DNA of 64,000 bases from Halomarina halobia (lineage in GTDB: Archaea > Halobacteriota > Halobacteria > Halobacteriales > Haloarculaceae), in contig NZ_CP119992.1 of the NCBI RefSeq assembly GCF_029338575.1, positions 1,364,001 through 1,428,000 on the forward strand. Reading direction: 5' to 3'. The position numbers were made by a program, and so were the translations under genes. The notes under the pieces were generated by a model that was not told where the DNA came from, did not search any database, and was given only the letters and a program-made list of their open reading frames with translations. Below are positions 1 to 64,000 of the stretch, one piece after another; position 1 is the stretch's first letter, and each line of letters opens with the position of its first letter.

Positions 1-2
1 TC

Positions 3-1526
3 TCCGACCTCGACGCCGAGGCCGAGGCGCTCCGGGAGCGCTTCGCCGACGCGGCGGTCGAACCCGGGGAGGCGGCCGCCCGCCTCCGCGAACTCCGCGG
101 GGAGCACGAGGCGCGCCAGGGACGGGTGGCGGAACTCGTCGCCGACCGGAACGCCACGAGGGAGCGCCTCGACGAGATCCGGGAACTGCTCGACGAGGGG
201 ATGTGCCCCGAGTGCGGCCAGCCGGTGGAGGACTCGCCCCACGTCGAGTCACGCGCCGAGTACGAGTCGAGGGTGGCCGACCTCGACGCGAAGCTCGAGG
301 CCCGGCGCGAGGAGCTCGCGACCCTGGAGGAGCGCGTCGAGCGCGCGGAGGCCCTCCTCGAGGCGGAGAACCGGCTGGGCGAGATCGAGAGTCGCCGAGA
401 GTTGCTCGAGGAGCGCATCGCGGAGCGCGCCGGAACCATCGACGAGAAGCGCGAGCGCGCCGAGACGCTCCGTGGGGAGGCCGCCGACCTCGAATCGCAG
501 GCCGAGGAGAAGCGCTCCGTCGCGGAGCGGAAGGCGGCCGAGGCCGACGCGGAGCGCGAGGCGATCGCCGACCTCACCGAGGAGCGCGAGGCGATCGCGG
601 GCGAACGGGACGCCCTCGAATCCGCCCGCGAGCGCCTCGACGAGATCGCGGAGGAGGAGGCGGCCGTCGAGGACCGCCGCGAGAAGCGCGCGCACCTGGA
701 CGAGCTCAACGACCAGCGCCGCGACCGCCTCGCGGAGAAGCGCGAGCGCCGGGGGGAACTCGACGCCGAGTTCGACGAGTCGAGCGTCGAGAGGGCGCGC
801 GAGCGCCTGGAGAACGCCGATGAGTACTTAGAGCAGGTCGCGTCGGTCATCGAGGAGGTGACCGAGCGGCGGGACGAGCTGGTCGGGCGCATCGAGCGGA
901 CCCGCGGGGAGCTGTCGGACCTCGAACGCCTGCGCGAGGAGCGAGAGGAGCTCCTCGCGACCGTCGAGTACCTCGAATCGCTCTACGACGAGACCGAGCA
1001 GCTGCAGGCGATGTACGCTGAGCTCCGGGCGGAGCTGCGCCAGCGCAACGTCAGAAAGCTCGAGCAGCTGCTCAACGAGACGTTCGACCTCGTCTACCAG
1101 AACGACTCCTACGCGCGCATCGAGCTCGACGGCGAGTACGAGCTCACCGTCTACCAGAAGGACGGCGAGCCCCTCGACCCCGAGCAGCTCTCCGGCGGGG
1201 AGCGCGCGCTGTTCAACCTCTCGCTCCGGTGCGCCATCTACCGCCTGCTCGCGGAGGGGATCGAGGGGTCGGCCCCCATGCCGCCGCTCATCCTCGACGA
1301 GCCGACGGTGTTCCTCGACTCGGGGCACGTCTCGAAGCTCGTCGAACTCGTCGAGTCGATGCGCCGGGTGGGCGTCGAGCAGATCGTCGTCGTGAGCCAC
1401 GACGAGGAGCTGGTGGGCGCGGCCGACGAACTCGTCCACGTCGAGAAGGACCCGACGAGCAACCGCTCGACCGTCGAGCACCACGAGGGCGCGTCGCTGG
1501 CCGCGCTGCGGGCGGAGGGCGACTGA
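3..1526 (+). CDS. rad50: DNA double-strand break repair ATPase Rad50, C-terminal part
   Basis: The frame is open at the window edge, so this is the 3' part of the gene. Rad50 is the SMC-like ATPase that works with Mre11 nuclease on double-strand breaks. The visible part has the zinc hook CPECGQPV (about residue 68 of the fragment), a long Glu/Arg-rich coiled coil, the ABC signature LSGGERA (about residue 395) and Walker B LILDEP followed by the D-loop. Only the coiled-coil return arm and C-terminal ATPase half are here; the Walker A half lies upstream. An internal GTG at 126 is not the true start. Family assignment is firm. Mre11 would be expected just upstream, which cannot be seen. Confidence 0.96.
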
Positions 1527-1586
1527 CCCCGATCCGCGGCCGCGCCGACCGCGACCGCCGCGACCCCCGTCGACGGTCGCCGACGC

Positions 1587-2006
1587 TCAGCGGAGCCGGT
1601 CGAGCGCCTCGCGCGCCGTCGCCGTCGCGTCGTACCCCGGTTCGCCCGCCACGTCCGCGGGCTCGACGAGACCCGCCGCGCGGAACTCGGTGAGCAGTCC
1701 GAGGAGGTCGCTCTCACAGAGGTCGTAGGCGGCAAGCAGATCGCGGACGGCGATCGGGCCGCGCCGGTCGAGTTCGAGGAGGAGCCCGAGGCCGCGCTCG
1801 TCGCGGACGGCGGTGAGCAGGCGACGGACCGGGTCGGGGATCGCTCGCGCGGCGGTTTCGAGCGCCGATTCGCCCTCGACGGGTTCGAGGCGGTCGTTCG
1901 CGACGTACCGCTCCTCGCCGGTCGTCGGGTCCCGAACGCGGGAGGACTCGCTCGACCGCCTCACGAGGAGGTAGCGCGTTCCGTCGGCGGCGCGAACCGT
2001 TCGCAT
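1587..2006 (-). CDS. small haloarchaeal HTH-like protein of unknown function
   Basis: A 139-residue acidic protein. The N-terminal 45 residues look like a small beta domain (RYLLVRR, EERYVANDRLEPV). The rest is helical and reads like a winged-helix module (IAVRDLLAAYDLCESDLLGLLTEFRAAGLV). It is convergent with rad50 and ends 60 bp from its stop. From memory, a conserved haloarchaeal gene of this kind follows rad50, which suggests a link to DNA metabolism, but no function is known to me. The ATG at 2006 is the only good start. The reading frame is firm and the role is open. Confidence 0.8.
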   Translation of the reverse strand: MRTVRAADGTRYLLVRRSSESSRVRDPTTGEERYVANDRLEPVEGESALETAARAIPDPVRRLLTAVRDERGLGLLLELDRRGPIAVRDLLAAYDLCESDLLGLLTEFRAAGLVEPADVAGEPGYDATATAREALDRLR

Positions 2007-2030
2007 GTCGTCCCCTTCGCGCCCCGGGGG

Positions 2031-2348
2031 TTAATCGTTCCCGCTCCGGTAGCTGCGGTAGTACCGGTAGCCGAACAGCAGGGCCAGCGCGCCGATGGCG
2101 AAGACCGTCCCGCCGAGTCGGAGCTGCCCGCGGAAGACGATGAACATCAGCCCGAGGCTCGCGGCGAACAGCCCGATGTTGGCCATGACGACGACGGCCC
2201 AGAAGGCGCGAAAGACGTCCTCGGGGATGTCCGCGTCGGCGAGGTCCTCGGGGGCGGAGTACTCCACGCTTGGGCCGAGGCTGTCAGGGTCGAACTCGTC
2301 GGGTTCGTCCGGCCAGGCGTCCTCCTCGTCCTCCTCGAAGGGGTTCAC
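2031..2348 (-). CDS. small membrane protein of unknown function
   Basis: A 105-residue protein with a very acidic N-terminus (VNPFEEDEEDAWPDEPDEFD) and two hydrophobic segments near the C-terminus (about residues 53-75 and 82-98), ending in a short basic tail. I chose the GTG at 2348, because the longer frame up to 2438 would overlap the preceding gene and adds an Arg-rich leader unlike haloarchaeal proteins. It probably sits in the membrane with the acidic tail in the cytoplasm. It lies between the HTH-like gene and the 62-residue gene on the same strand, so the three may be co-transcribed. Function is unknown. Confidence 0.72.
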   Translation of the reverse strand: MNPFEEDEEDAWPDEPDEFDPDSLGPSVEYSAPEDLADADIPEDVFRAFWAVVVMANIGLFAASLGLMFIVFRGQLRLGGTVFAIGALALLFGYRYYRSYRSGND

Positions 2349-2392
2349 GTGGACACGTACTCGGCACGCGGCGAAAAAGGCACCCGGTTGGC

Positions 2393-2581
2393 TCACATCA
2401 CGTCGTCGAGCCGGATCGTGTTCCGCGAGAGGATCCACGCGAGAGGGTTCTGCGCGTCGTAGAAGACCAGCCCCTCGTCCGTCTCGTACGTCTCCGTCGA
2501 CTCGACCGCCGCGGAGACGTCCGGCTCGCGACGCGACTCGTCGATCGACTCTGCTTCCGACGGGGCATCGTTATCGGCCAT
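2393..2581 (-). CDS. short acidic hypothetical protein
   Basis: A 62-residue protein, rich in Asp, Glu and Ser in its first half (MADNDAPSEAESIDES), with a C-terminal motif EGLVFYDAQNPLAWILSRNTIRL that looks like a short folded or peripheral membrane-binding segment. It is divergent from polB, sharing the 136-bp AT-containing spacer, and is the first gene of the minus-strand trio that ends near rad50. From memory, similar small genes occur beside polB in haloarchaea. No function can be assigned. Confidence 0.75.
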   Translation of the reverse strand: MADNDAPSEAESIDESRREPDVSAAVESTETYETDEGLVFYDAQNPLAWILSRNTIRLDDVM

Positions 2582-2685
2582 GGTCGCAACGCACTGGTAT
2601 GCTATGTCATAGTATATGCTTTGCGGCAGCGGAGTGCTTTGCGGTTTGGGCGGTCGCGTGCGCCGGCGCGGACGACACCGCGGGG

Positions 2686-2692
2686 ATTTTTA
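2686..2692 (+). promoter_or_regulatory. probable TATA box of polB
   Basis: The AT run ATTTTTA stands in GC-rich DNA and ends 25 bp before the polB ATG, the spacing expected for a leaderless or nearly leaderless haloarchaeal transcript. Another AT-rich stretch at about 2597-2622 probably serves the divergent small gene. Confidence 0.5.
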
Positions 2693-2717
2693 CCGGTGAG
2701 GGCGAACGCCACCTATC

Positions 2718-5438
2718 ATGAAACAGAGCGGGTTGGGCGACTACGCCGCGGGCGGGAACGGCCGGGACGCCCCCGCCGTGGTGACGGCCGAGGCGGAGGC
2801 CGTCGCCGGGGACGGCACGGGCCTCGCGCCGGAGGTGGTCGACACCTCTTCGTACCGCTATCCCGACGCCGACGGTGCCGTCGAGCTGTTCGTCACGCAG
2901 GTCGACTACACGATCGAGGGGAGCGGCCGCGACGAGCACCCGGTCGTCCACGTCTTCGGGCGGACCGCGGACGACGAGGTCGAACACGTCAGGGTCCGCG
3001 AGTTCGAGCCCTACTTCTACGCGCCGACCGACTCCCTCGAGGGTCGCCCCGAGGAGGAGTTCGACCGCCTGCTCGACTCCCGCGAGACCGACGAGGACGG
3101 CGAGCCGTTCGTCAGCATCCGCGGGGAGCGGTTGACGAAGATCGTCGGACAGACGCCCCGCGATGTCGGGCAACTGCGCGACCGCTTCGACCACTACGAG
3201 GCCGACATCCTCTTTCCCAACCGCCTGCTCATCGACAAGGACATCACGAGCGGCGTGCGCGTCCCCCGTCGCCGGAGCGACGACGGCGCGATCGACGTCC
3301 CCCACCAGGAACTGCGGCCCGTCGAGATGGACGCGACACTCCGGGTGAACACCTTCGACATCGAGGTCGACGACCGCTCGGGCTTCCCGGAGGAGGGCGA
3401 GGAGCCGATCATCTGTCTCACCAGCCACGACAACTACCGCGACGAGTACGTGGTGTGGCTCTACGAGGCCCCGAACGGCGCGGGCGGTCCCGACTCGCTT
3501 CCGGAGTACGACCCGCTCCGCGAGGGGCCGGCCGTCGAGGTCCGCTCCTTCGACCGGGAGGAGGACATGCTCGCGGCGTTCCTCGACTACGTCGACGAGA
3601 CCGACCCCGACGTGCTGACGGGGTGGAACTTCGCCGACTTCGACGCGCCCTACCTGCTCGACCGACTGGAGGTACTCGGCGGCGACGGCGACCTCGACCC
3701 GAACCGGCTCTCCCGGGTGAACGAGGTCTGGCGCAGCGAGTGGCAGGGGCCGAACGTCAAGGGGCGGGTCGTGTTCGATCTGCTGTACGCCTACAAGCGC
3801 ATCAAGATCTCCGAGCTCGACTCCTACCGCCTCGACGCGGTCGGGGAGGCCGAACTCGGCGTCGGGAAGGAGCGCTACCCCGGTAGCATCGGCGACCTCT
3901 GGGAGGAGAACCCCGAGCGGCTGCTCGAGTACAACCTGCGCGACGTCGAGCTCTGCGTCGAACTCGACCGCAAGCAGAACATCGTCCCGTTCTGGACGGA
4001 GGTGGCGTCGTTCGTCGGCTGCAAGCTGGAGGACGCCACGACCCCCGGCGACGCGGTGGACCTCTACATCCTCCACAAGGTCCACGGCGAGTTCGCGCTC
4101 CCCTCCAAGGGGAGCGTCGACAGCGAGGAGTACGAGGGCGGCGCGGTGTTCGATCCCATCACCGGCGTCCGGGAGAACGTCTCCGTGCTCGACCTGAAGT
4201 CGCTCTACCCCATGTGCATGGTGACGATCAACGCGTCCATCGAGACGAAGGTCGATCCGGCGACCTTCGACGGGGACACCTACGTCGCGCCCAACGGCAC
4301 GCACTTCCGCCAGGAGCCGGCCGGCATCATCCGGGAGATGGTGGACGAACTGCTCGAGGAGCGCGACCGGAAGAAGGGCCTGCGCGACGAGCACCGACCG
4401 GGGTCGGACGAGTACGAGACCTACGATCGCCAGCAGGGAGCTGTCAAGGTTATTATGAATTCTTTATATGGGGTACTCGGTTGGGATAGGTTCAGGCTCT
4501 ACGACAAAGAAATGGGAGCCGCGGTAACCGCAACAGGACGACGGGTTATCGAGTTCACTGAGACCGTGGCGAACGAGATGGATCACCGGGTCGCGTACGG
4601 AGATACGGACTCTGTCATGTTGGAGCTCGGCGGTCAGATTTCGAGGGGCGAGGCCATCGAACAGGCGTTCGCCATCGAGGAGGAGATCAACGCCTCCTAC
4701 GACGAGTTCGCGAGCGAGGAGCTCAACGCCGCCCACCACCGGTTCCAAATCGAGTTCGAGAAGCTCTACCGGCGGTTCTTCCAGGCGGGCAAGAAGAAGC
4801 GCTACGCCGGCCACATCGTCTGGAAGGAGGGCAAGGACGTCGACGACATCGACATCACGGGCTTCGAGTACAAGCGCTCCGACATCGCGCCCATCACGAA
4901 GGAGGTCCAGAAGCGCGTCATCGAACTCATCGTCACGAGCGAGGGCGAGGAGTACCGCGAGGAGGTGAAGGAGTACGTCCACGACGTGGTCCAGCGGTTC
5001 AAGGGCGGCGACATCGGCGTCGAAGAGATCGGGATCCCCGGCGGCATCGGCAAGCGCCTCGACAACTACGACACCGACACGGCGCACGTCCGCGGGGCGA
5101 AGTACGCGAACCTCCTGCTCGGGACGAACTTCGGTCGGGGATCGAAGCCGAAGCGCCTCTACCTGAAGGGCGTCCACAACGACTTCTACGGGCGCGTCGA
5201 GCGCGAACTCGGCATCGACGCCCGGACCGACGCGCTCTACCGCGAGTTCCGCCGAAATGAGGACGTCATCTGCATCGAGTACGCCGACCAGCTGCCGGGA
5301 GAGTTCGAGATCGACTGGGAGAAGATGCTCGATCGCACCCTCCGCGGCCCCATCGAGCGCATCCTCGACGCCATCGACGTCTCCTGGGACGAGGTCGAGA
5401 GCGGCCAGACCCAGACCGGCCTCGGCCAGTACTTCTGA
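2718..5438 (+). CDS. polB: family B DNA polymerase (PolB1), intein-free
   Basis: The archaeal replicative family B polymerase, 906 residues. The 3'-5' exonuclease motifs are visible: ExoI FDIEVD (about residue 213), ExoII WNFADFDAPYL and ExoIII YNLRDVELC. The polymerase motifs are A DLKSLYP (residue 492), B KVIMNSLYG (577) and C YGDTDS (627-632). All catalytic Asp residues are present, so the enzyme should be active. Many haloarchaeal polB genes carry inteins in motifs A-C; this one has none. However, codons from about 4440 to 4640 are abruptly AT-richer (TTA, ATT, AAT, TAT, AAA, GAA), covering exactly motifs B and C. The ATG at 2718 fits the TATA box. A hairpin follows the stop. Confidence 0.97.
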   Translation: MKQSGLGDYAAGGNGRDAPAVVTAEAEAVAGDGTGLAPEVVDTSSYRYPDADGAVELFVTQVDYTIEGSGRDEHPVVHVFGRTADDEVEHVRVREFEPYFYAPTDSLEGRPEEEFDRLLDSRETDEDGEPFVSIRGERLTKIVGQTPRDVGQLRDRFDHYEADILFPNRLLIDKDITSGVRVPRRRSDDGAIDVPHQELRPVEMDATLRVNTFDIEVDDRSGFPEEGEEPIICLTSHDNYRDEYVVWLYEAPNGAGGPDSLPEYDPLREGPAVEVRSFDREEDMLAAFLDYVDETDPDVLTGWNFADFDAPYLLDRLEVLGGDGDLDPNRLSRVNEVWRSEWQGPNVKGRVVFDLLYAYKRIKISELDSYRLDAVGEAELGVGKERYPGSIGDLWEENPERLLEYNLRDVELCVELDRKQNIVPFWTEVASFVGCKLEDATTPGDAVDLYILHKVHGEFALPSKGSVDSEEYEGGAVFDPITGVRENVSVLDLKSLYPMCMVTINASIETKVDPATFDGDTYVAPNGTHFRQEPAGIIREMVDELLEERDRKKGLRDEHRPGSDEYETYDRQQGAVKVIMNSLYGVLGWDRFRLYDKEMGAAVTATGRRVIEFTETVANEMDHRVAYGDTDSVMLELGGQISRGEAIEQAFAIEEEINASYDEFASEELNAAHHRFQIEFEKLYRRFFQAGKKKRYAGHIVWKEGKDVDDIDITGFEYKRSDIAPITKEVQKRVIELIVTSEGEEYREEVKEYVHDVVQRFKGGDIGVEEIGIPGGIGKRLDNYDTDTAHVRGAKYANLLLGTNFGRGSKPKRLYLKGVHNDFYGRVERELGIDARTDALYREFRRNEDVICIEYADQLPGEFEIDWEKMLDRTLRGPIERILDAIDVSWDEVESGQTQTGLGQYF

Positions 5439-5440
5439 GT

Positions 5441-5464
5441 CGGGGACGAACGCGCTCGTCCCCG
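5441..5464 (+). terminator. hairpin after polB
   Basis: A perfect 9-bp inverted repeat, CGGGGACGA and TCGTCCCCG, separated by ACGCGC, begins 2 bp after the polB stop codon. There is no T-run after it, so a terminator role is inferred from position only. Confidence 0.45.
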
Positions 5465-5612
5465 ATCGGGCGTTCGATCCGCGAGGCGTCGTCGCGCGGC
5501 GGCTCGCGGCCACGCGCTGAAACCCGAACGAGCACGCGGAACCGCGGCCGTCTTTGCCATACGGAAACATCATTTGTCGCTGCCGGAAGCGGAATTAGGG
5601 TAGATACGAAAA

Positions 5613-5620
5613 CATTATAC
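5613..5620 (+). promoter_or_regulatory. probable TATA box of the suf operon
   Basis: CATTATAC lies in an unusually AT-rich stretch (5555-5625) about 45 bp before the sufC ATG, implying a leader of roughly 20 nt. The run of A and T around 5565-5612 may include a BRE or regulator site. Confidence 0.45.
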
Positions 5621-5663
5621 ACGCCACGCACCGATCACCGTACGATAAGCGCAGGTGCTCGTT

Positions 5664-6587
5664 ATGGCACGATTAGAGATAAAGAACCTTCACGCGGAGG
5701 TCAACGAGGAAGACGGAGAACAGATCCTGAAGGGCGTCGATCTCGAGGTGGAGACCGGCGAGATCCACGCGCTGATGGGGCCGAACGGCTCCGGGAAGTC
5801 GACGATGGCGAAGATCATCGCCGGTCACCCGGCCTACACGGTCACGGAGGGCGAGGTACTGATCCACCTGGACGACGGCGACTTCGGCGAGGACTTCGAG
5901 ATCCCCGAGGACAAGCGCACGTGGGACCTCCTCGACCTCGAGCCGAACGAGCGCGCCGCGCTGGGCGTGTTCCTCGGTTTCCAGTACCCCGCCGAGATCG
6001 AGGGGGTCACGATGGTCAACTTCCTGCGCACGGCGCTCAACGCCAAGCTCGAGGAGCGCGAGGAGCTCTTCGAGGAGGACGAGGGCGAGGGCGAGGGCGA
6101 GGGGGAAGTGGAGGAGGAGTCGGGCTACACCACCTCCCCGATGGAGGGGCCGGTCGACGAGGGCGAGATCGGCGTCGCCGAGTTCCAGGGGCTCCTGCGC
6201 GAGAAGATGGAACTGCTCGACATGGACGAGCGGTTCGCCACCCGGTACCTCAACGCCGGCTTCTCCGGCGGCGAGAAGAAGCAGAACGAGGTGCTACAGG
6301 CCGCGATCCTGGAGCCCTCGATCGCGGTGCTCGACGAGATCGACTCCGGACTGGACATCGACCGCCTGCAGGACGTCTCGGCGGGCATCAACGCCCTCCG
6401 CGACGAGCAGGGGACGGGCGTCCTCCAGATCACCCACTACCAGCGGATCCTCGACTACGTCGAGCCGGACCACGTCCACATCATGCTGGACGGGAAGGTC
6501 GTGAAGAGCGGCGGGCCTGAACTCGCCGAGGAACTCGAGGACAAGGGGTACGACTGGGTCCGCGAGGAGGTCTACGGGACCGCCTGA
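5664..6587 (+). CDS. sufC: Fe-S cluster assembly ATPase SufC
   Basis: The ABC-type ATPase of the SUF system, which powers Fe-S cluster assembly on the SufB-SufD scaffold in the cytoplasm. Walker [10 protein letters not shown] is at about residue 39, the signature FSGGEKKQ at about 200 and Walker B IAVLDEID at about 220, followed by the D-loop SGLD. The 307 residues exceed the roughly 250 of bacterial SufC because of an acidic Glu/Gly insertion (about residues 131-150), a typical halophile adaptation. I chose the ATG at 5664; an in-frame GTG at 5655 is less likely. It is the first gene of sufC-sufB-sufD. No SufS or SufE gene is in the window. Confidence 0.96.
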
Positions 6588-6651
6588 GATACGTGCGTAA
6601 CCGAATTCGACTAGAGATAGGCACATAAGTGAGTAAACGTAATTACAGCCA

Positions 6652-8082
6652 ATGAGTTCCGAGCAAGACCACCTCAAAGAGACCGACACCGAGGCGCGCT
6701 TCGAGTTCAAGAAGGAGCAGCGCGCCGCGTTCAAGTCCGAGAAGGGGCTGACCGAGGAGACCATCCGCGTCATCTCCGAGGACAAGGACGAACCCGAGTG
6801 GATGTTGCAGCGCCGCCTGCGCGCGCTGCGGCAGTTCCACGAGATACCGATGCCGACCGGCTGGCCGGGCCAGCCCGACCTCTCGGAGGTCGACGTGAAC
6901 GAGATCGTCCCCTACATCCGACCGGACGTCGAGGTGCGGGGGGGCGTCGACAGCTGGGAGGACCTCCCGGATGACATCAAGGACACCTTCGACAAGCTGG
7001 GCATCCCCGAGGCCGAGAAGAACGCCCTCTCGGGCGTGGGCGCGCAGTACGAGTCGGAGATCGTCTACCAGAACATGCAGGAGCAGTGGCAGGAGAAGGG
7101 CGTCGTGTTCATGGACATGGACAAGGCCGTCCAGGAACATCCCGACCTGGTCGAGGAGTACTTCATGACGAAGTGCGTTCCGCCGAGCGACAACAAGTTC
7201 GCCGCCCTCCACGGCGCGATCTGGTCGGGTGGGAGCTTCGTCTACGTCCCGGAGGGCGTCACCGTGGAGATGCCGATCCAGGCGTACTTCCGGATGAACT
7301 CCGAGGGGATGGGCCAGTTCGAACACACCCTCATCATCGCCGAAGCCAACTCCGAGGTCCACTACATCGAGGGCTGCTCCGCACCCAAGTACAGCCACTT
7401 CAACCTCCACTCCGGCTGCGTCGAGGTGTTCGTCAAGGAGGGCGCACACGTCCAGTACTCCACCGTCCAGAACTGGTCGAAGAGCACCTACAACCTCAAC
7501 ACCAAGCGCGCCATCGCCGAGAGGGACGCGACGATGGAGTGGGTGTCGGGGAGCATGGGCTCGAAGGCCACGATGCTCTATCCGTGCACCATCCTGAAGG
7601 GGCCGGGCGCGACGGACAACCACATCACGATCGCGTTCGCGGGCAAGGGCCAGAACATCGACACGGGCGCGAAGGTCTACCACAACGCCCCGAACACGAA
7701 GTCCACGATCGAGTCGAAGTCGATCTCGAAGGACGGCGGGCGCACCAACTACCGCGGGCTGGTCCACATCGCGGACGGCGCGACCGACTCCTCGACCAGC
7801 GTCGAGTGCGACGCGCTCATGTTCGACAACGAGTCCACCTCGGACACGATGCCGTACATGGAGATCGAGGAGTCGAGGGTCGACGTGGCCCACGAGGCGA
7901 CCGTCGGGAAGATCGGCGACGAGGACGTCTTCTACCTCCAGTCGCGCGGACTGGACGACGACGACGCCAAGCAGATGATCGTCGCCGGCTTCATCGAGCC
8001 GATCACGGAGGAGCTGCCGATCGAGTACGCGGTCGAACTCAACCGCCTGATCGAACTGGAGATGGAGGGTAGCCTCGGGTAA
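6652..8082 (+). CDS. sufB: Fe-S cluster scaffold protein SufB
   Basis: A 476-residue scaffold subunit of the SufBCD complex. Characteristic segments include EYFMTKCVPPSDNKFAALHG, a central beta-helix core, EGCSAPKY with a conserved Cys, and the C-terminal block VAGFIEPITEELPIEYAVELNRLI. The length matches the family. It follows sufC after 64 bp, which contains an AT-rich stretch (ACGTAATTACAGCC) that could hold a secondary promoter, and precedes sufD by 15 bp. It is expected to assemble the cluster with SufC and SufD. Confidence 0.96.
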   Translation: MSSEQDHLKETDTEARFEFKKEQRAAFKSEKGLTEETIRVISEDKDEPEWMLQRRLRALRQFHEIPMPTGWPGQPDLSEVDVNEIVPYIRPDVEVRGGVDSWEDLPDDIKDTFDKLGIPEAEKNALSGVGAQYESEIVYQNMQEQWQEKGVVFMDMDKAVQEHPDLVEEYFMTKCVPPSDNKFAALHGAIWSGGSFVYVPEGVTVEMPIQAYFRMNSEGMGQFEHTLIIAEANSEVHYIEGCSAPKYSHFNLHSGCVEVFVKEGAHVQYSTVQNWSKSTYNLNTKRAIAERDATMEWVSGSMGSKATMLYPCTILKGPGATDNHITIAFAGKGQNIDTGAKVYHNAPNTKSTIESKSISKDGGRTNYRGLVHIADGATDSSTSVECDALMFDNESTSDTMPYMEIEESRVDVAHEATVGKIGDEDVFYLQSRGLDDDDAKQMIVAGFIEPITEELPIEYAVELNRLIELEMEGSLG

Positions 8083-8097
8083 CCCCCGGAGGATCTC

Positions 8098-9327
8098 ATG
8101 AGTACGCAGGTACACGCAAACCTCACCGAGAAGCAGGTACGGGAGATAAGCGATCGGCTCGGCGAGCCCGAGTGGCTGCTCGAGACGCGCCTCGACGCCC
8201 TCGCGGCGCTCGACGACCTCCCCTTCCCGGACGTGATCCACACGCCGGGGCGCAAGTGGACGGACCTCGCGGACCTCGACTTCGCGTCGTTCGTCGATCC
8301 GCTCACCGCCGCGGAGGAGAAGGACCTCGTCGCCCCCGAGACCGAGGGCGTCGAGGTGCTGCCGTTCGCGGAGGCGGTCGACGAGCACGAGGCGCTGCTG
8401 CGCGAGCACTTCGGTTCCGTCGTCGACCCGGAGACGAACTACCTGACGGCGCTCTCGACGGCGCTGTTCAGCACGGGGACCGTCGTCTACGTCCCGAGGG
8501 GCGTCACCGCGGAGAACGTGAAGATCCGCACGACGATGAACTCCCGGTCGCTGTTCAACTACACGCTGATCGTCACCGAGGAGTCCGCCTCGGTGACGAT
8601 CCTCGAGCGGCAGGATAGCGGCGAGGAGGCCGTCGAGGGCGACCGCTACTACAGCGGCCTCGTCGAGGTCGTCGCGGGCGAGAACGCCTACGTCCAGTAC
8701 GGGAGCCTCCAGGACCTCTCGGAGGAGACGTACAACTACCAGCTCAAGCGCGGGACGACCGACACCTACGGGACGGTCAACTTCATCGACTGCAACATCG
8801 GCTCGCGCCTGACGAAGACCTCCGTTGAGGTGGCGCTCGACGGCGACGCTTCCGAGACGAAGATCGTCGGGGCGTTCTTCGGCCACGAGGACCAGCACTT
8901 CGACGTGGACGCGCGCGTCTGGCACAACGCCGAGCACACGACCGCCGACCTCGTCACCCGCGGCGTCGTCGACGACCACGCGCGGTCGGTCTACGAGGGC
9001 GTCCAGCACGTCGGCCGCGAGGCGTGGGACACAAACTCCTACCAGCGGGAGAACACCCTCATGCTCTCCGACGAGAGCGAGGCCGACGCCTCCCCGAAGC
9101 TCATCATCAACAACCACGACACCGAGGCCAGCCACGCGGCGACGGTCGGCCAGGTCGACGCGGAGGACCTCTTCTACATGACCTCCCGCGGCGTCCACGA
9201 GCGCCTCGCGAAGAACATGCTCGTCGAGGGCTTCTTCGTGCCCGTCCTGGAGGAGATCGCGGTCGACGAACTCCGCGAGGATATGCAGTCGCGTATCCGC
9301 GATCGGTTGCGAGCGCGCACGAAGTGA
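8098..9327 (+). CDS. sufD: Fe-S cluster assembly protein SufD
   Basis: A 409-residue paralogue of SufB that completes the SufB-SufC2-SufD scaffold. It has the family core (YVPRGVTAENVKIRT; a beta-helix with repeated acidic strands) and the C-terminal motif VHERLAKNMLVEGFFVPVLE with a conserved His. A purine-rich ribosome binding site, GGAGGA at 8088-8093, sits 4 bp before the ATG at 8098, so this gene is probably translated from a polycistronic message. It is the last gene of the suf operon; after its stop the strand changes. Confidence 0.95.
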   Translation: MSTQVHANLTEKQVREISDRLGEPEWLLETRLDALAALDDLPFPDVIHTPGRKWTDLADLDFASFVDPLTAAEEKDLVAPETEGVEVLPFAEAVDEHEALLREHFGSVVDPETNYLTALSTALFSTGTVVYVPRGVTAENVKIRTTMNSRSLFNYTLIVTEESASVTILERQDSGEEAVEGDRYYSGLVEVVAGENAYVQYGSLQDLSEETYNYQLKRGTTDTYGTVNFIDCNIGSRLTKTSVEVALDGDASETKIVGAFFGHEDQHFDVDARVWHNAEHTTADLVTRGVVDDHARSVYEGVQHVGREAWDTNSYQRENTLMLSDESEADASPKLIINNHDTEASHAATVGQVDAEDLFYMTSRGVHERLAKNMLVEGFFVPVLEEIAVDELREDMQSRIRDRLRARTK

Positions 9328-9405
9328 GCGAAACAGGGACACGGGGACCTTCCTCCTCGTAACTCGTACGCTGTTCTTCTCGCCTTTCGAGCGCCGATCT
9401 CTCCC

Positions 9406-9876
9406 TCAGCGGTCGTCTAACAGATCGATTCCCCGTTCGACGACAGCGTCGGTCACGAACAGGCTAGTCTCGCGTTGAAGCGCCCGCATGAGCGAGGCGG
9501 CCTCCTCTCTCGCGAGCGTCCCGCGTGCGTATCCCAGTGCGATGATGCCGAGCGATCCGTGCACCTCGACGTCGGCCGCCGTCGCCGCCTCTCGGGCGGC
9601 GAAGTCGTCGGTCAGGAGGATCGCGTCGCGTTCGTTCGCCACCGCCAGGGCCGCCGTCTCCCCCGGATCCAGCTCCGCGGTTACGCTCGGATCCCCCTCT
9701 GCGGTTACGAGATCGTGATCGACCTCGGACAGCCCCTCTGGAACGCCGCCCTCCTCCAGTTCCCGGTAGACCGTTCTGGGGATAACGAGGGCGTCGAAGG
9801 CGGACGGGAAGTCAAGCGAATCGATCTCCGCGAGATGGATGAGCGGCCCCGCGTCAGAGACTGCGACGAGCGTCAC
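9406..9876 (-). CDS. PIN-like (DUF3368-type) toxin-like protein
   Basis: A 156-residue PIN-like protein resembling the DUF3368 family of predicted RNases in toxin-antitoxin pairs. It begins VSDAGPLIHLAEI, with the first metal-binding Asp. PRTVYRELEE carries a conserved Glu, and ELDPGETAALAVA and ILLTDDFAAREAA carry further acidic residues. GSLGIIALGYARG is the usual following block. The GTG at 9876 overlaps the antitoxin stop (GTGA), so the two are translationally coupled. The expected activity is RNA cleavage, held in check by the partner. Confidence 0.82.
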   Translation of the reverse strand: MTLVAVSDAGPLIHLAEIDSLDFPSAFDALVIPRTVYRELEEGGVPEGLSEVDHDLVTAEGDPSVTAELDPGETAALAVANERDAILLTDDFAAREAATAADVEVHGSLGIIALGYARGTLAREEAASLMRALQRETSLFVTDAVVERGIDLLDDR

Positions 9877-10124
9877 GCATTGAGACCCCACTTCACGTCG
9901 TCCTCGACGATCGCGCGCTCGCGCTCCGCCCGCTCGACCTTCGTTCGTCCGACGCGCTCGATAGCCTCCTCGCGACCGAGATCGCCGTCGAAGTACGCAG
10001 AGAGGACGACATCCACCCACAGGTCCTCGAGACCCCGTTCGAGCGCGCGCTCGAAGACCTCCGACTCCGGAACGCCGCGGGCCGACGCGATCTCGCGCAC
10101 TCGATCCGAGAGTTCCGCGCCCAT
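9873..10124 (-). CDS. UPF0175-like antitoxin
   Basis: An 83-residue protein encoded just before, and overlapping, the PIN-like gene. The N-terminal half (ELSDRVREIASARGVPESEVFERALERGLEDL) resembles a short DNA-binding helix pair. The second half, FDGDLGREEAIERVG, resembles the UPF0175 pattern in which small proteins are paired with DUF3368 toxins. The C-terminus is helical and charged and probably wraps the toxin. The ATG at 10124 has no better alternative. Antitoxin identity rests mainly on the pairing. Confidence 0.75.
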   Translation of the reverse strand: MGAELSDRVREIASARGVPESEVFERALERGLEDLWVDVVLSAYFDGDLGREEAIERVGRTKVERAERERAIVEDDVKWGLNA

Positions 10125-10320
10125 ACCGGTTTATCGTTCGGCACGCTACTTAAACTCACGTTCGGGCGGAGTGTCGCGGCTCCTCCGACGAACGACCGCG
10201 AACGACGGAACGACGTCGTCGGTACGCCACTGTGATCGTTCCGCCCGCGTGAAAGCGGTAACCGACGCGGCGTTGCCCAACGGTCAAGCGCGTGACGGCC
10301 GAATCGGGGCAGTTGCTACC

Positions 10321-11220
10321 ATGGGAGACATAGACGTCGCCATCGGCATCGACGCGGACTGCGTCGCGGGCTGGCTGGGCTCCTACGGCGGGGCGGACTC
10401 GCCCGCGGACCTCTCGCGGGGCCTCCTCGCCGGCACGGAGGGCATTCCGCGGCTGCTACAGGTGTTCGAGGACGCGGACGTGGACACGTCGTGGTTCATC
10501 CCGGGCCACACCATCGAGACGTTCCCCGAGGAGTGCGCAGCGGTCGCCGAGGCGGGCCACGAGATCGGCACCCACGGCTACACCCACGAGAACCCCACGG
10601 ACCTCGAGCGCGAGCAGGAGGAGGCGATCCTCACGCGCTCGATGGACCTCATCGAGGACCTCACCGGGTCCGAGCCGGTCGGCCACCGCGCCAGCTGGTG
10701 GGAGTTCAGCGAGAACACGCCCGAACTGGTCGAGGAGCACGGCTTCCTGTACGACAGCAGCCTCATGCTGCGGGACTTCGAGCCGGTCCGGATGCGCAAG
10801 GGCGACACCTGGCACCGCATCCGGTACGACCAGGACCCCGAGACGTGGATGAAGCCGTACGAGCGCGGCGAGGAGACGGACGTCGTGGAGATCCCCATCA
10901 GCTGGTACCGCGACGACATCCCGCCGATGATGTTCATCAAACAGCCGAACTACAACTACGGCTACACCAGCCCGCGGATGGTGTACGAGGAGCTGTATAA
11001 GCCGCACTTCGACTACCTCTACCAGCGCCGCGGCGCGGGCGTCTACACCCTCACCATCCACCCGGACGTGCACGGTCGTCCGCAGCTGATCCCGCTGCTG
11101 GAGGAGTTCATCACGTACGTGAAGGGCCACGACGGCGTCGAGTTCAGCACGCTCGCGGACGTCGCCGAGAAGTACGACGAGGACGAGAGCGTCTACGAGA
11201 GCGAGGGGCGGTTCGTCTGA
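10321..11220 (+). CDS. polysaccharide deacetylase family hydrolase (HpPgdA/imidase-like)
   Basis: A 299-residue NodB-fold metal-dependent hydrolase. The start GIDADCVAGWLGSYGG with the first metal-site Asp, and the SRGLLAGTEGIPRLL block, resemble the Helicobacter PgdA/cyclic imidase branch rather than classical chitin deacetylases. The HxxxH metal motif is in GTHGYTHENP. HRASWWEFSENT and YTLTIHPDVHGRP supply further active-site residues. Haloarchaea have no murein, so an imide or ring amide is a plausible substrate. The L-asparaginase-like gene starts 4 bp downstream. ATG 10321 was chosen because upstream sequence lacks coding character. Confidence 0.85.
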   Translation: MGDIDVAIGIDADCVAGWLGSYGGADSPADLSRGLLAGTEGIPRLLQVFEDADVDTSWFIPGHTIETFPEECAAVAEAGHEIGTHGYTHENPTDLEREQEEAILTRSMDLIEDLTGSEPVGHRASWWEFSENTPELVEEHGFLYDSSLMLRDFEPVRMRKGDTWHRIRYDQDPETWMKPYERGEETDVVEIPISWYRDDIPPMMFIKQPNYNYGYTSPRMVYEELYKPHFDYLYQRRGAGVYTLTIHPDVHGRPQLIPLLEEFITYVKGHDGVEFSTLADVAEKYDEDESVYESEGRFV

Positions 11221-11224
11221 GCGG

Positions 11225-12232
11225 ATGGCGATGTCGGAGATACCGACGGTGGCCGTCCTCGGGACGGGCGGGACGATCGCCAGCACGGACACGGACGAGG
11301 GTGCCGAACCGACCCGGGGCGCGGCGGACCTGCTCGACGCGGTCCCGGAACTCGCGGCGCACGCCGACCTCGTCGTCGAGGAGGTCGCGCAACGACCGAG
11401 CTTCGACATGGACTTCGAGACGGTCCTCGCGCTCGCGGACGCGGCGCGCGACGCCGGGGCGGACGGGATCGTCGTCACCCACGGGACGGACACGATGGCC
11501 GAGTCCGCCTACGCGCTCGATCACCTGCTCGACGGGACCGTCCCGGTCGTGTTCACCGGAGCCCAGCGGCACGCGGACCTGCCGGGAGCCGACGGCCCGG
11601 CCAACCTCCTCGCGGCGGTCCGCGCGGCGGGGGACGACCGCCTGCGAGCGGCGGGGGGGACGTACGTGGCCTTCGACGACGAACTCCACGCCGCCGGTGC
11701 CGTCCGGAAGCTCCACACCAGCCGTCTGGGCGCGTTCGGCTCCCCGGCGGTCGGCCCGGTCGCGTCGGTGCTGCGGGACGGGATCGAGTTCCACCGCCCG
11801 CCGGGGAGCGACGCGCCCCGCTTCGACGTGGAGCGGGTGACGGCCACCGTCCCCGTCCTGTTCTCGGGGATCGGCGTCGGCGACGCGGGGTTGCGGCGGG
11901 CGCTCGACGCCGGGGCGGACGGCGCGGTCGTCGAGGCGACGGGTGCCGGCAACGCGACCGCCGCGCTGGGGGAGGCGATCGCCGCGGCCGCGGCGGACGG
12001 CGTTCCGGTCGTCGTGACCTCCCGGTGTCCCGCGGGTCGGGTCCAGCCCGTCTACGGCACGCCCGGCGGGGGTCGGACGCTGGCGGAGTCAGGGGCGCTC
12101 TCCGGCGGCCGCCTGTCGGCGGCGAAGGCGCGCGTCAAGCTGGTGCTCGCGCTGAGTCGGCGCGCGCCCGACCCGCCGGTCGAGGCGCTCTTTCCGCCGT
12201 GGACGGGGGCGGCGCACGAGGAAACGACTTAA
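11225..12232 (+). CDS. ansA: L-asparaginase family amidohydrolase
   Basis: A 335-residue asparaginase/glutaminase-fold enzyme that hydrolyses a side-chain amide to acid and ammonia. The catalytic threonine motif TGGTIAS is near the N-terminus and the second motif HGTDT is at about residue 86, followed by FTGAQR and DGPANLLAAV; the C-terminal domain has GAGNATAALGEA and TSRCPAGRV. Starts at 11225 (ATG) or 11231 (ATG) are both possible. It is 4 bp after the deacetylase-family gene, so the two are co-transcribed and may form a two-step amide/imide hydrolysis route. True asparagine specificity is not proven by sequence. Confidence 0.88.
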   Translation: MAMSEIPTVAVLGTGGTIASTDTDEGAEPTRGAADLLDAVPELAAHADLVVEEVAQRPSFDMDFETVLALADAARDAGADGIVVTHGTDTMAESAYALDHLLDGTVPVVFTGAQRHADLPGADGPANLLAAVRAAGDDRLRAAGGTYVAFDDELHAAGAVRKLHTSRLGAFGSPAVGPVASVLRDGIEFHRPPGSDAPRFDVERVTATVPVLFSGIGVGDAGLRRALDAGADGAVVEATGAGNATAALGEAIAAAAADGVPVVVTSRCPAGRVQPVYGTPGGGRTLAESGALSGGRLSAAKARVKLVLALSRRAPDPPVEALFPPWTGAAHEETT

Positions 12233-12251
12233 CTGTCCACGCGCGACAGTT
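12231..12251 (+). promoter_or_regulatory. perfect palindrome, candidate SirR/DtxR operator
   Basis: AACTGTC and GACAGTT form 7-bp perfect arms around CACGCGC, 46 bp before the ferritin-like ATG and just after the AT-rich CGACTTAACT. The site would overlap the transcription start of the ferritin-sirR pair, as expected for autoregulation by the metal-dependent repressor encoded there. Confidence 0.5.
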
Positions 12252-12297
12252 CCCGTATGAGTGGATCGAATCGCGACCGTCCCGCGGATGGTCGGCC

Positions 12298-12789
12298 ATG
12301 AGCGTCACGCGACAGGTGACGTCCGATCACCAGCTCGCCCGGCTCATCCAGATCGGGATGGTGCTGGAGGAGGTCGTCGAGGCCCGGTCGGCGAAGCACG
12401 CCCAGACGATGGACGACGACGAACTCGACCCCGAGGTGCACGCGCTCCTCGAACACGCCGCCGAGGAGTCGGCCGAGCACCGCGAGCGCCTCGAGGCGCT
12501 CGTCGACGAACTGGACGCCGAGCCGGTGCCGTTCGACCAGATCGAGGCGCTCGTGGAGGCGCAGTACGGGCAGACGAAGCCCGAGGACTTCGACGGCGTC
12601 CTCTACGACCAGCTCTGTAACGAGGAGACGGCGTACAAGTTCTACGACGACGTCATCGCCGCCGTGGAGGCCTCGGAGACGACGTTCAGCATCGACACGG
12701 AACGGCTCGTCGCGGTCCTCGCGGAGATCCGCGAGGAGGAGGCCGAGGGCGTCGAGGCGGTGACCAGGCTCATGGAGACCCGAGCATGA
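12298..12789 (+). CDS. ferritin-like domain protein
   Basis: A 163-residue four-helix-bundle protein. Helix 1 has EEVVEARSAKHAQ, helix 2 EHAAEESAEHRERLE (an ExxH-like pair), helix 3 CNEETAYKFYDDVI (an EExxxxFYD pattern typical of diiron sites) and helix 4 EIREEEAEGVEAV. It is therefore a probable diiron or rubrerythrin-like protein for metal storage or peroxide defence. It overlaps the next gene by 4 bp (ATGA), so it is in one operon with a DtxR-family repressor. I chose the ATG at 12298, where coding character begins. Confidence 0.8.
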   Translation: MSVTRQVTSDHQLARLIQIGMVLEEVVEARSAKHAQTMDDDELDPEVHALLEHAAEESAEHRERLEALVDELDAEPVPFDQIEALVEAQYGQTKPEDFDGVLYDQLCNEETAYKFYDDVIAAVEASETTFSIDTERLVAVLAEIREEEAEGVEAVTRLMETRA

Positions 12790-13220
12790 ACACGGCCGAT
12801 CAGTACCTCAAGGCGATCTACCTCGTCCAGAAGGCGGAGGACGGACCCGCCGCGACCGGTCGCGTCGCGGACCTGCTCGACGTCAGCCCCGCCAGCGCCA
12901 ACGAGATGATCGGGAAACTCGAAGCGCGCGGTCTGGCCGATCACGAGAAGTACAAGGGCGTCTCGCTGACCGACGACGGCATCGTCCGCGCCCGCGACGT
13001 CCTCCAGAACTACTGCATCATCGAGCGGTTCCTCGTCGAGGTGCTCGACGTCGAGGAGTTCCGCGTCGAGGCGAAGGCCCTGGAGAGCGTCATCGACGAG
13101 ACGGTCGCGGAACGCCTCGACACCATCATCGACCGCGAACCGCAGTGCCCCGACTGTTTCGCCCCGGAACGCGACGTCTGCGCGCTGCTCGAAGCCGAGT
13201 ACCCCGAGATCGCGGACTGA
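12786..13220 (+). CDS. sirR: DtxR/SirR-family metal-dependent transcription regulator
   Basis: A 144-residue regulator. The winged-helix domain spans about residues 1-65 (DQYLKAIYLVQ, TGRVADLLDVSPASANEMIGKLEARGL, the recognition helix). The dimerization and metal-binding domain follows, with CIIERFLVEVLDVEE and later His-poor, Cys/Glu-rich candidates (EPQCPDCF, CALLEAEYPE). It lacks the SH3-like third domain of DtxR, which is normal for the short SirR/MntR form. It is coupled by ATGA overlap to the ferritin-like gene and probably represses the pair through the palindrome at 12231. It would sense iron or manganese. Confidence 0.88.
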   Translation: MNTADQYLKAIYLVQKAEDGPAATGRVADLLDVSPASANEMIGKLEARGLADHEKYKGVSLTDDGIVRARDVLQNYCIIERFLVEVLDVEEFRVEAKALESVIDETVAERLDTIIDREPQCPDCFAPERDVCALLEAEYPEIAD

Positions 13221-13265
13221 CGGCTCGAAGGCTTGAAGTACGGCGGCGCGGAACCTCCGACCGTC

Positions 13266-13441
13266 GTCCCGCGGTGGTGAGCGAATCGTTAGATTCGCGA
13301 GGTACACGGGACGAACGAGGTGAAGTCCCGTGGTGGTGAGCGAATCCAGCGGGTTCGCGAACGACACGGGGCTGAGAGGGCGAAACGAACGAAGTCCCGT
13401 GGTGGTGAGCAAACCCATCGGGTTTGCGAGGTACACGGGAC
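13266..13441 (+). repeat. tandem array of three tRNA-like hairpin units
   Basis: Three units (13266-13312, 13325-13372, 13394-13441) share one plan: outer stem GTCCCGTG/CACGGGAC, the spacer GTGGTGA, an inner stem, a 3-4 nt loop and a return spacer. The inner stems are GCGAATC/GATTCGC, GCGAATCC/GGGTTCGC and GCAAACCC/GGGTTTGC, so paired changes keep the stem. Most outer-stem changes keep pairing through G-U. The 5' arm copies the first bases of the tRNA-Gln gene 20 bp downstream (GTCCCGTGGTG). Linkers are purine-rich (GAACGAAG-like). No coding frame fits. The array could be transcribed with the tRNA. Confidence 0.75.
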
Positions 13442-13460
13442 GAGCGAACGAAGTGAGCGA

Positions 13461-13562
13461 AGTCCCGTGGTGTAGCGGCCAATCATAACGGCCTTTGGAC
13501 GCGTTCGGCGCTTCCGGCGCGGAGGTCAGCCGTTGACCCCGGTTCGAATCCGGGCGGGACTA
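13461..13562 (+). tRNA. tRNA-Gln(TTG) with intron
   Basis: The acceptor stem AGTCCCG (13461-13467) pairs with CGGGACT (13555-13561), with discriminator A at 13562. The anticodon stem ACGGC (13488-13492) pairs with GCCGT (13529-13533), and the loop gives anticodon TTG at 13495-13497. The T arm CCCCGGTTCGAATCCGGG is clear. A 29-31 nt intron interrupts the loop after position 37. An intron in tRNA-Gln of similar size is known from Haloferax. It reads in the same direction as the hairpin array upstream. Confidence 0.93.
13499..13527 (+). other. archaeal tRNA intron
   Basis: This segment lies between nucleotides 37 and 38 of the mature tRNA-Gln. It contains CGCGTTCGGCGCTTCCGGCGCG, which can fold back, and with the exons should form the bulge-helix-bulge cut by the archaeal splicing endonuclease. 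Exact splice positions could shift by one or two bases. Confidence 0.7.
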
Positions 13563-13677
13563 TCCACAGCGACCGAGCACTCGTGTCTGCGGCCCGTTCG
13601 GCGAGCGAACGGCGGTCGATCCGTGAAACTACGAGGGCCGGCACAACAGGCTTCCCCCTCGCCCCCGAACGGAACGT

Positions 13678-13914
13678 ATGGTTACTACTACCGTAGACGC
13701 CGGGTGCGAGGCGCTCGCCGAAACCGTAGCGCGGATCGTCGCCGCCAACACCGACATCCCGGATCCGCCGAGCGTGCCGGCGTTCCGCGTCCGGACGATA
13801 CTGTATAGCAGGGGGAGCCACAGCCCGAGCGCGGTGAACGCGGCGATAGAGCGGGCGATCGGGCGCGATCTCGTGAACATGGACGACAGCGGCAAGCTCG
13901 TCGCTCGGGAGTAG
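13678..13914 (+). CDS. small hypothetical protein
   Basis: A 78-residue protein beginning MVTTTVDAGCEALAETVARI with helical N- and C-terminal parts (SAVNAAIERAIGRDLVNMDD). I do not recognise the family. Codon use is acceptable for the genome but less GC3-biased than the housekeeping genes. The ATG at 13678 follows 115 bp after tRNA-Gln. It may belong to the accessory stretch together with the next small genes. It could be a spurious frame, but the composition (no long Arg runs) speaks for coding. Confidence 0.5.
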   Translation: MVTTTVDAGCEALAETVARIVAANTDIPDPPSVPAFRVRTILYSRGSHSPSAVNAAIERAIGRDLVNMDDSGKLVARE

Positions 13915-14056
13915 TCCGGCCACTCGCTGGGGCGGTAATGGTTCGTCCGGACATCGCGCCTCCCCGTTGTACGACAACGCTACGGTAGAGCGTCGCTCGA
14001 GCCGCCGAGTTGGTCGAGCGGAGCGTCCCGCACTCCTCGCTTGAGACCCCGGCGAG

Positions 14057-14383
14057 TCACTCCGTCCGTCCGGGATCCGCTCTTCGCGCGGTGACGTCGC
14101 CGGTGTATCGGACGGTCACCGCGTAGCCGGCGTACGTCATCAATATCGAGACGTCGGTCGGGGATCGGTCTTCCGGGAGCGGTTGGAACAGCGCGTCCAA
14201 CGCGTCCGGATCGACGCTCTCGTGCAGCGGGATCATGGCCATCGGTTCTCGATCCATCGCTCGGGCGACGGTTTCGACGACCGCGACGGACGGCGAGGTG
14301 ACCGACCAGTCGTACGTGACGTGAATCGTCTCCGGAGCCTCGGCGGGGATCCGTCTGTCGGCGGGGCGCTCATCGTCGCTCAT
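14057..14383 (-). CDS. HalOD1 output-domain protein
   Basis: A 108-residue protein with the haloarchaeal HalOD1 pattern: SVAVVETVARAMDREPMAMIPLHESVDPDALDALF, followed by a beta-rich end (VSILMTYAGYAVTVRYTGDV). HalOD1 domains occur as stand-alone proteins or as outputs of haloarchaeal signalling systems, but their molecular action is unknown. It begins at the ATG at 14383; an upstream extension in frame has poor coding character. It is isolated on the minus strand within a group of small regulators. Confidence 0.75.
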   Translation of the reverse strand: MSDDERPADRRIPAEAPETIHVTYDWSVTSPSVAVVETVARAMDREPMAMIPLHESVDPDALDALFQPLPEDRSPTDVSILMTYAGYAVTVRYTGDVTARRADPGRTE

Positions 14384-14622
14384 CGTTAGTCCGTAGGAGA
14401 CACGGGGAGAACCCGAATAACTATTCCGTGAGTATCCGAGTAACAGAGCGTGGCATCGCTGGTTCCCGGGATCGATCGAGCCACCCCTCCGATTTCCCTC
14501 CGAGACAGTGTACGTGCGCACCGACACCTCGTTCGTGGTGGAGTGTCACTCACTTCCTCAAACGTTTGGTGTTCTCGAAAACGATCGGGGTATTTGACGC
14601 TTGAACGCGTAAGCGGAGTGAA

Positions 14623-14955
14623 ATGACTCGGACGTTCGGCACACAGTTACGTGTATTGGCGAATGCCCATAGACGACGGGTATTGGTCACCTTAGTCGAA
14701 CAGAACTCCGAATCCGAGAATCGGATTCCGGTGGGGGGACAGAGATCGATCCCCGAGGACCGCGAGACGATGATCCAGATGCACCACGTGCACCTCCCGA
14801 AATTAGCGGACCACGGGTTCGTCCGCTGGGATCGAGAGGCGGGGACGGTGACGAGGGGGCCGCAGTTCGACGACATCAGGCCGCTTCTGACGGTACTGAT
14901 CGAGAATCGGGACGACCTCCCCGGCGGGACGGTAGTCGATAGCCCACCGTCGTAG
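14623..14955 (+). CDS. winged-helix protein (DUF7344-like)
   Basis: A 110-residue protein with a winged-helix-like fold: LRVLANAHRRRVLVTLVEQ (helix 1-2), IQMHHVHLPKLADHGFVRWDREAGTVTRGPQFDDI (recognition helix and wing) and a C-terminal helix. This layout is common in haloarchaeal small predicted regulators. The 5' half has noticeably lower GC than the surroundings (GTGTATTGGCGAATGCCCAT). Two hairpins follow the stop. Target genes are unknown. Confidence 0.75.
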   Translation: MTRTFGTQLRVLANAHRRRVLVTLVEQNSESENRIPVGGQRSIPEDRETMIQMHHVHLPKLADHGFVRWDREAGTVTRGPQFDDIRPLLTVLIENRDDLPGGTVVDSPPS

Positions 14956-14957
14956 AA

Positions 14958-15024
14958 GCTGCCACGGGTGTGGCAGCGGTGGCACGGAAGGTCAGTGGTT
15001 GGGACCCTACCGAACTCCGTGCCA
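14958..15024 (+). terminator. double hairpin after the winged-helix gene
   Basis: Hairpin 1 (14958-14977) is GCTGCCAC/GTGGCAGC with loop GGGT. Hairpin 2 (14980-15024) is TGGCACGGA/TCCGTGCCA around 27 nt, inside which GGT and ACC can pair. They follow the stop by 2 bp and share TGGCA with each other. A terminator or RNA-stability role is inferred. Confidence 0.45.
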
Positions 15025-15159
15025 TGTGACGGTTCGAACCGACTTCGTATAACCTTGCTGTGATTATCTGGGTAAACGTACCAGTAGCGCGGTTACTCGC
15101 CGATTCCGCATCGAACCGGCCGGCAGAGAGTACATACGCCTCGTCGACCTAGCCGAACC

Positions 15160-15624
15160 ATGTCGAGGGAGCTAGACCAGATCGACAAGGGGATCCTGTA
15201 TATGCTCCAGCGGGAGGCACGGGAGACGACGGCACAGGAGATCGCCGATACGGTCGGCGTCTCGCCGAGCACGGTCCGAAACCGGATCGATCAACTCGAA
15301 ACGGACGGGGTCATTCGGGGGTACCATCCGGAGATCGACTACGAGATGGCGAATCTCCCCCTGCGAGTGCTCTTCATCTGTACCGCGCCGGCGACCAGGC
15401 GGGCGGAGCTAGCGGACGAGATCATGAACGTACAGGGGGTGATCGACGTTCGGGAGATGATGACCGGGCGGCGAAATCTCCACGTCGAGATCGTCGCGAC
15501 GAGTACGACAGACATCTCCCGCATCGCGGACGCCGTCCACGAACTGGGACTCGAAATCGAGAGTTCTGAACTCGTGAAGCGACGACAGATACAACCGTTC
15601 GATCACTTCCAGTTCAGGGGGTAG
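15160..15624 (+). CDS. Lrp/AsnC family transcription regulator
   Basis: A 154-residue regulator with an N-terminal winged helix (DQIDKGILYMLQREARETTAQEIADTVGVSPSTVRNRIDQLETDGVI, residues 6-53) and a C-terminal RAM/AsnC-like ligand and oligomerization domain (VLFICTAPATRRAELADEIMNVQGVIDVREMMTGRRNLHVEIVA). Family members bind amino acids or other small molecules and control transport and metabolism. The ATG at 15160 follows an AT-containing promoter (GTACATACG about 26 bp upstream), so the message may be leaderless. Its targets are unknown; it stands apart from metabolic genes. Confidence 0.87.
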   Translation: MSRELDQIDKGILYMLQREARETTAQEIADTVGVSPSTVRNRIDQLETDGVIRGYHPEIDYEMANLPLRVLFICTAPATRRAELADEIMNVQGVIDVREMMTGRRNLHVEIVATSTTDISRIADAVHELGLEIESSELVKRRQIQPFDHFQFRG

Positions 15625-15863
15625 ACGGGCGGGGCGCGGACGCCGCCGGCGAGTAGAGGGTTGTTAAATCCGCACTTACAGCGCAATATTCTGCGATACA
15701 CACATTTCACAATCCGATTTCCCGAGCTCTTCCCCGTCATATCTGCGGTATCAGCAATATAATAGAATTCCGATGCGTAGATTCATGGTCGCTGAGCTAC
15801 TTCACCCCGCTAGGCGAGCCGATTCCGGCGCGCGAGACCAGTCGACTGAACAGGAACTGTCTT

Positions 15864-16751
15864 GTGACCGCCGAGTCAACAGCGAAGACGGCACCGGACG
15901 ATCCGGTAGCATGGTTGGGACCCATGAGCGAGTTATCTAATCACCGACAAGCGGTCGAACTGCTACAGCAACTCGGCTTGAAGGAGTACGAGGCGAAGTG
16001 CTTCGTCGCCCTCTCGCGGATGCCGAAGGGGACGGCCAAGGAGATCAGCGAGACGTCCGACGTTCCCCGCACGCGCGTCTACGACGCGATCAGGGTGCTG
16101 GAGACGAAGGGGCTCGCGGAGGTCCAGCACTCGAACCCCCAGCAGTTTCGGGCCGTTCCGATCGACGAGGCGGCCGAGACGCTCCGACACGAGTACGAAT
16201 CGCGGACGGAGACGCTCGTTCGGACGCTGGAGGACATCGACCCCGCACCGTCCGACGAGGGGCAGGAGACGGCGCACGAGGTCTGGGCGCTCTCGGGCGT
16301 TTCGGCGATAACGAACCGGACCCGGCAACTCATCGACGGCGCCGGGCGAGAGATCGTCTTCGTCGTCGGTCACGAAGCCGTCATCACGGAGGAGTTGATC
16401 CAACAACTGAGGGAGGCCCAGGAGACGGGACTCACGGTCGTCGTCGGGGCCGCCTCCGAGCGACTTCGCGAGACCATCCAGACGTCGCTCCCCGACGTCG
16501 AGGTGTTCGTCTCGGGGTTGGAGTGGCTGAACAGCGATCCGACCGACCCCGCTGACGCGACGACGATCAGCCGACTCCTGCTGATCGACCGAAACACGAT
16601 CCTAGTCAGTTCGGTCTCGACCCACGAGACGGACGGGGGCTCCACCGAGACGGAACGGGCGGTGTTCGGCAGAGGGTTCGACAACGGGATCGTCGTGATC
16701 GCGCGGCGACTCATGGCGACGGGGTTGAATCCGAACGCCGATCCGAAGTGA
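15864..16751 (+). CDS. TrmB family transcription regulator
   Basis: A 295-residue protein with the TrmB winged-helix domain (QAVELLQQLGLKEYEAKCFVALSRMPKGTAKEISETSDVPRTRVYDAIRVLETKGL) followed by a PLD-like/effector domain (residues 120-280) with Glu-, Ile- and Val-rich strands (EIVFVVGHEAVITEELIQQL). TrmB proteins usually sense sugars. The GTG at 15864 gives a 20-residue leader; the ATG at 15924 (MSELSNHRQ) is an alternative start. The 240-bp upstream region is AT-rich with a TATA-like AATATAATAG at about 15757-15766. The last 60 residues are less typical of the family. Confidence 0.85.
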   Translation: MTAESTAKTAPDDPVAWLGPMSELSNHRQAVELLQQLGLKEYEAKCFVALSRMPKGTAKEISETSDVPRTRVYDAIRVLETKGLAEVQHSNPQQFRAVPIDEAAETLRHEYESRTETLVRTLEDIDPAPSDEGQETAHEVWALSGVSAITNRTRQLIDGAGREIVFVVGHEAVITEELIQQLREAQETGLTVVVGAASERLRETIQTSLPDVEVFVSGLEWLNSDPTDPADATTISRLLLIDRNTILVSSVSTHETDGGSTETERAVFGRGFDNGIVVIARRLMATGLNPNADPK

Positions 16752-17200
16752 CCGAGAACGACGACGGTTCTGATCCGGATAGCCTTCGAAACTGTGGAGA
16801 TTCACGCTCGTTCGTCTATGTACCGTCGAGTTCGTCGGTCGGGGCGGTCGGCTGGCCGTAATTCTTTTACGAGCCGGTGATATGGTGTGAGGATGAGGGT
16901 GAATCGCCCGCACGCTCGGAAGCCGTCACGACTCCGGCAGGTCCGAAATCATCGCATCATCGCTCCTGCTTCGCCCGGGGCGTGGCAAACACAGGTGGGG
17001 AGTGACGTGGGCGAACGCACCCTCGTGTGCCATCCGTCCATGCGTGGTTCGGTGTCGAGGCGTGCACCTCACACCGGACCGTGCGGCCTTTATCCGACTC
17101 CACATTCCCGTACTGGGACCCTCCGCACCGTCGGTACACCTCGCGGCCGCAGGTCCGGCACGTCTATCCTAGACGTGCGAACCACCGTGAACTACCCACC
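16752..17200. other. gene-poor stretch beside a TnpB remnant
   Basis: I see no convincing intact gene here. On the minus strand 16957-17180 reads as a Cys-rich frame (TCRTCGREV, RRCGGSQYGNVESDKGR, RCEVH) with a C-x2-C pattern and no good start, which may be a decayed zinc-finger gene. The rest is non-coding. The stretch lies outside the presumed right end of the TnpB element. Confidence 0.4.
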
Positions 17201-17333
17201 CTACCGCTCGCCTGACGGCTCGCGCTTGAGGGTGGGGCTTCCTGCTTTCACGACGCGTTTTGCAGATACGGACGTATCAACAGGGATCGCAGTCTCCACA
17301 GGTCGTACGGAAGACACGAAGCGTCTTCCGTGA
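17201..17333 (-). pseudogene. tnpB: 3' remnant of an IS200/IS605 (IS1341-type) tnpB gene
   Basis: On the minus strand the last 40 or so codons read RPVETAIPVDTSVSAKRVVEAGSPTLKREPSGER, then TAG (17203-17201). The block V-E-T-A-(I/L)-P-V, SAKRVVEAGSP-LK is what I remember from C-termini of haloarchaeal TnpB/OrfB. The sequence GGCGAGCGGTAGGGTGGGTAGTTCAC beyond the stop looks like the right end of such elements, where the omega-RNA ends. No upstream tnpB coding is present; a 9-bp perfect hairpin (17307-17331) lies at the break. This is therefore a truncated element. Confidence 0.65.
17307..17331. repeat. perfect hairpin at the break of the tnpB remnant
   Basis: ACGGAAGAC and GTCTTCCGT form 9 perfect base pairs around ACGAAGC. 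It is followed by AAAAATCGACGGTTTTT, a second small inverted repeat. The hairpin may be a terminator for the minus-strand GNAT gene to the right or part of the insertion element. Confidence 0.4.
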
Positions 17334-17447
17334 TGCCAAAAATCGACGGTTTTTGCGCACGTTGATTCGGAGCGTCCCGCTCCTATCGTCTTGGGACCGC
17401 GAGAAAGAATGTTCCACGCCGCGTTCGCATCTCTATCCGCCTCGGAG

Positions 17448-18179
17448 TCACAGGTACGCCGCGTCCCAGCGGGAGGCCTTGCTCACGTTGCCACACTCGT
17501 TGCAGTGGATGCGGTCCATCGTGTCGACCGCGATGTCGAGGCTGCCGCAGTTCGCGCAGTAGTAGCCCCAGCGCGTCTCCCGGTCGGTGTCGGAGAACAC
17601 CGCGAAGAAGGGACCGAGGCTGGCGCGGAGGGCGTCGTCGTGGTCGACGTAGACCCGCTTGCCGTCGCCGGTCGTCACCGCCTCCATCTCGCTCGGCTCG
17701 TCCTCGACGTAGATGTTCTCGACGTAGTCCGTCCCGTCGATGTCGACGCGGCCCTCGCTTACCTTCTGGAAGCCGAGGTGCCGGTAGAACTGGTTTCCGT
17801 CCGTGTTGTCCCGGAGGACGCGCCCGTGCAGGCGCGTCCCGCCCATCTCCGCCAGGCGGTCGCGCGTCTCGGCGAAGAGCGCGCGGGCGATCCCCTCCCC
17901 CCGGTAGTCGGGGTCCACGTGCAGCCAGTTGAGGTCGGCGTCGCCCTCCTCGTCGAGGAGGACACTCTCGCTGAAGGCCCGGGGCTCTCCCTCCTCCTCG
18001 GCGACGAGGACGAGTTGATCGTCGTCCTCGACCCGCTCCGCGAACGCCTCGTCCCCGTACCACTGCTTGACCGCCCCCTCGATCGTCTGCGGACTCAGCG
18101 TGTAGGATGCCTCCATGGACCGTCGAGCGATCTCCCGAACCGTCGCCGCGTCGTCGACATCGGCGGTGCGTACCTCCAT
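17448..18179 (-). CDS. GNAT acetyltransferase with C-terminal zinc ribbon
   Basis: A 243-residue protein. The N-terminal GNAT fold (residues 1-160) shows the acetyl-CoA loop region VDPDYRGEGIARALFAE and NGNQFYRHLGFQKV-like end (NQFYRHLGF). The C-terminal part is a separate domain ending with a treble-type zinc ribbon: WGYYCANCGSLDIAVDTMDRIHCNECGNVSKA, with two C-x2-C pairs. The combination resembles a haloarchaeal GNAT family with a DUF5816-like tail. The start is the ATG at 18179. It is probably an N-acetyltransferase of unknown substrate, possibly a protein or tRNA, given the ribbon. Confidence 0.82.
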   Translation of the reverse strand: MEVRTADVDDAATVREIARRSMEASYTLSPQTIEGAVKQWYGDEAFAERVEDDDQLVLVAEEEGEPRAFSESVLLDEEGDADLNWLHVDPDYRGEGIARALFAETRDRLAEMGGTRLHGRVLRDNTDGNQFYRHLGFQKVSEGRVDIDGTDYVENIYVEDEPSEMEAVTTGDGKRVYVDHDDALRASLGPFFAVFSDTDRETRWGYYCANCGSLDIAVDTMDRIHCNECGNVSKASRWDAAYL

Positions 18180-18265
18180 GCCCCACCGCACACGGCGGGG
18201 AAAAATAAAGCTACCCCGAGGGTCGCGTGAAGCTCCCGATTTCGTTCGTCTCGAGGCCGAGCGCG

Positions 18266-18970
18266 CTAGTCGAGGACGAACGAGAGTCGCTCCGCGCCGC
18301 TCCCCCGCGTCATCCGCCCGGTGACGCGGACGCGACCGATCGCGCCGGTGTGCTCGACGTGCGTCCCCGCGCAGGCCGTGCGATCGTACCCCTCGATCTC
18401 GACGATGCGCAGTTCGTCTACGCTCTCGGGCAGGAGATCGAGGCGCGTCCGCTCGGGATCGAGCGTCCGCTCGGCCGCCGCGCGGTCCATCGTGTACCAC
18501 GCGACCGGCCTGGCGTCGTCCACGAGGTCGTTCGCTCGCGACTCGATCCGCGCGAGGTCGTCGTCGGTGAACTGGTCGCAGGCGACGTCGATCCGGGCGC
18601 GGTCGGCGTACAGCTGGTTACCGATCGTCGGCGCGTCGAAGTCGGAGAGCAGGAGCGCGGAGAGCAGGTGCTGGGCCGTGTGATAACGCATGTGCGCCTC
18701 GCGGCGGTCCCGATCGAGGCGGCCCGTGACGGTCGTGCCGGCGGCGGGAGGCGTCCGGTCGAGTTCGTGATAGACCGCGTCGGCCTTCCGCACGTCCGTC
18801 ACCGTCCACGTCTCGTCGCCGACCTCGATGATCCCCCGGTCCGCGGGCTGGCCCCCGCCCTCGGGGTAGAAGTGCGTCCGGTCGAGGACGATCCGGTCGT
18901 CGAGCGCGCGCTCTACGGTCGCCTCGAACGCGACGACCGAGGAGTCGACGAGGTAGCGTAGTTCGGTCAC
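18266..18970 (-). CDS. alaX: alanyl-tRNA editing protein AlaX
   Basis: A 234-residue stand-alone editing domain that deacylates mischarged Ser- or Gly-tRNA(Ala). It has the first half HFYPEGGGQPADRG, the zinc motif HTAQH (about residues 97-101) and the second zinc motif CAGTHVEHTG (about residue 203), which complete the four metal ligands. The length fits the short AlaX type. It is convergent in strand with the GNAT gene to the left, with 86 bp between, and divergent from the HD-domain gene to the right (105 bp). Confidence 0.9.
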   Translation of the reverse strand: MTELRYLVDSSVVAFEATVERALDDRIVLDRTHFYPEGGGQPADRGIIEVGDETWTVTDVRKADAVYHELDRTPPAAGTTVTGRLDRDRREAHMRYHTAQHLLSALLLSDFDAPTIGNQLYADRARIDVACDQFTDDDLARIESRANDLVDDARPVAWYTMDRAAAERTLDPERTRLDLLPESVDELRIVEIEGYDRTACAGTHVEHTGAIGRVRVTGRMTRGSGAERLSFVLD

Positions 18971-19063
18971 GGATGACCGTCCGTCCGCCGCGCACTTGAC
19001 TTGTCGTAAACCTCAAGAGTAGAACCGGAGTAATTACGGCTAATATGAACAACGGGATTCATC

Positions 19064-19070
19064 GGAGGTG
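19064..19070 (+). promoter_or_regulatory. strong Shine-Dalgarno site
   Basis: GGAGGTG, 5 bp before the ATG at 19076, is a full match to the haloarchaeal 16S 3' end. It fixes the HD-domain gene start and implies a leadered transcript, unlike many genes in the window. Confidence 0.65.
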
Positions 19071-19075
19071 GTCGT

Positions 19076-19765
19076 ATGGGGGTCGAGATTAGGGAGTCAC
19101 CCGTCTCGGAGGACGCGTTCGACGAGATGAAGCAGTTCGTGAACGACTACCTCACCGCCAGCGTCGAGAGCGAGGAGACCGGCGGGCGGATGCGCTGGTA
19201 CCCGTGGCACTCCGCGGAGTACCGGTTCAACCACATCCTGAACGTCGTCGGCCTCGCGACGAAGATCGCGGAGCGGGAGGGCGCGAACGTCGACGTGGTC
19301 CGGGTCGCCGCGCTGTTCCACGACATCTCGAAACTGGAGGCCGACCAGGACGCCCACGCGGAGGAGGGTGCCCGCGTCGCCCGCGAGTACCTGACCTCCC
19401 ACGGCGACTACCCGCAGTCGTTCGTCGAGGAGGTCTGCGCCGCGATCCGCGATCACTCCTACCAGGGACCGCTCACGGATCTCCCGCTCGAGACGCGATG
19501 TCTCATCGAGGCGGACCTGCTCGACAAGGTGGGCGCGAACGGGACGACGCTGATGCTCCTGCGGATGGGGTACGAGGCGCGCACGCACGTGGACGCCTCG
19601 GAGATGGTCGCCCGCGTGCTGGAACGCGGCGAGGACGCCGTTCGCCGCATCGAGAGCGACACCGCCGAGAGCATCGCCCACCAGCGGCTCAAGCGCGTCC
19701 GCTGGTTCCGCGAGTGGCTGGACGGCGAGGTCGCCGAGATGGACGTCGACGGCGACCGGGCCTGA
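19076..19765 (+). CDS. HD-domain phosphohydrolase-like protein
   Basis: A 229-residue HD superfamily protein. The metal ligands are visible: H in EYRFNHILNV, the HD pair in ALFHDISKLEAD (about residue 82), H in IRDHSYQ and D in EADLLDKVG. HD enzymes act on nucleotides or phosphorylated metabolites; the substrate here is unknown. A strong ribosome binding site supports the start. The gene is convergent with the LysE-type transporter that ends one base after it, so both share a terminator region. Confidence 0.85.
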   Translation: MGVEIRESPVSEDAFDEMKQFVNDYLTASVESEETGGRMRWYPWHSAEYRFNHILNVVGLATKIAEREGANVDVVRVAALFHDISKLEADQDAHAEEGARVAREYLTSHGDYPQSFVEEVCAAIRDHSYQGPLTDLPLETRCLIEADLLDKVGANGTTLMLLRMGYEARTHVDASEMVARVLERGEDAVRRIESDTAESIAHQRLKRVRWFREWLDGEVAEMDVDGDRA

Positions 19766-20434
19766 TCAGATCGCTCCGGCCACGGCCCGCGCCGCGTCGA
19801 CGAGGAAGTAGCAACCGAACCCGGCGAGCACGAGCGCGCTGAGCCCCGCGACCGCCGGCGCGAGCGCCTCGATGCGGCGCTCGGCCGCCACGAGCGCCGC
19901 CGGAAACGCCGTGATCCAGACGACGATCCCGCCGAACAGCCCCGCGAGCAGCGCCGGACTCCCCGTCCGCACGACGAGCGCCCCGGCGAGCGCCGCCGAG
20001 AGCGGTTCGAGCACGTCGACCGTCCCGGGGTTCAACAGCGCCACGCCGACGGTGAGCCAGAAGAGGACCTGGTACGGGTTCGTCAGCGCGAGCGCGAACG
20101 CCTTCCTGAAACCCTTGCCGTCGGCCCCCTCGGCGCGGAAGCCCCCGCGCACCTCGCGGGCCGCCCCGTACGCGAAGTAGAGCATAAGCACTCCGCCCGC
20201 GCCGACCATGATCGCCCGCACGGCCGGGAAGCGCCGAACGAACGTCACCGCGCCGAGCAGCGACCCGACCAGGAAGCAGAGGTCCGCCGTCATCGCTCCC
20301 AGCCCCGCGCGAAAGCCCGACGACCAGCCCCGAACGACGCTCTCCTCGGCGATGATCGCGTTCATCGGTCCGGGCGGCGCGGCGAGCGCGAGGCCGAAGA
20401 TCACCCCCGCGAGGAACGTGACGACGGCGCCCAT
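19766..20434 (-). CDS. LysE/RhtB family exporter
   Basis: A 222-residue integral membrane protein with about six hydrophobic segments. The family signature is at the N-terminus (AAPPGPMNAIIAEESVVRG), and NPYQVLFWL is a conserved loop. LysE-type proteins export amino acids or related small molecules. It begins at the ATG at 20434. The 170-bp spacer to the next gene includes a GC-rich palindrome and a GTTTATCAC box (about 20488-20496) that could be its promoter on the minus strand. The substrate cannot be inferred. Confidence 0.85.
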   Translation of the reverse strand: MGAVVTFLAGVIFGLALAAPPGPMNAIIAEESVVRGWSSGFRAGLGAMTADLCFLVGSLLGAVTFVRRFPAVRAIMVGAGGVLMLYFAYGAAREVRGGFRAEGADGKGFRKAFALALTNPYQVLFWLTVGVALLNPGTVDVLEPLSAALAGALVVRTGSPALLAGLFGGIVVWITAFPAALVAAERRIEALAPAVAGLSALVLAGFGCYFLVDAARAVAGAI

Positions 20435-20533
20435 CTCCGTCTACGGGTTCGCGGACGGAGGGAAAAGCCTGTGGAAGCCGTGCGAGGGTTTATCACCGAT
20501 GCCGGGACCAGGGTCCCCGTGATCTGACGATCG

Positions 20534-20573
20534 CCGCGGGCCGCTCTGCGATTGCGCGGCACACGGCCCGCGG
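20534..20573. terminator. GC-rich palindrome between LysE and threonine-synthase-like genes
   Basis: CCGCGGGCCG and CGGCCCGCGG form 10 perfect base pairs around 20 nt. It lies 31 bp past the stop of the minus-strand threonine-synthase-like gene and is a likely terminator for it. Confidence 0.45.
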
Positions 20574-20604
20574 ACGCGACGTGCCGCCTGTTCGCCCTCT
20601 CGGC

Positions 20605-21777
20605 TCAGAACCCCTGACCCATCAGGTGACTCCGGAGGAGGTCCGCGTCCTTCGCCCCGGCCGCCGTGTTGACGAGGACGACGGTGGCGTCCTCGTCGAG
20701 TTCGTCCGCCATCGCCCACGCCGCGCTCGCCGCGCTCGCCGCGGAGACGCCCATCCCGACGCCCTCGCGGCTGGCGACCGCCGCGGCGCTCTCCAGGATG
20801 TCGCCGTCGTCGGTAGCGACGGCACCGCCGTCGCTCTCGCGCAGCGCCGTCTGGACGAGGTCGCCGCCCGGCGGGTCGGGCCGCTCCAGTCCGCCGCAGA
20901 CCGTGTCCGGCACCTCCCACGGCCGGTGGGCGCTCTCGCCCGACTCGAACGCCTCGACGATCGGCGCACAGCCCGTCGACTGGGCGGCGTACAGCGGCGG
21001 CACGTCGTCGACCAGCCCCAGGTCGCGGAACTCGCGGCCGCCCTTGTGGAGCCCGAGGAGCCCGTCGCTCCCCTCGAACGGGTAGAAGACGGCGTCCGGC
21101 ACCTCCCAGTCGAGCTGTTCGAGCAGCTCGTAGAGCACCGTCTTCGCCCCCTCGTGGCGGTACGGCGTCTCGAGCGCCGCGAGCGAGTACCACGATTCCT
21201 CGGCCATCGCCTCGCGGAACGCCTCCTCGGCCTGGGGCAGTCGCCCCTCGACGACGCGCATGTCGCCGCCGTGGACGTTGATCATCGCCTTGTTGAGGAA
21301 CGTCGAGCGCGTCGGCACGAACGGGTGGCTCGTCACGCCCGCCCGGGCGGCGTACGCCGCCGCCGAGTACCCCGCGTCGCCCGTACTCGCGAGCGCAACG
21401 TCCTCGGCTCCGTGGCGGCGAGCGGCCGTCAGCGCGAGCGCCATCCCGCGGTCGGCGAACGTCCCCGTCGGATTCCCCCCCTCGTCCTTCACGACGACGC
21501 GCTCGACGCCGAGTTCGTCCGCGAGGGCCGGACAGTCGACCAGCGGCGTCGCTCCCTCGCCGAGCGTCGCGAGCGACGACGCGGGAAACGGGAGCAGTTC
21601 GGCGTACTTCCCGAGCCCAGGCCCGCGGGACTCGAGCGCCGCGCGGTCGAGGTCGATCGCGTCGTAGTCGTAGGCGGCGTCGAGGACGCCGCCGTCGGGA
21701 TGGTGGCTCGTCTCCGCGCCGAAGCGCTCGCCCGTCTCGGTGCAGACGAAACCGTCGAACGCCGCTGTCGTGTCCAT
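20605..21777 (-). CDS. threonine-synthase-like fold II protein lacking the PLP lysine
   Basis: A 390-residue protein resembling threonine synthase. The family block is EGATPLVDCPALADELGV, then KDEGGNPTGTFADRGMALALT; the usual NPTGSFKDR lysine that binds pyridoxal phosphate is alanine here (codon GCC, about positions 21456-21458). The rest of the fold is present (ASTGDAGYSAAAYAARAG, EGSDGLLGLHKG, SAASAASAAWA). It may have lost catalysis and become a binding or regulatory protein, or use another mechanism. It is divergent from the flavin oxidoreductase (93 bp). The length fits the family. Confidence 0.85.
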   Translation of the reverse strand: MDTTAAFDGFVCTETGERFGAETSHHPDGGVLDAAYDYDAIDLDRAALESRGPGLGKYAELLPFPASSLATLGEGATPLVDCPALADELGVERVVVKDEGGNPTGTFADRGMALALTAARRHGAEDVALASTGDAGYSAAAYAARAGVTSHPFVPTRSTFLNKAMINVHGGDMRVVEGRLPQAEEAFREAMAEESWYSLAALETPYRHEGAKTVLYELLEQLDWEVPDAVFYPFEGSDGLLGLHKGGREFRDLGLVDDVPPLYAAQSTGCAPIVEAFESGESAHRPWEVPDTVCGGLERPDPPGGDLVQTALRESDGGAVATDDGDILESAAAVASREGVGMGVSAASAASAAWAMADELDEDATVVLVNTAAGAKDADLLRSHLMGQGF

Positions 21778-21870
21778 GCGGTGGCTATCGCCGGGGACGA
21801 CAAATCGCTGTCCTTCGCTGCACCGGCGGAGTCGACAGCGTATTTACCGGTTCCGCGAGACGGGCCGGGT

Positions 21871-23133
21871 ATGGCACGCGCAGCGGTCGTCGGCGCGGGA
21901 CTCGCGGGGCTGGTCGCCGCCCGGCACCTCGCCGAGGCCGGTATCGATGTCGAACTGTTCGAGGAGAACCCCGAGGTCGGCGGGCGCGTCCGCAGCGTGC
22001 GCGAGGACGGGTTCACGTTCGACCGCGGCTTCCAGGTACTGTTCACGGCCTATCCGGCCGCGCGGCGGGAACTCGACTACGGCGCGCTCTCCCTCCGAAG
22101 GTTCACCCCGGGGGCGGTCGTCGCCCGCCTCGGCGAGCGCTCGGTGCTCTCGGACCCGGTCCGCGACCCCGGTGCGCTCACGGAGACGCTGTTCAACCGG
22201 GAGATCAGCCTCGCCGACAAACTTCGAACGTTCGCGCTCCAGCGCGAACTCCGGCGGAAGGACGGCGAGGCGATCCTGAACGGCGACGACGCCGACATCG
22301 AGACGTACCTCGCCGACCGCGGGTTCTCCCGGCGGTACGTCGAGAACTTCGCCGCGCCCTTCTTCGGCGGCATCACGCTCGACCGGTCGCTGTCCGCCTC
22401 GAGCGTCGTCTTCGAGTACGCGTTCAAGATGCTCGCGAGCGGCGAGATCGCCGTCCCGGCCGACGGGATGGGTGCGATCGCGGGGCAGTTGGCCGACCGC
22501 GCGCGGGACGCCGGCGCGACGATCCACACCGGGGCGCGCGTCGAGGCCGTCACCCCCGACGGCGACGGCGCGGCGCTCTCGGTCGGCGGGGAGACCGAGT
22601 CGTTCGACGCGTGCGTCGTCGCGACGGACCCGCGGACGGCGGAGGACCTGACCGGCGTCGAGACGCCCGGCGAGCCCCGCGGCTGCGTGACGCAGTACTT
22701 CTCGCTCCCGGAGCACGTCGACCTCGACGCGGGGAAGCGAATCGTCCTCAACGCCGGGGACGCCAGGCCGAACGAGGTCGTCCCGCTGTCGACCGTCGCG
22801 CCCGAGTACGCCCCCGACGGGGTGCAGCTCCTGAGCGCGACGTTCCTCGGCGACCCCGACGAACCGGAGGTGGCCCTCGCGGCGGCGGTGCGCGAGGCGC
22901 TCGAATCGTGGTATCCCGCACGCCGCTTCGACGACCTCGAACTCCTCCGGACCGAGCGCGTTCCGTTCTCGCAGTTCGCGCAACCGCCTGGCTTCCGCCG
23001 AACCCTCCCGGCCGCGGACGCGCCCGACGGGCCGGTCTACCTCGCCGGCGACTACACCCGGTGGTCGTCGATCGACGGCGCGCTGGAGAGCGGAAAGCGC
23101 GCGGCGGACGCCCTGAGCGGGGATCTAGAGTAA
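21871..23133 (+). CDS. FAD-dependent amine-oxidase/phytoene-desaturase-like oxidoreductase
   Basis: A 420-residue flavoprotein. The N-terminal dinucleotide-binding motif is VVGAGLAGLVAARHLAEAGIDVELFE, followed by NPEVGGRVRS (the FAD-binding block of the amine-oxidase/phytoene-desaturase group); the C-terminal FAD motif is PVYLAGDYTRWSSIDGALESGKRAA. The fold suits a dehydrogenase or protoporphyrinogen-oxidase-like enzyme, but the substrate is not evident. ATG 21871 is supported by the TATTTACC box about 28 bp upstream. The last 9 bases overlap the metallophosphoesterase gene on the other strand. Confidence 0.87.
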   Translation: MARAAVVGAGLAGLVAARHLAEAGIDVELFEENPEVGGRVRSVREDGFTFDRGFQVLFTAYPAARRELDYGALSLRRFTPGAVVARLGERSVLSDPVRDPGALTETLFNREISLADKLRTFALQRELRRKDGEAILNGDDADIETYLADRGFSRRYVENFAAPFFGGITLDRSLSASSVVFEYAFKMLASGEIAVPADGMGAIAGQLADRARDAGATIHTGARVEAVTPDGDGAALSVGGETESFDACVVATDPRTAEDLTGVETPGEPRGCVTQYFSLPEHVDLDAGKRIVLNAGDARPNEVVPLSTVAPEYAPDGVQLLSATFLGDPDEPEVALAAAVREALESWYPARRFDDLELLRTERVPFSQFAQPPGFRRTLPAADAPDGPVYLAGDYTRWSSIDGALESGKRAADALSGDLE

Positions 23134-23835
23134 CCGCCGGAACTCGCCGAGCCGCGGGAAGGCGTGGGTCTCGCCGGCCGTCTCGTCGCGGACGATCGGG
23201 CGGAACCGGTCGACGTCGGCGACGAGCGGCGAGCGCAGTGGCGTCCCCCGGGAGACGTTCCCGTTGATCGACACGCCGCCGGCGAGGCGGGTGAACGCGG
23301 GCAACACGAGGACGTCGCTTCCGTTCAGGACGCCCTCACCGTGGAGGAAGCACGGCCAGTCGCGCCCCTCGATGGTGATCTTCGGGTGGTCGTGGCCGAC
23401 GACGTAGCGCGGGGCACCCCGGTCGTCGGGTTCGGGTGGTTCGTGGCCGTGGAGGACGACGGTGCCGTCCGCGAGTCGGTGCGCGCGGCGGGTCGGTCCC
23501 GACCACACCGCCGCGAGCATCGCGTCGTGGTTCCCCGGCGTGACGACGAGCCGAGCGCCCGACTCGTCGACCAGTCGGTCGAGCGCCGCAAGGGTCCCCG
23601 CGACCCCCGCCGGGACGCGGTCGAACGAGTGGAGCGCGTCGCCCGCGAAGACGACCTCGGCGGGGTCGAAGCGGTCGAGCAGCGCGCCGAGGCGCTCGAC
23701 GAGGTCCGCGCGTTCGCCGAGCGGGAACGTCACGTCGGAGGTCGCGTCCCTGCCGACGTGGAGGTCGGCGAGGACGAGCGCGTCGGCGTCAGCGAGGTAG
23801 ACCGCCCGATCGCGGAACGTGAGGTCGGCCGGCAC
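23125..23835 (-). CDS. metallophosphoesterase
   Basis: A 236-residue calcineurin-type phosphoesterase of the archaeal YfcE/ICC-like kind. The metal and catalytic motifs are in order: LADLHVGRD, VFAGDALHS, TPGNHDAM, VLHGHEPP and VGHDHPKITI. It probably binds two metal ions and hydrolyses phosphodiesters or phosphomonoesters. The start at 23835 is 1 bp from the stop of the J-domain gene, so the two are co-transcribed. Its 3' end overlaps the convergent oxidoreductase by 9 bp. Confidence 0.88.
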   Translation of the reverse strand: MPADLTFRDRAVYLADADALVLADLHVGRDATSDVTFPLGERADLVERLGALLDRFDPAEVVFAGDALHSFDRVPAGVAGTLAALDRLVDESGARLVVTPGNHDAMLAAVWSGPTRRAHRLADGTVVLHGHEPPEPDDRGAPRYVVGHDHPKITIEGRDWPCFLHGEGVLNGSDVLVLPAFTRLAGGVSINGNVSRGTPLRSPLVADVDRFRPIVRDETAGETHAFPRLGEFRRLL

Positions 23836-23836
23836 G

Positions 23837-24445
23837 TCAGCTCGCGGCCTGCTCGCGGGCGGTCGCGTACGCCTCCTGCAGTTGCTTGAACGCCTCTCTG
23901 TCCCCGCCCTGGTCGGGGTGGGCCGCCTTCACCTTCTCCCGATAGGCGGCCCGCACCTGCCGTTCGCTGGCGTTCGTCGGGAGCCCGAGCACCGCGAACG
24001 CCGCCCGGCTGCGGTCGAGCGTCCGCCGATCGCCGGCGTCGCCCTCGCCGAAGTCGATCCTCGGCGTCTCGAACGGGAGGCGGCTCCCGAGGTAGAACCC
24101 CGGCATCTCGTGTTCGATGAGGACGGCGTAGGTCGGCGACGCCTCGATGGCGATGAACGCCCGACCGTCGAACGTGATCGCCACGTCCCGCTTCGGGAGG
24201 TAGAACTCGACCGTGTACCCCTCGACGAAGTGGTCCTCGGCGAACGGCTCGCCGATCGCGGTGAGGTACTCGCGGATCTCCGCCCGGCGGCGCGTCTCGG
24301 TGCTGCGGCTCGGCTCCGAGAGCGGCGGGTCGGGGTAGAGCCATCGCCCGACGACGAACGCGCTGGCCGCGACGACGCTCAGAAGGAGGCCGATGAGGAC
24401 GCCGAGGAACAGCCAGTTGGGAACGACCACCAGCACCTTGTACAC
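23837..24445 (-). CDS. membrane-anchored J-domain protein
   Basis: A 202-residue protein with one N-terminal membrane helix (about residues 10-35), a charged linker, a middle domain of about 90 residues (REYLTAIGEPFAEDH to IEHEMPGFYLG) and a C-terminal J domain (about residues 145-200). The J domain has the HPD motif in KAAHPDQGGDREAFKQLQEAY and can stimulate an Hsp70 (DnaK). The tail is soluble in the cytoplasm if the N-terminus is outside. It sits in one run with the phosphoesterase, which does not by itself explain function. Confidence 0.85.
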   Translation of the reverse strand: MYKVLVVVPNWLFLGVLIGLLLSVVAASAFVVGRWLYPDPPLSEPSRSTETRRRAEIREYLTAIGEPFAEDHFVEGYTVEFYLPKRDVAITFDGRAFIAIEASPTYAVLIEHEMPGFYLGSRLPFETPRIDFGEGDAGDRRTLDRSRAAFAVLGLPTNASERQVRAAYREKVKAAHPDQGGDREAFKQLQEAYATAREQAAS

Positions 24446-24502
24446 ACCCTCCCTTGGGGAAGCGCCACCAAGAATCCCTCGCTGGCGACCCCGCGGTCGC
24501 CG

Positions 24503-25252
24503 TCAACCGATGTACCGGAGGTCCTCGTCGCTGGGAGGCTGCTGGGCTCCCTCCATCTCCTGGATCTTCTTCACGACCTCCTCCATCTCCTCGGCGCGCT
24601 CCTCCAGGGAGTCGTAGCCCACGTCGAAGCCGACGATCTCCTGGAGGACCTCGAGGACGGCGCGGGCGCTCTTCGGATCGACGAGGTAGCCGCTCGTCTC
24701 GCCCATCAGGCAGGCGGTGGGCAGCCCCCGACGCTCGCCGAGGCCGAGCAGGAGGCCGCTGACGCCGACGATACCGCCGGCGGGTTCGTCCTCGCGGAAC
24801 TCGACGTGCGGTTCGAGCTCCTCGACGAGCAGGTCGTCGGAGGCGGCGGCGATGACGCCGTACTCGTCGATGAGTTCGCCCGTGGGGACGCCCCCGAGCG
24901 CGTAGACCCGGGAGACGCCGTGCTCCTCGGCGAGATCGAGGACGGCGTCGGTGATGAGGTAGTGGCCCTCGTTGTCCTGGGCCTGGTGGTCGCCCGTGAG
25001 CACCAGCATGTCGGCCCCCTCGGTCTCGACGGCGTGGAACTCGAGGCCGACGAGTTTCGAGCGGCCGTTCTCGACGGTCACCTGTGGAGGGAAGTGCCGG
25101 GAGTAGAGCCGGGCGACGAGGGTCGCGTCGAACTCCTCGAGGAGGTGCTCGGCGGCGAGTTTGCCGACGTGGCCGACGCCGGGGAGCCCCTCGATGAGCA
25201 CGGGGTCGGAGAGCGCGACCTCCGCGAGGACCTCGGTGTGAACTTCGTCCAT
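24503..25252 (-). CDS. proteasome assembly chaperone PAC2-family protein
   Basis: A 249-residue PAC2-type protein. The core block LIEGLPGVGHVGKLAAEHLLEEF and AMD-like VGVSGLLLGLGERRGLPTACLMGETSGYLVDPKSARAVLEVL are characteristic. It has an acidic coiled-coil C-terminus (EERAEEMEEVVKKIQEMEG). It is the last gene of the run L44e, S27e, aIF2-alpha, Nop10, PAC2, with 6 bp after nop10, a context seen in many archaea. It is believed to help proteasome assembly, though the exact role in haloarchaea is unproven. Confidence 0.88.
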   Translation of the reverse strand: MDEVHTEVLAEVALSDPVLIEGLPGVGHVGKLAAEHLLEEFDATLVARLYSRHFPPQVTVENGRSKLVGLEFHAVETEGADMLVLTGDHQAQDNEGHYLITDAVLDLAEEHGVSRVYALGGVPTGELIDEYGVIAAASDDLLVEELEPHVEFREDEPAGGIVGVSGLLLGLGERRGLPTACLMGETSGYLVDPKSARAVLEVLQEIVGFDVGYDSLEERAEEMEEVVKKIQEMEGAQQPPSDEDLRYIG

Positions 25253-25258
25253 GTGCGC

Positions 25259-25441
25259 CTACTCGCGGGCGCGGCGCTTAAGTGCGCGTCGGTACTCCCC
25301 GTACCGGTCCGTCGGGTCGTACGGCGCGGGCGCGCTGTTGACCGCCGACCCGCCGCACTCGGGGCAGGTATCGGTGAGGGTGTACACCGGGCGGTCGTGA
25401 CGGTCGCGCCACGACGCGCAGATCCGGATGTCGCTTCTCAT
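25259..25441 (-). CDS. nop10: H/ACA RNP component Nop10
   Basis: A 60-residue protein with the Nop10 zinc ribbon (CASWRDRHDRPVYTLTDTCPECGG) and the linear tail YDPTDRYGEYRRALKRRARE that lies along Cbf5. It is part of the H/ACA RNP that makes pseudouridine in rRNA. The ATG at 25441 directly precedes the stop of the aIF2-alpha gene, so the genes are co-transcribed. Confidence 0.92.
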   Translation of the reverse strand: MRSDIRICASWRDRHDRPVYTLTDTCPECGGSAVNSAPAPYDPTDRYGEYRRALKRRARE

Positions 25442-26242
25442 CTACTCGTCTTCGGTCTGGCGCTCGCGGTGGAAGACGGCGCTGCCGCCGCGCCCCTCGA
25501 TGGTGGCGCGGGCGCGGTCAGCGCTGGCTTCGAGGGCGCTCTCGGCGACCTTGTAACTCGGCGCGCGCACCGTGATCCGGTACTCGGGCGCGCCGACGTA
25601 GCTGACGGAGAGTTCGACCTCCTCGGGGACCTCGCCGTTGCCCTCGGCGGCCTCCAGGGCGGCCTTCACGTCGTCCACCCCGTCGGAGCTGGCCGAGCGC
25701 AGGTGGACGTACCCCGTGATGTTGACGTACGGGACCGAGACGTTCTCGCGGGCGGTCTCGACGATGGCGCTCACCTCGTCGTCGTCGAGGCCGGTGTCGG
25801 AGAGCGCCTCCGCGCCGTGGATCGCCGCCTGCTCGAAGCCGTCGTAGAGCGAGCCGAACTCGGCGAGCAGTTCGTTGGCGACGGCGATGTACTGCTCGTC
25901 GGTCATTTCCTCGCCGAACGCGAGCGTCATCCACTTGTCGGCCTTCTGCTCGTTCTTCCACTCCTGGACCTTGTCCGAGCGCTGGTGCTCGTTCACGTCC
26001 TTGATCGAGAGGTCGATCTGCTGGGAGGACTCGTTCACGTCGAGCACCTTGCAGACGACGAGTTCGCCGGGCGTGACGTGGTCGCGGATGTTCTTGATCC
26101 ACCCGCTCGCGACCTCGCTCACGTGGACGAGGCCGCGTCGGTCCTCGTACTCCTCCAGATCGACGAACACGCCGAAGTCGGTGATCTCGTCGACCTTGCC
26201 GACGACGAGGTCGCCGGGGTCGGGCCAGCCGGTGTACTTCAT
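25442..26242 (-). CDS. translation initiation factor aIF2 subunit alpha
   Basis: A 266-residue alpha subunit of the tRNA-binding heterotrimer. The N-terminal S1 domain is [35 protein letters not shown]; the helical middle domain has [25 protein letters not shown]; and the C-terminal alpha-beta domain is [20 protein letters not shown]. The length is standard. It lies between S27e (143 bp upstream) and nop10. This five-gene block is a conserved archaeal translation/RNA cluster. Confidence 0.94.
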
Positions 26243-26385
26243 ACCCGGTCGTAACCGTCTCGCGAGAATAAAAGCACCGTCACGCGAGCGCGGACGCCGC
26301 CGCCGTCGCCGTCGCTAATAGCGGTGAGAACGCGGCGAACGAGCGAGAAAGACCGGAGAACGGCGAGTCGGTCGGTTCGGCCGCT

Positions 26386-26562
26386 CTACGCGCCCCGCTC
26401 GACCGTCTCCAGGACCTCGCCCTCGATGGCGGCCTTGCCGCCGGTCGGGCGGACGAGGACGTGCCCGCAGACGGCGCAGGCGACCTCGGTCGCGGCCTTG
26501 CCGTAGACGACCTGCTCGTTCTCGCAGTCCGGGCACCTGACCTGGTAGAAGTTCCCCGCCAT
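26386..26562 (-). CDS. rps27e: 30S ribosomal protein S27e
   Basis: A 58-residue ribosomal zinc protein. The two Cys pairs are CPDCENEQVVYGKAATEVACAVCG, followed by GKAAIEGEVLETVERG, the usual end. The start is the ATG at 26562, 3 bp before the L44e stop, so the two are co-translated. It is short and easily missed, but family features are complete. Confidence 0.92.
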   Translation of the reverse strand: MAGNFYQVRCPDCENEQVVYGKAATEVACAVCGHVLVRPTGGKAAIEGEVLETVERGA

Positions 26563-26565
26563 GGT

Positions 26566-26850
26566 CTACTCCTGGAACTCCAGACGGCCCGCGCGCCAGC
26601 CCTCGCGGAGGTGCGCCTTCCCGCACTCGCTGCAGCGGTAGAGCAGGTTCGTCTTCTTCGTCGGCTTGTCCCCGCCGGGCACCTTCGAGAACTTCCCGGC
26701 GTTACCGATGCCCGACCCGCGGCGGCGGCGCTGGCGGTCGTTGACCTTCTTCATCCCGGAGGAGCGGCCGCGTCGGACCTTCTCCACCTCGTGTTCGTTG
26801 TGTTCCCTACAGTGCGGACAGTACGTGTTGAACCGGCGTGGCATCTGCAT
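26566..26850 (-). CDS. rpl44e: 50S ribosomal protein L44e
   Basis: A 94-residue ribosomal protein. It begins [26 protein letters not shown] with the zinc pair, has the basic central arm ([20 protein letters not shown]) and ends [22 protein letters not shown] with the second pair. The ATG may be 26850 (MQMPRR) or 26844 (MPRR). It heads the minus-strand translation cluster. Confidence 0.94.
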
Positions 26851-27025
26851 GGTTATTGCAGTGAGGTTCTGCGTCGTCGCTTAAAACCCGTTTGGTATCG
26901 GGCCGGCAGGTCGACGCGACGCGTTCGCACGGTTCGGGCGACGGATCGGGGATCCCTCACCGTACGGAAGGCGTGGACGGACCGACTCACCCCGCGAACC
27001 GGGTCTGTCTCGGAGCCGAACATGA

Positions 27026-27032
27026 TTTATTC
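27026..27032 (+). promoter_or_regulatory. probable TATA box of gapN-pyk
   Basis: TTTATTC stands about 45 bp before the ATG at 27077, and AAACTTTTTT follows, giving a low-GC island of about 40 bp. A leader of roughly 20 nt is expected. Confidence 0.4.
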
Positions 27033-27076
27033 GAACTAGAGTAAACTTTTTTGACCCTCCGGCGCGAAGTGTTACC

Positions 27077-28507
27077 ATGGCCACCAGAGGAGTCCACGCT
27101 CACGACCAGTTGTACGTCGGCGGACGGTGGGTCCCCGCCGACCGAACGCGGGACGTGCGCGACCTCGCCGAAGGCGGCACCTTCGCGACGGTCGCGTCCG
27201 CGACCCCCGAACAGGCCGAGGAGGCGCTCGAGGCCGCCCAGCGCGCCGAGGTCGCGATGCGCGAGAGCACCGTCGTCCAGCGCGCCGAGTGGCTCGGCGC
27301 GATCGCCGACGGCATCGAGGAGCGCGCCGACGAACTCGCGGACGTCATCGTTCGCGAGGCCGGGAAGCCGATCGGCAGCGCGCGCAACGAGGTCAACGCG
27401 GCCGCCGAACGCTTCCGCCGCGCCGTCGAGGAGGTCCGCTCGCTCCGCGGCGAGTACCGCGAGGGGACGACGCGAGGACACGAGGGGTGGCGAGCCATCG
27501 TCAAGCCCGTCCCGCGCGGGACGGTGCTGTGCATCTCGCCGTACAACTACCCGCTCTCCACGACCGCCCTCGAGGTCGCCCCCGCGCTCGCGGCGGGCAA
27601 CAGCGTCGTCCTCAAGCCCGCGAGCCAGACGCCGGTCAGCTCAAAGCTACTCGCCGAGATCGTCGACGACGCCGGGCTGCCCGACGGGGCGTTCAACTAC
27701 GTCTCGGGGCCCAGCGGCGAGATCGGCGACCTCCTCGTCGGCGACGACCGGGTCAACGCCATCGCGATGACCGGTTCGTCGGCGGCCGGAAAGCACGTCG
27801 CCCGCGAGAGCGGCATGGTCGAACTCCTGATGGAACTCGGCGGCAACGCCCCGGCGGTCGTCTTCCCCGACGCCGACCTCGGGGAGGCGGCGGCCGGGAG
27901 CGCGAAGGGCGCGCTCAAGTACGCCGGCCAGCGCTGCTCGGCGGTGAGCCGCGTGCTCGTCCACCAGTCGGTCCACGACGAACTGGCGGGCCGCATCGAG
28001 GGGGAGATGGACAAGTGGCGATCGGGCGACCTCTTCGACGAGGGGACCGCCTTCGGCCCGCTCATCGACGAGGGGCAGGCCGAGTGGGTGGAGGAACTGG
28101 TCGACGACGCCGTCGAGCGCGGCGCGTCGGTCGTCCGCGGCGGCGAGCGCGACGGACAGTTCTTCGAGCCGACCCTGCTGACGAACGTCCCCCACGACGC
28201 GCGCATCGTGCGCGAGGAGCAGTTCGGCCCCGTCATCCCGATCGTGCCGTTCGCCGACGAAGCGGAGGCGCTGGAACTCGCCAACGCCGGCGACCTCGGC
28301 CTCGACGCCGCCGTGTTCACCGGCGACTACGACCGGGCGATGCGGCTCGCGGAGCGGATCGAGGCCGGCGCGGTCCGCATCAACGGCGCGCCGAGCCACG
28401 GCCTCGGCGACATCCCGTTCGGCGGCGTGAAGGACTCGGGCATCGGCCGCGAGGGGCTCGGCGTCTCCATCGAGTCGTTCGTCGAGCGCAAGACGATCGT
28501 CCTCTAA
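27077..28507 (+). CDS. gapN: GapN-like NADP-dependent glyceraldehyde-3-phosphate (aldehyde) dehydrogenase
   Basis: A 476-residue aldehyde dehydrogenase. The catalytic Cys is in GQRCSA (residue 287) and the general-base Glu in LMELGGN (residue 253). The segments GQRCSAVSRVLV and GDIPFGGVKDSGIGREG resemble GapN enzymes, which oxidise glyceraldehyde-3-phosphate irreversibly to 3-phosphoglycerate. Pyruvate kinase starts 3 bp downstream, so both act in lower glycolysis, bypassing phosphoglycerate kinase. Another aldehyde (for example lactaldehyde) cannot be excluded. ATG 27077 is preceded by a TATA box. Confidence 0.83.
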   Translation: MATRGVHAHDQLYVGGRWVPADRTRDVRDLAEGGTFATVASATPEQAEEALEAAQRAEVAMRESTVVQRAEWLGAIADGIEERADELADVIVREAGKPIGSARNEVNAAAERFRRAVEEVRSLRGEYREGTTRGHEGWRAIVKPVPRGTVLCISPYNYPLSTTALEVAPALAAGNSVVLKPASQTPVSSKLLAEIVDDAGLPDGAFNYVSGPSGEIGDLLVGDDRVNAIAMTGSSAAGKHVARESGMVELLMELGGNAPAVVFPDADLGEAAAGSAKGALKYAGQRCSAVSRVLVHQSVHDELAGRIEGEMDKWRSGDLFDEGTAFGPLIDEGQAEWVEELVDDAVERGASVVRGGERDGQFFEPTLLTNVPHDARIVREEQFGPVIPIVPFADEAEALELANAGDLGLDAAVFTGDYDRAMRLAERIEAGAVRINGAPSHGLGDIPFGGVKDSGIGREGLGVSIESFVERKTIVL

Positions 28508-28510
28508 GCC

Positions 28511-30328
28511 ATGGACCGAAGCGACGTCCCCCCGGGGGAGGGACCGGCCGCCGACCGCGCCGCCGGGGCCGCCCCGGCGCGGCGCAACGCCAAGATCGTC
28601 TGCACGCTCGGGCCGGCCTCGTCCTCGCGGGAGACGGTCGAGCGACTGATCGACGCGGGGATGGCCGTCGCACGCATGAACGCCAGCCACGGCACTCCCG
28701 AGGATCGGCGCGAACTGGTCGAGACCGTCCGCGCCGCCGCCGGGGGTCGGCCGGTCGCGACGATGCTCGACATCCCCGGTCCCGAGGTACGGACCGCGCC
28801 GCTCGACGATCCCGTGACGCTCGAAGCCGGCGAGACGGTTCGGTTCGTCCCGAACGCCCCGGTCGACCTCCCGACGGTCGGGCTCTCCGAGTCGATCGCC
28901 GCCGCGAACCCGGGCGACCGGGTGCTGATCGACGACGGGCGGATCGAGGCGACCGTCGAGCGCGTCGAGGACGGCGCGGTCGTCGCCCGCGTCGACAGCG
29001 GCGGCGCTCTCGGAAGTCGCAAGGGCGTGAACGTCCCGGGGGTCGACCTCGACCTCCCCTCGGTCACCGAGGGGGACCGACGGGAACTCGAACTCGCGGC
29101 CGAAGTCGGGGTCGACTTCGTCGCCGCGAGCTTCGTCGGGAGCGCCGCGGACGTGTACGCGGTCGACGAGGTGCTCGAATCCCACGGCGCGGACGTCCCC
29201 GTCGTCGCGAAGATCGAGCGCGCCGACGCGGTCGAGCGCCTCGGCGAGATCGTCGAGGCCGCGGAGGGCGTGATGGTGGCGCGCGGCGACCTCGGCGTCG
29301 AGTGCCCGATGGAGGAGGTGCCGCTCATCCAGAAGCGGATCATCCGTCGCTGCCGGGAGGCCGGCGTCCCCGTCATCACCGCGACGGAGATGCTCGACTC
29401 GATGGTCCACGCCCGCCGACCCACCCGCGCGGAGGCCACCGACGTGGCGAACGCCGTGCTCGACGGCACCGACGCGGTGATGCTCTCGGCGGAGACCGCC
29501 GTCGGCGACCACCCCGTCCGCGTCGTCGAGACGATGGCCCGCATCGTCAGGAGCGTCGAGGCGAGCGGGGAGTACGCCACCGCGAGGGAGCAGTGGGTAC
29601 CCGCCGCCGGGGAGACGAAGACCGACGCGCTCGCGCGCTCGGCTCGCTTCCTCGCCCGCGACGTCGAGGCCGACGCCATCGCCGCCGCCAGCGAGTCCGG
29701 CTACACCGCGCGGAAGGTCGCGAAGTACCGCCCCGAGCGCCCGATCGTCGTCGTGACGCCCGACGAGCGGGTCCACCGCCAGCTGTCCCTCCTCTGGGGG
29801 ACGGTCCCCCGCCTGTCGCCGCTCAGCGTCGGCGCGGCCGACGCCGTCATCGAGGCCGCCGCCACCGAGGCGCTCCGCGTCGGCGTGGCCGACCCGGGCG
29901 GCACCGTCGTCGTCCTCTCGGGAATGATGAAGGAACTCGAGGGGACGAGCACCACGAACACGCTCAAGGTCCACATGGCGGCCGACGTGATCGCGTCGGG
30001 CCGCGTCGCGGTGGCCGGTCGCGCGACCGGCCCCGTCGCGAGAACCGAGACGGGTGACCTGTCGGAGGTCCCCGATGGCGCGATCGTCGCGCTGCCGAGC
30101 GAGTTCGACGGCGAGTTCACCGGCGACCTCTCGACCGTCGGCGGGCTCATCCACGAGCGCCCCGAGTCGACGAACTACGCCGCCATCGTCGCCCGCGAAC
30201 TGGGGATCCCGATGGTCGGCGACGTCACGCTCCCCGAGGACGTGCCCGACGGCACGCGCGTCACCATCGACGGCGAGCGCGGCGTCGTCTACCGCGTGCC
30301 GGAGCCCGCGTCGGAGCCGGAGGCGTGA
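28511..30328 (+). CDS. pyk: pyruvate kinase
   Basis: A 605-residue enzyme making pyruvate and ATP from PEP and ADP. The start of the barrel is NAKIVCTLGPASSSRETVERLIDAGMAVARMNASHG; the substrate and metal block is MVARGDLGVE, and the ATP/K+ region is TATEMLDSMVHARRPTRAEATDVANAVLDGTDAVMLSAETAVG. The C-terminus carries a PEP-utilizer-type mobile domain (about residues 490-600, EFTGDLSTVGGLIHERPESTNYAAIVARELGIPMVGD), as in many archaeal pyruvate kinases. The ATG is 3 bp after gapN, so they are one transcript. Confidence 0.93.
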   Translation: MDRSDVPPGEGPAADRAAGAAPARRNAKIVCTLGPASSSRETVERLIDAGMAVARMNASHGTPEDRRELVETVRAAAGGRPVATMLDIPGPEVRTAPLDDPVTLEAGETVRFVPNAPVDLPTVGLSESIAAANPGDRVLIDDGRIEATVERVEDGAVVARVDSGGALGSRKGVNVPGVDLDLPSVTEGDRRELELAAEVGVDFVAASFVGSAADVYAVDEVLESHGADVPVVAKIERADAVERLGEIVEAAEGVMVARGDLGVECPMEEVPLIQKRIIRRCREAGVPVITATEMLDSMVHARRPTRAEATDVANAVLDGTDAVMLSAETAVGDHPVRVVETMARIVRSVEASGEYATAREQWVPAAGETKTDALARSARFLARDVEADAIAAASESGYTARKVAKYRPERPIVVVTPDERVHRQLSLLWGTVPRLSPLSVGAADAVIEAAATEALRVGVADPGGTVVVLSGMMKELEGTSTTNTLKVHMAADVIASGRVAVAGRATGPVARTETGDLSEVPDGAIVALPSEFDGEFTGDLSTVGGLIHERPESTNYAAIVARELGIPMVGDVTLPEDVPDGTRVTIDGERGVVYRVPEPASEPEA

Positions 30329-30422
30329 GCCGGAACACGTCGATTCCCCGGCGACTTCCCGGCGGCCCCATAGCGCCCGGCGACTCGAAGCGCTTAACCG
30401 CCCGTCAGTGCGAGGGAGGTAC

Positions 30423-30689
30423 ATGAAGAACCTCATCATCAACGGGGATCCCGGCATCCGGAAGGACGCCGTCATCGAGCACGACGGTGAGGAGGTCGTC
30501 TGCTTCTCGGTCAAGCGCCAGGGCGACTGGCACGGTCCCGAGCGGGTGCAGCTCTGGTGTACGATCGGCGACGAGGCCGAGCGCGAGGCCTACGAGCGCC
30601 GCGAGTACGTCCCGATGCACCTCGACACGGAGCACGTGGACGCGGAGGCGGTGACGGTCATCAGGGCGAAGGGCGACCTGGCTGTGTAA
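30423..30689 (+). CDS. small conserved haloarchaeal protein (HAH_0734-type)
   Basis: An 88-residue protein: MKNLIINGDPGIRKDAVIEHDGEEVV, then SVKRQGDWHGPERVQLWCTIGDEAERE and MHLDTEHVDAEAV. The single-domain alpha/beta layout matches a family I remember as HAH_0734, for which no function is known. The ATG at 30423 follows 94 bp after pyk. A large palindrome (30696-30738) follows its stop. Confidence 0.8.
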   Translation: MKNLIINGDPGIRKDAVIEHDGEEVVCFSVKRQGDWHGPERVQLWCTIGDEAEREAYERREYVPMHLDTEHVDAEAVTVIRAKGDLAV

Positions 30690-30695
30690 CACGAC

Positions 30696-30738
30696 CTTTT
30701 ACTACGCGGGTGCGCCTCTGGCGCACCCGCTGTAAAAG
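30696..30738. terminator. palindrome after the small conserved gene
   Basis: GCGGGTGCGCC/GGCGCACCCGC (11 bp, loop TCT) is nested in CTTTTAC/GTAAAAG (7 bp). It begins 6 bp after the stop codon and is a plausible bidirectional terminator with flanking T- and A-tracts. Confidence 0.5.
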
Positions 30739-31007
30739 CTCGATCAAAAGCACTGCGTCGCTCCCACCGCCGGACTCGCGGTGCTCGTCCGGCGTGCTCC
30801 CGCTCGCCTCCGGCTCGCGGGAATGCCGGAGCGCTCGCGTTGCTCACGCTCCGTTAGTCGCTCCTTGGCCCGCTCGTTCGCGCCTACGGCGCTCACTCGC
30901 GGTACGGGTTAGCGTGTGACGATAGTTGCGGTACCGTCGAATCGCCCTGCGTCGTGCCGCCAGTTGTACCCCCGCGCCTTTTGCCCTGGTTCCTCGTAGG
31001 CTCCCCT
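30739..31007. repeat. low-complexity intergenic island left of the GNAT gene
   Basis: This segment is rich in CTCGC/GCTCG-type words (for example CGCTCGCGTTGCTCACGCTC, ending GCTCACTCGCGGTACGGG). I see no gene. A matching island lies on the other side of the acetyltransferase. Confidence 0.45.
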
Positions 31008-31586
31008 ATGTTCCCCGAGCGGATCGAGACGGATCGCCTCGCGCTGGAGCGGTTCTGCCAGGAGCGGGTGGACCTCTTCGACCTGTATCGCCTCTTCGCC
31101 GCGGGGAGCGAGAGCGCCGACGGCGTGTTCGAGTACGTGCCTCACGACCCCTATCGGACGGTCAAGGAGGCGCGGGACCGGTTGGAGCGGGCAGAGCGGC
31201 GGTGGAGCGAGGGCGAGGCGGCCTGGTACGCCGTCTACCCGGCGGAGGGCGAACTCGCGGGGTACGCAGCGCTCTCGGTGGAGTGGGAGCGACGAACGGG
31301 GAACGTCGGGTTCGTGCTCGCGCGGCCGTTCTGGGGGCGCGGTTACGCGGGCGAGTGCGCGACCGCGCTCACCGAACTCGCGTTCGACCGCCTCGACCTC
31401 GACCTGATCGCAATCGGATACGAGGAGGGAAACGGGAACTCCGAGCGGGCCGTCGAGAAGTACGTCGAGCGCTACGGCGGGCGGTACGACGGCGTGCTCC
31501 GGAACTGGACGCCGATCGGCGACGACGTGCTCGACCACCATCGGTACACCGTCACCCGGGAGCAGTACCAGAGGGCGACCGAGTGA
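31008..31586 (+). CDS. GNAT acetyltransferase (RimJ/RimL type)
   Basis: A 192-residue acetyltransferase: ERIETDRLALERFCQERVDLFDLYRLF at the N-terminus, the strand and loop NVGFVLARPFWGRGYAGECATALTELAF that binds acetyl-CoA, and NGNSERAVEKYVERYGG. The pattern suits the RimJ/L family that acetylates amino groups of proteins or small molecules. The gene is bracketed by GC-rich low-complexity islands (30739-31007 and 31587-31900), which isolates it from neighbouring genes. The ATG at 31008 is preferred. Substrate unknown. Confidence 0.84.
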   Translation: MFPERIETDRLALERFCQERVDLFDLYRLFAAGSESADGVFEYVPHDPYRTVKEARDRLERAERRWSEGEAAWYAVYPAEGELAGYAALSVEWERRTGNVGFVLARPFWGRGYAGECATALTELAFDRLDLDLIAIGYEEGNGNSERAVEKYVERYGGRYDGVLRNWTPIGDDVLDHHRYTVTREQYQRATE

Positions 31587-31941
31587 GTTCACGTCGCGAG
31601 CGAGGCGACGCCGAGCGAGCGGCCTCTTTAGTGCACCGCTGGACTCGCGTCGCTCGTCCAGCGAGTTTCCGCTCGCTCACTGCGTTCGCCTCGCGGCTCC
31701 GCCGCTCGGCTATTCGAGGCGCTCGCTTCGCTCACGCCTCGCTCTCGCTCGCGGGAACAGGTTTTCGGGCGGAGGTCGATCTGTGTTGTACCGCGAGCGA
31801 GTGAGCGAAGCGAACGAGCGAGCGGTATTTTTTACTGCAGGTTTTTGGCCGGGGGTCGAGCGCCCGCCAGGCGGGCGCGAGGCTCTCGGTTAAAAAAAGT
31901 GCTTTCGAAGCATTCAGTTAGCCCCGTTTCGAAGGGCGGGT
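31587..31941. repeat. low-complexity intergenic island right of the GNAT gene
   Basis: No gene is visible. It holds runs of GCTCGC/GCGAGC words (CGCTCGCTTCGCTCACGCCTC), then GAGCGAGCGGTATTTTTTAC and GGTTTTTGGCC, then AAAAAAAGTGC before the halocyanin gene. The T-tracts may be a terminator. The last 30 bp hold the promoter of the next gene. Confidence 0.45.
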
Positions 31942-32592
31942 ATGGACGAAGACACGGGATTGAACCGGCGCGACTTTCTCCGCGCGGCGGGTGCCGGCGC
32001 GGGCGTCGTCGCCGCGAGCGGCGCGGCGGCGGCCCAGGACGGTGGCAACGAGAGCGGTGGCGGCAACGAGTCGGGCGGCGGCGGTGGTGGCGGCGGGAGC
32101 GGGCCGATCGACTACGGCGGGTGGCTCGACGACGCCAACGGCTGGGAGGAGGGCGGAACCGTCGACGCCCGCGGCGAGAGCCAGGTGCCGGTGAAAGTCG
32201 GCGTCGGGGAGGGCGGCCTGGCGTTCGATCCGGTGGCGGTCCACGTCGACGAGGGCGCGACGATCGTCTGGGAGTGGGAATCGGCGGGGCACAACGTGGC
32301 GGCCACCGAGGGGGCGGACTTTTCCTCGGACATCCAGTCGTCGGGCACCTTCGAGTGGCAGGCGACCGGCGGCCCGATCGTCACGTACCAGTGTGACCCC
32401 CACGCCGGCCAGGGGATGCTCGGCGCGATCGCCATCGGCGAGAACGTGCCCCGGGCCGCGCCCGCCGGACCCGTCGAGCCCGCCGTCTCCGACGGCGCGA
32501 AGACGCTCGGCATCGCCACCATCATCGCCATGATCTCGACGCTCGGGCTCGCGTACTTTTTCATCCGGTACGGCGGCGACTACCGGGAGTAA
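31942..32592 (+). CDS. halocyanin-like blue copper protein
   Basis: A 216-residue exported copper protein. A Tat signal (RRDFLRAAG) precedes a Gly/Asn/Ser linker. The type 1 copper domain has the first His in GHNV and the Cys-His-Met cluster in YQCDPHAGQGM. A C-terminal membrane helix (TLGIATIIAMISTLGLAYFF) anchors it to the outside of the membrane. It would carry single electrons, as halocyanins do. It is close in sequence to the gene at 63208. It stands alone between islands, so its redox partner is not obvious. Confidence 0.88.
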   Translation: MDEDTGLNRRDFLRAAGAGAGVVAASGAAAAQDGGNESGGGNESGGGGGGGGSGPIDYGGWLDDANGWEEGGTVDARGESQVPVKVGVGEGGLAFDPVAVHVDEGATIVWEWESAGHNVAATEGADFSSDIQSSGTFEWQATGGPIVTYQCDPHAGQGMLGAIAIGENVPRAAPAGPVEPAVSDGAKTLGIATIIAMISTLGLAYFFIRYGGDYRE

Positions 32593-32601
32593 GGGTTGTT
32601 C

Positions 32602-32681
32602 ATACTGCCGGACGTAAGCCCTTCAAGAATCTCGCCACCCCGGGGTGGCGAGTCGCTGCACGACGGGACGCCCGACAGTAT
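32602..32681. repeat. 80-bp inverted-end element, copy A
   Basis: It begins ATACTGCCGGACGT and ends with the near inverse GGACGCCCGACAGTAT. In the middle is the perfect hairpin CTCGCCACCCC/GGGGTGGCGAG. Copy B at 56224-56303 is also 80 bp and aligns in reverse orientation. The copy lies between convergent genes and touches the stop codon of the SRPBCC-domain gene. There is no coding capacity. A MITE or structured RNA/terminator are options. Confidence 0.7.
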
Positions 32682-33211
32682 CAGACCGTCTCCGGGCCGT
32701 CGTGGACCACGAGTTCGACCGGGCGCTCCTCGCCCTCCAGGTCGGCGACGATGCGCCGGACGACGCGCTCTGCCTCCTCCATGATCTTCGGCTTCACCTT
32801 CTCCACTACCCAGTCGAGCGAGACGAACAGCGGGAGCGAGATCGCGCTCCGGTCGACCGACCCGGAGGCGAACTCGACGAAGAAGCGCACCCGCGAGGCG
32901 TCGTCCTTCCCCTCCGGTGCCTCCTCCGGGACGTGCTCGACGGCCCAGTGGCCGCGCGCGTCGATGTCCTTCACGACCTCCCAGTCGATTCGCTCGGGGG
33001 GGTCCACGCCCGTCACGCGCGAGCGGGCGGTGTAGGTGAGCTTCCACCACGCGAACGTGAGGTCGTACTCGGTGCCCGGCGACCCGTCGCCGTGCCGCCT
33101 GACCTCCGTCAGGTGCTTCGAGTAGTCGGCGTAGCGCGGGAAGTCGACGAGGAAGTCGTAGACCTCCTCGGGGGGGAGATAGACGAGGGTGCTGACTTCG
33201 ACGGAGTCCAC
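32681..33211 (-). CDS. SRPBCC (START-like) domain protein
   Basis: A 176-residue protein of the SRPBCC/cyclase fold: VEVSTLVYLPPEEVYDFLVDFPRYADYSKHLTEVRR at the start, a beta-sheet middle (DLTFAWWKLTYTARSRVTGV) and a long C-terminal helix (VKPKIMEEAERVVRRIVADLEG). Such proteins bind hydrophobic ligands or act on polyketides or lipids; RatA/Coq10-type proteins are in this family. Start at the ATG at 33211 (in an AT-poor region). It is convergent with the halocyanin gene. The ligand is unknown. Confidence 0.8.
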   Translation of the reverse strand: MDSVEVSTLVYLPPEEVYDFLVDFPRYADYSKHLTEVRRHGDGSPGTEYDLTFAWWKLTYTARSRVTGVDPPERIDWEVVKDIDARGHWAVEHVPEEAPEGKDDASRVRFFVEFASGSVDRSAISLPLFVSLDWVVEKVKPKIMEEAERVVRRIVADLEGEERPVELVVHDGPETV

Positions 33212-33297
33212 AGGGCGTCGTTGGCCCGCCCGCGCCGTAAGTGTTCACCACGCCGGTGAACCGGGGCGCTTGTTACCCCCTCGCGCCGAGCGCGAGT

Positions 33298-34032
33298 ATG
33301 GAAGACGCAGCGACCTGCGACGTCTGCATCGTCGGCGGCGGGATCGCCGGGCTGACCGCGGGCATCTTCACCGCGCGGGCGGGCCTCGACACGCTCGTCG
33401 TTCGGGGCGGCGAGTCCATCCTCCGGCGGAACGCACACCTGGAGAACGTCCCGGGCTTCCCGGCCGGGGTGAACCCGCGTACGTTTCTCGACCTGACCGA
33501 GCGACAGGCCGAGCGCGCGGGGTGTGCGTTCCTCGACGGCGAGGTGACCGACGTCGCCCGCGACGCGTCGGGCTTCGACGTGCAGACCGCCGGCGACGCC
33601 CTGCGCGCGGACTTCGTCCTCGTCGCCACCAAGAACGCGACGGACTTCCTCGCGGACCTCGACGTGGGGATCATCAGGCGCGGGAGCAAGACGTACCTCG
33701 ACGTGGACGAGTACGGCCGGACCGACGTCGAGGGGCTGTACGCGGCCGGCCGCGTCGCGGAGAAGCGTCACCAGACGATCGTCGCGGCGGGCCACGGCGC
33801 GGACGTGGCGATGACGGTCGTCGAGGACGCCGACGTGCCGTTCTACCACGACTGGGTCGCCCCGGCGGGATACTTCACCGACCGCGACCGCGAGGTACCC
33901 CCCGGCTGCGAGGAGATCGACGACGAGGAGCGCCTGCGCCGCGAGCGCGAGTCGATGGACGCGATGCGCGAGGCGTTCGCCGAACCGCACCCGGACGACC
34001 CGACGCCACACCCGAGCCTCCGGGAGGAGTAG
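33298..34032 (+). CDS. shortened thioredoxin-reductase-like FAD protein
   Basis: A 244-residue flavoprotein. The FAD motif VCIVGGGIAGLTAGIFTARAGLDTLV is at the N-terminus and the end block GLYAAGRVAEKRHQTIVAAGHGADVAMT near residue 150. It resembles thioredoxin reductase but lacks the NADPH-binding middle domain (usual length about 310) and the redox CxxC. The last 70 residues are acidic and unusual. It may take electrons from another donor or be a sensor. ATG 33298 was chosen because the upstream frame (from 33241) has weak coding character. Confidence 0.8.
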   Translation: MEDAATCDVCIVGGGIAGLTAGIFTARAGLDTLVVRGGESILRRNAHLENVPGFPAGVNPRTFLDLTERQAERAGCAFLDGEVTDVARDASGFDVQTAGDALRADFVLVATKNATDFLADLDVGIIRRGSKTYLDVDEYGRTDVEGLYAAGRVAEKRHQTIVAAGHGADVAMTVVEDADVPFYHDWVAPAGYFTDRDREVPPGCEEIDDEERLRRERESMDAMREAFAEPHPDDPTPHPSLREE

Positions 34033-34064
34033 AGAAGCGGCGATCGGGATCGCCGTCGGGGCCG

Positions 34065-34072
34065 TTTTTATA
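34065..34072 (+). promoter_or_regulatory. TATA box of coaBC
   Basis: TTTTTATA ends 21 bp before the ATG at 34094, the expected place for a leaderless transcript. Confidence 0.6.
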
Positions 34073-34093
34073 GGGCGGTCACGAACCCCGAGT

Positions 34094-35248
34094 ATGCTCG
34101 AAGGCGTCAACGTCGCGCTGGGGGTCTCCGGGTCGATCGCGGCGGTCAAGACCGTCGAACTGGCCCACGAACTCCGGCGGCGGGGAGCCGAGGTACGGGG
34201 CGTGATGACCGGGAGCGCGCGGGGTATCGTCCACCCGTGGGCGCTCGAGTACGCCACCGGCACCCCGGTCGTGACGGAGATCACGGGGCGGGTGGAGCAC
34301 GTCGAGCTGTGCGGCCGGGAGGGCTGGGCCGACGTCCTCCTGATCGCCCCGGCCACCGCGAACACCGTCGGGAAGGTGGCGGCCGCGATCGACGACTCCA
34401 CGGTCACGACGTGCGCGACGACCGCGCTCGGCGCGGGCGTGCCGGTCGTCGTCGCCCCCGCGATGCACGAGCCGATGTACGACCACCCGGGCGTCCTCGA
34501 CGCCATAGACCGCGTCCGCGAGTGGGACGTCGCGTTCGTCGACCCGCGGATCGAGGAGGGGAAGGCGAAGATCGCGACCGAGGAGGCGATCTGCCTCGAG
34601 GTGGCCCGGGCGGTGGACGAGCGCCCCCTCGCCGGACGGCGTATCGTCGTGACCAGCGGCGCGACGAGCGAGCGCATCGACCCCGTCCGGACCCTCTCGA
34701 ACCGCGCCTCGGGGCGGATGGGACGGGCGGTCGCCCGGGCGTGCTACGTCCGCGGCGCGGACGTGACCCTCCTCCACGACGGCCCCGACGTCCCCTACGC
34801 GACCGTCGAGCGCGTCGAGAGCGCCGCCGAGATGACCGCCGCCGCGGTCGAGGCCTGCGACGGCGCGGACGCCCTCGTCTCGGCCGCCGCCATCTCCGAC
34901 TACACCGTCGAGGCGAGCGACGAGAAGATCCGGTCCGGACAGCGGCTCTCGCTCGACCTCGAACCCACGCCAAAGCTGATCGACACCGTCCGCGAGTCCC
35001 ACCCCGACCTCCCCATCGTGGGGTTCAAGCTAGAGACCGCCGCCTCGGACGAGGCGCTCGTCGAGGCCGCCCGCGGCCCGCTCTCGCGGACCGGCCTCGC
35101 GTTCGTCGTCGCCAACGACGCGAACGTGATGGGCGAGGACGAGACCCGCGCGCTCGTCGTCCGGGCCGACGACGCGGACGAGTTCGTCGGCACGAAGGAG
35201 GGCCTCGGCGGCCGCGTCGCGGACGAACTCGCTCGCGAACTGGCGTGA
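34094..35248 (+). CDS. coaBC: bifunctional CoA synthesis enzyme CoaBC
   Basis: A 384-residue phosphopantothenoylcysteine decarboxylase/phosphopantothenate-cysteine ligase. The N-terminal flavin domain has the start GVSGSIAAVKTVELAHELRRRGAEV, the decarboxylase His in CTTALGAGVPVVVAPAMHEPMYD and PATANTVGKVA. The C-terminal ligase domain has VTSGATSERIDPVRTLSNRASGRMG, AAISDYTVEASDEKIRSGQ and KLIDTVRESHP. Both CoA steps lie in this one gene, as in most archaea. It is monocistronic with its own TATA box. Confidence 0.94.
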   Translation: MLEGVNVALGVSGSIAAVKTVELAHELRRRGAEVRGVMTGSARGIVHPWALEYATGTPVVTEITGRVEHVELCGREGWADVLLIAPATANTVGKVAAAIDDSTVTTCATTALGAGVPVVVAPAMHEPMYDHPGVLDAIDRVREWDVAFVDPRIEEGKAKIATEEAICLEVARAVDERPLAGRRIVVTSGATSERIDPVRTLSNRASGRMGRAVARACYVRGADVTLLHDGPDVPYATVERVESAAEMTAAAVEACDGADALVSAAAISDYTVEASDEKIRSGQRLSLDLEPTPKLIDTVRESHPDLPIVGFKLETAASDEALVEAARGPLSRTGLAFVVANDANVMGEDETRALVVRADDADEFVGTKEGLGGRVADELARELA

Positions 35249-35356
35249 CCGTCGGACGGATCGACCGTCCCACGACCGGTCTCGACCTCGAGCGAACCGC
35301 CCGCCTACCGTCGTCCGCGGCGGTCGAGGCCCGTGACGACGGTCGCTCCGTCCGAA

Positions 35357-36373
35357 TCAGCGCGAGAGGCCGTCGGCCGCGTTCGCGTTCGGCCCGTCCA
35401 CGACGGTGACGTTCCCGGCGGCGGGTCCGCCGACGGCGTCGCCCGCGTTCCGCTCGATGACCGTGTCGCTCACCGTGACGTCGGTCGCCTCGACCAGCTG
35501 CGCCGTCAGGGCGTGGATGCCGTCGCCGCCGTTGTCCGTGATGGTGCTGTTCGACACGTCGAGCGTCCCCGCGACGCGGATGCCGTCGCCCGCGTTGTTC
35601 GACAGGTTCGTCGCGAAGAGCCCCACGTCGGTGCTCTCCGCGACGGCGAGGCCGACGCCGTCGTTCCCGGTCACGGTGTTGTTCGCGAGCGTCGCGCCCG
35701 ACACCTCGTCGAGGAAGACGCCGTCGCCGCCGTTGTCGCGCACCTGGTTGTCGCGGAGCGTCGGCGTCCCGGAGGCGAAGAGGAGCCCACCCTTACTGTT
35801 GTTCTCGACGACGTTGTCGATGAGCGTCGTCGCCTCGCCGGGCGCGGTCGCCAGCCCGTAGCCGCCGTTGTCCGCGAGGCGGTTACCGTCGAGGGTCACC
35901 GATCCGAGCAGGACGTTCACGCCGTCCCCCGCGTTGCCGACGACCGTGTTGTTCGACAGGGTCGCGTTGCGCGGCGTCGTGACGGTGACGCCCACGCGGT
36001 TCGCGGAGAACGTGCTCTCGACGACCGAACTGTTCTGTCCGTCGAGGTCGGCCCCCGCGTCGAACCCGGTCGCAGTCACGTTGCGGACGGTGACGTTCTC
36101 CCCGCCGACGACGACGCCGGTACCCGTTCCGTTGCCGGAGAGTTCGTGGCCCGCGCCGTCGAGGGTGACGTCGTCCGCGGTGATCGTGAGACACGTGCCG
36201 TCGGCCGAGAGATCCTCGGTCACGACGTACTCGCCGGGCATGTCGATAGTGGTACACGAGTCGACCGACGTCGAGTCCGTCGGCCCCGGCGGTGCCGCCC
36301 CGGTCACCGCCGACGACGCGATGAAGAACACGACGAGCGCTACTCCCCCCTGCCGCCACTGCCTGAGTGCCAT
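35357..36373 (-). CDS. exported right-handed beta-helix (NosD-type) repeat protein
   Basis: A 338-residue secreted protein. It has an N-terminal signal (VALVVFFIASSAVTGA), then about ten parallel beta-helix coils with repeating Asn-Gly-Gly turns (NTVTGNDGVG, NTVVGNAGDGVN, DNQVRDNGGDGVF). It resembles NosD/pectate-lyase-like repeat proteins and may bind carbohydrates or be a structural surface protein. There is no C-terminal anchor or PGF-type sorting motif. It is divergent from the mnh operon and convergent with coaBC. The exact function is unknown. Confidence 0.84.
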   Translation of the reverse strand: MALRQWRQGGVALVVFFIASSAVTGAAPPGPTDSTSVDSCTTIDMPGEYVVTEDLSADGTCLTITADDVTLDGAGHELSGNGTGTGVVVGGENVTVRNVTATGFDAGADLDGQNSSVVESTFSANRVGVTVTTPRNATLSNNTVVGNAGDGVNVLLGSVTLDGNRLADNGGYGLATAPGEATTLIDNVVENNSKGGLLFASGTPTLRDNQVRDNGGDGVFLDEVSGATLANNTVTGNDGVGLAVAESTDVGLFATNLSNNAGDGIRVAGTLDVSNSTITDNGGDGIHALTAQLVEATDVTVSDTVIERNAGDAVGGPAAGNVTVVDGPNANAADGLSR

Positions 36374-36681
36374 GCGTGCTCCCCCGTGCGGGGGTGAACG
36401 GCTTCGTTAATCGCCGATGAAACGGGATTACACGACGCCTAAAGTTACTGAAACCGGTCACTATCCCGGCCTCCGATCCGTCGAACCCCGCCGGCGATCG
36501 GCGCGGCCCCCGGCGATCGATCCGGCGACGGTCCCCGTCTGCGGCGGTAGAGATGACGTTTCGGGCGTGTCGCGGTCGCTCGCAGTTCCGTTCTGCTGCG
36601 GCGACAATCACCGGAAGGGACGGGTTCTGATATAAAAATAGTTTTGCGTCGACGGCTACTGGTTCCACACGATCAAACGCT
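36374..36681. other. divergent regulatory region
   Basis: This spacer between the beta-helix gene and the mnh operon holds AT-rich patches (36417-36470 toward the left gene and 36620-36645 toward the right). An open frame 36417-36635 exists but has no coding character. I see no repeats. Confidence 0.5.
36631..36640 (+). promoter_or_regulatory. TATA box of the mnh operon
   Basis: TATAAAAATA is the strongest TATA-like box of the region, about 108 bp before the mnhE ATG. A leader of roughly 80 nt containing a short frame is expected. Confidence 0.55.
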
Positions 36682-36759
36682 ATGACGCAGAGTCTGCGAG
36701 TTACCGGTCAGCCAGTGGCCGACGGTGACCGCCCGGCGCGGGGGGCGCATGACGGCTGA
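36682..36759 (+). CDS. short upstream ORF overlapping the mnhE start
   Basis: A 25-codon frame beginning ATG at 36682 (MTQSLRVTGQPVADGD) and stopping TGA at 36757-36759, 11 bp past the mnhE ATG (36749) in another frame. It lies in the expected leader. It could couple or damp translation of the antiporter operon; alternatively it is chance. Confidence 0.3.
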   Translation: MTQSLRVTGQPVADGDRPARGAHDG

Positions 36760-37804
36760 GGACCACACGAGAATGCTGGTCCCGGTCGGCGAGTCGCCGA
36801 CGCTCCGTAACACGGTCGCGTACGCGGTCAGGGTCGCTCAGGACGACGCCACCGAGCGCGGCGTCTCCGCGACGGTTCACTTCGTCTATCCCGCCGTCTG
36901 GCGGGCCGTCGAGCCGACGCGGGCGGCGAAGTTCGAACGGGCGGAGGAGCTCCTCGAACGCGTCGAGGTCTGGGCGCGAGAGGACGTCGAACCCGACGAG
37001 GCGGACGTGACCGTCGAGACGGCGATCGTCGGCGGCGAGGAGTACCTCTTCAGCCCGGCGGACTTCGCTCGCGTGCTCTACCAGTACGCTCGTCGACAGG
37101 GGCTTGACCGGGTCGTGGTCGATCCAGAGTACCAGCCCGGCGGGAACGCCCCCATGCTGCGCCCGCTCGAGTTCGAACTGTCCGAACTCGGACTGAGCGT
37201 CGAGGAGGCACCCGTCGAGCGTGCGACCCGGCGGACGGCGCTGGTGGGCCGCGAGAGCGCCGCCCAGTACCTCCTCGTCTTCGGCGCGTCGTACCTCTTC
37301 TACCTGACCCTGGGCGGGTTCTCGCTCGAACCGTTCGAACTCGTCACGGGCGCGATCACGGCTGGCATCGTCGCCGCCGTGCTCTCGAAGATCGCCCTGA
37401 AGGGGCCGCCCCAGCTCGGACAGCTCCCGGGACAGCTCGCGCGGATGGCGCTGTACGTCCCCTACCTCCTCTGGGAGATCGCCAGGGCGAACGTGGCGAT
37501 CGCGTACGTCGTCCTCCACCCGAAGCTGCCGATCGACCCGTCGCTCGAACGCTTCGAGGCGGCGGTCTGGGGCGACGTGCCGGCGACGACGCTCGCCAAC
37601 AGCATCACCCTCACGCCGGGGACGCTGACGGTCGACGTGAGCGAGCGCGAGTTCTACGTCCACGCGCTCACGCGCGCCTCGCGCGAGGACCTGTTCGAGG
37701 GCGGTCTCGAGCGGGCCGTCCGGTTCGTCTTCTACGGCCGTCCCGGGGCCCGGATCCCGAGCCCGCGCGAACGACTGGCCGACGGGGAGGGCGAGGAGTC
37801 GTGA
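36749..37804 (+). CDS. mnhE: USP-like domain fused to Mrp/Mnh subunit E
   Basis: A 351-residue protein. The N-terminal half (about residues 1-170) resembles the universal-stress-protein fold (MLVPVGESPTLRNTVAYAVRVAQD, VVDPEYQPGGNAP). The C-terminal half is the MnhE/MrpE membrane domain: two hydrophobic segments (LVFGASYLFYLTLGGFSL; ITAGIVAAVLSKIAL), then LPGQLARMALYVPYLLWEIARANVAIAYVVLHPKLP and NSITLTPGTLTVDV. The E subunit completes the multisubunit cation/proton antiporter. It overlaps the next gene by 4 bp (GTGA). The ATG at 36749 is preferred to a GTG at 36725. A USP fusion suggests nucleotide or stress control of transport. Confidence 0.88.
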   Translation: MTAEDHTRMLVPVGESPTLRNTVAYAVRVAQDDATERGVSATVHFVYPAVWRAVEPTRAAKFERAEELLERVEVWAREDVEPDEADVTVETAIVGGEEYLFSPADFARVLYQYARRQGLDRVVVDPEYQPGGNAPMLRPLEFELSELGLSVEEAPVERATRRTALVGRESAAQYLLVFGASYLFYLTLGGFSLEPFELVTGAITAGIVAAVLSKIALKGPPQLGQLPGQLARMALYVPYLLWEIARANVAIAYVVLHPKLPIDPSLERFEAAVWGDVPATTLANSITLTPGTLTVDVSEREFYVHALTRASREDLFEGGLERAVRFVFYGRPGARIPSPRERLADGEGEES

Positions 37805-38085
37805 GCGCGTCGCCGCTCGTCGCCGGCGTCCTGCTCGGCGCGGCCAGCGCCTTCGCGCTGCTCGCGGTGGTCGTCCTCTACCGCGTGTTCCGGGGACCGA
37901 CGATGCCGGACCGCGTCATCGCGGTGAACGTCGTCGGCTCGAACACCGTCGTCATCCTGGCGCTCGTCGCGGCCGCGTTCGACGAGCCGATGTTCCTCGA
38001 CGTCGCGCTCGTCTACGCGCTGCTCAACTTCCTGATGAGCATCGCGATCTCCAAGTTCACGGTCGAGCGGGGTGGCGTCATATGA
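37801..38085 (+). CDS. mnhF: antiporter subunit MnhF/MrpF
   Basis: A 94-residue membrane protein with three helices: LVAGVLLGAASAFALLAVVVLYRVF, GPTMPDRVIAVNVVGSNTVVILALVAAAF and MFLDVALVYALLNFLMSIAIS. The GPTMPDRV block is a family signature. The GTG start at 37801 overlaps the mnhE stop (GTGA), and the gene overlaps mnhG by 4 bp. Confidence 0.92.
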   Translation: MSASPLVAGVLLGAASAFALLAVVVLYRVFRGPTMPDRVIAVNVVGSNTVVILALVAAAFDEPMFLDVALVYALLNFLMSIAISKFTVERGGVI

Positions 38086-38405
38086 CGCCGATCGACGTGC
38101 TCGTCGTGCTGCTCGCCGCGGTCGGGACGTTCTTCGGCGTCGTCGCCGCGGTCGGCCTGCTGCGGCTGCCGGACCTGTACACCCGCACGCACGCCGCCTC
38201 GAAGAGCGACACGCTCGGCGCGATGCTGACGCTCGCGGCCGTCACCATCGTCTTCGGCGGGGACGTCGCTAGCCTCAAGACGACGTTCCTGCTCGCGTTC
38301 ATGTTCGTGACGAACCCGACGGCGGCCCACGCCATCGCCCGCGCGGCGTACGATCAGGGGATCGAACCGTGGACGGTCGGCGGCTCGGAGGGCGATACCG
38401 AATGA
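38082..38405 (+). CDS. mnhG: antiporter subunit MnhG/MrpG
   Basis: A 107-residue membrane protein with three helices; VGLLRLPDLYTRTHAASKSDTLG is the typical signature. It is a small accessory subunit of the Mrp complex. ATGA overlap at both ends (mnhF and the DUF4040 gene) marks tight translational coupling. The C-terminus is soluble and acidic. Confidence 0.92.
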   Translation: MTPIDVLVVLLAAVGTFFGVVAAVGLLRLPDLYTRTHAASKSDTLGAMLTLAAVTIVFGGDVASLKTTFLLAFMFVTNPTAAHAIARAAYDQGIEPWTVGGSEGDTE

Positions 38406-38992
38406 TCTCGATCGCGCCGGAGGCGGGCGTCCTGCTCGCCCCGCTGCAGGCGAGCGCCCTGACGCCGCTCCAGGCCGGTATCCTCGCGTTCGTCCTCGGC
38501 TGCGCGCTCATCGCCGCCGTCCTCCGGGACGTGCTCGGGGTGATCATCGCCGCGGCGGCCTACAGCCTCGGCATCGCCGTGCTCTGGGTCATCATGCAGG
38601 CGCCCGACGTGGCGCTCACCGAGGCCGCCGTCGGCGCGGGGGTGACGACGCTCCTGTTCCTGTTGACGATCGCGAAGACGGTCCGGCCGCCCGACGAGCG
38701 GCGGCTCGAACTCCCCAGTCCCCGCACGGGCGTCGCCGTCCTCGCGTTCGTCGCCGTCCTCGCGCTGACCGTCCCGGCGATGCCCGCGGTCGGGAGCCCC
38801 GACTCGCCGGTCGTCAGCTCGTCGGTCACGGAGTACTACCTCGAGAACGCCTACGAACAGACGGAGGTGAAGAACGTCGTGACGGCCGTGCTCGCCGCCT
38901 ACCGCGGGTTCGACACGCTCGGCGAGGCGGTCGTGGTGTTCGCCGCGGGCGTCGCCGTCCTGCTCGTGCTCCGGCGGGAGGAGTTCGTATGA
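38402..38992 (+). CDS. DUF4040/MbhD-MbhE-type antiporter subunit
   Basis: A 196-residue membrane protein. It corresponds to the C-terminal part of bacterial MrpA (and to MbhD plus MbhE of hydrogenase complexes): VIIAAAAYSLGIAVLWVIMQAPDVALTEAAVGAGVTTLLFLLTI is the DUF4040 block with its conserved Asp/Glu. The C-terminal NVVTAVLAAYRGFDTLGEAVVVFAAGVAVLLVL is the MrpA/MnhB-N type segment. There is no full-length MnhA in the operon, so this piece is the split part. The ATG at 38402 overlaps mnhG by 4 bp (ATGA). Confidence 0.87.
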   Translation: MISIAPEAGVLLAPLQASALTPLQAGILAFVLGCALIAAVLRDVLGVIIAAAAYSLGIAVLWVIMQAPDVALTEAAVGAGVTTLLFLLTIAKTVRPPDERRLELPSPRTGVAVLAFVAVLALTVPAMPAVGSPDSPVVSSSVTEYYLENAYEQTEVKNVVTAVLAAYRGFDTLGEAVVVFAAGVAVLLVLRREEFV

Positions 38993-39510
38993 GCGCCGAC
39001 AGATCGGGGGGCGGCGCGGAACCCGAGGGCGTCGAGGAGTGGGAGCGCGAGCGCGGGCCGTACGTCGAGAGCACGATCATCATGACGACGGTCCGCGTCG
39101 TGACGCCGTTCATCCTGACGCTCGGGCTGTTCGTGATGTTCCACGGGGCCGACTCCGCCGGCGGCGGGTTCCAGGGCGGCGCGATCGCCGCGACCGTGCT
39201 CCTGATACTCGCGTTCGCGTTCGGCATCGAGCCGGTCCGCGACTGGCTGAACCCCGGACTCGTCCTCGCGCTGATGGTGGTGGGCGTCGCCAACTTCGTC
39301 CTGATCGGCGTCGGGTCGATCCTGCTGGGCGGGAACTTCCTCCAGTACGCCACCTACCCCGTCTACCACGCGAGCAAGTACGGCATCGAGCTCGTCGAGC
39401 TCGGCATCGGCGCGGTCGTCGCCGGCGTCATCACCGGCCTGTTCTTCCTCATCTCGGCCGGGTTCGAGTCGGCGGAACCGATAGAGGACACAGCGGAGGA
39501 GGAATCATGA
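38989..39510 (+). CDS. mnhB: antiporter subunit MnhB/MrpB
   Basis: A 173-residue membrane protein with four helices; VVTPFILTLGLFVMFHGADSAGGGFQGGAIAATVLLI with the conserved FHG...GGGFQGG motif is diagnostic. ATGA overlaps on both sides. The acidic N-terminal 25 residues are a halophile addition. It forms part of the Na+/H+ exchange complex. Confidence 0.92.
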   Translation: MSADRSGGGAEPEGVEEWERERGPYVESTIIMTTVRVVTPFILTLGLFVMFHGADSAGGGFQGGAIAATVLLILAFAFGIEPVRDWLNPGLVLALMVVGVANFVLIGVGSILLGGNFLQYATYPVYHASKYGIELVELGIGAVVAGVITGLFFLISAGFESAEPIEDTAEEES

Positions 39511-39863
39511 TCGATCTGCTACTCACGCGCTACAACTACGTCGCCGTCGTGTTACTGCTGGGTATCGGTGCGTACATGATCATCGAGAGTTCGAACCTCG
39601 TGAAGAAGATCGTCGGGATGAACGTCTTCCAGACGGGGATCTTCCTGTTCTTCATCACCTCGGCCTACCGCGTCGGCGGCGCGCCGCCGGTGCTCACCAA
39701 CGAGGGACCGTACGTCAGCCCGCTACCGCACGTGCTCATCCTCACGGCGATCGTCGTCGGCGTGAGCCTCACGGCGGTCGCGCTGGCGCTCATCGTTCGG
39801 ATCCACAGCGTGTACGGCACCCTCGACGAGGACGTGCTCAGGGAGGTGCGAGCGAATGAGTGA
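39507..39863 (+). CDS. mnhC: antiporter subunit MnhC/MrpC (NuoK-like)
   Basis: A 118-residue membrane protein similar to NuoK/MrpC: three helices with GIGAYMIIESSNLVKKIVGMNVFQTGIFLFFI and LPHVLILTAIVVGVSLTAVALALIVRI, carrying the conserved acidic residue in the first part. The ATG at 39507 overlaps mnhB by 4 bp and the gene overlaps the first D subunit by 8 bp. Confidence 0.92.
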   Translation: MIDLLLTRYNYVAVVLLLGIGAYMIIESSNLVKKIVGMNVFQTGIFLFFITSAYRVGGAPPVLTNEGPYVSPLPHVLILTAIVVGVSLTAVALALIVRIHSVYGTLDEDVLREVRANE

Positions 39864-41358
39864 TCTCCTGCCCCTCCTCGTCGCCGTCCCCATCCTCGGG
39901 AGCGTGCTCGCGCTCGCGCTCGGGTACGTCTCGGCGCGCACCGCGTGGCCGGTCGCGACCCTCGTCTGCGTCCTCCAGCTCGGCCTGGCCGGGACGGTCG
40001 CCGCGCGGGTGTTCGGCGAGGGACGGACCCTCTCCTACGCGGTCGGCGGGTTCCGGCCGCCGTTCGGGATCGAACTCGTGGTCGACGGCCTCTCGGCGGC
40101 GGTGGCGCTGCTCGTCGCCCTCGTCGCGCTCGGCGTGCTCGCGTACGCCCGCCGGGCGGGACCCCGGTCGCCGGCCTTCTCCGCGCAGTACCTGCTGCTC
40201 GTCGCCGGGCTCTCCGGGATGAGCGTCACCGGGGACATGTTCAACCTGTACGTGTTCCTCGAGATCACCGGCCTCGCGGCGTACGCGCTCGTGGCTACCG
40301 GCGACTCCGGCCGCGCCGCGGTCGGCGCGCTCAAGTACCTCATCATCGGGACGGTCGGCGCGTCGGTGTTCCTCCTCGGGATCGGCTACGCGTTCATCGC
40401 GACGGGAACGCTCAACATGGCGGACCTCGCGACGCAACTCGCGGCGGTGGGGTACGATTCGACGCTCGTCCGCGCCTCGTTCGCGCTGACCGTCACGGGG
40501 CTCGCGGTCAAGACCGCGCTGTACCCGCTCCACACCTGGCAGCCCGAGGCGTACGCGAGCGCGCCCGACAGCGTGAGCGCGCTCATCTCCGCGCTCGTCT
40601 CGACCGTCTCCGCGTACGCGATCGCGCGCGTGATCTTCGGCGTGTTCACGGTCGACTTCCTCGCGGCGGTTCCGGCCGCCCGGACCGCGCTACTGACGCT
40701 CGCCGGCGTCAGCATCGTCGCCGGGAGCGTCCTGGCCGTGCTGCAGACCGAGGTGAAGCGCACGCTCGCGTACTCGTCGGTCTCGCAGTTCGGACTGGTC
40801 GTCGCGGGCTTCGCGATCGCCAACGAGACGGCGGTCGTCGGCGGCGCGCTCCACCTCGTCGGCCACGCCGTGATGAAGGGCGGGCTGTTCCTCGCCGCCG
40901 GCGCGATCGCCGCGGCCGCGGGCGCGCGCACCGTCGACCAGTACGACGGCCTCGCCGCCCGAGCGCCGGTGCTCAGCCTCGCGTTCGCGACGCTGGCGTT
41001 CGCGATGGTCGGCGTCCCGCCCGCGGTCGGCTTCGTCGGCAAGTGGTACATCGCCCTCGGCGCGGTCGAGGCGGAGGCGTGGCCCATCGCCGTCGTGATC
41101 CTGCTCAGCACGCTGCTGACGCTCGCGTACTTCGCGCGGCTCGTGGAGCGGATGTTCTTCCGCGGGGCGTCGGCCGTCGAGCCGGCGCCCGGAACCGCGG
41201 CGGCGACCGACGGCGGTAGTCCCCGGGACGTCGGCGTCTCGGTCGGCATGGTCGCCGTCGTGCTCGCCGCGGCGGCGGTCGCGGTCGCGCTCGGCGCGCT
41301 CGGCGCGGAATTCGCACAGCTCATGCAACCGACCCTCGAAACTCTACTCCAGCAATGA
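39856..41358 (+). CDS. mnhD1: proton-translocating antiporter subunit MnhD (first copy)
   Basis: A 500-residue NuoM/MrpD-type protein with about 14 helices. The key residues are seen: Glu in NLYVFLEITGLAAYAL, Lys in ALTVTGLAVKTALYPLHTWQPEAYASAPDSVSAL and further Lys in LQTEVKRTLAYSSVSQ. It should form one ion channel. It is the first of three D-type subunits encoded in a row. It is translationally coupled on both sides by overlaps. The Ala/Val richness of the helices is typical of the family. Confidence 0.93.
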   Translation: MSDLLPLLVAVPILGSVLALALGYVSARTAWPVATLVCVLQLGLAGTVAARVFGEGRTLSYAVGGFRPPFGIELVVDGLSAAVALLVALVALGVLAYARRAGPRSPAFSAQYLLLVAGLSGMSVTGDMFNLYVFLEITGLAAYALVATGDSGRAAVGALKYLIIGTVGASVFLLGIGYAFIATGTLNMADLATQLAAVGYDSTLVRASFALTVTGLAVKTALYPLHTWQPEAYASAPDSVSALISALVSTVSAYAIARVIFGVFTVDFLAAVPAARTALLTLAGVSIVAGSVLAVLQTEVKRTLAYSSVSQFGLVVAGFAIANETAVVGGALHLVGHAVMKGGLFLAAGAIAAAAGARTVDQYDGLAARAPVLSLAFATLAFAMVGVPPAVGFVGKWYIALGAVEAEAWPIAVVILLSTLLTLAYFARLVERMFFRGASAVEPAPGTAAATDGGSPRDVGVSVGMVAVVLAAAAVAVALGALGAEFAQLMQPTLETLLQQ

Positions 41359-43154
41359 CGGACATCGCCTCCCTCCGACCGCTCGCAGCGGTGGCGGTAC
41401 CGGCGCTCGCCATCCCCGCGATCTACGCGTCGCGCCGCCGACCGAACCTCCGCGAGGGGTGGACGATGCTCGCCGCCGGGCTCGCGTTCGCCCTCGTCGC
41501 GAGCATGATCCCCGCCGCGCTCGCCGGCGACGCGTACGTGACCGACCTCGGGGCGTTCGTCCCCGGCGTCGAGTTCGCGCTCCGCGCGGACGCCCTCGGC
41601 ATGCTGTTCGGCCTGCTCGCGAGCCTGCTGTGGGTCATCACGAGCGCGTACAGCATCGGGTACATGCGCGGGCTGGACGAGCACGCCCAGACGCGCTACT
41701 TCGCCTCCTTTGCGGCGAGCGTGAGCGCGGCGATCGGCGTCGCCTTCGCCTCGAATATCCTCGTCCTGTTCGTCTTCTACGAGCTCCTGACGGTGGCGAC
41801 GTACCCGCTCGTCACCCACGACGAGACCGCGGAGGCGCGGGCCGCGGGCCGGAAGTACCTCGCGTACACCTTCAGCGGCGGGGTCGCCGTCCTCGCCGGG
41901 ACGGCGCTCGTCTACTGGCTGACGGGGACGGTGACGTTCACCCCCGGCGGTATCGAGGGGCTCGCGGCGGATCCGACGGTCGCCCGCGCCGCGTTTGCCC
42001 TCCTCGCGGGGGGCTTCGGCGTGAAGGCCGCGCTCATGCCCGTCCACTCGTGGCTCCCGGACGCGATGGTCGCGCCGACGCCCGTCTCCGGGCTGCTCCA
42101 CGCGGTGGCCGTCGTCAAGAGCGGCGTCTTCGGCATCGCCCGGGTCGTCCTCGACGTGTACGGGCCGGCGACCGTGTCGGACCTCGGCGTCGGCCTGCCG
42201 CTGGCCGCGGTCGCCGCGTTCACGCTCGTGGCCGCGAGCGTCATCGCGCTCAGACAGGACAACCTGAAGCGCCGGCTCGCCTACTCGACGGTGAGCCAGC
42301 TGTCGTACATCGTCCTCGGGCTCGCCGTGCTGACGCCCAACGCGCTGATCGGCGGGCTGCTGCACATCCCCGCCCACGCGTTCATGAAGCTCACGCTGTT
42401 CTTCTGTGCGGGCGTCATCCACGTCGAGACCCACACGGACGACATCAGCGACATGGCGGGCATCGGCAAGCGAATGCCGCTCACGATGTCGGCGTTCGCG
42501 GTCGCCGCCGCCGGGATGGCCGGCATCCCGCTGGTCGCTGGCTTCGTCAGCAAGTTCTACATCCTCATCGGAACGATCGACGCCGGACAGCTCGTCCTCA
42601 CGGCGGCGCTGCTGCTCTCGGGCGTGCTCAACATCGCCTACTTCTGGCCGATCGTCTACCAGGCGTTCTTCGAGGGGGAGGCGGCCGACCGCCACGACCG
42701 GAAGCCCCTGATAGAGCACGCCCTCGGCGGGCGCGCCGACGTCGCCGTCGACGGCGGCTACGACGGTCACGACCGGAACGCGCGCGACGTCGACGCCCCC
42801 GGCACCGAACCGCGCGCCGCCGAGTCGGCGCGGCCGGTCGCCGAGCGCGAGGGCGAGTACGCGGTCGATCGTAACCCGAGCGATCACGCGCGCCCCGACG
42901 AGTCGACTGCCGAGGACGGGGCGGCAGAGCGCGGCCGCGGGGAGGACCGCGACGGCCACGACGTCCACCACGGCCCGCCGGCGGACGGCTGGGAGCGACG
43001 CGGGTGGCTCGGCCAGGAGAGCACCTGGTTCATGCTCGGGCCGATCCTGCTCGCCGTGGCGGGGTCCGTCGTCCTCGGTCTCGTCCCCTACGCCGCCGTG
43101 TTCCTGCGGTTAGTCGAGCGGATCGTCGCCGCCGCGACGGGGGTGGTCGCCTGA
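41355..43154 (+). CDS. mnhD2: proton-translocating antiporter subunit MnhD (second copy) with acidic insert
   Basis: A 599-residue MrpD/NuoM-type subunit. The conserved residues are E in ILVLFVFYELLTVATYPLV and K in GGFGVKAALMPVHSWLPDAMVAPTPVSGLLHAVAVVKSG. Near the C-terminus is a long hydrophilic, Asp/Glu/Arg/His-rich insertion (about residues 440-550) before the last helix (STWFMLGPILLAVAGSVVLG). Such an insertion is known from haloarchaeal D subunits and may be surface-exposed. The gene overlaps its neighbours by 4 and 1 bp. Confidence 0.91.
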   Translation: MTDIASLRPLAAVAVPALAIPAIYASRRRPNLREGWTMLAAGLAFALVASMIPAALAGDAYVTDLGAFVPGVEFALRADALGMLFGLLASLLWVITSAYSIGYMRGLDEHAQTRYFASFAASVSAAIGVAFASNILVLFVFYELLTVATYPLVTHDETAEARAAGRKYLAYTFSGGVAVLAGTALVYWLTGTVTFTPGGIEGLAADPTVARAAFALLAGGFGVKAALMPVHSWLPDAMVAPTPVSGLLHAVAVVKSGVFGIARVVLDVYGPATVSDLGVGLPLAAVAAFTLVAASVIALRQDNLKRRLAYSTVSQLSYIVLGLAVLTPNALIGGLLHIPAHAFMKLTLFFCAGVIHVETHTDDISDMAGIGKRMPLTMSAFAVAAAGMAGIPLVAGFVSKFYILIGTIDAGQLVLTAALLLSGVLNIAYFWPIVYQAFFEGEAADRHDRKPLIEHALGGRADVAVDGGYDGHDRNARDVDAPGTEPRAAESARPVAEREGEYAVDRNPSDHARPDESTAEDGAAERGRGEDRDGHDVHHGPPADGWERRGWLGQESTWFMLGPILLAVAGSVVLGLVPYAAVFLRLVERIVAAATGVVA

Positions 43155-44917
43155 TGGCCGTCGATCCGCTCGCCGCCCTGCCCCCGTTCGCCTACGTGCT
43201 CGCGGCCGCGTTCCTGCTCCCGGTCGTCTCCCGACGGGTCGGCCACGCGCTGGGGCTCGTCGCGACGCTCGCGGTGGTCCCGATCTCGCTGCTCGCGCCG
43301 GCGGGGGCGCACCTCCCGGTGCGGCTGTTCGGGTTCCAGACGGTGCTGTTCAACGTCGATCAGTTCTCGCGGCTGATGGGCCTCATCTTCGGCTTCATCG
43401 GCGCGGCCGCGGTGCTCTACTCCTACGCGAGCCGGGCGGACAACGTCCAGACCGCCTACGCGCTGTCGTACGTCGCCACCAGCCTCGGCGCGGTGTTCGC
43501 CGGCGACTGGCTGACGCTCGTGTTCTTCTGGGAGCTGATGGCCGTGACGAGCACCGCCCTCGTCTGGTACTACGGCGGGAAGGCCGTCCGGGCGGGCTTT
43601 CGCTACGCGTTGCTGCATGGGATCGGCGGGAACCTCGTGCTCGCGGCGATCGTCTGGTACTACGTCGACGTGGGGTCGTTCCTGTTCAGCGCCGCGCCGG
43701 GAGGACTCGCGGCGGCCGGTGAAACCGTCGCCGTGCTCGCGGCGGTGGGCATCGGCGTCAACGTCGGCTTCGTCGGCCTGCACGCGTGGCTGCCGGACAC
43801 GTACCCGCGCCCGCACGTCGCCGCCAGCGTCTTCCTCTGCGTCTACACGACGAAGACCGGCGTCTACGCCATGTACCGCGCGTTCCCGGAGGGACACCTC
43901 TGGCTCGCCTACATGGGCGGCGCGATGGCGGTCTTCGGCGCGAGCATGGCGCTGCTCCAGAACGACATGCGGCGGCTGCTCTCGTACCACATCCAGTCGC
44001 AAGTCGGTTACATGATCGCGGGGGTCGGCATCGGCACGGCACTGGCGACGGCCGGCGCGTTCGGCCACGTGTTCAACCACATCCTCTACAAGAGCCTGCT
44101 GTTCATGACGGTGGGCGTGATCATCTTCCGGACCGGCGAGGAGAACCTGAAGTACGTCGGCGGCCTCGCCCGCGAGATGCCGGTGACCGCGGTCGCGTTC
44201 GTCGTCGCCGCGCTCTCGATCGCCGGCTTCCCCGGCTTCAACGGCTTCGTGAGCAAGGGGATGATCATCGCCGCGGCGCACAAGGAGCACATCGACCCGC
44301 TCTGGTGGCTGCTGCTGATCGGGGGCGTCGGGACGTTCCTCTCGTTCATCAAGCTCGGCTACTACGCCTTCTTCCGGGGGAGCTACGACGGGCAGGTCGT
44401 CGACGCGAACCGCGGCCAGCAGGTCGCCATGGTCACCGTCGCCGTCCTGTGCGTCGTCTACGGCCTCTTCCCCGACGCGCTGTTCGCGATCCTGCCGGAC
44501 GCGGCCGACCTCCACTACGTGACGTTCACGTTCGATCACGTCGCGGAGGGGCTGGTCCTCGCCGCCGCGGGCGTGATCGGCTTCGTCCTCCTGAAGCGGC
44601 CCCTCGGCAGGGTCGGCCGCGTCCCCGACGTGGACGCGGTGTACAACCCGGTCGTGTTCTACGGGACGCGCGCGCTCGTCCGCGGGGTCACCGACTCGTA
44701 CGCCGCCGTCGATCGCGTCGTCGCGCGGCTCGCGACGATCGCGGCCTGGGCCGCGAGGAACCCGGCGACCGCCGCGCGGCGCGCGGGGCTCGAACCGAAC
44801 TCGCCGACGACCGACGAACCGACCGGCCCGTCGAACCTGAGCGCCGGCATCGGCACGAGCGTCCTCGTGCTCGTCGTCGTCGTGACCCTCGGGGTGGCCG
44901 TACTGCTGCTCGCCTGA
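43154..44917 (+). CDS. mnhD3: antiporter subunit MnhD (third copy) lacking a channel lysine
   Basis: A 587-residue MrpD/NuoM-type protein. The conserved Glu is present in LTLVFFWELMAVTSTALVW. In the segment aligned with GVKAALMPVHSWLPDAM of its neighbour, it reads GVNVGFVGLHAWLPDTY, so the lysine of the channel is replaced by Asn. Downstream, LLQNDMRRLLSYHIQSQVGYMIAG is normal. The C-terminal part (about residues 500-560) is soluble. It overlaps the preceding gene by 1 bp (TGATG) and ends the operon. It may serve a structural role or use different residues. Confidence 0.9.
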   Translation: MAVDPLAALPPFAYVLAAAFLLPVVSRRVGHALGLVATLAVVPISLLAPAGAHLPVRLFGFQTVLFNVDQFSRLMGLIFGFIGAAAVLYSYASRADNVQTAYALSYVATSLGAVFAGDWLTLVFFWELMAVTSTALVWYYGGKAVRAGFRYALLHGIGGNLVLAAIVWYYVDVGSFLFSAAPGGLAAAGETVAVLAAVGIGVNVGFVGLHAWLPDTYPRPHVAASVFLCVYTTKTGVYAMYRAFPEGHLWLAYMGGAMAVFGASMALLQNDMRRLLSYHIQSQVGYMIAGVGIGTALATAGAFGHVFNHILYKSLLFMTVGVIIFRTGEENLKYVGGLAREMPVTAVAFVVAALSIAGFPGFNGFVSKGMIIAAAHKEHIDPLWWLLLIGGVGTFLSFIKLGYYAFFRGSYDGQVVDANRGQQVAMVTVAVLCVVYGLFPDALFAILPDAADLHYVTFTFDHVAEGLVLAAAGVIGFVLLKRPLGRVGRVPDVDAVYNPVVFYGTRALVRGVTDSYAAVDRVVARLATIAAWAARNPATAARRAGLEPNSPTTDEPTGPSNLSAGIGTSVLVLVVVVTLGVAVLLLA

Positions 44918-44984
44918 CCCGCCGGCCCTCGACAGTCCCGTCCCGACACACATATTTTACCTCGCGTAATTCACGTAATAGAGA

Positions 44985-45473
44985 ATGAACGTCGAAGCGA
45001 CGGCGGTCCACGGAACGGTCGGGGTCGTCCTCCTCGCGCTGGTGCTCACGGGACCGTACGGCCCGATCGACGCGACGGCGTCGCCGTCCGACGGCTTCGG
45101 GTCGGGCGAGGGAACCGCGGACGTGCGCGACGTGCGGCTTCCGGAGGCGGCGACGCTAGAGCGCGGGCGCTACGGCGAGACCGCGTACGCGCTCTCGGTC
45201 CCCCCGGCGACCGCCACCGTGACGGGTGTCACCGGGCGACCGATCCTGGTCTACGAGGTACGAATCGCAGACCTGGGCTACAGTCGCGTGTCGCTCACGT
45301 CGCTCGACGCGGGGGTCGACGGGCGCGTCCGCCTGACGGTGGCGGCGGACGCCTTCGCGCCCGACCGGATCGACCGTCGCCGCTACGAGGCGACGGTGTC
45401 GGTGACGCTCAGGTCGGGCGAGGAGCGGACCGTCGTCGACCGCGCGACCGTCCCCGTCGAGGTGATCGGGTGA
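44985..45473 (+). CDS. exported hypothetical protein next to a membrane protein
   Basis: A 162-residue protein with a hydrophobic N-terminal segment (TVGVVLLALVLTGPYGPIDA), probably a signal or membrane anchor, then a beta-rich domain ([46 protein letters not shown]). The family is not recognised. It overlaps the next gene by 4 bp (GTGA). The TATA-like ATATTTTAC (about 44950-44958) lies 27-35 bp before the ATG. It is an extracellular or cell-surface protein by composition. Confidence 0.75.
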   Translation: MNVEATAVHGTVGVVLLALVLTGPYGPIDATASPSDGFGSGEGTADVRDVRLPEAATLERGRYGETAYALSVPPATATVTGVTGRPILVYEVRIADLGYSRVSLTSLDAGVDGRVRLTVAADAFAPDRIDRRRYEATVSVTLRSGEERTVVDRATVPVEVIG

Positions 45474-47383
45474 GCGTCGCGGGGCGAGTGGAGCGCCGCC
45501 TCGCCGACGCGTCGGGAGGATCGACCGCCGCCGCGCGCCTCGTCGGACGCGCGGTCTTCGGCGACCGCCTCGGCCTCGTCGTCTTCCTCGCGGCGACGCT
45601 CTTTTCCCTCTCCTGCTGGCGGATCGGCTTCTTCATCACCGACAACTACACCATCGCCAACACGCTCGTCGGCGTCTCGCGCGGGCACCTCTGGGTCCCG
45701 CCGGACGTGGTCTACGGCGACTCCCCCGACACGCCCGGGATGCACCTGGTGGACGGGCGGCTCTACGGGCGCAACTACGGCCACGTCCTCCTCGCCCTCC
45801 CCTTCCTCTGGACGATCGAGGCGGTCGCCGCGGTCGCCGACCCGCGCGTCGCCGTCGCCGCCTGCTACAGCCTCCTCCTGCTCGCCCTCGCCACGCAGGT
45901 CGGACGGCTCGTGGATCGTAGGCGCGCGTTCGCGCTCGGGGGGAGCGCCGTCGCGCTCTTCACCTTCGCCGCGAACCTCGCCGTCGCGAGGCCCCTCGAT
46001 CCCGTCTGGTTCCCGATGGTGGCGCTGCAGACGAGTACGGTCGTCGCCGCCGGGGCGGTCGCGGTCCTCCTCTACCGCCTCGTCGCGCGCGCCCACGACC
46101 GGCGCGCGGGGCTGTTCGCGGGGCTGGCGGGCGTCCTCGCGACGCCGGTCGGGTTCTGGGCGTCGATCCCGAAGCGCCACGTCGTCGTGACCGCGCTGAC
46201 CCTCGCCGCGCTCTACTCGCTGTACCGGAGCCGAGCGGGCGACCGGACGATCGAGCGACGGTTTCGCCCGCTCGCGTACGCCTGGGTCGCGCTCCTCGCG
46301 TGGGTGCACGCCCCGGAGGCGCTCGTCGTCCTCCTCGCGCTGCTCGCGGTCGATCTCCCCACCGCGCGCGCGAACGACCCGCGGACGCTCGCGACCGTCG
46401 CGGCGGCGTTCGGGGTCGCGCTCCTCCCGTTCCTGCTCACGAACGCGATGGTCGTCGGCACGCCGGTCGAACCGCCGCGCCTGTGGCCCGACTACGCCGG
46501 GGAGCCGCTGACGCAGACCGGCGGGAGCGGTGGGGGACCCCTCGAGGACGCGAACGCCGGAACGGGGGCGGGAACGACGACGGACGGCGGTCCCACCGGA
46601 CGACCGGACCCGAACGCGGGCGGCGGCCTCCTCGGAAAGGTGAGTGTCCTGCTCGGTCTCCTCGCGGACGGCGCGGTCGCGCTCGTCGAGCGTCCGAGCC
46701 GCCTGCGGTACACGTTCCTCAGGAGCGGGGCGATCCCGGGCGTGGAGGAGCCCGGAATCCGCCAGGCCATCAACCTCACCGTCGTCGAGTCGGCCCCGCT
46801 GCTCGGGGCGCTCTGCGTCCTCCCGATCGCGCTCGGCCGTCGCCTCGCGTCGGACGGACCGTTCCTCTCGCGGCGCGACCCGACGGTCGCGGCAGACGCC
46901 TTCGCGGTCGCCGTCGCCGTCGGCCTGACGCTCGTCTACCTCCCGCGCCTGCCGCTCCACGCGCAGGTGACGGTCCGCTATCTCCTCCCGCTGTTCGCCC
47001 TCGGCGTCTACGGCGTCGCCCGGCAGGCGCCCGTTCGGCGCGTCCTCGTCGCGCGCGGACGACTCGTCGCGTGGACGGCGAGCGCCGGGGTGCTCCTCGG
47101 CGGACAGGCCGTCTTCGCGTGGCTCGCGCTCACCGACGCGCCGCTGGGCGAGGCGATGCAGTTTCACGCGTGGCTCGGCCTCGCGACGGCGGGCGGCCTC
47201 GCCGCGTGGCTCCTCCTCGACAGCGCCGGTCGGCCCCTGCCGCGCGTCGGCGCGGTCTGCCTCGGCCTCGCGCTGGCCGCGGGCGCGAACCTCGCCCTGC
47301 TCGCGTCGTTCGCTCACTTCGCGGACGTGGGCGTCCACGCCCTCCCGCTCGCCCGGGCGCTCGCCGACGCGCTCGCGTCGTGA
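45470..47383 (+). CDS. large multispanning membrane protein, possibly glycosyltransferase-like
   Basis: A 637-residue integral membrane protein with about 12 hydrophobic segments and a long external or cytoplasmic loop (about residues 340-400, rich in Gly and Thr). The first segment is followed by [28 protein letters not shown] and [30 protein letters not shown] and [13 protein letters not shown] resemble lipid-sugar-dependent GT-C glycosyltransferases. The exact family is not certain. The GTG start at 45470 overlaps the previous gene. It may act on dolichol-linked sugars. Confidence 0.72.
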
Positions 47384-47434
47384 CGCCGCGACCGGCGTGC
47401 GACGGAGAGGCAGGTCGGTCGCGTACCATCGCCA

Positions 47435-47441
47435 TTTTTAC
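47435..47441 (+). promoter_or_regulatory. TATA box of hpt
   Basis: ATTTTTA (47435-47441) lies 22-28 bp before the ATG at 47463, the place expected for a leaderless haloarchaeal transcript. Confidence 0.5.
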
Positions 47442-47462
47442 CGTCCCCTGAATAGGAGCGAC

Positions 47463-48026
47463 ATGGACAAGCTCGCCCGGTCACTGCGCGAGGCACCGAT
47501 CATCGAGAAGGGGGATTACCACTACTTCGTCCATCCCATCAGCGACGGCGTCCCGATGCTCGAACCGTCGCTCCTCCGCGAGATCGTCATCAAGATCATC
47601 CGGAAGGCGAACCTGGAGGAGGTCGACAAGATCGTCACGCCCGCCGCGATGGGTATCCACATTTCGACCGCCGTCTCGCTCATGACCGACATCCCCCTCG
47701 TCGTCATCCGCAAGCGACAGTACGGCCTCGAGGGCGAGGTCTCGCTCGCGCAGGTGACGGGCTACTCCGAGAGCGAGATGTACATGAACGACGTCGCCGA
47801 GGGCGACCGCGTGCTCGTGCTCGACGACGTGCTCTCGACCGGCGGGACGCTCCGCGGGATCACGCAGGCGCTCGAGGAGGTCGGTGCGGACGTGGCCGAC
47901 ATCGTCGCCGTCATCAAGAAGGTGGGCGGCGACAACGCGATGGCCGACTACGACGTGAAGACGCTGATCAACGTGGACGTCGTCGACGGTCGGGTGGTCA
48001 TCGTCGACGAGCACGGCGACGGGTGA
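47463..48026 (+). CDS. hpt: hypoxanthine/guanine phosphoribosyltransferase (HGPRTase-like)
   Basis: A 187-residue purine salvage enzyme. The PRPP-binding motif is [16 protein letters not shown] (about residues 118-133); other blocks are [44 protein letters not shown]. The protein resembles archaeal Hpt, which also has adenine relatives, so base specificity is inferred. The ATG at 47463 is probably leaderless. The 3' flank holds a degenerate tandem repeat. Confidence 0.9.
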
Positions 48027-48029
48027 GCG

Positions 48030-48115
48030 ACGGGAGCCGACGGAGGACCGACGAAGGGCCGACGGAAAACCGTCGGGAATAGACGGGGAACCGATGGGGG
48101 ATCGACGGAGGCGAT
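48030..48115 (+). repeat. degenerate 10-12 bp tandem repeat after hpt
   Basis: The words GCCGACGGAGGA, CCGACGAAGGG, CCGACGGAAAA, CCGTCGGGAAT, AGACGGGGAA, CCGATGGGGGA and TCGACGGAGG succeed each other, about seven units of 10-12 bp. The unit phase is loose. It is non-coding. Confidence 0.45.
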
Positions 48116-48189
48116 AACGGGAGCGAAAGCGGTGATCGCCGCGGGTGAGCCCACACTTTTCAGTCCCGCGCGCGTAGCGGCGAGGTACG

Positions 48190-48888
48190 ATGGTATCCGC
48201 GCTGTTCGTCGTGAGCGAGGAGGGGTACTGGGGCGAGGAGTGCGTCGAGCCGCTGACGACGCTCGACGAGGCGGGCGTCGATATCACGGTCGCGACGCCG
48301 ACGGGCGGCCCGCCGGTCGTCGACGAACGCTCGGTTGATCCCGAGACCGTCGGCGAGGAGGCCGCGGAACGGATCAGGGAGATCCACGAGACCGACGAGC
48401 GACTGAACGATCCCGAGCGGCTCGCCGCCGTCGACGCGGCGGACTTCGACGCCGTCGTCTTCCCCGGCGGCCACGGCACCGAGTGGGACGTGAACCAGGA
48501 CCGCCACGCGCGGGCGCTCCTGCGCGACGCCGTGGAGAACGACGGGAGCGTCGCGCTCGTCGTCTGCCACGCCGTCGGCCTCCTCGCGTTCACCCGGGCG
48601 AGTGACGGCTCGTTCCTCGTCGAGGGGCGCGACGTGACCGGCTTCCCGAACGACTGGGAGGAGGGCATCGTCGACGAGAACGACCTGATGCCCGACGGAC
48701 GAAAGCTCCCCTACTGGGTCGAAGACGAGGTGATCGCCGCCGGCGGCAACTGGGACGCCGAACTCGACGAGGACGTGAGCGTCACCGTCGACGGCGACCT
48801 CATCACCGCCCGCGGCCCCGAGTCCTCGGCCGCCGCCGCGAACGAACTCCAACAGGCGCTCGTGCGGGACGCCGACGCGCAGCCGTAG
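48190..48888 (+). CDS. DJ-1/PfpI family protein (type 1 glutamine amidotransferase fold)
   Basis: A 232-residue protein of the DJ-1/Hsp31 type. The nucleophile elbow Cys and His are in VALVVCHAVGLLAF (about residues 117-130), and the Gly-rich loop is VVFPGGHGTEWDV. GNWDAELDEDVSVTVDGDLITARGPESSAAAANEL is the usual C-terminal block. Members act as glyoxalase III/deglycase or chaperones. ATG 48190 is preceded by TTTTCAG about 28 bp upstream. It is monocistronic. Confidence 0.88.
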   Translation: MVSALFVVSEEGYWGEECVEPLTTLDEAGVDITVATPTGGPPVVDERSVDPETVGEEAAERIREIHETDERLNDPERLAAVDAADFDAVVFPGGHGTEWDVNQDRHARALLRDAVENDGSVALVVCHAVGLLAFTRASDGSFLVEGRDVTGFPNDWEEGIVDENDLMPDGRKLPYWVEDEVIAAGGNWDAELDEDVSVTVDGDLITARGPESSAAAANELQQALVRDADAQP

Positions 48889-48988
48889 GCAGTCGCGCGG
48901 TCGAAACGCCGGGAGCGACCGGAAACGAGAGGCGGATTTTCCACGTTGGATTACGAGTCGACGCTCGAAGCGTGATCCACGGAAACGA

Positions 48989-49058
48989 TAGCGGGAGGTA
49001 GATTTGAACCACGGTCGCTCACTCCGTTCGCTCCCTGATTCAAATTTACTCGGCGCTA
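48989..49058 (-). repeat. tRNA-like hairpin copying the initiator tRNA 3' end
   Basis: Read on the minus strand it ends with a copy of the last 20 bases of the adjacent tRNA-Met (TTCAAATCTACCTCCCGCTA). The other arm is complementary: outer TAGCG/CGCTA, inner TTTGAA/TTCAAA, with one mismatch in an 11-bp inner stem. The loop is low-complexity (GCTCACTCCGTTCGC on the plus strand). The plan parallels the tRNA-Gln array at 13266. A second palindrome (GTGGCGCAC/GTGCGCCAC, 49063-49113) lies between it and the tRNA. Confidence 0.65.
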
Positions 49059-49062
49059 CGCC

Positions 49063-49113
49063 GTGGCGCACGGCTCACGGCTCGCTTCGCTCCTCGTTCG
49101 ATGTGTGCGCCAC
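49063..49113. repeat. perfect palindrome beside tRNA-Met
   Basis: GTGGCGCAC (49063-49071) and GTGCGCCAC (49105-49113) form 9 base pairs around 33 nt. It is located 6 bp before the 3' end of the tRNA-Met gene and could terminate its transcript. Confidence 0.5.
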
Positions 49114-49119
49114 AGAAGG

Positions 49120-49194
49120 TAGCGGGAGGTAGATTTGAACTACCGATCTCCGGGTTATGAGCCCGGCGGAATCTCCTGGCTATCCCATCCCGCT
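49120..49194 (-). tRNA. initiator tRNA-Met(CAT)
   Basis: On the minus strand the 75-nt sequence begins AGCGGGATGGGATAGCC and ends CTACCTCCCGCTA. The acceptor stem AGCGGGA/TCCCGCT is complete; the anticodon loop GCTCATAAC gives CAT; the anticodon stem CCGGG/CCCGG has the three G-C pairs typical of initiator tRNA; the T arm is GTAGTTCAAATCTAC. There is no encoded CCA. The gene is divergent from the transposon-free spacer on its left and lies before the GtrA gene. Confidence 0.93.
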
Positions 49195-49247
49195 ACATCT
49201 CCGTACCGCACTCGGGTAAGTAAGGGTTGTGATTCGACCGCCGTCTG

Positions 49248-49709
49248 TCACTCGGGCGCATCGGCCACCCGCCAGGTCACCGCGCTCTCGAGGACGTAGT
49301 TGACCGCGAGCCCCGCGAGGATCCCCGCGCCGTTGGCGACGAGGAACCAGAGATCGGCCCCGAACAGCACCACCTCGACGGGGGCGGCGCGGAGCGCGAC
49401 CGAGAACACGCCCGTGGCGACCAGCGCGCCGCCGAGGCGGACGAGGTTCGAGGTGACCAGCCGCCGGAGGACGGACCGGTACCCGGGCGCGCCCTCCCCG
49501 GCGAACGTCCAGCGCTCGTTGAGGACGAACATGACGAGGATTGCCGCCTCCGCGCTCGCCAGCTTCGCGGGCACCGGTCGAAGCTCGAGTGCGCCGTAGA
49601 GCAGCGCGAGGACGGCGGTGTCGACGGCCGCGCCGAGCGCCCCGACCGAGACGAACCGGCCGAACCGGACGGCGGACGCCAGCGCGCGGAGGCGGGCGGC
49701 GAGGGTCAC
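49248..49709 (-). CDS. GtrA-like membrane protein
   Basis: A 153-residue protein with four hydrophobic segments: FGRFVSVGALGAAVDTAVLALLYG, AKLASAEAAILVMFVLNERWTFAG, LVRLGGALVATGVFSVALRAA and FLVANGAGILAGLAVNYVLESAVTW. It matches the GtrA family, which helps move lipid-linked sugars across the membrane. The GTG start at 49709 overlaps the GT2 stop (GTGA), so it is coupled to the glycosyltransferase. Confidence 0.87.
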   Translation of the reverse strand: MTLAARLRALASAVRFGRFVSVGALGAAVDTAVLALLYGALELRPVPAKLASAEAAILVMFVLNERWTFAGEGAPGYRSVLRRLVTSNLVRLGGALVATGVFSVALRAAPVEVVLFGADLWFLVANGAGILAGLAVNYVLESAVTWRVADAPE

Positions 49710-50467
49710 CGGACGCGGTCCGCCGGCGCGGGGAGTTCGCGGGCGGGGCGTCGACCGGCGCGCGCCGCCCGCACCCGTCTCGCGCGCCAGCGGGCGGACA
49801 GCAGCCCGCGGGCCATCGACGCTGAGCCGCGGACCGGCGCGACCGTCGAACCGGGCCGGTCCCGCCAGCGGATGGGCACCTCCTCGACGCGGTGTCCGAG
49901 CGCGTCGGCGACGGCGATCACCTCGACGTCCCACGCGAAGCCGGGGGCGGCGACGTGGGGTTCGATCGCCCGCCACGCCTCGGCGGTGAGCGCCTTCGTT
50001 CCGCACTGGTAGTCGAACAGGGAGGCGTCGAGGCACCGACGGGCGAGCCACGCGAAGCCGTCGCCGAGGCGTCGCCTGACGCGCGTCTGGTGCCCATCGA
50101 CGACGGCGTCGGGGTGGCGGCGCGACCCGACTGCGAGGTCCGCGCGGCCGACCGCGCCGAGGACGGCGTCGACCGACCCGACCGGCGTGCTGGCGTCGCC
50201 GTCGGCGAACGCGAGGACCTCGATCCCGTCGTCCCCGGCGAGCGCCTGGAACCCGGCGGCGACGGCCGCGCCCTTCCCGCGGCGCGACGGTGCCGCGTTC
50301 ACCGTCGCGGGGAGGTCGGCGAGTCGGTCGAGCGCGACCGGTTCGGGAGCGTCGATCTCGACCCGAACGGCCGCGGGCGACAGCCGCTCGTCGAGGGTGC
50401 GAACGTAGTCGGCCAGTCGACCGATGTCGGGCCGGTACGCCGGGACGACGAGACCCACCGATGACAT
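49706..50467 (-). CDS. GT2-type glycosyltransferase (DPM1-like)
   Basis: A 253-residue family 2 glycosyltransferase: SSVGLVVPAYRPDIGRLADYVRTLDERL, then APSRRGKGAAVAAGF, AFADGDASTPVGSVDAVLG (the DxD-like motif) and RRLGDGFAWLARRCLDASLFDYQCGTKALTAEAW, which resembles dolichyl-phosphate glycosyltransferases. It lies with GtrA, so it may charge dolichol phosphate with a sugar that GtrA helps to flip. The ATG at 50467 is better than an in-frame upstream GTG (50479). It is divergent from the DUF2298 gene. Confidence 0.86.
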   Translation of the reverse strand: MSSVGLVVPAYRPDIGRLADYVRTLDERLSPAAVRVEIDAPEPVALDRLADLPATVNAAPSRRGKGAAVAAGFQALAGDDGIEVLAFADGDASTPVGSVDAVLGAVGRADLAVGSRRHPDAVVDGHQTRVRRRLGDGFAWLARRCLDASLFDYQCGTKALTAEAWRAIEPHVAAPGFAWDVEVIAVADALGHRVEEVPIRWRDRPGSTVAPVRGSASMARGLLSARWRARRVRAARAGRRPARELPAPADRVR

Positions 50468-50552
50468 TGTCAGAACCAATACCGTCCGGGGTTAAACCGT
50501 TCCCCCTCTCGTCGGACGGAAGACGTATGCGGGGGCCGGCCGGTGACCCGGT

Positions 50553-52931
50553 ATGGAGTGGGGGCTCGTCGCCCGGTGGCTCGTCGTCTCCCTCGCGCTG
50601 TTCTGCCTCTCCCTCCCGGTCGCCGCCGCGGTCGCCCCGCGCCTGCCCGACCGCGGCGCGGGGATCGCCCTCCCGCTCTCGCTGCTCGTCGTCGGGAGCG
50701 TCGCCTACTGGGTCGGCCACCTCGCGTTCGGCCCGATCGCGCTGGGCGCGGGACTGCTCGCCCTCGTCGGGGCGTCGGCGCTCACCTACCGGCGGGGGGC
50801 GCGACCCGACGGGCGGCGGGCGGTCGAGACGGCGCTCGTGTTCGCGCTCGCCTTCCTGTCTCTCGTCGCCGTCCGTGCCGTCGACCCCGCCGTCCACGCC
50901 ACGATGGGCGAGAAGTTCCTCGACTTCTCGCTCCTGCGCGCGCTCCTCCGGACGGAGGTCCTGCCCCCGCGTGACCCGTGGTTCGCGGGCGAACCCGTCC
51001 GGTACTACTACGGCGGGCACCTCCTCGCCGCGGTGCTCGCGCGACTGACCGGCACCGAGGCCCGCTTCGCCTACAACCTCGCGCTCGCCGGCTTCTACGC
51101 GACCCTCGTCACCGCGGCCTACGGCCTCGCGGGCGCACTCGGCGACGCGTCGGGGAGTTCCCGACGGACGGCGGGCGCGCTCGGCGCGTTCTTCGTCGGG
51201 TTCGCGAGCAACCTCTACACGCCGCTTCGCGTCCTCGGCGCGCTCGTCCCCGCCCCCGTCGCGGAGGTCGGCGCGCCCCTCGTCGGCGTCCGGGGGGTCG
51301 ACGCCGCGGGCTACCGTCCCGTCGCCGACTTCACGTACTGGGGGGCGAGCCGGGTCGTCCCGGGGACGATCAACGAGTTCCCCCTGTTCGCGTGGCTCAA
51401 CGGCGACCTCCACGCCCACATGACGAGCGCGCCGTTCCTCCTGCTCGCGGCGACGCTGTGCTACGCCTACGTCCGGACGCCCGCGGCGGAACGCGCCCGA
51501 CGGTTCGCGCTGCTCGCGCTGCTCGCGCTCGACGCCGGGTTCGTCGCGGTCGTCGACACGTGGACGTTCCCGACCGTGCTCGGGCTAACGTGGCTCGCGC
51601 TCGCGTTCGCCCCCGCATCGCCCGCGACGCTCCTCCTGCTCGGCGGGAAACGTCGTCTCGACCGGCGCGTCTCGGCGGGTGACTCGCAGTTCGCGCGACT
51701 CGGCCGCGAACTCCGGCGCGACGCGTCGGCGCTCGCCGTCGTCGCCGCGCTCGCGCTCCTCGCGCTGCTGGTCTCGCTCCCCTTCTGGACGACGAGCGCG
51801 AGCGCCCGGTCGGTCGCCCTCGTCCCCCGCGGGGATCGAAGCCCGATGTACGCCCTGCTGGTCGTCCACGGGGGATTCCTGGCGGCGTTCGTCCCCTTCC
51901 TCGCGCGCCGGACGAGGGCGGTCGCGGGGGACGCGCGGACGCGTCGACTCGCGTGGGGGGCCGTCGCGGGCGGCGTCGCGCTGTGGCTGCTCGGGTTCGC
52001 CGCGCTCGGCCTCCTCCTCCCCGTCGCGCTCGGCGCGTGGTGGCTCCTGCGCGCGGACCTCGACGACGGGACGGCCTTCGCGACGCTCCTGATCCTCGCC
52101 GCGGCGGGCCTCGTGATGCTCGCGGACCTCGTCTACGTCCGGGAGCGGGCGGGCCCCGGCCGGATGAACACCGTCTTCAAGACCTACGCGCAGGTGTGGG
52201 TGCTCTGGTCGCCCGCGGCCGGGGCCGCGCTCGCCGACCTCGCACGGCGATCCCGACCCGCCCCGACCGCGGCGTCGTTCCGGCGCGCCTCACGCGGTTC
52301 GCTCCCCGGGGGGATCGGAACGGGGGAGACGGGGATCGACGCTGGGCGCGTCCTCGTCGCCGCGCTCGTCCTCTCGACGTCCGTCTACGGGGCGCTCGCG
52401 CTGGCCGATCACTTCACCGCCCAACCGGGTCGCTACGACGCCGAGGCAGCCGAGGTGTACCCCCGCACCGACGATCCGACGCTCGACGCGCTCGCGTTCG
52501 TCGAGACGTACCACCCCGACGAGTACGCGGCGATCCGCTGGCTCGACGCGCGCGAGGGGCGGCCCGTCGTCGCCGCCGCGCCCGGACTCGACAGCTACGG
52601 GTGGACGAACGCGGAGACGACGCTCACCGGCCTCCAGACCGTCGCCGGGTGGCGACACGAGGTGGGCTACCGCGGCCCGGAGGCCTACTACGCCCGCGTC
52701 GAGGACGCGGACCGGATCTTCACGGGCACCCCCCGACAGCGCGCCCGACTGCTCGATCGCTACGCCGTGCGCTACGTCTACGTCGGCCCGAACGAGCGCG
52801 AGCGCTACGGGACGGTGTCGTTCGAGGACGTACCCGGCGTGCACGTCGAGCGGCGGTTCGGGGACGTGACGATCTACGAGGTGGAGCGGTCGGCGGGCGA
52901 CGATCCACCTTCCGATGCGGAAGAGCGATGA
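50553..52931 (+). CDS. DUF2298 (YYY-type) membrane protein
   Basis: A 792-residue multispanning membrane protein with the signature DFSLLRALLRTEVLPPRDPWFAGEPVRYYYGGHL and later NEFPLFAWLNGDLHAHMTSAPFLLLAATL and MNTVFKTYAQVWVLW. DUF2298 proteins resemble GT-C-like glycosyltransferases of unknown substrate. The C-terminal soluble part (about residues 620-792) ends with RYAVRYVYVGPNERERYG. It shares the divergent region with the GT2/GtrA pair, suggesting a joint envelope glycan function. The start ATG 50553 fits the first helix. Confidence 0.87.
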   Translation: MEWGLVARWLVVSLALFCLSLPVAAAVAPRLPDRGAGIALPLSLLVVGSVAYWVGHLAFGPIALGAGLLALVGASALTYRRGARPDGRRAVETALVFALAFLSLVAVRAVDPAVHATMGEKFLDFSLLRALLRTEVLPPRDPWFAGEPVRYYYGGHLLAAVLARLTGTEARFAYNLALAGFYATLVTAAYGLAGALGDASGSSRRTAGALGAFFVGFASNLYTPLRVLGALVPAPVAEVGAPLVGVRGVDAAGYRPVADFTYWGASRVVPGTINEFPLFAWLNGDLHAHMTSAPFLLLAATLCYAYVRTPAAERARRFALLALLALDAGFVAVVDTWTFPTVLGLTWLALAFAPASPATLLLLGGKRRLDRRVSAGDSQFARLGRELRRDASALAVVAALALLALLVSLPFWTTSASARSVALVPRGDRSPMYALLVVHGGFLAAFVPFLARRTRAVAGDARTRRLAWGAVAGGVALWLLGFAALGLLLPVALGAWWLLRADLDDGTAFATLLILAAAGLVMLADLVYVRERAGPGRMNTVFKTYAQVWVLWSPAAGAALADLARRSRPAPTAASFRRASRGSLPGGIGTGETGIDAGRVLVAALVLSTSVYGALALADHFTAQPGRYDAEAAEVYPRTDDPTLDALAFVETYHPDEYAAIRWLDAREGRPVVAAAPGLDSYGWTNAETTLTGLQTVAGWRHEVGYRGPEAYYARVEDADRIFTGTPRQRARLLDRYAVRYVYVGPNERERYGTVSFEDVPGVHVERRFGDVTIYEVERSAGDDPPSDAEER

Positions 52932-53027
52932 AGAGCGAGGAACAGGTCGTGAAACAGGATCCCGCTGGGTGGGCACACGACAATTACCCGGGGAATCGTT
53001 ATCCGTCCGGGGGGTGTACTCGCGCAC

Positions 53028-53267
53028 ATGGCGACCGAGGACGACGAGACGACGGTGAACGGGAGTTACGCGGTCACGATCCCGGCGTCGGTGCGGAAGG
53101 ACCTCGACCTCGAACCGGGCGATCGCCTACGGTGGGATGTCGACGAAGAGGGTCGTCTCGTCGCTGAAATCGTGCGAGAACGCTACGGCGTCGCCGCCGA
53201 CCTCGAACCGATCGATATGGGCGAGACGGACGCCGTCGAGATCACCGAGGGCTACGACTGGTCCTGA
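53028..53267 (+). CDS. AbrB/SpoVT-type DNA-binding protein
   Basis: A 79-residue protein with the swapped-hairpin AbrB fold: VNGSYAVTIPASVRKDLDLEPGDRLRWDVDEEGRLVAEIV. Proteins like this are MazE-type antitoxins or regulators. No toxin gene follows, as the next gene is a VOC protein after a strand-matched gap. The ATG at 53028 is preferred. An orphan regulator is the simplest reading. Confidence 0.85.
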   Translation: MATEDDETTVNGSYAVTIPASVRKDLDLEPGDRLRWDVDEEGRLVAEIVRERYGVAADLEPIDMGETDAVEITEGYDWS

Positions 53268-53344
53268 ATTCAGCGCTGACGAATCTGGACGGTTCCGCCC
53301 CTCGTCACTCAATCTTTATTGCACCTCGTCGAGTATCGCTCGCG

Positions 53345-53794
53345 ATGGGAATTCGAGGGCTCCACCACCTCGTGCTCCTCGTCGACGACGTTCCCGACGG
53401 GGAAGCGTTCTATCGGGAGTTGTTCGACATGGAGGTGCTGTTTCGAGAGGGAGTGCTCGACGGCACCGTGGGCACGGTACCGGACGGCGTCGGGTGGGAC
53501 GAAGCGATATCGAAGGGAGCCACGCCGACGATGTCCTTTCTCGGTCGGGACGAGTTCTTCCTCGCCGTCGCGCAGGCAGATGGTGAACCCTCCGCCGGCA
53601 GAGTCGATCACGTGGCGTTGGCGGTCGACGAACCGGCGTTCGAGGCGATCACGGACCGCGCCGAATCGGTCGGGTGCGAGGTCGAGCAGAACGCGGCCCA
53701 CCACCGAATCCTCCGGGACGCGTTCGGTATGGAGTGGGAGTTGAACGCGAATCCCCCACCGCCAAGCCGGGCGTTCGAACCGCTCGACATTTGA
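53345..53794 (+). CDS. VOC (glyoxalase/bleomycin resistance fold) protein
   Basis: A 149-residue protein with two beta-alpha-beta modules: GIRGLHHLVLLVDDVPDGEAFYRELFDMEVL and DHVALAVDEPAFEAITDRAESVGCEVEQ, with candidate metal ligands His (in LHHLV), His (in VDHVA) and Glu (in FGMEWELNANP). Substrate unknown. TTTATT (about 53313-53318) lies 27-32 bp before the ATG at 53345. It is convergent with the M42 peptidase, with an AT-rich signature between. Confidence 0.83.
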   Translation: MGIRGLHHLVLLVDDVPDGEAFYRELFDMEVLFREGVLDGTVGTVPDGVGWDEAISKGATPTMSFLGRDEFFLAVAQADGEPSAGRVDHVALAVDEPAFEAITDRAESVGCEVEQNAAHHRILRDAFGMEWELNANPPPPSRAFEPLDI

Positions 53795-53869
53795 GTAGGG
53801 AAGGAACCCCACGGACGCACGCCCCCGTTGTACCCGCGAGCGAACGCGGCGAGCGAGACGGCCGAGCGT

Positions 53870-53945
53870 CCGCGGCCGTTTCGGTCCAGATTTTTCGAGG
53901 AGTGGTGCGCGACCGAAGGGAGCGCACCCGACGAAGAAAAAGGTG
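53870..53945. other. intergenic T-tract element with GAGTGGTGCGC
   Basis: Between convergent genes the sequence reads TTTCGGTCCAGATTTTTCGA, then GGAGTGGTGCGCGACCGAAG, GGAGCGCACC and GAAGAAAAAGG. The short stem GGTGCGC/GCGCACC lies between two T/A tracts. I recall similar words in other haloarchaeal intergenic regions. A bidirectional terminator is one option. Confidence 0.4.
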
Positions 53946-53948
53946 GTT

Positions 53949-55001
53949 TCAGAGCGTGTAGTCGTTCTCGCCCGTCTCGGTCTCGAGAAACGCCGTGGCG
54001 AGGTCGATAGCCGCGCCGACGTCCTCGCGGTGGGCGCTCTCGGTGACGGTGTGGAGGTAGCGCGTGGGGATCGAGATCGCGCCGACCGGCTTCGCGCCGT
54101 ATGAGTTCTGGAAACTCCCCGTGTCCGTGCCGCCGCGGGGCAGGACCTCCGTCTGGACGGGGATCCTGCGCTCCTCCGCTACCGCGCGGAGGCGGCGGTT
54201 CACCTTCGGGTTCGTGATGACCGACGAGTCCTTGAGCTTGATCGCCGCGCCCTCCCCGAGGCGGGTGACGTGTTCTCCCTTCTCCACGCCGGGGAGGTCG
54301 CTCGCGACGGTCACGTCCATCGCGATCGCGAGGTCGGGATCGAGGTCGACGCCGAGGGCCGCAGCGCCGCGCAGGCCGACCTCCTCCTGGACGGTGGCGG
54401 CGAAGTGGATCGTCACGGTCGGGTCCTCGATGCGGCGGGCGGCCTCGAGCGCGGCGAACAGGCAGACCCGGTCGTCGAGGGACTTGCCGGTGACGAGGTC
54501 GCCGACGACGGTCGTCGTCTGGTCCATCGAGACGAGATCGCCGACCGCGACGCGCTCCCTCACGGCGTCACCGTCCATGCCCAGGTCCACGTAGACGTCC
54601 TCGACCTCGAACTCGTCGTCGTCGCCGTCCGACTGGGTGTGCGGCGGGGGCGAGCCGATGATGCCCGTCAGGTCGCCGTCCTCGGTGTGGACGGTGACGC
54701 GCTGGGCGCGGAGGACGTCGGCGTCCCACCCGCCGAGCGCGTCGAGCTGGAGGAAGCCGTCGTCGGTGACGTGCCGGACCATGAAGCCGATCTCGTCCAT
54801 GTGCGCGCCGACGACGACGGCGTAGTCGCGCTCGCCGCGTATCGTCCCGACGACGTTGCCCATCGCGTCGGAGCGGACCTCATCCGTCGCCGCCTCGAGT
54901 TCGCGGCGGACGATCTCGCGGACGCGGTCCTCGTAGCCGGGGACGCCCCGCGTCTCCGTCAGTTCCTTCAAGAGGTCGTAGTCGAAGTCGAAGTCGGCCA
55001 T
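53949..55001 (-). CDS. M42 family aminopeptidase/endoglucanase-type metallopeptidase
   Basis: A 350-residue metallopeptidase. The metal ligands are in order: His and Asp in GAHMDEIGFM, Asp in GKSLDDRVCLFAALEAAR, Glu in VQEEVGLRGA, Asp in AIAMDVTVAS and His in YLHTVTESAH. The family forms large tetrahedral complexes that cut short peptides (TET-type). ATG 55001 gives MADFDFDYDLL; the longer frame from 55091 is not coding-like. It probably finishes peptide degradation after the proteasome. Confidence 0.92.
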   Translation of the reverse strand: MADFDFDYDLLKELTETRGVPGYEDRVREIVRRELEAATDEVRSDAMGNVVGTIRGERDYAVVVGAHMDEIGFMVRHVTDDGFLQLDALGGWDADVLRAQRVTVHTEDGDLTGIIGSPPPHTQSDGDDDEFEVEDVYVDLGMDGDAVRERVAVGDLVSMDQTTTVVGDLVTGKSLDDRVCLFAALEAARRIEDPTVTIHFAATVQEEVGLRGAAALGVDLDPDLAIAMDVTVASDLPGVEKGEHVTRLGEGAAIKLKDSSVITNPKVNRRLRAVAEERRIPVQTEVLPRGGTDTGSFQNSYGAKPVGAISIPTRYLHTVTESAHREDVGAAIDLATAFLETETGENDYTL

Positions 55002-55087
55002 ACCCGCGGGTCGGTGCGGGCGCGCTAAAGACGTGGCGACTCGCGAGCGGCCCGCACGCCCGCGATCCCGCCCGCGCTCGCGCTCGG

Positions 55088-56152
55088 TCACGCCTCCCGT
55101 TCGACGACGAAGCGGGTGAACGCGGCGAGTCGCTCGGCCGGTTCGGGTTCGAGGTCGAGCGGGGCGAGGTGCTCGCGGGCCTGGGCCGCGAGGTCGCGCG
55201 CCTGCCGTCGGGCGTAGTCGACGCTCCCCGCCTCGGAGAGCAGTTCGACGACCTCGCGCACCTCCTCGTCGGTGTTCTCCTCGGCCCAGAGCAGTTCCTC
55301 GAGGCGGGCGACGGCCTCGGGGTCGGCGGTGTCGGCGGCGTGGATGACCATCAGCGTCTTCTTGCCCTCGCGGACGTCGTTACCGACACCCTTCCCGAAG
55401 TCCCCGCCGGCCTCCATGCTCGTCTCCACGTCGAGGACGTCGTCCGCGATCTGGAAGGCGACGCTCATCCGCTCGGCGTAGCGGGCGACCGCGATCTCGG
55501 TCTCGCGGTCCTGCCCGGTGACGATGGCCGCGAGGCGGGCGACGATGCGACCCAGGCAGCCGGTCTTGCAGGCGCACATCTCCAGGTACTCCGCCTCCGT
55601 GATGTCGACGCCCCGCTCGTTGTGCCAGCAGATGTCCATCCCCTGCCCGAGGTGCGTCCGGTTGAGCTCGTGCATGAGCATCTCGTAGGCGGCCAATCGA
55701 GTGGCGGGCTGGAGTTCGCCGGGATTGCGAGTGATGATCTTGAGCGGGAGGAAGTACATCGCGTTCCCGGCGTTGAGCGCCACGTCGACGCCGTGGCCGT
55801 GGTGGAGCGCGGGCTCGCCGCGGCGCATCGTCGCCTCGTCCTCCACGTCGTCGACGATGATGGTGCCGTTGTGGAGGATTTCGGGGATGCAGGCGTAGGG
55901 GAGGTAGTCGTTCGGGTCCTCGCCGAACGCCTCGCAGAAGACGAGAAAGAGCACGGCCCGCCAGCGCTTGCCGCCGCGGTCGAGGAGGTCCCAGAGCGGC
56001 GCGGCGAGCGCCCGCTGGATCGCCCCGGGGTCGTACGCGTAGACGGCGGGACCGAAGAAGTCAGAGAGGTACGCCTCGTCTATCGTCCGGGGGAGCAAAC
56101 GCTCGATTTCCGCGTCGATGACCGGCCGCCACTCTTCGAGGACGTCCCGCAT
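55088..56152 (-). CDS. idsA: polyprenyl (geranylgeranyl-type) diphosphate synthase
   Basis: A 354-residue prenyl synthase. The first Asp-rich motif DDVED is at residues 101-105 (with a one-residue change from DDxxD spacing in the usual DDIED form), and the second is in QIADDVLDVE. The Lys and Arg residues of the substrate site are in GGKRWR. It makes C20 or longer isoprenoid chains for lipids or dolichols; product length cannot be read safely. It is divergent from the M28 peptidase; the 80-bp element copy B lies in between. Confidence 0.9.
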   Translation of the reverse strand: MRDVLEEWRPVIDAEIERLLPRTIDEAYLSDFFGPAVYAYDPGAIQRALAAPLWDLLDRGGKRWRAVLFLVFCEAFGEDPNDYLPYACIPEILHNGTIIVDDVEDEATMRRGEPALHHGHGVDVALNAGNAMYFLPLKIITRNPGELQPATRLAAYEMLMHELNRTHLGQGMDICWHNERGVDITEAEYLEMCACKTGCLGRIVARLAAIVTGQDRETEIAVARYAERMSVAFQIADDVLDVETSMEAGGDFGKGVGNDVREGKKTLMVIHAADTADPEAVARLEELLWAEENTDEEVREVVELLSEAGSVDYARRQARDLAAQAREHLAPLDLEPEPAERLAAFTRFVVEREA

Positions 56153-56223
56153 GCTACCTCGGGTGTCGCGCGCAGGGCAGAAAAACTCGCCGTTCCGACG
56201 ACGGTCGCGACGTCAGAACGCTT

Positions 56224-56303
56224 ATACTGTCGGACGTAACCCCGCAAAACTACTCGCCACTCCGGGGTAGCGAGATTCTCGAAGGGCGTACGTCCGACAG
56301 TAT
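56224..56303. repeat. 80-bp inverted-end element, copy B
   Basis: It begins ATACTGTCGGACGTAA and ends TACGTCCGACAGTAT, a near-perfect inverted end. The middle has CTCGCCACTCC/GGGGTAGCGAG with two mismatches. Its reverse complement aligns with copy A (32602-32681), both 80 bp, with most differences in the interior. It lies in the 179-bp spacer between divergent genes, so it may carry promoter or terminator signals. Confidence 0.7.
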
Positions 56304-56331
56304 TAGGCCCCCGCCCGCCCGACGCCAGGTC

Positions 56332-57684
56332 ATGACGGAGTGGATCGGCGCAACGTTCACGAGCAGGGCAGGGTGGAGTCACCTCGAAGCGCTCGTGGAC
56401 GTCGGCGACCGGATGGCTGGCGGCGACGGCGAGCGCGAGGCGGCGGAACTCACCCGCGACGCGCTCTCCGCGGCGGGTGCGCGGGACGCCCACCTCGACG
56501 AGTTCGAGGTGCAGGGCTGGACGCGCGGCGACAGCGCGATCCGCGCCGGCGACACCGAACAGGCGTGCATCGCCCTCCCCCGCAGCCCCTCGGGAAGCGC
56601 GACCGGCGAGTTCGTCGACCTCGGGTACGGACTGCCCGAGGACTTCGACCGCGACCTCGATGGGACGGTCGTGATGGTCTCCTCCACCGTCCCCGACTAC
56701 TACGACCGGTTCGTCCACCGCCGGGAGAAGTACTACCGGGCGGTGCGGGCGGGGGCGTCGGCGTTCGTCTTCAGGAACCACGTCGATGGCTGTCTCGCCC
56801 CGACGGGGAGCGTCGGAACGCCCGACGCTCCCATCGGTGACGTTCCGGCCGTCGGCGTCTCGAGCGAGGTCGGCGCGCGCCTCGCCCGGTGGTTCGACGG
56901 CGCGGAGGACGGCTCCGGAGGGCGCGCGGACGGGCGGAGCGCAGGGGCGGGAGGCGAGGTCGAAGTCGAGGTCGAGTGCGAGTACACGCCCGCGACGAGC
57001 CAGAACGTCCACGCCCTCATCGGCCCCGAGACCGACCGCGAGGTGCTCGTGACGAGCCACGTCGACGCCCACGACATCGCGGAGGGCGCGATGGACAACG
57101 GCGCGGGGACGGCGATGGTCGTCGAGCTCGCGAACGCGCTCGCCGCGCGCGAGGACGAACTCGAGACGACGGTCCGCTTCGTCTGCTTCGGGAGCGAGGA
57201 GGTGGGCCTCCGCGGGTCGGGCTACGACGCCGAGCGGCGCGACCTCGACTCGGTGACGGCCGTCGTCAACTGCGACGGCGTGCTGCAGGGTCGGACGCTC
57301 TCCGCGTACACCCACGGCTTCGACGACCTCGAGGCCGTCCTGCGAGGGGTCGCGGAGCACTTCGATCACCCGATCGCGACGAATCCCCGACAGGGCCCCC
57401 ACAGCGACCACTGGCCGTACGTGCTCGCGGGGGGCGTCCCCGCCTACCACGTCGCGAGCGAGACGGGCGACCGGGGCCGGGGCTGGGGCCACACCCGCGC
57501 CGACACGCTCGATAAGCTCGAGTCGCGCGACCTGCGCGAGGGTGCCGTCCTCCTGACCGAACTCGTCGTCCGCCTCGCGCGGGAGGACACCGAGATCGCC
57601 AGACAGTCGCGCGAGGAGATCGTCGCCGCCCTCGAACGGGAGGGACACGCCGAGGGGCTCCGCATCACGGGCGACCTCCCGTGA
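56332..57684 (+). CDS. M28 family metallopeptidase
   Basis: A 450-residue zinc aminopeptidase-type protein. The conserved metal ligands are visible: His and Asp in TSHVDAHDIAEGAMDNGAGTA, Glu pair in CFGSEEVGLRGSGYDAE, Asp in VVNCDGVLQG and His in VASETGDRGRGWGHTRADT. There is an N-terminal domain with YYRAVRAGASAFVFRNHVDGCL and an apical domain insertion. No signal peptide is seen, so it is probably cytoplasmic. The ATG at 56332 follows the 80-bp element. Confidence 0.88.
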   Translation: MTEWIGATFTSRAGWSHLEALVDVGDRMAGGDGEREAAELTRDALSAAGARDAHLDEFEVQGWTRGDSAIRAGDTEQACIALPRSPSGSATGEFVDLGYGLPEDFDRDLDGTVVMVSSTVPDYYDRFVHRREKYYRAVRAGASAFVFRNHVDGCLAPTGSVGTPDAPIGDVPAVGVSSEVGARLARWFDGAEDGSGGRADGRSAGAGGEVEVEVECEYTPATSQNVHALIGPETDREVLVTSHVDAHDIAEGAMDNGAGTAMVVELANALAAREDELETTVRFVCFGSEEVGLRGSGYDAERRDLDSVTAVVNCDGVLQGRTLSAYTHGFDDLEAVLRGVAEHFDHPIATNPRQGPHSDHWPYVLAGGVPAYHVASETGDRGRGWGHTRADTLDKLESRDLREGAVLLTELVVRLAREDTEIARQSREEIVAALEREGHAEGLRITGDLP

Positions 57685-57733
57685 GCGCCGCCGTGGGTCA
57701 CGCTTTTGGACGGGCGACGCGAGGGTCACGGTA

Positions 57734-58498
57734 ATGAGCGACGAGGGCGCGAGCGGGCGAGCGGCCGACGAACCGGGGGACCGTCCACGCCTCGGCGTCG
57801 TCGGGGCGGACGAGGCGGTCGCCGAGGCGATCGGGGACGCGGGCGCGGAGCGCGTCCCCGTCGCGGCGGGCGACCTCCCCGCGGACCTCGACGCGGTCGT
57901 CGCGGTCGGCGAGGGGGCGGTCCTGTCGCTTCCCCCGGACTGCCCCGCGCCGGTCCTGGCGGTCGGCGGGGACTCGCCCCTCTCCGTCCCCCCCGCGCGG
58001 GTCGCCGGGGCGGTCGCCGCCGTCGCGGCGGGGCAGAGCCGGACGGTCGAGGTCCCGGTCGTCGCCGTCACCCACGCGGGCGGTCGGACCCGCGCGCTGA
58101 TGGACGCGATGCTCGTCACCGCCTCACCGGCGCGCATCTCCGAGTACTCGATCGAGAGCGGCGGCCGGACGGTCGCCCGGTTCCGGGCCGACGGCGTGGT
58201 GGTCGCCACCCCGTTCGGCAGCCGCGGGTACGCGCGGGCGGCTGGCGGTCCCTCGCTCGCGCTCGGCAGCGGCGTCGCCGCGGTCGTCCCCGTCGCGCCG
58301 TTCGCCATCGACCCCGATCGGTGGGTCCTGCCGCTGGGGACGGTGACGCTGCGGGTCGAGCGCGACGAGGCCGCCGTCGAACTGCTCGCCGACGACCGCA
58401 GGGAGGGCCCGGTCGCGCCGAACGACCCCGTCAGAATCGAGCCCGCCGGATCGCTCCGGTTCCTTGCGACCGACGGGCGAGGATTGGAAAGACACTAA
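57734..58498 (+). CDS. NAD-kinase-like protein without the GGDG motif
   Basis: A 254-residue protein. The C-terminal domain matches NAD kinase: FRADGVVVATPFGSRGYARAAGGPSLALGSGVAAVVPVAPFAIDPDRWVLPL. The N-terminal part reads DAVVAVGEGAVLSLPPD, where active kinases have a GGDG(T) motif with the catalytic Asp. This copy may therefore have lost the phosphoryl transfer. The first 25 residues are disordered and acidic. The ATG is 57734. Function may be binding or regulatory; a fully active NAD kinase is expected elsewhere. Confidence 0.8.
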   Translation: MSDEGASGRAADEPGDRPRLGVVGADEAVAEAIGDAGAERVPVAAGDLPADLDAVVAVGEGAVLSLPPDCPAPVLAVGGDSPLSVPPARVAGAVAAVAAGQSRTVEVPVVAVTHAGGRTRALMDAMLVTASPARISEYSIESGGRTVARFRADGVVVATPFGSRGYARAAGGPSLALGSGVAAVVPVAPFAIDPDRWVLPLGTVTLRVERDEAAVELLADDRREGPVAPNDPVRIEPAGSLRFLATDGRGLERH

Positions 58499-58522
58499 GG
58501 GGAGCACGACACCCATCTACGT

Positions 58523-58963
58523 ATGGAACCCTCGGTCTCGCTGTTCGGCCCGGTCGACGCCATCCTCGGGCCGTACATCGAATACGTCCTGCTCGCGCTC
58601 GTGGTGGTGAACATGGTCGCCCGGGCGGCCGAGCACAGTACGCACGTCAAGCAGGCGCGCGACGGCGGCGCGGACGCCGTCGCGCGCAGTCCGCTCCGCG
58701 TGGCGACGAACTTCCTGCTGCTCGTCGGCGCGTTCTACTTCGCGACCGTCGAGTACCACGCGGGCATCGTCTTCTCGGTGCTGGTGGTGGGTCTGGTCAT
58801 CTCCGACCTCTTCGAGTTCGAGGCGCGGCTGGTCGAGGCCCGCAGGGAGGTCACCATCGAGCGTCCCAAGAGCTCGATCACCGCGTCCGTCCTCGTGCTG
58901 CTGTACGCGGCCTACACGGGCCTGTTCTTTCTCATCGAGAACGTCTGGAACAGCATCATCTGA
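58523..58963 (+). CDS. small haloarchaeal membrane protein (DUF7313-like)
   Basis: A 146-residue protein with three to four hydrophobic segments (YIEYVLLALVVVNMVARAAEH; NFLLLVGAFYFATVEY; IVFSVLVVGLVISDLFEF; ASVLVLLYAAYTGLFFLIENVW). From memory, a protein of this sort is found next to the haloarchaeal bc complex genes. It is convergent with that operon. No function is known. Confidence 0.78.
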   Translation: MEPSVSLFGPVDAILGPYIEYVLLALVVVNMVARAAEHSTHVKQARDGGADAVARSPLRVATNFLLLVGAFYFATVEYHAGIVFSVLVVGLVISDLFEFEARLVEARREVTIERPKSSITASVLVLLYAAYTGLFFLIENVWNSII

Positions 58964-59037
58964 ACCGCGAACGGTCCGGTTCGAAGTCGCTCCCTCCGGC
59001 GTTCCCCCTGTCCCGTCTCTGCTCTCGCGAGGACGGG

Positions 59038-59187
59038 CTACTTCTCGCGCGAACGACTGATGTTCCGCATCCGTCCGCCGCAGTTCGAGCACGGCCCAGG
59101 ACGAGTATCGGCCTCCACCCGCTCGCCACACTCGGTGCACTCGAACGTGTACGGGGGCTCCCCGTCGTACGGATCTTCGACTCCCAT
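59038..59187 (-). CDS. short rubrerythrin-like zinc-ribbon protein
   Basis: A 49-residue protein: MGVEDPYDGEPPYTFECTECGERV followed by PCSNCGGRMRNISRSREK, i.e. two C-x2-C pairs forming a zinc ribbon like the rubredoxin-type end of rubrerythrin. It is in the direction of the bc operon, 146 bp after the last membrane gene. Small size makes the start (ATG 59187) likely but not certain. It may bind zinc or iron. Confidence 0.75.
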   Translation of the reverse strand: MGVEDPYDGEPPYTFECTECGERVEADTRPGPCSNCGGRMRNISRSREK

Positions 59188-59333
59188 AGGTGGGGTACAG
59201 TCGCTAGTGTGGTATGTGTTGTGGCAGCGCGCTCGGCGTCGGGGGCGACGGCCGGGGCGAACGCGGACCGCGGGACGATCGAGGCGCTCGGCGGTGGGCT
59301 GAACGGGAGACGGAGAGTCGGTACCCCGGCGGT

Positions 59334-59594
59334 TTACTGACCGGCGCGGGCCTGCATCGCCTTCCGGACGATCGGGATGAGCACCCAGAAGGTGAACGCG
59401 CCGAGGATGGCGAAGTAGAAGAGACCCTCCTTGAGGAGGAGCCCCATCTGGTCGTAGAACGTCAGCGTCTCCGGTGCCGGCGTGATGAGCTGGCCGCTCG
59501 CGAACTCCGGCGTGTTGTACCACCCGGCGAGGACGAGCCACCCGAACCCGCCGAGGATGAGCGCCGAGAGTCCCTTCATGAATTCGTCAGCCAT
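59334..59594 (-). CDS. small membrane protein of the bc operon (DUF7314-like)
   Basis: An 86-residue protein with two hydrophobic segments (LSALILGGFGWLVLAGWY and FYFAILGAFTFWVLIPIVRKA). It is the last membrane gene of the minus-strand bc operon, 9 bp after the previous one. Its small size and position suggest an accessory subunit of the quinol oxidising complex. No function is known. Confidence 0.78.
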   Translation of the reverse strand: MADEFMKGLSALILGGFGWLVLAGWYNTPEFASGQLITPAPETLTFYDQMGLLLKEGLFYFAILGAFTFWVLIPIVRKAMQARAGQ

Positions 59595-59603
59595 TATCGG
59601 ACG

Positions 59604-60128
59604 TTAGTCACGGTCGTCTTTAGGGTTTCCCATTCCCTCGGTGCGAAAGCGCGTCCCGAGGACGTACGTCCCCGCGCCGACCCCGATGAGGGCGATGCCG
59701 AGCAGCGCGAAGGCGACCTGCAGGACGCCCGCCGGGACCGGGAGCCGCTGGAGGAGCGACTCGACGAGGAACGGCACGGGGGGGAGGACGGCTCGGAGCC
59801 CGAGCGCCGCCCCGAGGATTCCGGGGATCCCGAACAGCGACGCGTAGAACAGGACGGCCCCGACGACGACGCGCTCGCCGAGCGACGCTGCCCGTCGCAG
59901 TCGGCGGTAGCCGAGGTAGAGCGCGAGCGGGAGCGCCGCGCCGACGAGCAGACCCAGTAGCAGGAACCGCTGGACGACGTTCGTCGCGGCGTCGAGAAAC
60001 AGGAACCCGAGGATGATGAAGGCCACCGCGACGAGCGTCGAGGAGACGATAACCGTCTTGTAGAGATCGAGCGATACCACCACGTCGCCGTCCGCCCCGC
60101 GACGCGGCTGGTCGGGTCCGTCTGCCAT
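59604..60128 (-). CDS. membrane protein of the bc operon (DUF7315-like)
   Basis: A 174-residue protein with about four hydrophobic segments (TVIVSSTLVAVAFIILGFLFL, FLLLGLLVGAALPLALYLGY, VVVGAVLFYASLFGIPGILGAALGL, VAFALLGIALIGVGAGTYVLG). It sits between the cytochrome b C-terminal part (26 bp) and the small DUF7314-like gene (9 bp). It probably belongs to the complex. Function unknown. Confidence 0.78.
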   Translation of the reverse strand: MADGPDQPRRGADGDVVVSLDLYKTVIVSSTLVAVAFIILGFLFLDAATNVVQRFLLLGLLVGAALPLALYLGYRRLRRAASLGERVVVGAVLFYASLFGIPGILGAALGLRAVLPPVPFLVESLLQRLPVPAGVLQVAFALLGIALIGVGAGTYVLGTRFRTEGMGNPKDDRD

Positions 60129-60154
60129 GAGAGAGGGGAGGGTTCGCGCTTACT

Positions 60155-60919
60155 TCACTTCGGCGGACGGAGCCGGTAGTACCGCCGGTTGAGTTCGAAC
60201 ATGTACCCCTCGCGCATCGACTTGAGCACCGCGTAGGCGATGAACCCGCCCACGAACGGGAGCAGGAACGTCAGGTCGAACAGCAGGTGCGGTTCGAGCG
60301 GCACGAGGTTCTTGATCGACAGCACGCTGATCGTCAGCGCGAAGATCACGCCGAAGACGCCGACGGCGGCCCAGAACGGCTGCTCGACCGGGCGGCGGGC
60401 CGACCCCTTGTTGAGGAAGGGCACGATGGCGATGAACCCGACGACCACGAGGTTCGCCAGCACGCCGTAGGTCCGGTCCGCCATCAGCTTCTGCCCGCCC
60501 AACATGCTGATCTCGGGGTTGAGCGGGCCGAGCTTGAGCAGGCCGAACGACCAGTAGAGATACCAGTCGGGCAGGATGACCGGCGGCGTCTGGCTGGGGT
60601 TCGCCGGGGCGTCGATGTGCGGTGGGAGGGCCGCCGCGAGGAAGATGATCATGCCCACGAAGAAACTCGTCAACGCGAGGTTGCGAATCATCTCGTGGGG
60701 CCACGTCGGGAAGCCGAGGACGTCGCGCTCGATGTAGCTCGACTCGGTGCGCAGGTCCTGGTCTTCGCGGCGGGCGCGCTCGAAGTACTCGTACGTCAGG
60801 CGAGGCAGCCCCTCGGTACGAGCCTTGCGCTCGCTCCAGGTGGGCGTCTCGTCGTCCGGGGCGACAATACCGGTCCCGTCGCCTCGAACCTCCTCGCCGC
60901 TATCGTCGCTCGGAGGCAT
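60155..60919 (-). CDS. cytochrome bc complex, cytochrome b C-terminal (subunit IV-like) protein
   Basis: A 254-residue protein with three or four helices. The N-terminal soluble part is acidic (EEVRGDGTGIVAPDDETPTW). It resembles subunit IV/PetD: PPHIDAPANPSQTPPVILPDWYLYWSFGLLKL carries the conserved P-D-W-Y motif of the quinol-oxidising site. The ATG at 60919 is chosen; a GTG at 60934 is possible. With the N-terminal cytochrome b it forms the split cytochrome b of the complex. A 164-bp gap with a hairpin separates it from petB. Confidence 0.88.
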   Translation of the reverse strand: MPPSDDSGEEVRGDGTGIVAPDDETPTWSERKARTEGLPRLTYEYFERARREDQDLRTESSYIERDVLGFPTWPHEMIRNLALTSFFVGMIIFLAAALPPHIDAPANPSQTPPVILPDWYLYWSFGLLKLGPLNPEISMLGGQKLMADRTYGVLANLVVVGFIAIVPFLNKGSARRPVEQPFWAAVGVFGVIFALTISVLSIKNLVPLEPHLLFDLTFLLPFVGGFIAYAVLKSMREGYMFELNRRYYRLRPPK

Positions 60920-60998
60920 GTCTACGTACGCCACTCTAGCTGGCGGGCAATCTTGAACGTTGTGTTAGTCGCCCGCGGGTCCGCGAAAAGCGAACGAC

Positions 60999-61016
60999 GG
61001 CCGGCCGACGCCGGCC
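60999..61016. terminator. hairpin inside the bc operon
   Basis: GGCCGGC and GCCGGCC pair over 7 bp around CGAC. It lies in the 164-bp gap between the two cytochrome b genes, so it could attenuate or process the transcript. Confidence 0.35.
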
Positions 61017-61083
61017 GCTCGGGGAAGAGGGCGACGGGGAGAAGGGAGAACCGATCGCGATCGGACGCCGCGTCGATCAGCGA

Positions 61084-61878
61084 TCAGTGGGGCTCGGCGA
61101 TGCCCTGCATCCAGACGATGCCGATGTGGATGGCGATGAGCGCCGTCGTGATGAACGGGAGGAAGAAGACGTGGAGGATGTACATCCGCTGGAGCGTCGC
61201 CTGGCTCAGCGTGAACCCGCCGAAGAGCAGTTGCGCGACCCACTCGCCCGCGAGCGGGATCGACAGGGCCATCTCGACGCCGATCTGCCCGGCCCAGAAC
61301 GCGAGCTGGTCCCACGGCAGCAGGTAGCCGGTGTACCCGAAGACCATCGTCAGCGAGATGAGCACGATGCCGATGATCCAGTTGAGCTCGCGCGGTTCCT
61401 TGTACGCGCCGGTGAAGTAGACGCGGAGCATGTGCAGGAACACGGCCGCGACCATCACCTGGGCGGACCACCGGTGTAACGACCGGAGGAAGAACCCGAA
61501 GTTCAGCTCGGTCATGATGTAGGTGATGGAGCTGTACGCCGCCGTCGGGTCGCCCGTCGTCGCGGGCGAGTAGTAGAACCCGAGCAGCGCCCCGCTTATG
61601 GCGGCGACGACGTAGGCGATGGTACTGAACGACCCGAGCGCGTACAGGGGGTACCAGTACCAGAACTTGTTGTCGAGGTTGTACTGTTCGGTGTGGCTCT
61701 TCGGCATCTGGAGGTTGACCTTGTAGTAGAGGTTCTCGAGGATCTCGAGGTAGTCAACGATGCGCAGACGCGTGTCGAGCCAGATGAGGACCGTCAGGTA
61801 CCCACGTTCGACCGGGGAGAGCTCCTTGCTCTCCATCCAGCCCTCGTGGTCCATCTCGTCCTTGCGTTCTAGGCTCAT
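61084..61878 (-). CDS. petB: cytochrome bc complex, cytochrome b N-terminal part
   Basis: A 264-residue cytochrome b6-type protein with about four helices. The heme ligands are visible as His pairs: SLHRWSAQVMVAAVFLHMLRVYFTGAYKEPRELNW (first pair) and RMYILHVFFLPFITTALIAIHIGIVW (second pair). GYLLPWDQLAFWA is the family motif. The N-terminus is hydrophilic (about 75 residues) and cytoplasmic. It follows the Rieske gene after 42 bp. Confidence 0.93.
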   Translation of the reverse strand: MSLERKDEMDHEGWMESKELSPVERGYLTVLIWLDTRLRIVDYLEILENLYYKVNLQMPKSHTEQYNLDNKFWYWYPLYALGSFSTIAYVVAAISGALLGFYYSPATTGDPTAAYSSITYIMTELNFGFFLRSLHRWSAQVMVAAVFLHMLRVYFTGAYKEPRELNWIIGIVLISLTMVFGYTGYLLPWDQLAFWAGQIGVEMALSIPLAGEWVAQLLFGGFTLSQATLQRMYILHVFFLPFITTALIAIHIGIVWMQGIAEPH

Positions 61879-61920
61879 GGGAATTGGTGACTCACTGGGG
61901 TTCGATCGGTTTCACTGTTC

Positions 61921-62820
61921 TTAACTCTCGTTGCCGCCGCCACCGCCGCCACCGCCGTCCTCGCCCTCCGGTCGCGGGAGCGCGACGAAGGACTTCTGGA
62001 CCCAGGTGAAGGGCGCGTACACCGACTGGTGGCACTGACAGTAGACCTCGTCGGCGGCACCGAACTTCGCGCTGTCCTCGTAGGCCTTGAACGCCGGCAC
62101 GCAGCAGAAGTGGGTACACTTGTCGAGCCACGCCATGAAGCCGTCCTCGGTGGTCGCGGCCTTGATGAACTCGCCGAGGGGGCCGCCCTCCTGACGCATC
62201 TTGATGACCTCATCGCTGCGCACGACCTGCACGGGGATGGTTTCCGCCGCGTCGACGTCCTGGGAGCGCCACGTCGCCATCGCCGGCTTTCCGAGACCCG
62301 GGCTGCCGACGCCGGTGTCGAAGTTCTCGTAGTCCTCGAAGTGCGATACGTTGAGCGGGTCGCCCTCCGAGAGCTCCTCGCTCTGCCATTCGTACGGCGA
62401 GTCGGCCGCCGAGAGGAACGTGTTCTCCTGGTCGGCGGAGGGTTGGATGCCCGCGTACGTCTGCACGCCGCAGTACTGGAACCACTCCGAGGAGTACGTG
62501 ACGCCGCCGAGGTCCGTCTCGGCGACCTCGAACGACTGTCCCGCCTCCTCGACGGTCTTGACCTCGGGCCAGAGGCCCTGGATGTCCCCGTTGTCGGCGA
62601 TCTGTACGGGGATGACCGGCATCCCGCGCGGGGCGGGGCCGTCGGTGTTCTCGATGCCGACGAACTCGGTGATACCGCCGCCGGAACCGGTCGGTGCGGT
62701 CGCCGTTCCGAGGGCGGCGGCCGCGCCGGTCCCGACGCCGGCGAGCACTCCCGCGCCGACGACGCCCTTCACGAAGCGTCGGCGGCCTGTCTCTGTCGGA
62801 TATTTGTCGTCGTCTGCCAT
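61921..62820 (-). CDS. petA: Rieske [2Fe-2S] protein of the bc complex
   Basis: A 299-residue exported iron-sulfur protein. A Tat signal (RRRFVKGVVGAGVLAG) begins the protein. The cluster ligands are CTHFCC and CQCH (in EVYCQCHQSVY), in the usual C-T-H and C-x-C-H pattern with the disulfide Cys, though the first motif has Cys before the second ligand. The C-terminal 10 residues are Gly-rich (GEDGGGGGGGGNES). It starts 1 bp after the stop of the DUF7318-like gene. The Tat route fits co-factor loading before export. Confidence 0.93.
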   Translation of the reverse strand: MADDDKYPTETGRRRFVKGVVGAGVLAGVGTGAAAALGTATAPTGSGGGITEFVGIENTDGPAPRGMPVIPVQIADNGDIQGLWPEVKTVEEAGQSFEVAETDLGGVTYSSEWFQYCGVQTYAGIQPSADQENTFLSAADSPYEWQSEELSEGDPLNVSHFEDYENFDTGVGSPGLGKPAMATWRSQDVDAAETIPVQVVRSDEVIKMRQEGGPLGEFIKAATTEDGFMAWLDKCTHFCCVPAFKAYEDSAKFGAADEVYCQCHQSVYAPFTWVQKSFVALPRPEGEDGGGGGGGGNES

Positions 62821-62821
62821 G

Positions 62822-63208
62822 TTATCGCTTGTAGTAGGGGTAGACTGCGCGCTTTACGTTCTCCCACGCGTCGCCGCCGAACTCGACGCCGTGGACGTCC
62901 TCCTCGCGGACGTAGAGGTCCTCCCACTTGCGCCGGCGCTTCTTCACGATCATCACGTCCGGCAGGAACTCCTTGCGGTACAGCAGGAGGATGAACGCGA
63001 GGTCGACGAAGATGAGCGCGAGCAGGCCGCCGAGGTACATGTTCCCGAACGGATCGAGACCCCAGCCCGTGGCGAGGCCGTAGGTGAACACCCCGACGAA
63101 CACCACCTCGATGATGGTGAGCAACACGATGGCGATGGCGGCCGTCGTGCTCTCGCGGGCCGGTTCGTAGCGGTGGATGTCTCCGTAGCTGTTGTTTCCG
63201 GAACTCAT
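62822..63208 (-). CDS. membrane protein of the bc operon (DUF7318-like)
   Basis: A 128-residue protein with two helices (AAIAIVLLTIIEVVFVGVFTYGLA and NMYLGGLLALIFVDLAFILLLY) and a basic C-terminus (VKRAVYPYYKR). Its ATG overlaps the halocyanin stop (ATGA), and the Rieske gene follows 1 bp after. A small subunit or assembly factor is likely. Function unknown. Confidence 0.8.
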   Translation of the reverse strand: MSSGNNSYGDIHRYEPARESTTAAIAIVLLTIIEVVFVGVFTYGLATGWGLDPFGNMYLGGLLALIFVDLAFILLLYRKEFLPDVMIVKKRRRKWEDLYVREEDVHGVEFGGDAWENVKRAVYPYYKR

Positions 63209-63966
63209 CAGTTACCACCCTTCGTGTTGGGACTCTCGCCGTACTTCAGGAGGTAGAACGTGAAGATGAGCGACGAGATCATCATCATGATGGTCGCGAT
63301 GCCGACGAAGTGGGGCTGGAACGGGACGCCCATCTCGTGGGGGTCGGCCGGTTCGGCGGCCGCCGCCGCGGCCGACGCTCGCGGTACGTCCTCGCCGATG
63401 GCGATGGCGCCCTTCATGCCCTGGCCGGCGTGGGGATCGCACTGGTAGGTGACGATGGGGCCGCCTTCAGCGGTCCACTCGAAGGTGCCCGACGACTGGA
63501 TGTCCGAGGAGAAGTCACCCCCCTCCTGGGCCGCGACGTTGTGGCTCCCACCCTCGCCGGTCCACTCCCAGATGATCGTCGCGCCCTCGTCGACGTGAAC
63601 GGCGACGGGCTCGAACGCTAGACCGCCCTCACCCGCGCCCACTTGCACGGTCACCTCGCTCTCACCGCGCGCGTCCTGGGTCCCACCTTCCGACCAGCCG
63701 TTGGCGTCGTCGAGCCACCCGCCGTAGTCGATCGGCCCGCTCCCGCCACCGCCACCACCACCGCCCGACTCGTTGCCACCACCAGTCTCGTTCCCGCCGG
63801 TAGCGTTTCCACCGCCGGTCTCGTTGCCGCCGGTGGCGTTCCCTCCGGTGGCGTTACCGCCGCCGGTGGTGTTGTTCCCGCCGTCCTGGGCGGCGGCTGA
63901 CCCGGCGGCAGCCGTGACGGCACCGGCTGTACCCCCGGCCGTCATGAGAAATTCCCGTCTATTCAT
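63208..63966 (-). CDS. halocyanin-like blue copper protein of the bc operon
   Basis: A 252-residue exported copper protein. A Tat signal (NRREFLMTAGG) is followed by a long Asn/Gly/Thr repeat linker (GGNATGGNETGG units) and the type 1 copper domain: first His in GSHNVAAQ, then the Cys-His-Met cluster YQCDPHAGQGM. A C-terminal membrane helix (IATIMMMISSLIFTFYLLKY) anchors it. It is the first gene of the bc operon, so it may accept electrons from the Rieske protein in place of cytochrome c. It closely resembles the copy at 31942. The ATG at 63966 is preferred to an upstream GTG. Confidence 0.91.
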   Translation of the reverse strand: MNRREFLMTAGGTAGAVTAAAGSAAAQDGGNNTTGGGNATGGNATGGNETGGGNATGGNETGGGNESGGGGGGGGSGPIDYGGWLDDANGWSEGGTQDARGESEVTVQVGAGEGGLAFEPVAVHVDEGATIIWEWTGEGGSHNVAAQEGGDFSSDIQSSGTFEWTAEGGPIVTYQCDPHAGQGMKGAIAIGEDVPRASAAAAAAEPADPHEMGVPFQPHFVGIATIMMMISSLIFTFYLLKYGESPNTKGGN

Positions 63967-63992
63967 GCACAATCTCACTCCGAACCGGGTTC

Positions 63993-63999
63993 GTATAAA
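63993..63999 (-). promoter_or_regulatory. TATA box of the bc operon
   Basis: On the minus strand TTTATAC lies 27-33 bp before the ATG at 63966. The transcript is probably leaderless or has a very short leader. The BRE would lie beyond the window edge. Confidence 0.55.
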
Positions 64000-64000
64000 C

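Follow-up and report, generated by a model that had tools for sequence, protein, structure and literature searches.

The three hairpins that stand before tRNA-Gln in Halomarina halobia belong to a haloarchaeal and apparently unreported family of short units, which lie at the edges of tRNA genes and carry copies of the adjacent tRNA end in their outer arms. We see about an even chance that these units are small hairpin insertions, of about 55-66 bp, whose arms are templated by their target, via fold-back or template-switch synthesis.

The hairpin array before tRNA-Gln

In the stretch of 64,000 nucleotides of Halomarina halobia DNA analysed here (the window), a tRNA-Gln(TTG) gene with an intron occupies positions 13461..13562 of the + strand (Rfam RF00005, 49.3 bits); intron-aware ARAGORN also calls this locus, while the default mode misses the gene. 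Between it and a gene for a DtxR-type iron-dependent repressor (12786-13220) lies the hairpin array. The original prediction, made from the sequence of the window, had placed three hairpins here, and they are present, each folding far better than shuffled sequences. On the + strand, unit 1 (13265..13312; 59.3 bits) consists of GTCCCGCG, the inner stem GCGAATC-GATTCGC and CACGGGAC; unit 2 (13324..13372; 67.6 bits) of AGTCCCGTG, the inner stem GCGAATCC-GGGTTCGC and CACGGGGC; and unit 3 (13393..13441; 74.2 bits) of AGTCCCGTG, the inner stem GCAAACCC-GGGTTTGC and CACGGGAC. Against shuffles, the folding z scores of units 1, 2 and 3 are -4.8, -5.2 and -5.5 as RNA, and -3.2, -3.6 and -5.2 as DNA of the + strand. 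The units are followed, on the same strand, by spacer 1 (GAACGAGGTGA, 13313..13323), spacer 2 (TGAGAGGGCGAAACGAACGA, 13373..13392) and spacer 3 (GAGCGAACGAAGTGAGCGA, 13442..13460), the last of which is itself a small GA/GA hairpin with other copies in the genome.

Each unit is built in the same order: a copy of tRNA nucleotides 1-12 (AGTCCCGTGGTG in tRNA-Gln), GA, the inner stem, GA, about 4 nt, an inverted copy and the spacer. In the window units the inner stem has 7-8 bp and a loop of 3-4 nt, and the inverted arm is an inverted copy of tRNA nucleotides 2-9, the acceptor strand. The outer stem had been equated with the tRNA-Gln acceptor stem; among the three window units this is exact only in unit 3, since the outer stem of unit 1 (GTCCCGCG/CACGGGAC) has one C.A mismatch and that of unit 2 one G.U (in CACGGGGC). 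The inner stems differ between units and keep their pairing, as had been described, and "a hairpin using tRNA sequence" was the right description.

The position of the promoter fits an array inserted at the start of the tRNA. A promoter matrix was built from 41 other tRNA genes in the same genome, in which the motif mostly starts about 43 nt upstream of the tRNA. At tRNA-Gln its best match, a promoter-like motif of BRE/TATA type at 13222..13237 (+), lies 44 nt upstream of the first tRNA-start copy and not of the tRNA itself. Similarly, at other unit loci the distance from promoter to first copy equals that from promoter to tRNA at loci lacking units (43-44 nt). The array thus sits where leader RNA would be, and from this spacing we consider that units at 5' ends are probably transcribed as a structured pre-tRNA leader, which RNase P would remove.

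Filled and empty sites in related genomes agree with this arrangement. Comparison of Natronococcus jeotgali with Natronococcus sp. A-GB7 reveals 66 nt inserted where the tRNA begins, in the interval between it and the promoter, and two Halorussus species differ in the same manner. On either side of the inserts the first 12 nt of the tRNA appear as direct repeats, and the tRNA itself is left whole; the inserts, at about 54-66 bp, are non-coding and too short to hold an integrase or any other gene.

A family at both edges of haloarchaeal tRNA genes

The same units occur in relatives upstream of tRNA-Gln. They also precede tRNA-Gly, and there the outer stem corresponds to tRNA-Gly instead. A covariance model, R1, built from 26 tRNA-Gln units, matches in 147 of 292 haloarchaeal genomes, and nowhere outside Halobacteriales in the sampled phylum. 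Practically all retrieved matches are in sense orientation directly upstream of tRNA-Gln or tRNA-Gly (a few ARAGORN 'Glu' and 'Stop' calls at these loci start with tRNA-Gln sequence), and the gap between unit and tRNA is mostly 10-25 nt. A survey of 80 named records found by a tRNA-Gln pattern places units at roughly 19 of 66 haloarchaeal tRNA-Gln loci (a hand-made list, with two or three doubtful cases) and lists none of 12 non-haloarchaeal tRNA-Gln loci as unit-bearing. Within the Halomarina halobia genome, a general core pattern with zero mismatches finds tRNA-Gln only; when one or two mismatches are allowed, the totals are 57 and 67 against 39 and 34 for the control, the matches being mostly unrelated by eye. 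Two exact core patterns scanned against viral contigs gave no match.

The arms follow the target. In 110 of 116 units the first 12 nt of the unit's own tRNA are matched at at least 10 positions, with 12 acceptor strings tracked as scored, a few of which reflect tRNA calls offset by one base. While the outer arm varies with the adjacent tRNA, the core is common to the tRNA-Gln units, the tRNA-Gly units and the antisense class described below.

Covariation reaches far past the three units of the window. Among the 26 tRNA-Gln units, 95% of pair cells are paired, with double changes at 8/8 inner pairs; across 120 distinct units, 96.9% of cells are paired (81% when shuffled and 31-49% when slid) and changes on both sides occur in 14 of 16 pairs. 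GA and GA bracket the inner stem in 114 of 118 units. Between Halomarina halobia and a congener (genome G004), the spacers are kept and the inner stems altered by paired substitutions. This bears out the earlier view that the pattern is not decay and that a folded single strand is conserved. By eye, neither a kink-turn nor a bulge-helix-bulge fits the internal loop consistently.

Weak R1 matches led to hairpins on the opposite strand at the 3' end of tRNA-Ala, tRNA-Arg and tRNA-Ser. A second model, R2, built from these 3' antisense hairpins, matches in 171 of 292 haloarchaeal genomes, and all 32 assignable matches lie where a tRNA-Arg, -Ala or -Ser gene has its 3' end, on its antisense strand and pointing inward. 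Pairing in this mirror class reaches 98.3%, with double changes in 13 of 16 pairs. A tRNA-like promoter at -60..-41 is found for 50 of 100 5' units versus 2 of 48 3' antisense units.

Several further loci carry related or unusual hairpins. The tRNA-Gly of Halomarina halobia (L062) has, 60 nt upstream, a degenerate unit-like hairpin with a GCGCCGT copy, which the model did not score. Before tRNA-Gln of Halomicroarcula sp. SYNS111 (L163) we found an apparent core-deleted unit, with direct and inverted copies abutting (AGTCCCGCGGGAC). At L326/L386 (genome G279) and L027 (genome G021), unit-like hairpins have GGTGAGC...GCGA cores and lie away from any detected tRNA.

A commoner class of 3' repeats exists in the Halomarina halobia genome. 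A copy of the gene's own 3' end lies within 400 nt downstream of 21 of 43 tRNA genes, compared with 1.1 expected from the ends of other tRNAs. About half of the tRNA genes are followed by 1-3 such units, ending in a copy of the gene's own T-arm and acceptor 3' strand; an inverted T-arm copy precedes each, many are tandem, and interior modules are common to different tRNAs. In the window, an example lies at about 48989-49119, beside tRNA-Met (49120-49194, - strand). These repeats, most of which have GA on the outward strand, are either a relative of different polarity or the product of a separate process. In addition, another repeat of this genome has at least 11 dispersed copies, in which a TATA-like GATATAAAGGTACGG stands upstream of several GA/GA-mismatch hairpins and T-runs; its appearance is that of a structured element present in multiple intergenic copies, or of an ncRNA. 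Outside haloarchaea, a member of the Woesearchaeota and another DPANN archaeon (L145, L174) have a near-exact copy of the tRNA-Gln 3' end 72-116 nt downstream, with a hairpin between.

The folding strand and the competing explanations

Wobble pairs indicate which strand folds; a constraint on the tRNA transcript would be expected to put the excess of G-U over A-C on the transcript's own strand at both ends. Read on the strand running into the tRNA gene, deduplicated 5' units have G-U to A-C ratios of 51:11 in outer stems and 17:0 in inner stems, and 3' antisense units have 15:2; most of these counts come from covariance-model units, the pair priors of the model favor G-U over A-C, and related sequences share ancestry, so that the counts do not represent independent events. 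Among 3' units obtained without use of the model, seven intact ones, read by eye, give 5:0 on the inward strand (automatic totals for this set take in false units too), and the small model-free 5' set gives 24:9, or 23:5 without the loop-closing pair. The bias is not confined to the transcribed strand, as the 3' antisense units, in small numbers, are biased on the strand opposite the tRNA transcript. Because G-U exceeds A-C on the inward strand at both ends, the constraint follows that strand, which on the 3' side is not the one transcribed with the tRNA. Together with the scarcity of tRNA-like inward promoters at 3' ends, this favors folding of single-stranded DNA over a constraint on RNA, in which case 5' transcription would be a by-product.

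The main rival of a DNA hairpin insertion is a functional RNA leader of pre-tRNA-Gln and pre-tRNA-Gly, selected to tune maturation, with a bistable inverted arm that pairs either with its own copy or with the 5' strand of the real tRNA and so gates RNase P. The place of the units between promoter and tRNA with conserved spacing, the strong covariation and the tolerance of 5' units for G-U and not A-C on the transcribed strand all speak for it, as does equilibrium folding, which for 62 of 90 loci gives a probability above 0.5 that the inverted arm pairs with the 5' strand of the tRNA, in a calculation that ignores modification, tertiary contacts and high salt. However, the same core is found antisense at 3' ends, with the same strand bias and without a tRNA-like inward promoter, and the occurrence of the units is patchy at haloarchaeal tRNA-Gln loci, as the survey above indicates. 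Where a copy departs from the tRNA, pairing between the inverted arm and the tRNA is retained, which a recent change of the copy also explains; and when last and distal units are compared, the copies drift only slightly more in the distal ones, which gives no clear support for a bistable switch. We regard the RNA leader as possible but rather unlikely. The suggestion that the units act as decoys of RNase P, RNase Z or a synthetase has no specific support: the partner of nucleotide 1 is often mismatched, the internal loop does not resemble that of a tRNA, and the mirror class, at 3' ends, runs antisense and lacks a tRNA-like inward promoter. Nor do the window units look like an acceptor minihelix, as units 1 and 3 are unpaired at position 1 and none ends like a tRNA 3' end. 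A small RNA, also suggested, may be formed by the 5' units, sited as they are between promoter and tRNA.

Other explanations fare less well. Direct repeats that reproduce the tRNA end precisely, tandem arrays, a regenerated tRNA and filled and empty sites speak for a dedicated integrase (a tyrosine recombinase or a Cas1/casposase-like enzyme) that places short DNA hairpins at the ends of tRNAs and duplicates its target, and tRNA genes are the main archaeal integration targets, with some integrases using the 5' half (PMC8371274). Yet the units encode nothing, and an ordinary integrase leaves unexplained an inverted copy that tracks the target; we consider this reading improbable. More doubtful still, and disfavored, is the idea of neutral relics of tandem tRNA gene duplication, in which a single hairpin would be all that is left of the upstream copy's body: both acceptor strands are indeed present in each unit, and one Halalkalicoccus unit (L171) ends in GGGACTA like a tRNA 3' end, but the same core is shared by tRNA-Gln units, tRNA-Gly units and the 3' antisense class, 97% pairing would not persist, and insert length is near constant. 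Finally, a GA-rich spacer motif also occurs elsewhere in the genome, as chance or GC-biased low-complexity sequence might produce, but drift of this kind, named with the original prediction as what could explain the pattern away, is refuted by the shuffle and slide controls and by the lack of model matches outside Halobacteriales in the sampled phylum.

Target-templated hairpin insertion thus remains our preferred explanation. What we observe is the build of the units, their distribution and covariation, the tracking of the target, the filled and empty sites, the polarity of the strands and the spacing to the promoter; the folding of single-stranded DNA, fold-back copying and transcription are inferred. 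Insertion would duplicate the tRNA end, as the 12-nt direct repeat at 5' ends, and bring in the GA/GA-bracketed core and a spacer; the same tRNA end, copied in part and in inverted form, would make the outer arm match the host tRNA. When single-stranded, the DNA strand that runs 5' to 3' into the tRNA gene would fold into the hairpin, and the core could be the point where synthesis turns round and copies back the tRNA end, by fold-back or template switch, alone or after an insertion enzyme. Repeated rounds and tandem duplication would then yield arrays whose arms are kept complementary, and at the 5' ends of tRNA-Gln and tRNA-Gly the resulting leader array would be cut off by RNase P. Against this explanation, the inner stems have kept their pairing through long divergence, for which selection accounts more easily than plain mutation pressure does, and a universal inward polarity is contradicted by the commoner 3' repeat class, with its outward GA.

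Relation to known elements and significance

Mobile DNA lands in tRNA genes more often than anywhere else. Quasi-palindrome template-switch mutation and inverted triplication of the ODIRA type produce direct, inverted and direct copies in turn, which explains restored complementarity. The units share this architecture and differ in their 10-20 nt scale, their location at tRNA ends and their conserved, shared core hairpin. Target duplication at a tRNA, a feature of Casposon/Cas1-type integration, is likewise seen for the units. Like structured RNA leaders, they are conserved, covarying hairpins between promoter and gene; unlike them, their gene is a tRNA, their stem copies that tRNA, and they have an antisense mirror class at the 3' ends of tRNA genes.

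Archaeal tyrosine-recombinase elements have their attachment sites in tRNA genes, a 5'-half attB being known for pTN3-like integrases (PMC8371274), and resemble the units in tRNA-gene insertion, a duplicated tRNA segment and an intact tRNA; in contrast to such integrative elements, the units are about 54-66 bp, non-coding and tandem, hold an inverted copy of the target and have no integrase gene. The MITE, PATE and SMR repeats of Haloquadratum (PMC3119063) are transposase-free and, like the units, short, non-coding and haloarchaeal, but they have inverted terminal or, in PATEs, near-terminal palindromic repeats and occupy many sites, whereas the units keep to tRNA edges and take their outer arms from the target. 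Membership of the MITE or SMR classes, with intrinsic terminal inverted repeats and wide targets, does not suit arms that change with the adjacent tRNA at sites that are tRNA edges; and derivation from PATE or IS200-IS605 elements, which implies no target duplication, does not suit inserts flanked by a 12-nt copy of the tRNA start. Rfam, run over the surroundings of the units and related loci, returned nothing but tRNA above the curated threshold, and the open-access literature that we searched (subscription papers being outside its scope) holds no description of a tRNA-edge hairpin family, in line with the original prediction, which knew of none.

It is tempting to speculate, with somewhat less than even confidence, that this is a haloarchaea-wide genetic element partly self-built from its target, in which a GA-bracketed hairpin enters a tRNA edge, copies the tRNA end into both arms and spreads among tRNA genes without a terminal sequence of its own. 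A large family of tiny inserts with target-following arms is a natural archive of the ways in which hairpins of single-stranded DNA arise, are copied and persist, and species pairs with and without units are available for comparison. Moreover, Haloferax gibbonsii, from a genetically tractable genus, carries one unit (L175), which makes the DNA and RNA readings testable. Should the 5' units function as RNA, tRNA genes would be under the direct control of conserved, structured leaders.

Follow-up and report, generated by a model that had tools for sequence, protein, structure and literature searches.

Can a protein of the threonine-synthase family still serve a cell once it has lost the lysine that binds PLP, and in what role? 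The question is raised by one gene in the 64,000-nucleotide stretch of Halomarina halobia DNA that was analysed here (the window). Its open reading frame has an ATG start and no internal stop and encodes 390 residues, with Ala as residue 108 in the motif GNPTGTFADRG, where fold-type-II PLP enzymes carry Lys (Table 1). The product matches Pfam PALP (PF00291) at 199 bits and scores 307 bits with the NCBIfam family PRK08197 'threonine synthase', 4 bits above the cut-off of 303, so that automatic annotation would give the name 'threonine synthase' to a protein lacking the cofactor site; its match to TIGR00260 (132.9 bits) stays below the cut-off of 167.1. The replacement of the PLP lysine by Ala (GCC) reported in the original prediction was confirmed, Ala being found also in the 91%-identical orthologue of the same-genus genome G004 and a residue other than Lys in 102 of 156 family rows.

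Table 1. Features of the lysine-less gene and its surroundings (positions in the window)
Feature	Position	Strand	Basis or remark
Lysine-less threonine-synthase-fold protein, 390 aa	20605..21777	-	ORF, profile matches, AlphaFold2 model
NPTGTFADR motif, residues 102-110	21448..21474	-	Sequence
Codon 108, GCC (Ala), replacing the PLP lysine	21454..21456	-	Sequence; opposite 1uim residue 61
T132	21382..21384	-	Ala in 54/54 lysine-bearing relatives; convergent change, all six losses
D134, replacing a conserved Asn	21376..21378	-	Opposite 1uim residue 87
K163, kept	21289..21291	-	Opposite 1uim Lys116; 101/102 lysine-less rows
R207, kept	21157..21159	-	Opposite 1uim Arg160; 101/102 lysine-less rows
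Former PLP-phosphate loop, residues 235-239, EGSDG replacing GGGVG	21061..21075	-	Family alignment
P303-G304 (Gly-Ala in lysine-bearing relatives), convergent change	20866..20871	-	Family alignment
T371, kept here	20665..20667	-	Opposite 1uim Thr317; T in 58/102 lysine-less rows
Conserved block some 22-40 bp 5' of the ATG; likely a promoter element	21799..21817	-	Alignment of 9 Halomarina/Halocatena upstream regions
FAD amine-oxidase-type oxidoreductase, divergent	21871..23133	+	PF01593; conserved neighbour
LysE-type translocator, downstream	19766..20434	-	PF01810; conserved neighbour
HD-domain protein	19076..19765	+	PF01966; conserved neighbour
Calcineurin-like phosphoesterase	23125..23835	-	PF00149; conserved neighbour

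The residue correspondences with the Thermus threonine synthase 1uim given in Table 1 come from a phmmer alignment. In 1uim we take residue 61 (the Lys of NPTGSFKDR) to form the Schiff base, residue 87 to be the Asn facing PLP O3' and Thr317 to contact the pyridine nitrogen; Lys116 and Arg160 presumably contact the substrate phosphate, and Asn154/Ser155 are taken to be the threonine synthase substrate residues. In the window protein F107 and T371 are retained, Asn is replaced by Asp at 134, and the glycine-rich PLP-phosphate loop (GNAGN or GGGVG) is missing. Asn154/Ser155 are not kept, being A201/L202 in the window protein and T or S followed by F in its lysine-bearing relatives.

The AlphaFold2 model of the protein (mean pLDDT 95.6) has the Arabidopsis threonine synthase 2c2b as its best PDB match (Z 49.5 over 385 residues, rmsd 2.1), followed by the threonine synthases 6nmx (Z 46.6) and 1v7c (Z 46.5). 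Threonine synthases are again the best matches of the model (pLDDT 94.3) of L040, a lysine-bearing orthologue from Halorarius halobius. Judging from these models, the whole fold is retained in the lysine-less protein. Both models are nearer the ligand- or effector-bound forms (2c2b, 6nmx, 1v7c) than PLP-only or apo forms, and since the lysine-bearing L040 is modelled in the same closed form, the closed state tells nothing special about the lysine-less protein.

A search of 59 related genomes gave family sequences from 54 of them and later from G013 and G042, and the family is present in 56 of the 59. A lysine-less copy occurs in 38 genomes, a lysine-bearing copy in 24 and both in 6. The tallies below rest on 156 full-length rows, 54 with Lys and 102 without, with three special lysine-bearing rows counted apart. 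The other 17 of the 176 distinct full-length rows stand outside the tallies: fragments or split frames (L099, L105, L108), a long-branch lysine-bearing row (L124), outgroup or other ThrC types (L002, L003, L111, L112, L144, L145, L147, L189, L196, L197) and basal NPTNTFKDR rows (L128, L129, L136). The latter three, with Asn for Gly in the motif, form a separate lysine-bearing branch, present as an extra copy in genome G004. Outside the haloarchaea, L189 (genome G159, same phylum) and L111 and L112 (Bacillota) are lysine-bearing with I-P-S/T-G-x-F-K-A-R; they form the nearest outgroup of the family and are possibly a distinct PLP enzyme. Canonical ThrC (L002 type, with NPTGSFKDR and GNAGN) is found in 56 of the 59 genomes, including that of the window, where it lies elsewhere in the genome; the threonine auxotrophy assay proposed in the original prediction is therefore unlikely to be informative upon deletion of the gene.

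The comparison of the two sets of rows shows which residues were lost together with the lysine. K108 is invariant in the 54 lysine-bearing rows, whereas in the 102 lysine-less proteins position 108 takes 14 residue types (Ala 22, Thr 21, Leu 20, Val 13, Arg 7, Phe 6, Tyr 5, Glu 2, and Asp, Ser, Gly, Gln, Ile and His one each). The loop GGGVG (235-239) is intact in 54/54 rows with Lys and in 0/102 without, and N134, T371 and F107, each found in 54/54 lysine-bearing rows, are kept in 66, 58 and 15 of the 102 lysine-less ones, respectively. Seven residues (T104, D109, R110, R157, N167, Q266, D324) are each conserved in 102/102 lysine-less rows, K163 and R207 are each missing from a single row, and N102 is kept in 98. 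Among these, N167 is found in just 36 of 54 lysine-bearing rows; S383, D291 and G295 are likewise tighter in the lysine-less proteins. Ranking of the 390 positions by site rate is in agreement, with the largest gains from lysine-bearing to lysine-less rows including 108, 107, 238, 239 and 135 (at 108 partly by construction, rows being grouped by that residue, from which the other sites are free), and with D109, R110, K163, R207 and Q266 remaining among the slowest in the lysine-less rows. A relocated lysine was considered and rejected: the positions with Lys in more than 50% of the lysine-less rows (97, 163, 212, 245, 376) are all 100% Lys in the lysine-bearing rows, and none is new.

On this alignment, the PLP site was lost as a unit and the substrate site has kept its anion side, and the loss of PLP from the lysine-less proteins is strongly supported at the sequence level. 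The view that the other family motifs are intact therefore stands for T104, D109, R110, K163, R207 and others, which are nearly invariant, but not for the cofactor side, the phosphate loop being broken in all 102 rows and the window protein carrying D134 and EGSDG. An N-terminal Cys cluster (C-x2-C ... C, residues 12-31) is present in 53/54 lysine-bearing and 80/102 lysine-less rows; the window protein has a single Cys there. Three Halomarina orthologues (L033, L034 and L151, in genomes G002, G006 and G007) carry Lys again, in NPTGTVKDR, together with N134D and the loops EGTDG, EGTEG or DGTAG. Identical proteins link G002 and G007 to Halomarina oriensis and H. rubra, which points to Halomarina as the genus of the window. 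The Lys of these orthologues most likely goes back to drift where constraint is absent, or to partial reversion; as a counterpoint, its return in a broken site could be read as partial PLP use.

In a tree of 159 rows, built without another set of 17 rows (long branches, fragments and other ThrC types) that differs from the tally exclusions, the presence or absence of the lysine needs 7 changes. One belongs to the big clade that includes the window protein and one more to the three Halomarina rows with Lys; five are losses outside the big clade, in one genome of genus g43 (Arg), Haloglomus (Asp), G010 (Ala), Halococcus (Thr) and a Natrialbaceae-type group of 12 rows (Thr, Ala or Arg). When the PLP-site columns were removed, a 55-row tree still required 6 changes, and a single origin of its 27 lysine-less rows was rejected (log-likelihood 301 lower, AU p 1.6e-8). 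One loss occurred inside a single genus, where L159 has Lys and L161 Arg. These trees put the number of independent lysine losses at six or more, and the loci concerned are often collinear.

The losses share further changes. Of the 121 positions at which 98% or more of the lysine-bearing rows agree, 108, 132, 236 and 303 are altered in 6/6 loss lineages, 214 and 243 in five, and 107, 232, 297 and 304 in four; the big clade enters this count with 85 rows, including lysine-less rows from outside the 159-row tree that were put there by default. Ala132 becomes Thr, by majority, in all six lineages, which yields the S/T-T-G of canonical threonine synthase, and L161, the youngest loss, has 6 of its 8 such changes within the shared set. 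Four positions altered in all six lineages were reached in 0/5000 shuffles from the 121 positions and in 0/10000 from the 41 positions changed anywhere, with p 0.009 in the latter for the positions hit in at least four lineages; both nulls treat positions as equally mutable. The shuffles show a shared route and not, by themselves, adaptation, and since PLP contacts should all be freed after the loss of PLP, convergence alone is no proof of a new function. One conceivable origin of these common changes, gene conversion from a single donor, was examined. Lysine-bearing sisters are closest to L161 in 10/10 windows of the alignment, and the sister is closer in 7/10 for Haloglomus, 5/10 for G010, 8/10 for Halococcus and 8/10 for Natrialbaceae, the remaining windows being ties or nearer to the best of the 85 big-clade rows, where the bigger set has the advantage. 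Since the residues at 108 and 236 vary by lineage, the last four lineages are unlikely to have shared a donor.

The gene order around the two types is largely the same. The oxidoreductase gene, which starts 93 bp from the gene start and resembles HpnE weakly (107.7 bits, cut-off 283), is the commonest conserved neighbour (51 of the 106 surveyed loci). The locus of L040 has in common with that of the window the oxidoreductase, LysE, HD, GNAT, phosphoesterase and DnaJ-like genes, and the pairs L040/L039, L044/L064, L052/L054 and L159/L161 of lysine-bearing and lysine-less genes are also collinear. This common gene order supports the orthology of the two types; the Natrialbaceae gene, at a different locus, lost Lys there. 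The LysE exporter, proposed earlier as a hint of amino acid metabolism, proved a weak guide to function and was rejected as an explanation of the lysine loss, since the same block surrounds lysine-bearing orthologues and LysE is missing near many lysine-less genes. An 850-aa open frame on the forward strand (20581-23133) runs antisense across the gene and then through the real oxidoreductase; it is caused by high G+C and its antisense part is not evidence for a gene.

The codon-model omega of the lysine-less groups is 0.134 in Halomarina, 0.093 in Halosimplex, 0.130 in Haloferacaceae, 0.131 in Natronomonas, 0.131 in Natrialbaceae and 0.121 in Halovenus, compared with 0.087, 0.088 and 0.090 for three groups that have Lys and 0.124 in the mixed Halomarina set (pairwise values of 0.08-0.51 are rough because many pairs have gone far in synonymous change). 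With omega at about 0.09-0.13, the lysine-less gene is under purifying selection and is not decaying, as the original prediction of a full-length gene distinct from a decaying pseudogene had it.

Two marks of a pseudoenzyme, a non-catalytic homologue kept by selection, are found here: the loss of a catalytic residue and purifying selection after that loss (omega 0.093-0.134 in the six lysine-less groups). Because the cofactor site was lost as a unit, the remaining pocket is conserved, purifying selection is strong and the catalytic position is filled at random, we propose, with a probability of about 0.55, that the product is a pseudoenzyme of the threonine-synthase (fold type II) family that has no PLP, most likely a ligand-binding sensor or regulator and not a catalyst. 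The starting point was a PLP enzyme of ancestral haloarchaea, which keeps its lysine in some lineages and in others has undergone conversion several times over, at one and the same gene position. In the converted form the Schiff-base Lys is gone, the phosphate loop is broken and the O3' Asn is often altered, so that it should be unable to hold PLP; it retains the fold, the residues flanking the former motif and, in the substrate site, the cationic half (K163, R207, R157), and Ala132 of the substrate loop has become Thr as in true threonine synthases. The emptied pocket could then bind a small carboxylate or a phospho-amino acid directly, through S131-T132, K163 and R207, and its opening and closing may signal to a protein partner. 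A wider scenario is more tentative and, in our view, has clearly less than an even chance: haloarchaea would have turned one PLP enzyme into a PLP-free (phospho-)amino-acid sensor at least six times via one reproducible set of sites (K108 replaced by any residue, Ala132 by Thr, Gly236 and Gly303 lost, and often Ala304 replaced by Gly and Met243 by Leu), from a bifunctional ancestor whose non-catalytic job was selected.

Several other explanations were weighed against this sensor or regulator. A sequencing or assembly error at codon 108 has no point in its favour; the window's assembly has 10% reported contamination, and the error is refuted by Ala or other non-Lys residues in independent genomes, including the 91%-identical one; the suspicion that orthologues would have Lys fails on the alignment, in which most also lack it, and the chance of an error is practically nil. 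Relaxation and decay of the gene in many lineages would agree with the longer branches after loss (L161 0.189 against 0.021 for its sister L159; L064 0.377 against 0.065 for L044), but full-length open frames, omega of about 0.1, residues invariant over 102 rows and old retention make it highly improbable. Hardly better placed is a protein that holds PLP without a covalent bond, to store or to sense it: N134 and T371 persist in part of the lysine-less rows, as counted above, but the loop is broken in every one of them, often with Asp or Glu inside (EGSDG in the window), which should repel the phosphate.

More weight must be given to two functions in which the old pocket or fold is still used. 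The protein could remain an enzyme with PLP-independent chemistry, many pocket residues being invariant and N167, S383, D291 and G295 tighter than in the lysine-bearing type; the chemically random residue at the catalytic position speaks against it, as does the search for a new conserved catalytic residue in the lysine-less rows, which found none, and we regard it as improbable. The main rival, unlikely but the strongest of the alternatives, is a non-catalytic partner subunit that activates or regulates an active enzyme, for example canonical ThrC, as the eudicot TSB-like protein does for tryptophan synthase alpha. It would explain the retained fold, has in TSB-like a precedent of the same fold type in the accessible part of PMC12727527, and would find possible partners in the near-universal canonical ThrC and in an L003-type ThrC-like paralogue, detected in 50/59 genomes at E<=1e-45, a count in which at least three (G042, G044, G057) are cross-hits to canonical ThrC. 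Against it, the family's own lysine-bearing paralogue is no obligate partner, both copies occurring in just 6 of the 38 lysine-less genomes, and no linkage to ThrC was seen in the surveyed neighbourhoods. Of the functions originally suggested, regulator or binding subunit thus remains the best class, and a PLP-independent enzyme is kept as a rival.

Compared with known systems, the window protein has in common with threonine synthase (ThrC, EC 4.2.3.1; PRK08197/TIGR00260; 1uim, 1v7c, 2c2b, 6nmx) the fold, the N-terminal region, the NPTG..DR flanks and the equivalents of Lys116 and Arg160, and differs in lacking the PLP lysine, the PLP-phosphate loop and N154/S155, in having Asp for N87 and in coexisting with a separate canonical ThrC. 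Its PRK08197-type orthologue L040 (62% identity, same FAD-oxidoreductase / gene / LysE / HD locus) has, unlike it, K108, N134, GGGVG and T371 intact and scores 386 bits with PRK08197. Cysteate synthase (TIGR03844) has the same fold as the window model, CapA2 9k3c, presumably linked to this activity, being matched with Z 41.0; it differs in its profile, TIGR03844 being absent among the 24 NCBIfam families that match the window protein and giving a lysine-bearing relative 81 bits against a cut-off of 324.9. According to the accessible text of PMC12727527, eudicot TSB-like, a fold-type-II paralogue of tryptophan synthase beta, is non-catalytic, as is proposed for the family of the window protein, is likewise retained and widespread, has two key residues changed and was shown to activate TSA. 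In the haloarchaeal family the whole PLP site is instead gone, by sequence, and the loss is repeated at least six times. Another precedent for a non-catalytic PLP-family protein is M. tuberculosis Rv3778c, an expressed relative of cysteine desulfurase without the PLP lysine that its authors judge non-catalytic in the available part of PMC12910592; it differs in its kinship and as one case against a recurrent conversion. For the thrC paralogue thrC3 of Haloferax (HVO_2969), passages of PMC4300041 describe an insertion mutant whose growth defect is relieved when glycine, serine and threonine are all supplied. No thrC passage was found in the accessible part of PMC8305020, on open function issues in Haloferax, and no description of the lysine-less family in titles and abstracts on threonine synthase or on haloarchaeal or fold-type-II pseudoenzymes.

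The usual account of a pseudoenzyme is of one ancient event. The present case is a near-universal, mostly single-copy gene that has lost its active site at least six times, with lysine-bearing sisters living at the same loci, and because of these sister genes the order and cause of the conversion are directly testable, down to one genus (L159/L161). Should a phospho-amino acid bind in the emptied pocket, the protein would be an unusual kind of archaeal metabolite sensor.

Redundancy with the L003-type paralogue was also considered as a cause of the lysine loss and set aside, the paralogue occurring in lysine-bearing and lysine-less genomes alike, with no obvious correlation by eye. This paralogue has an internal TGA in G056 and lies in two adjacent pieces in G047.
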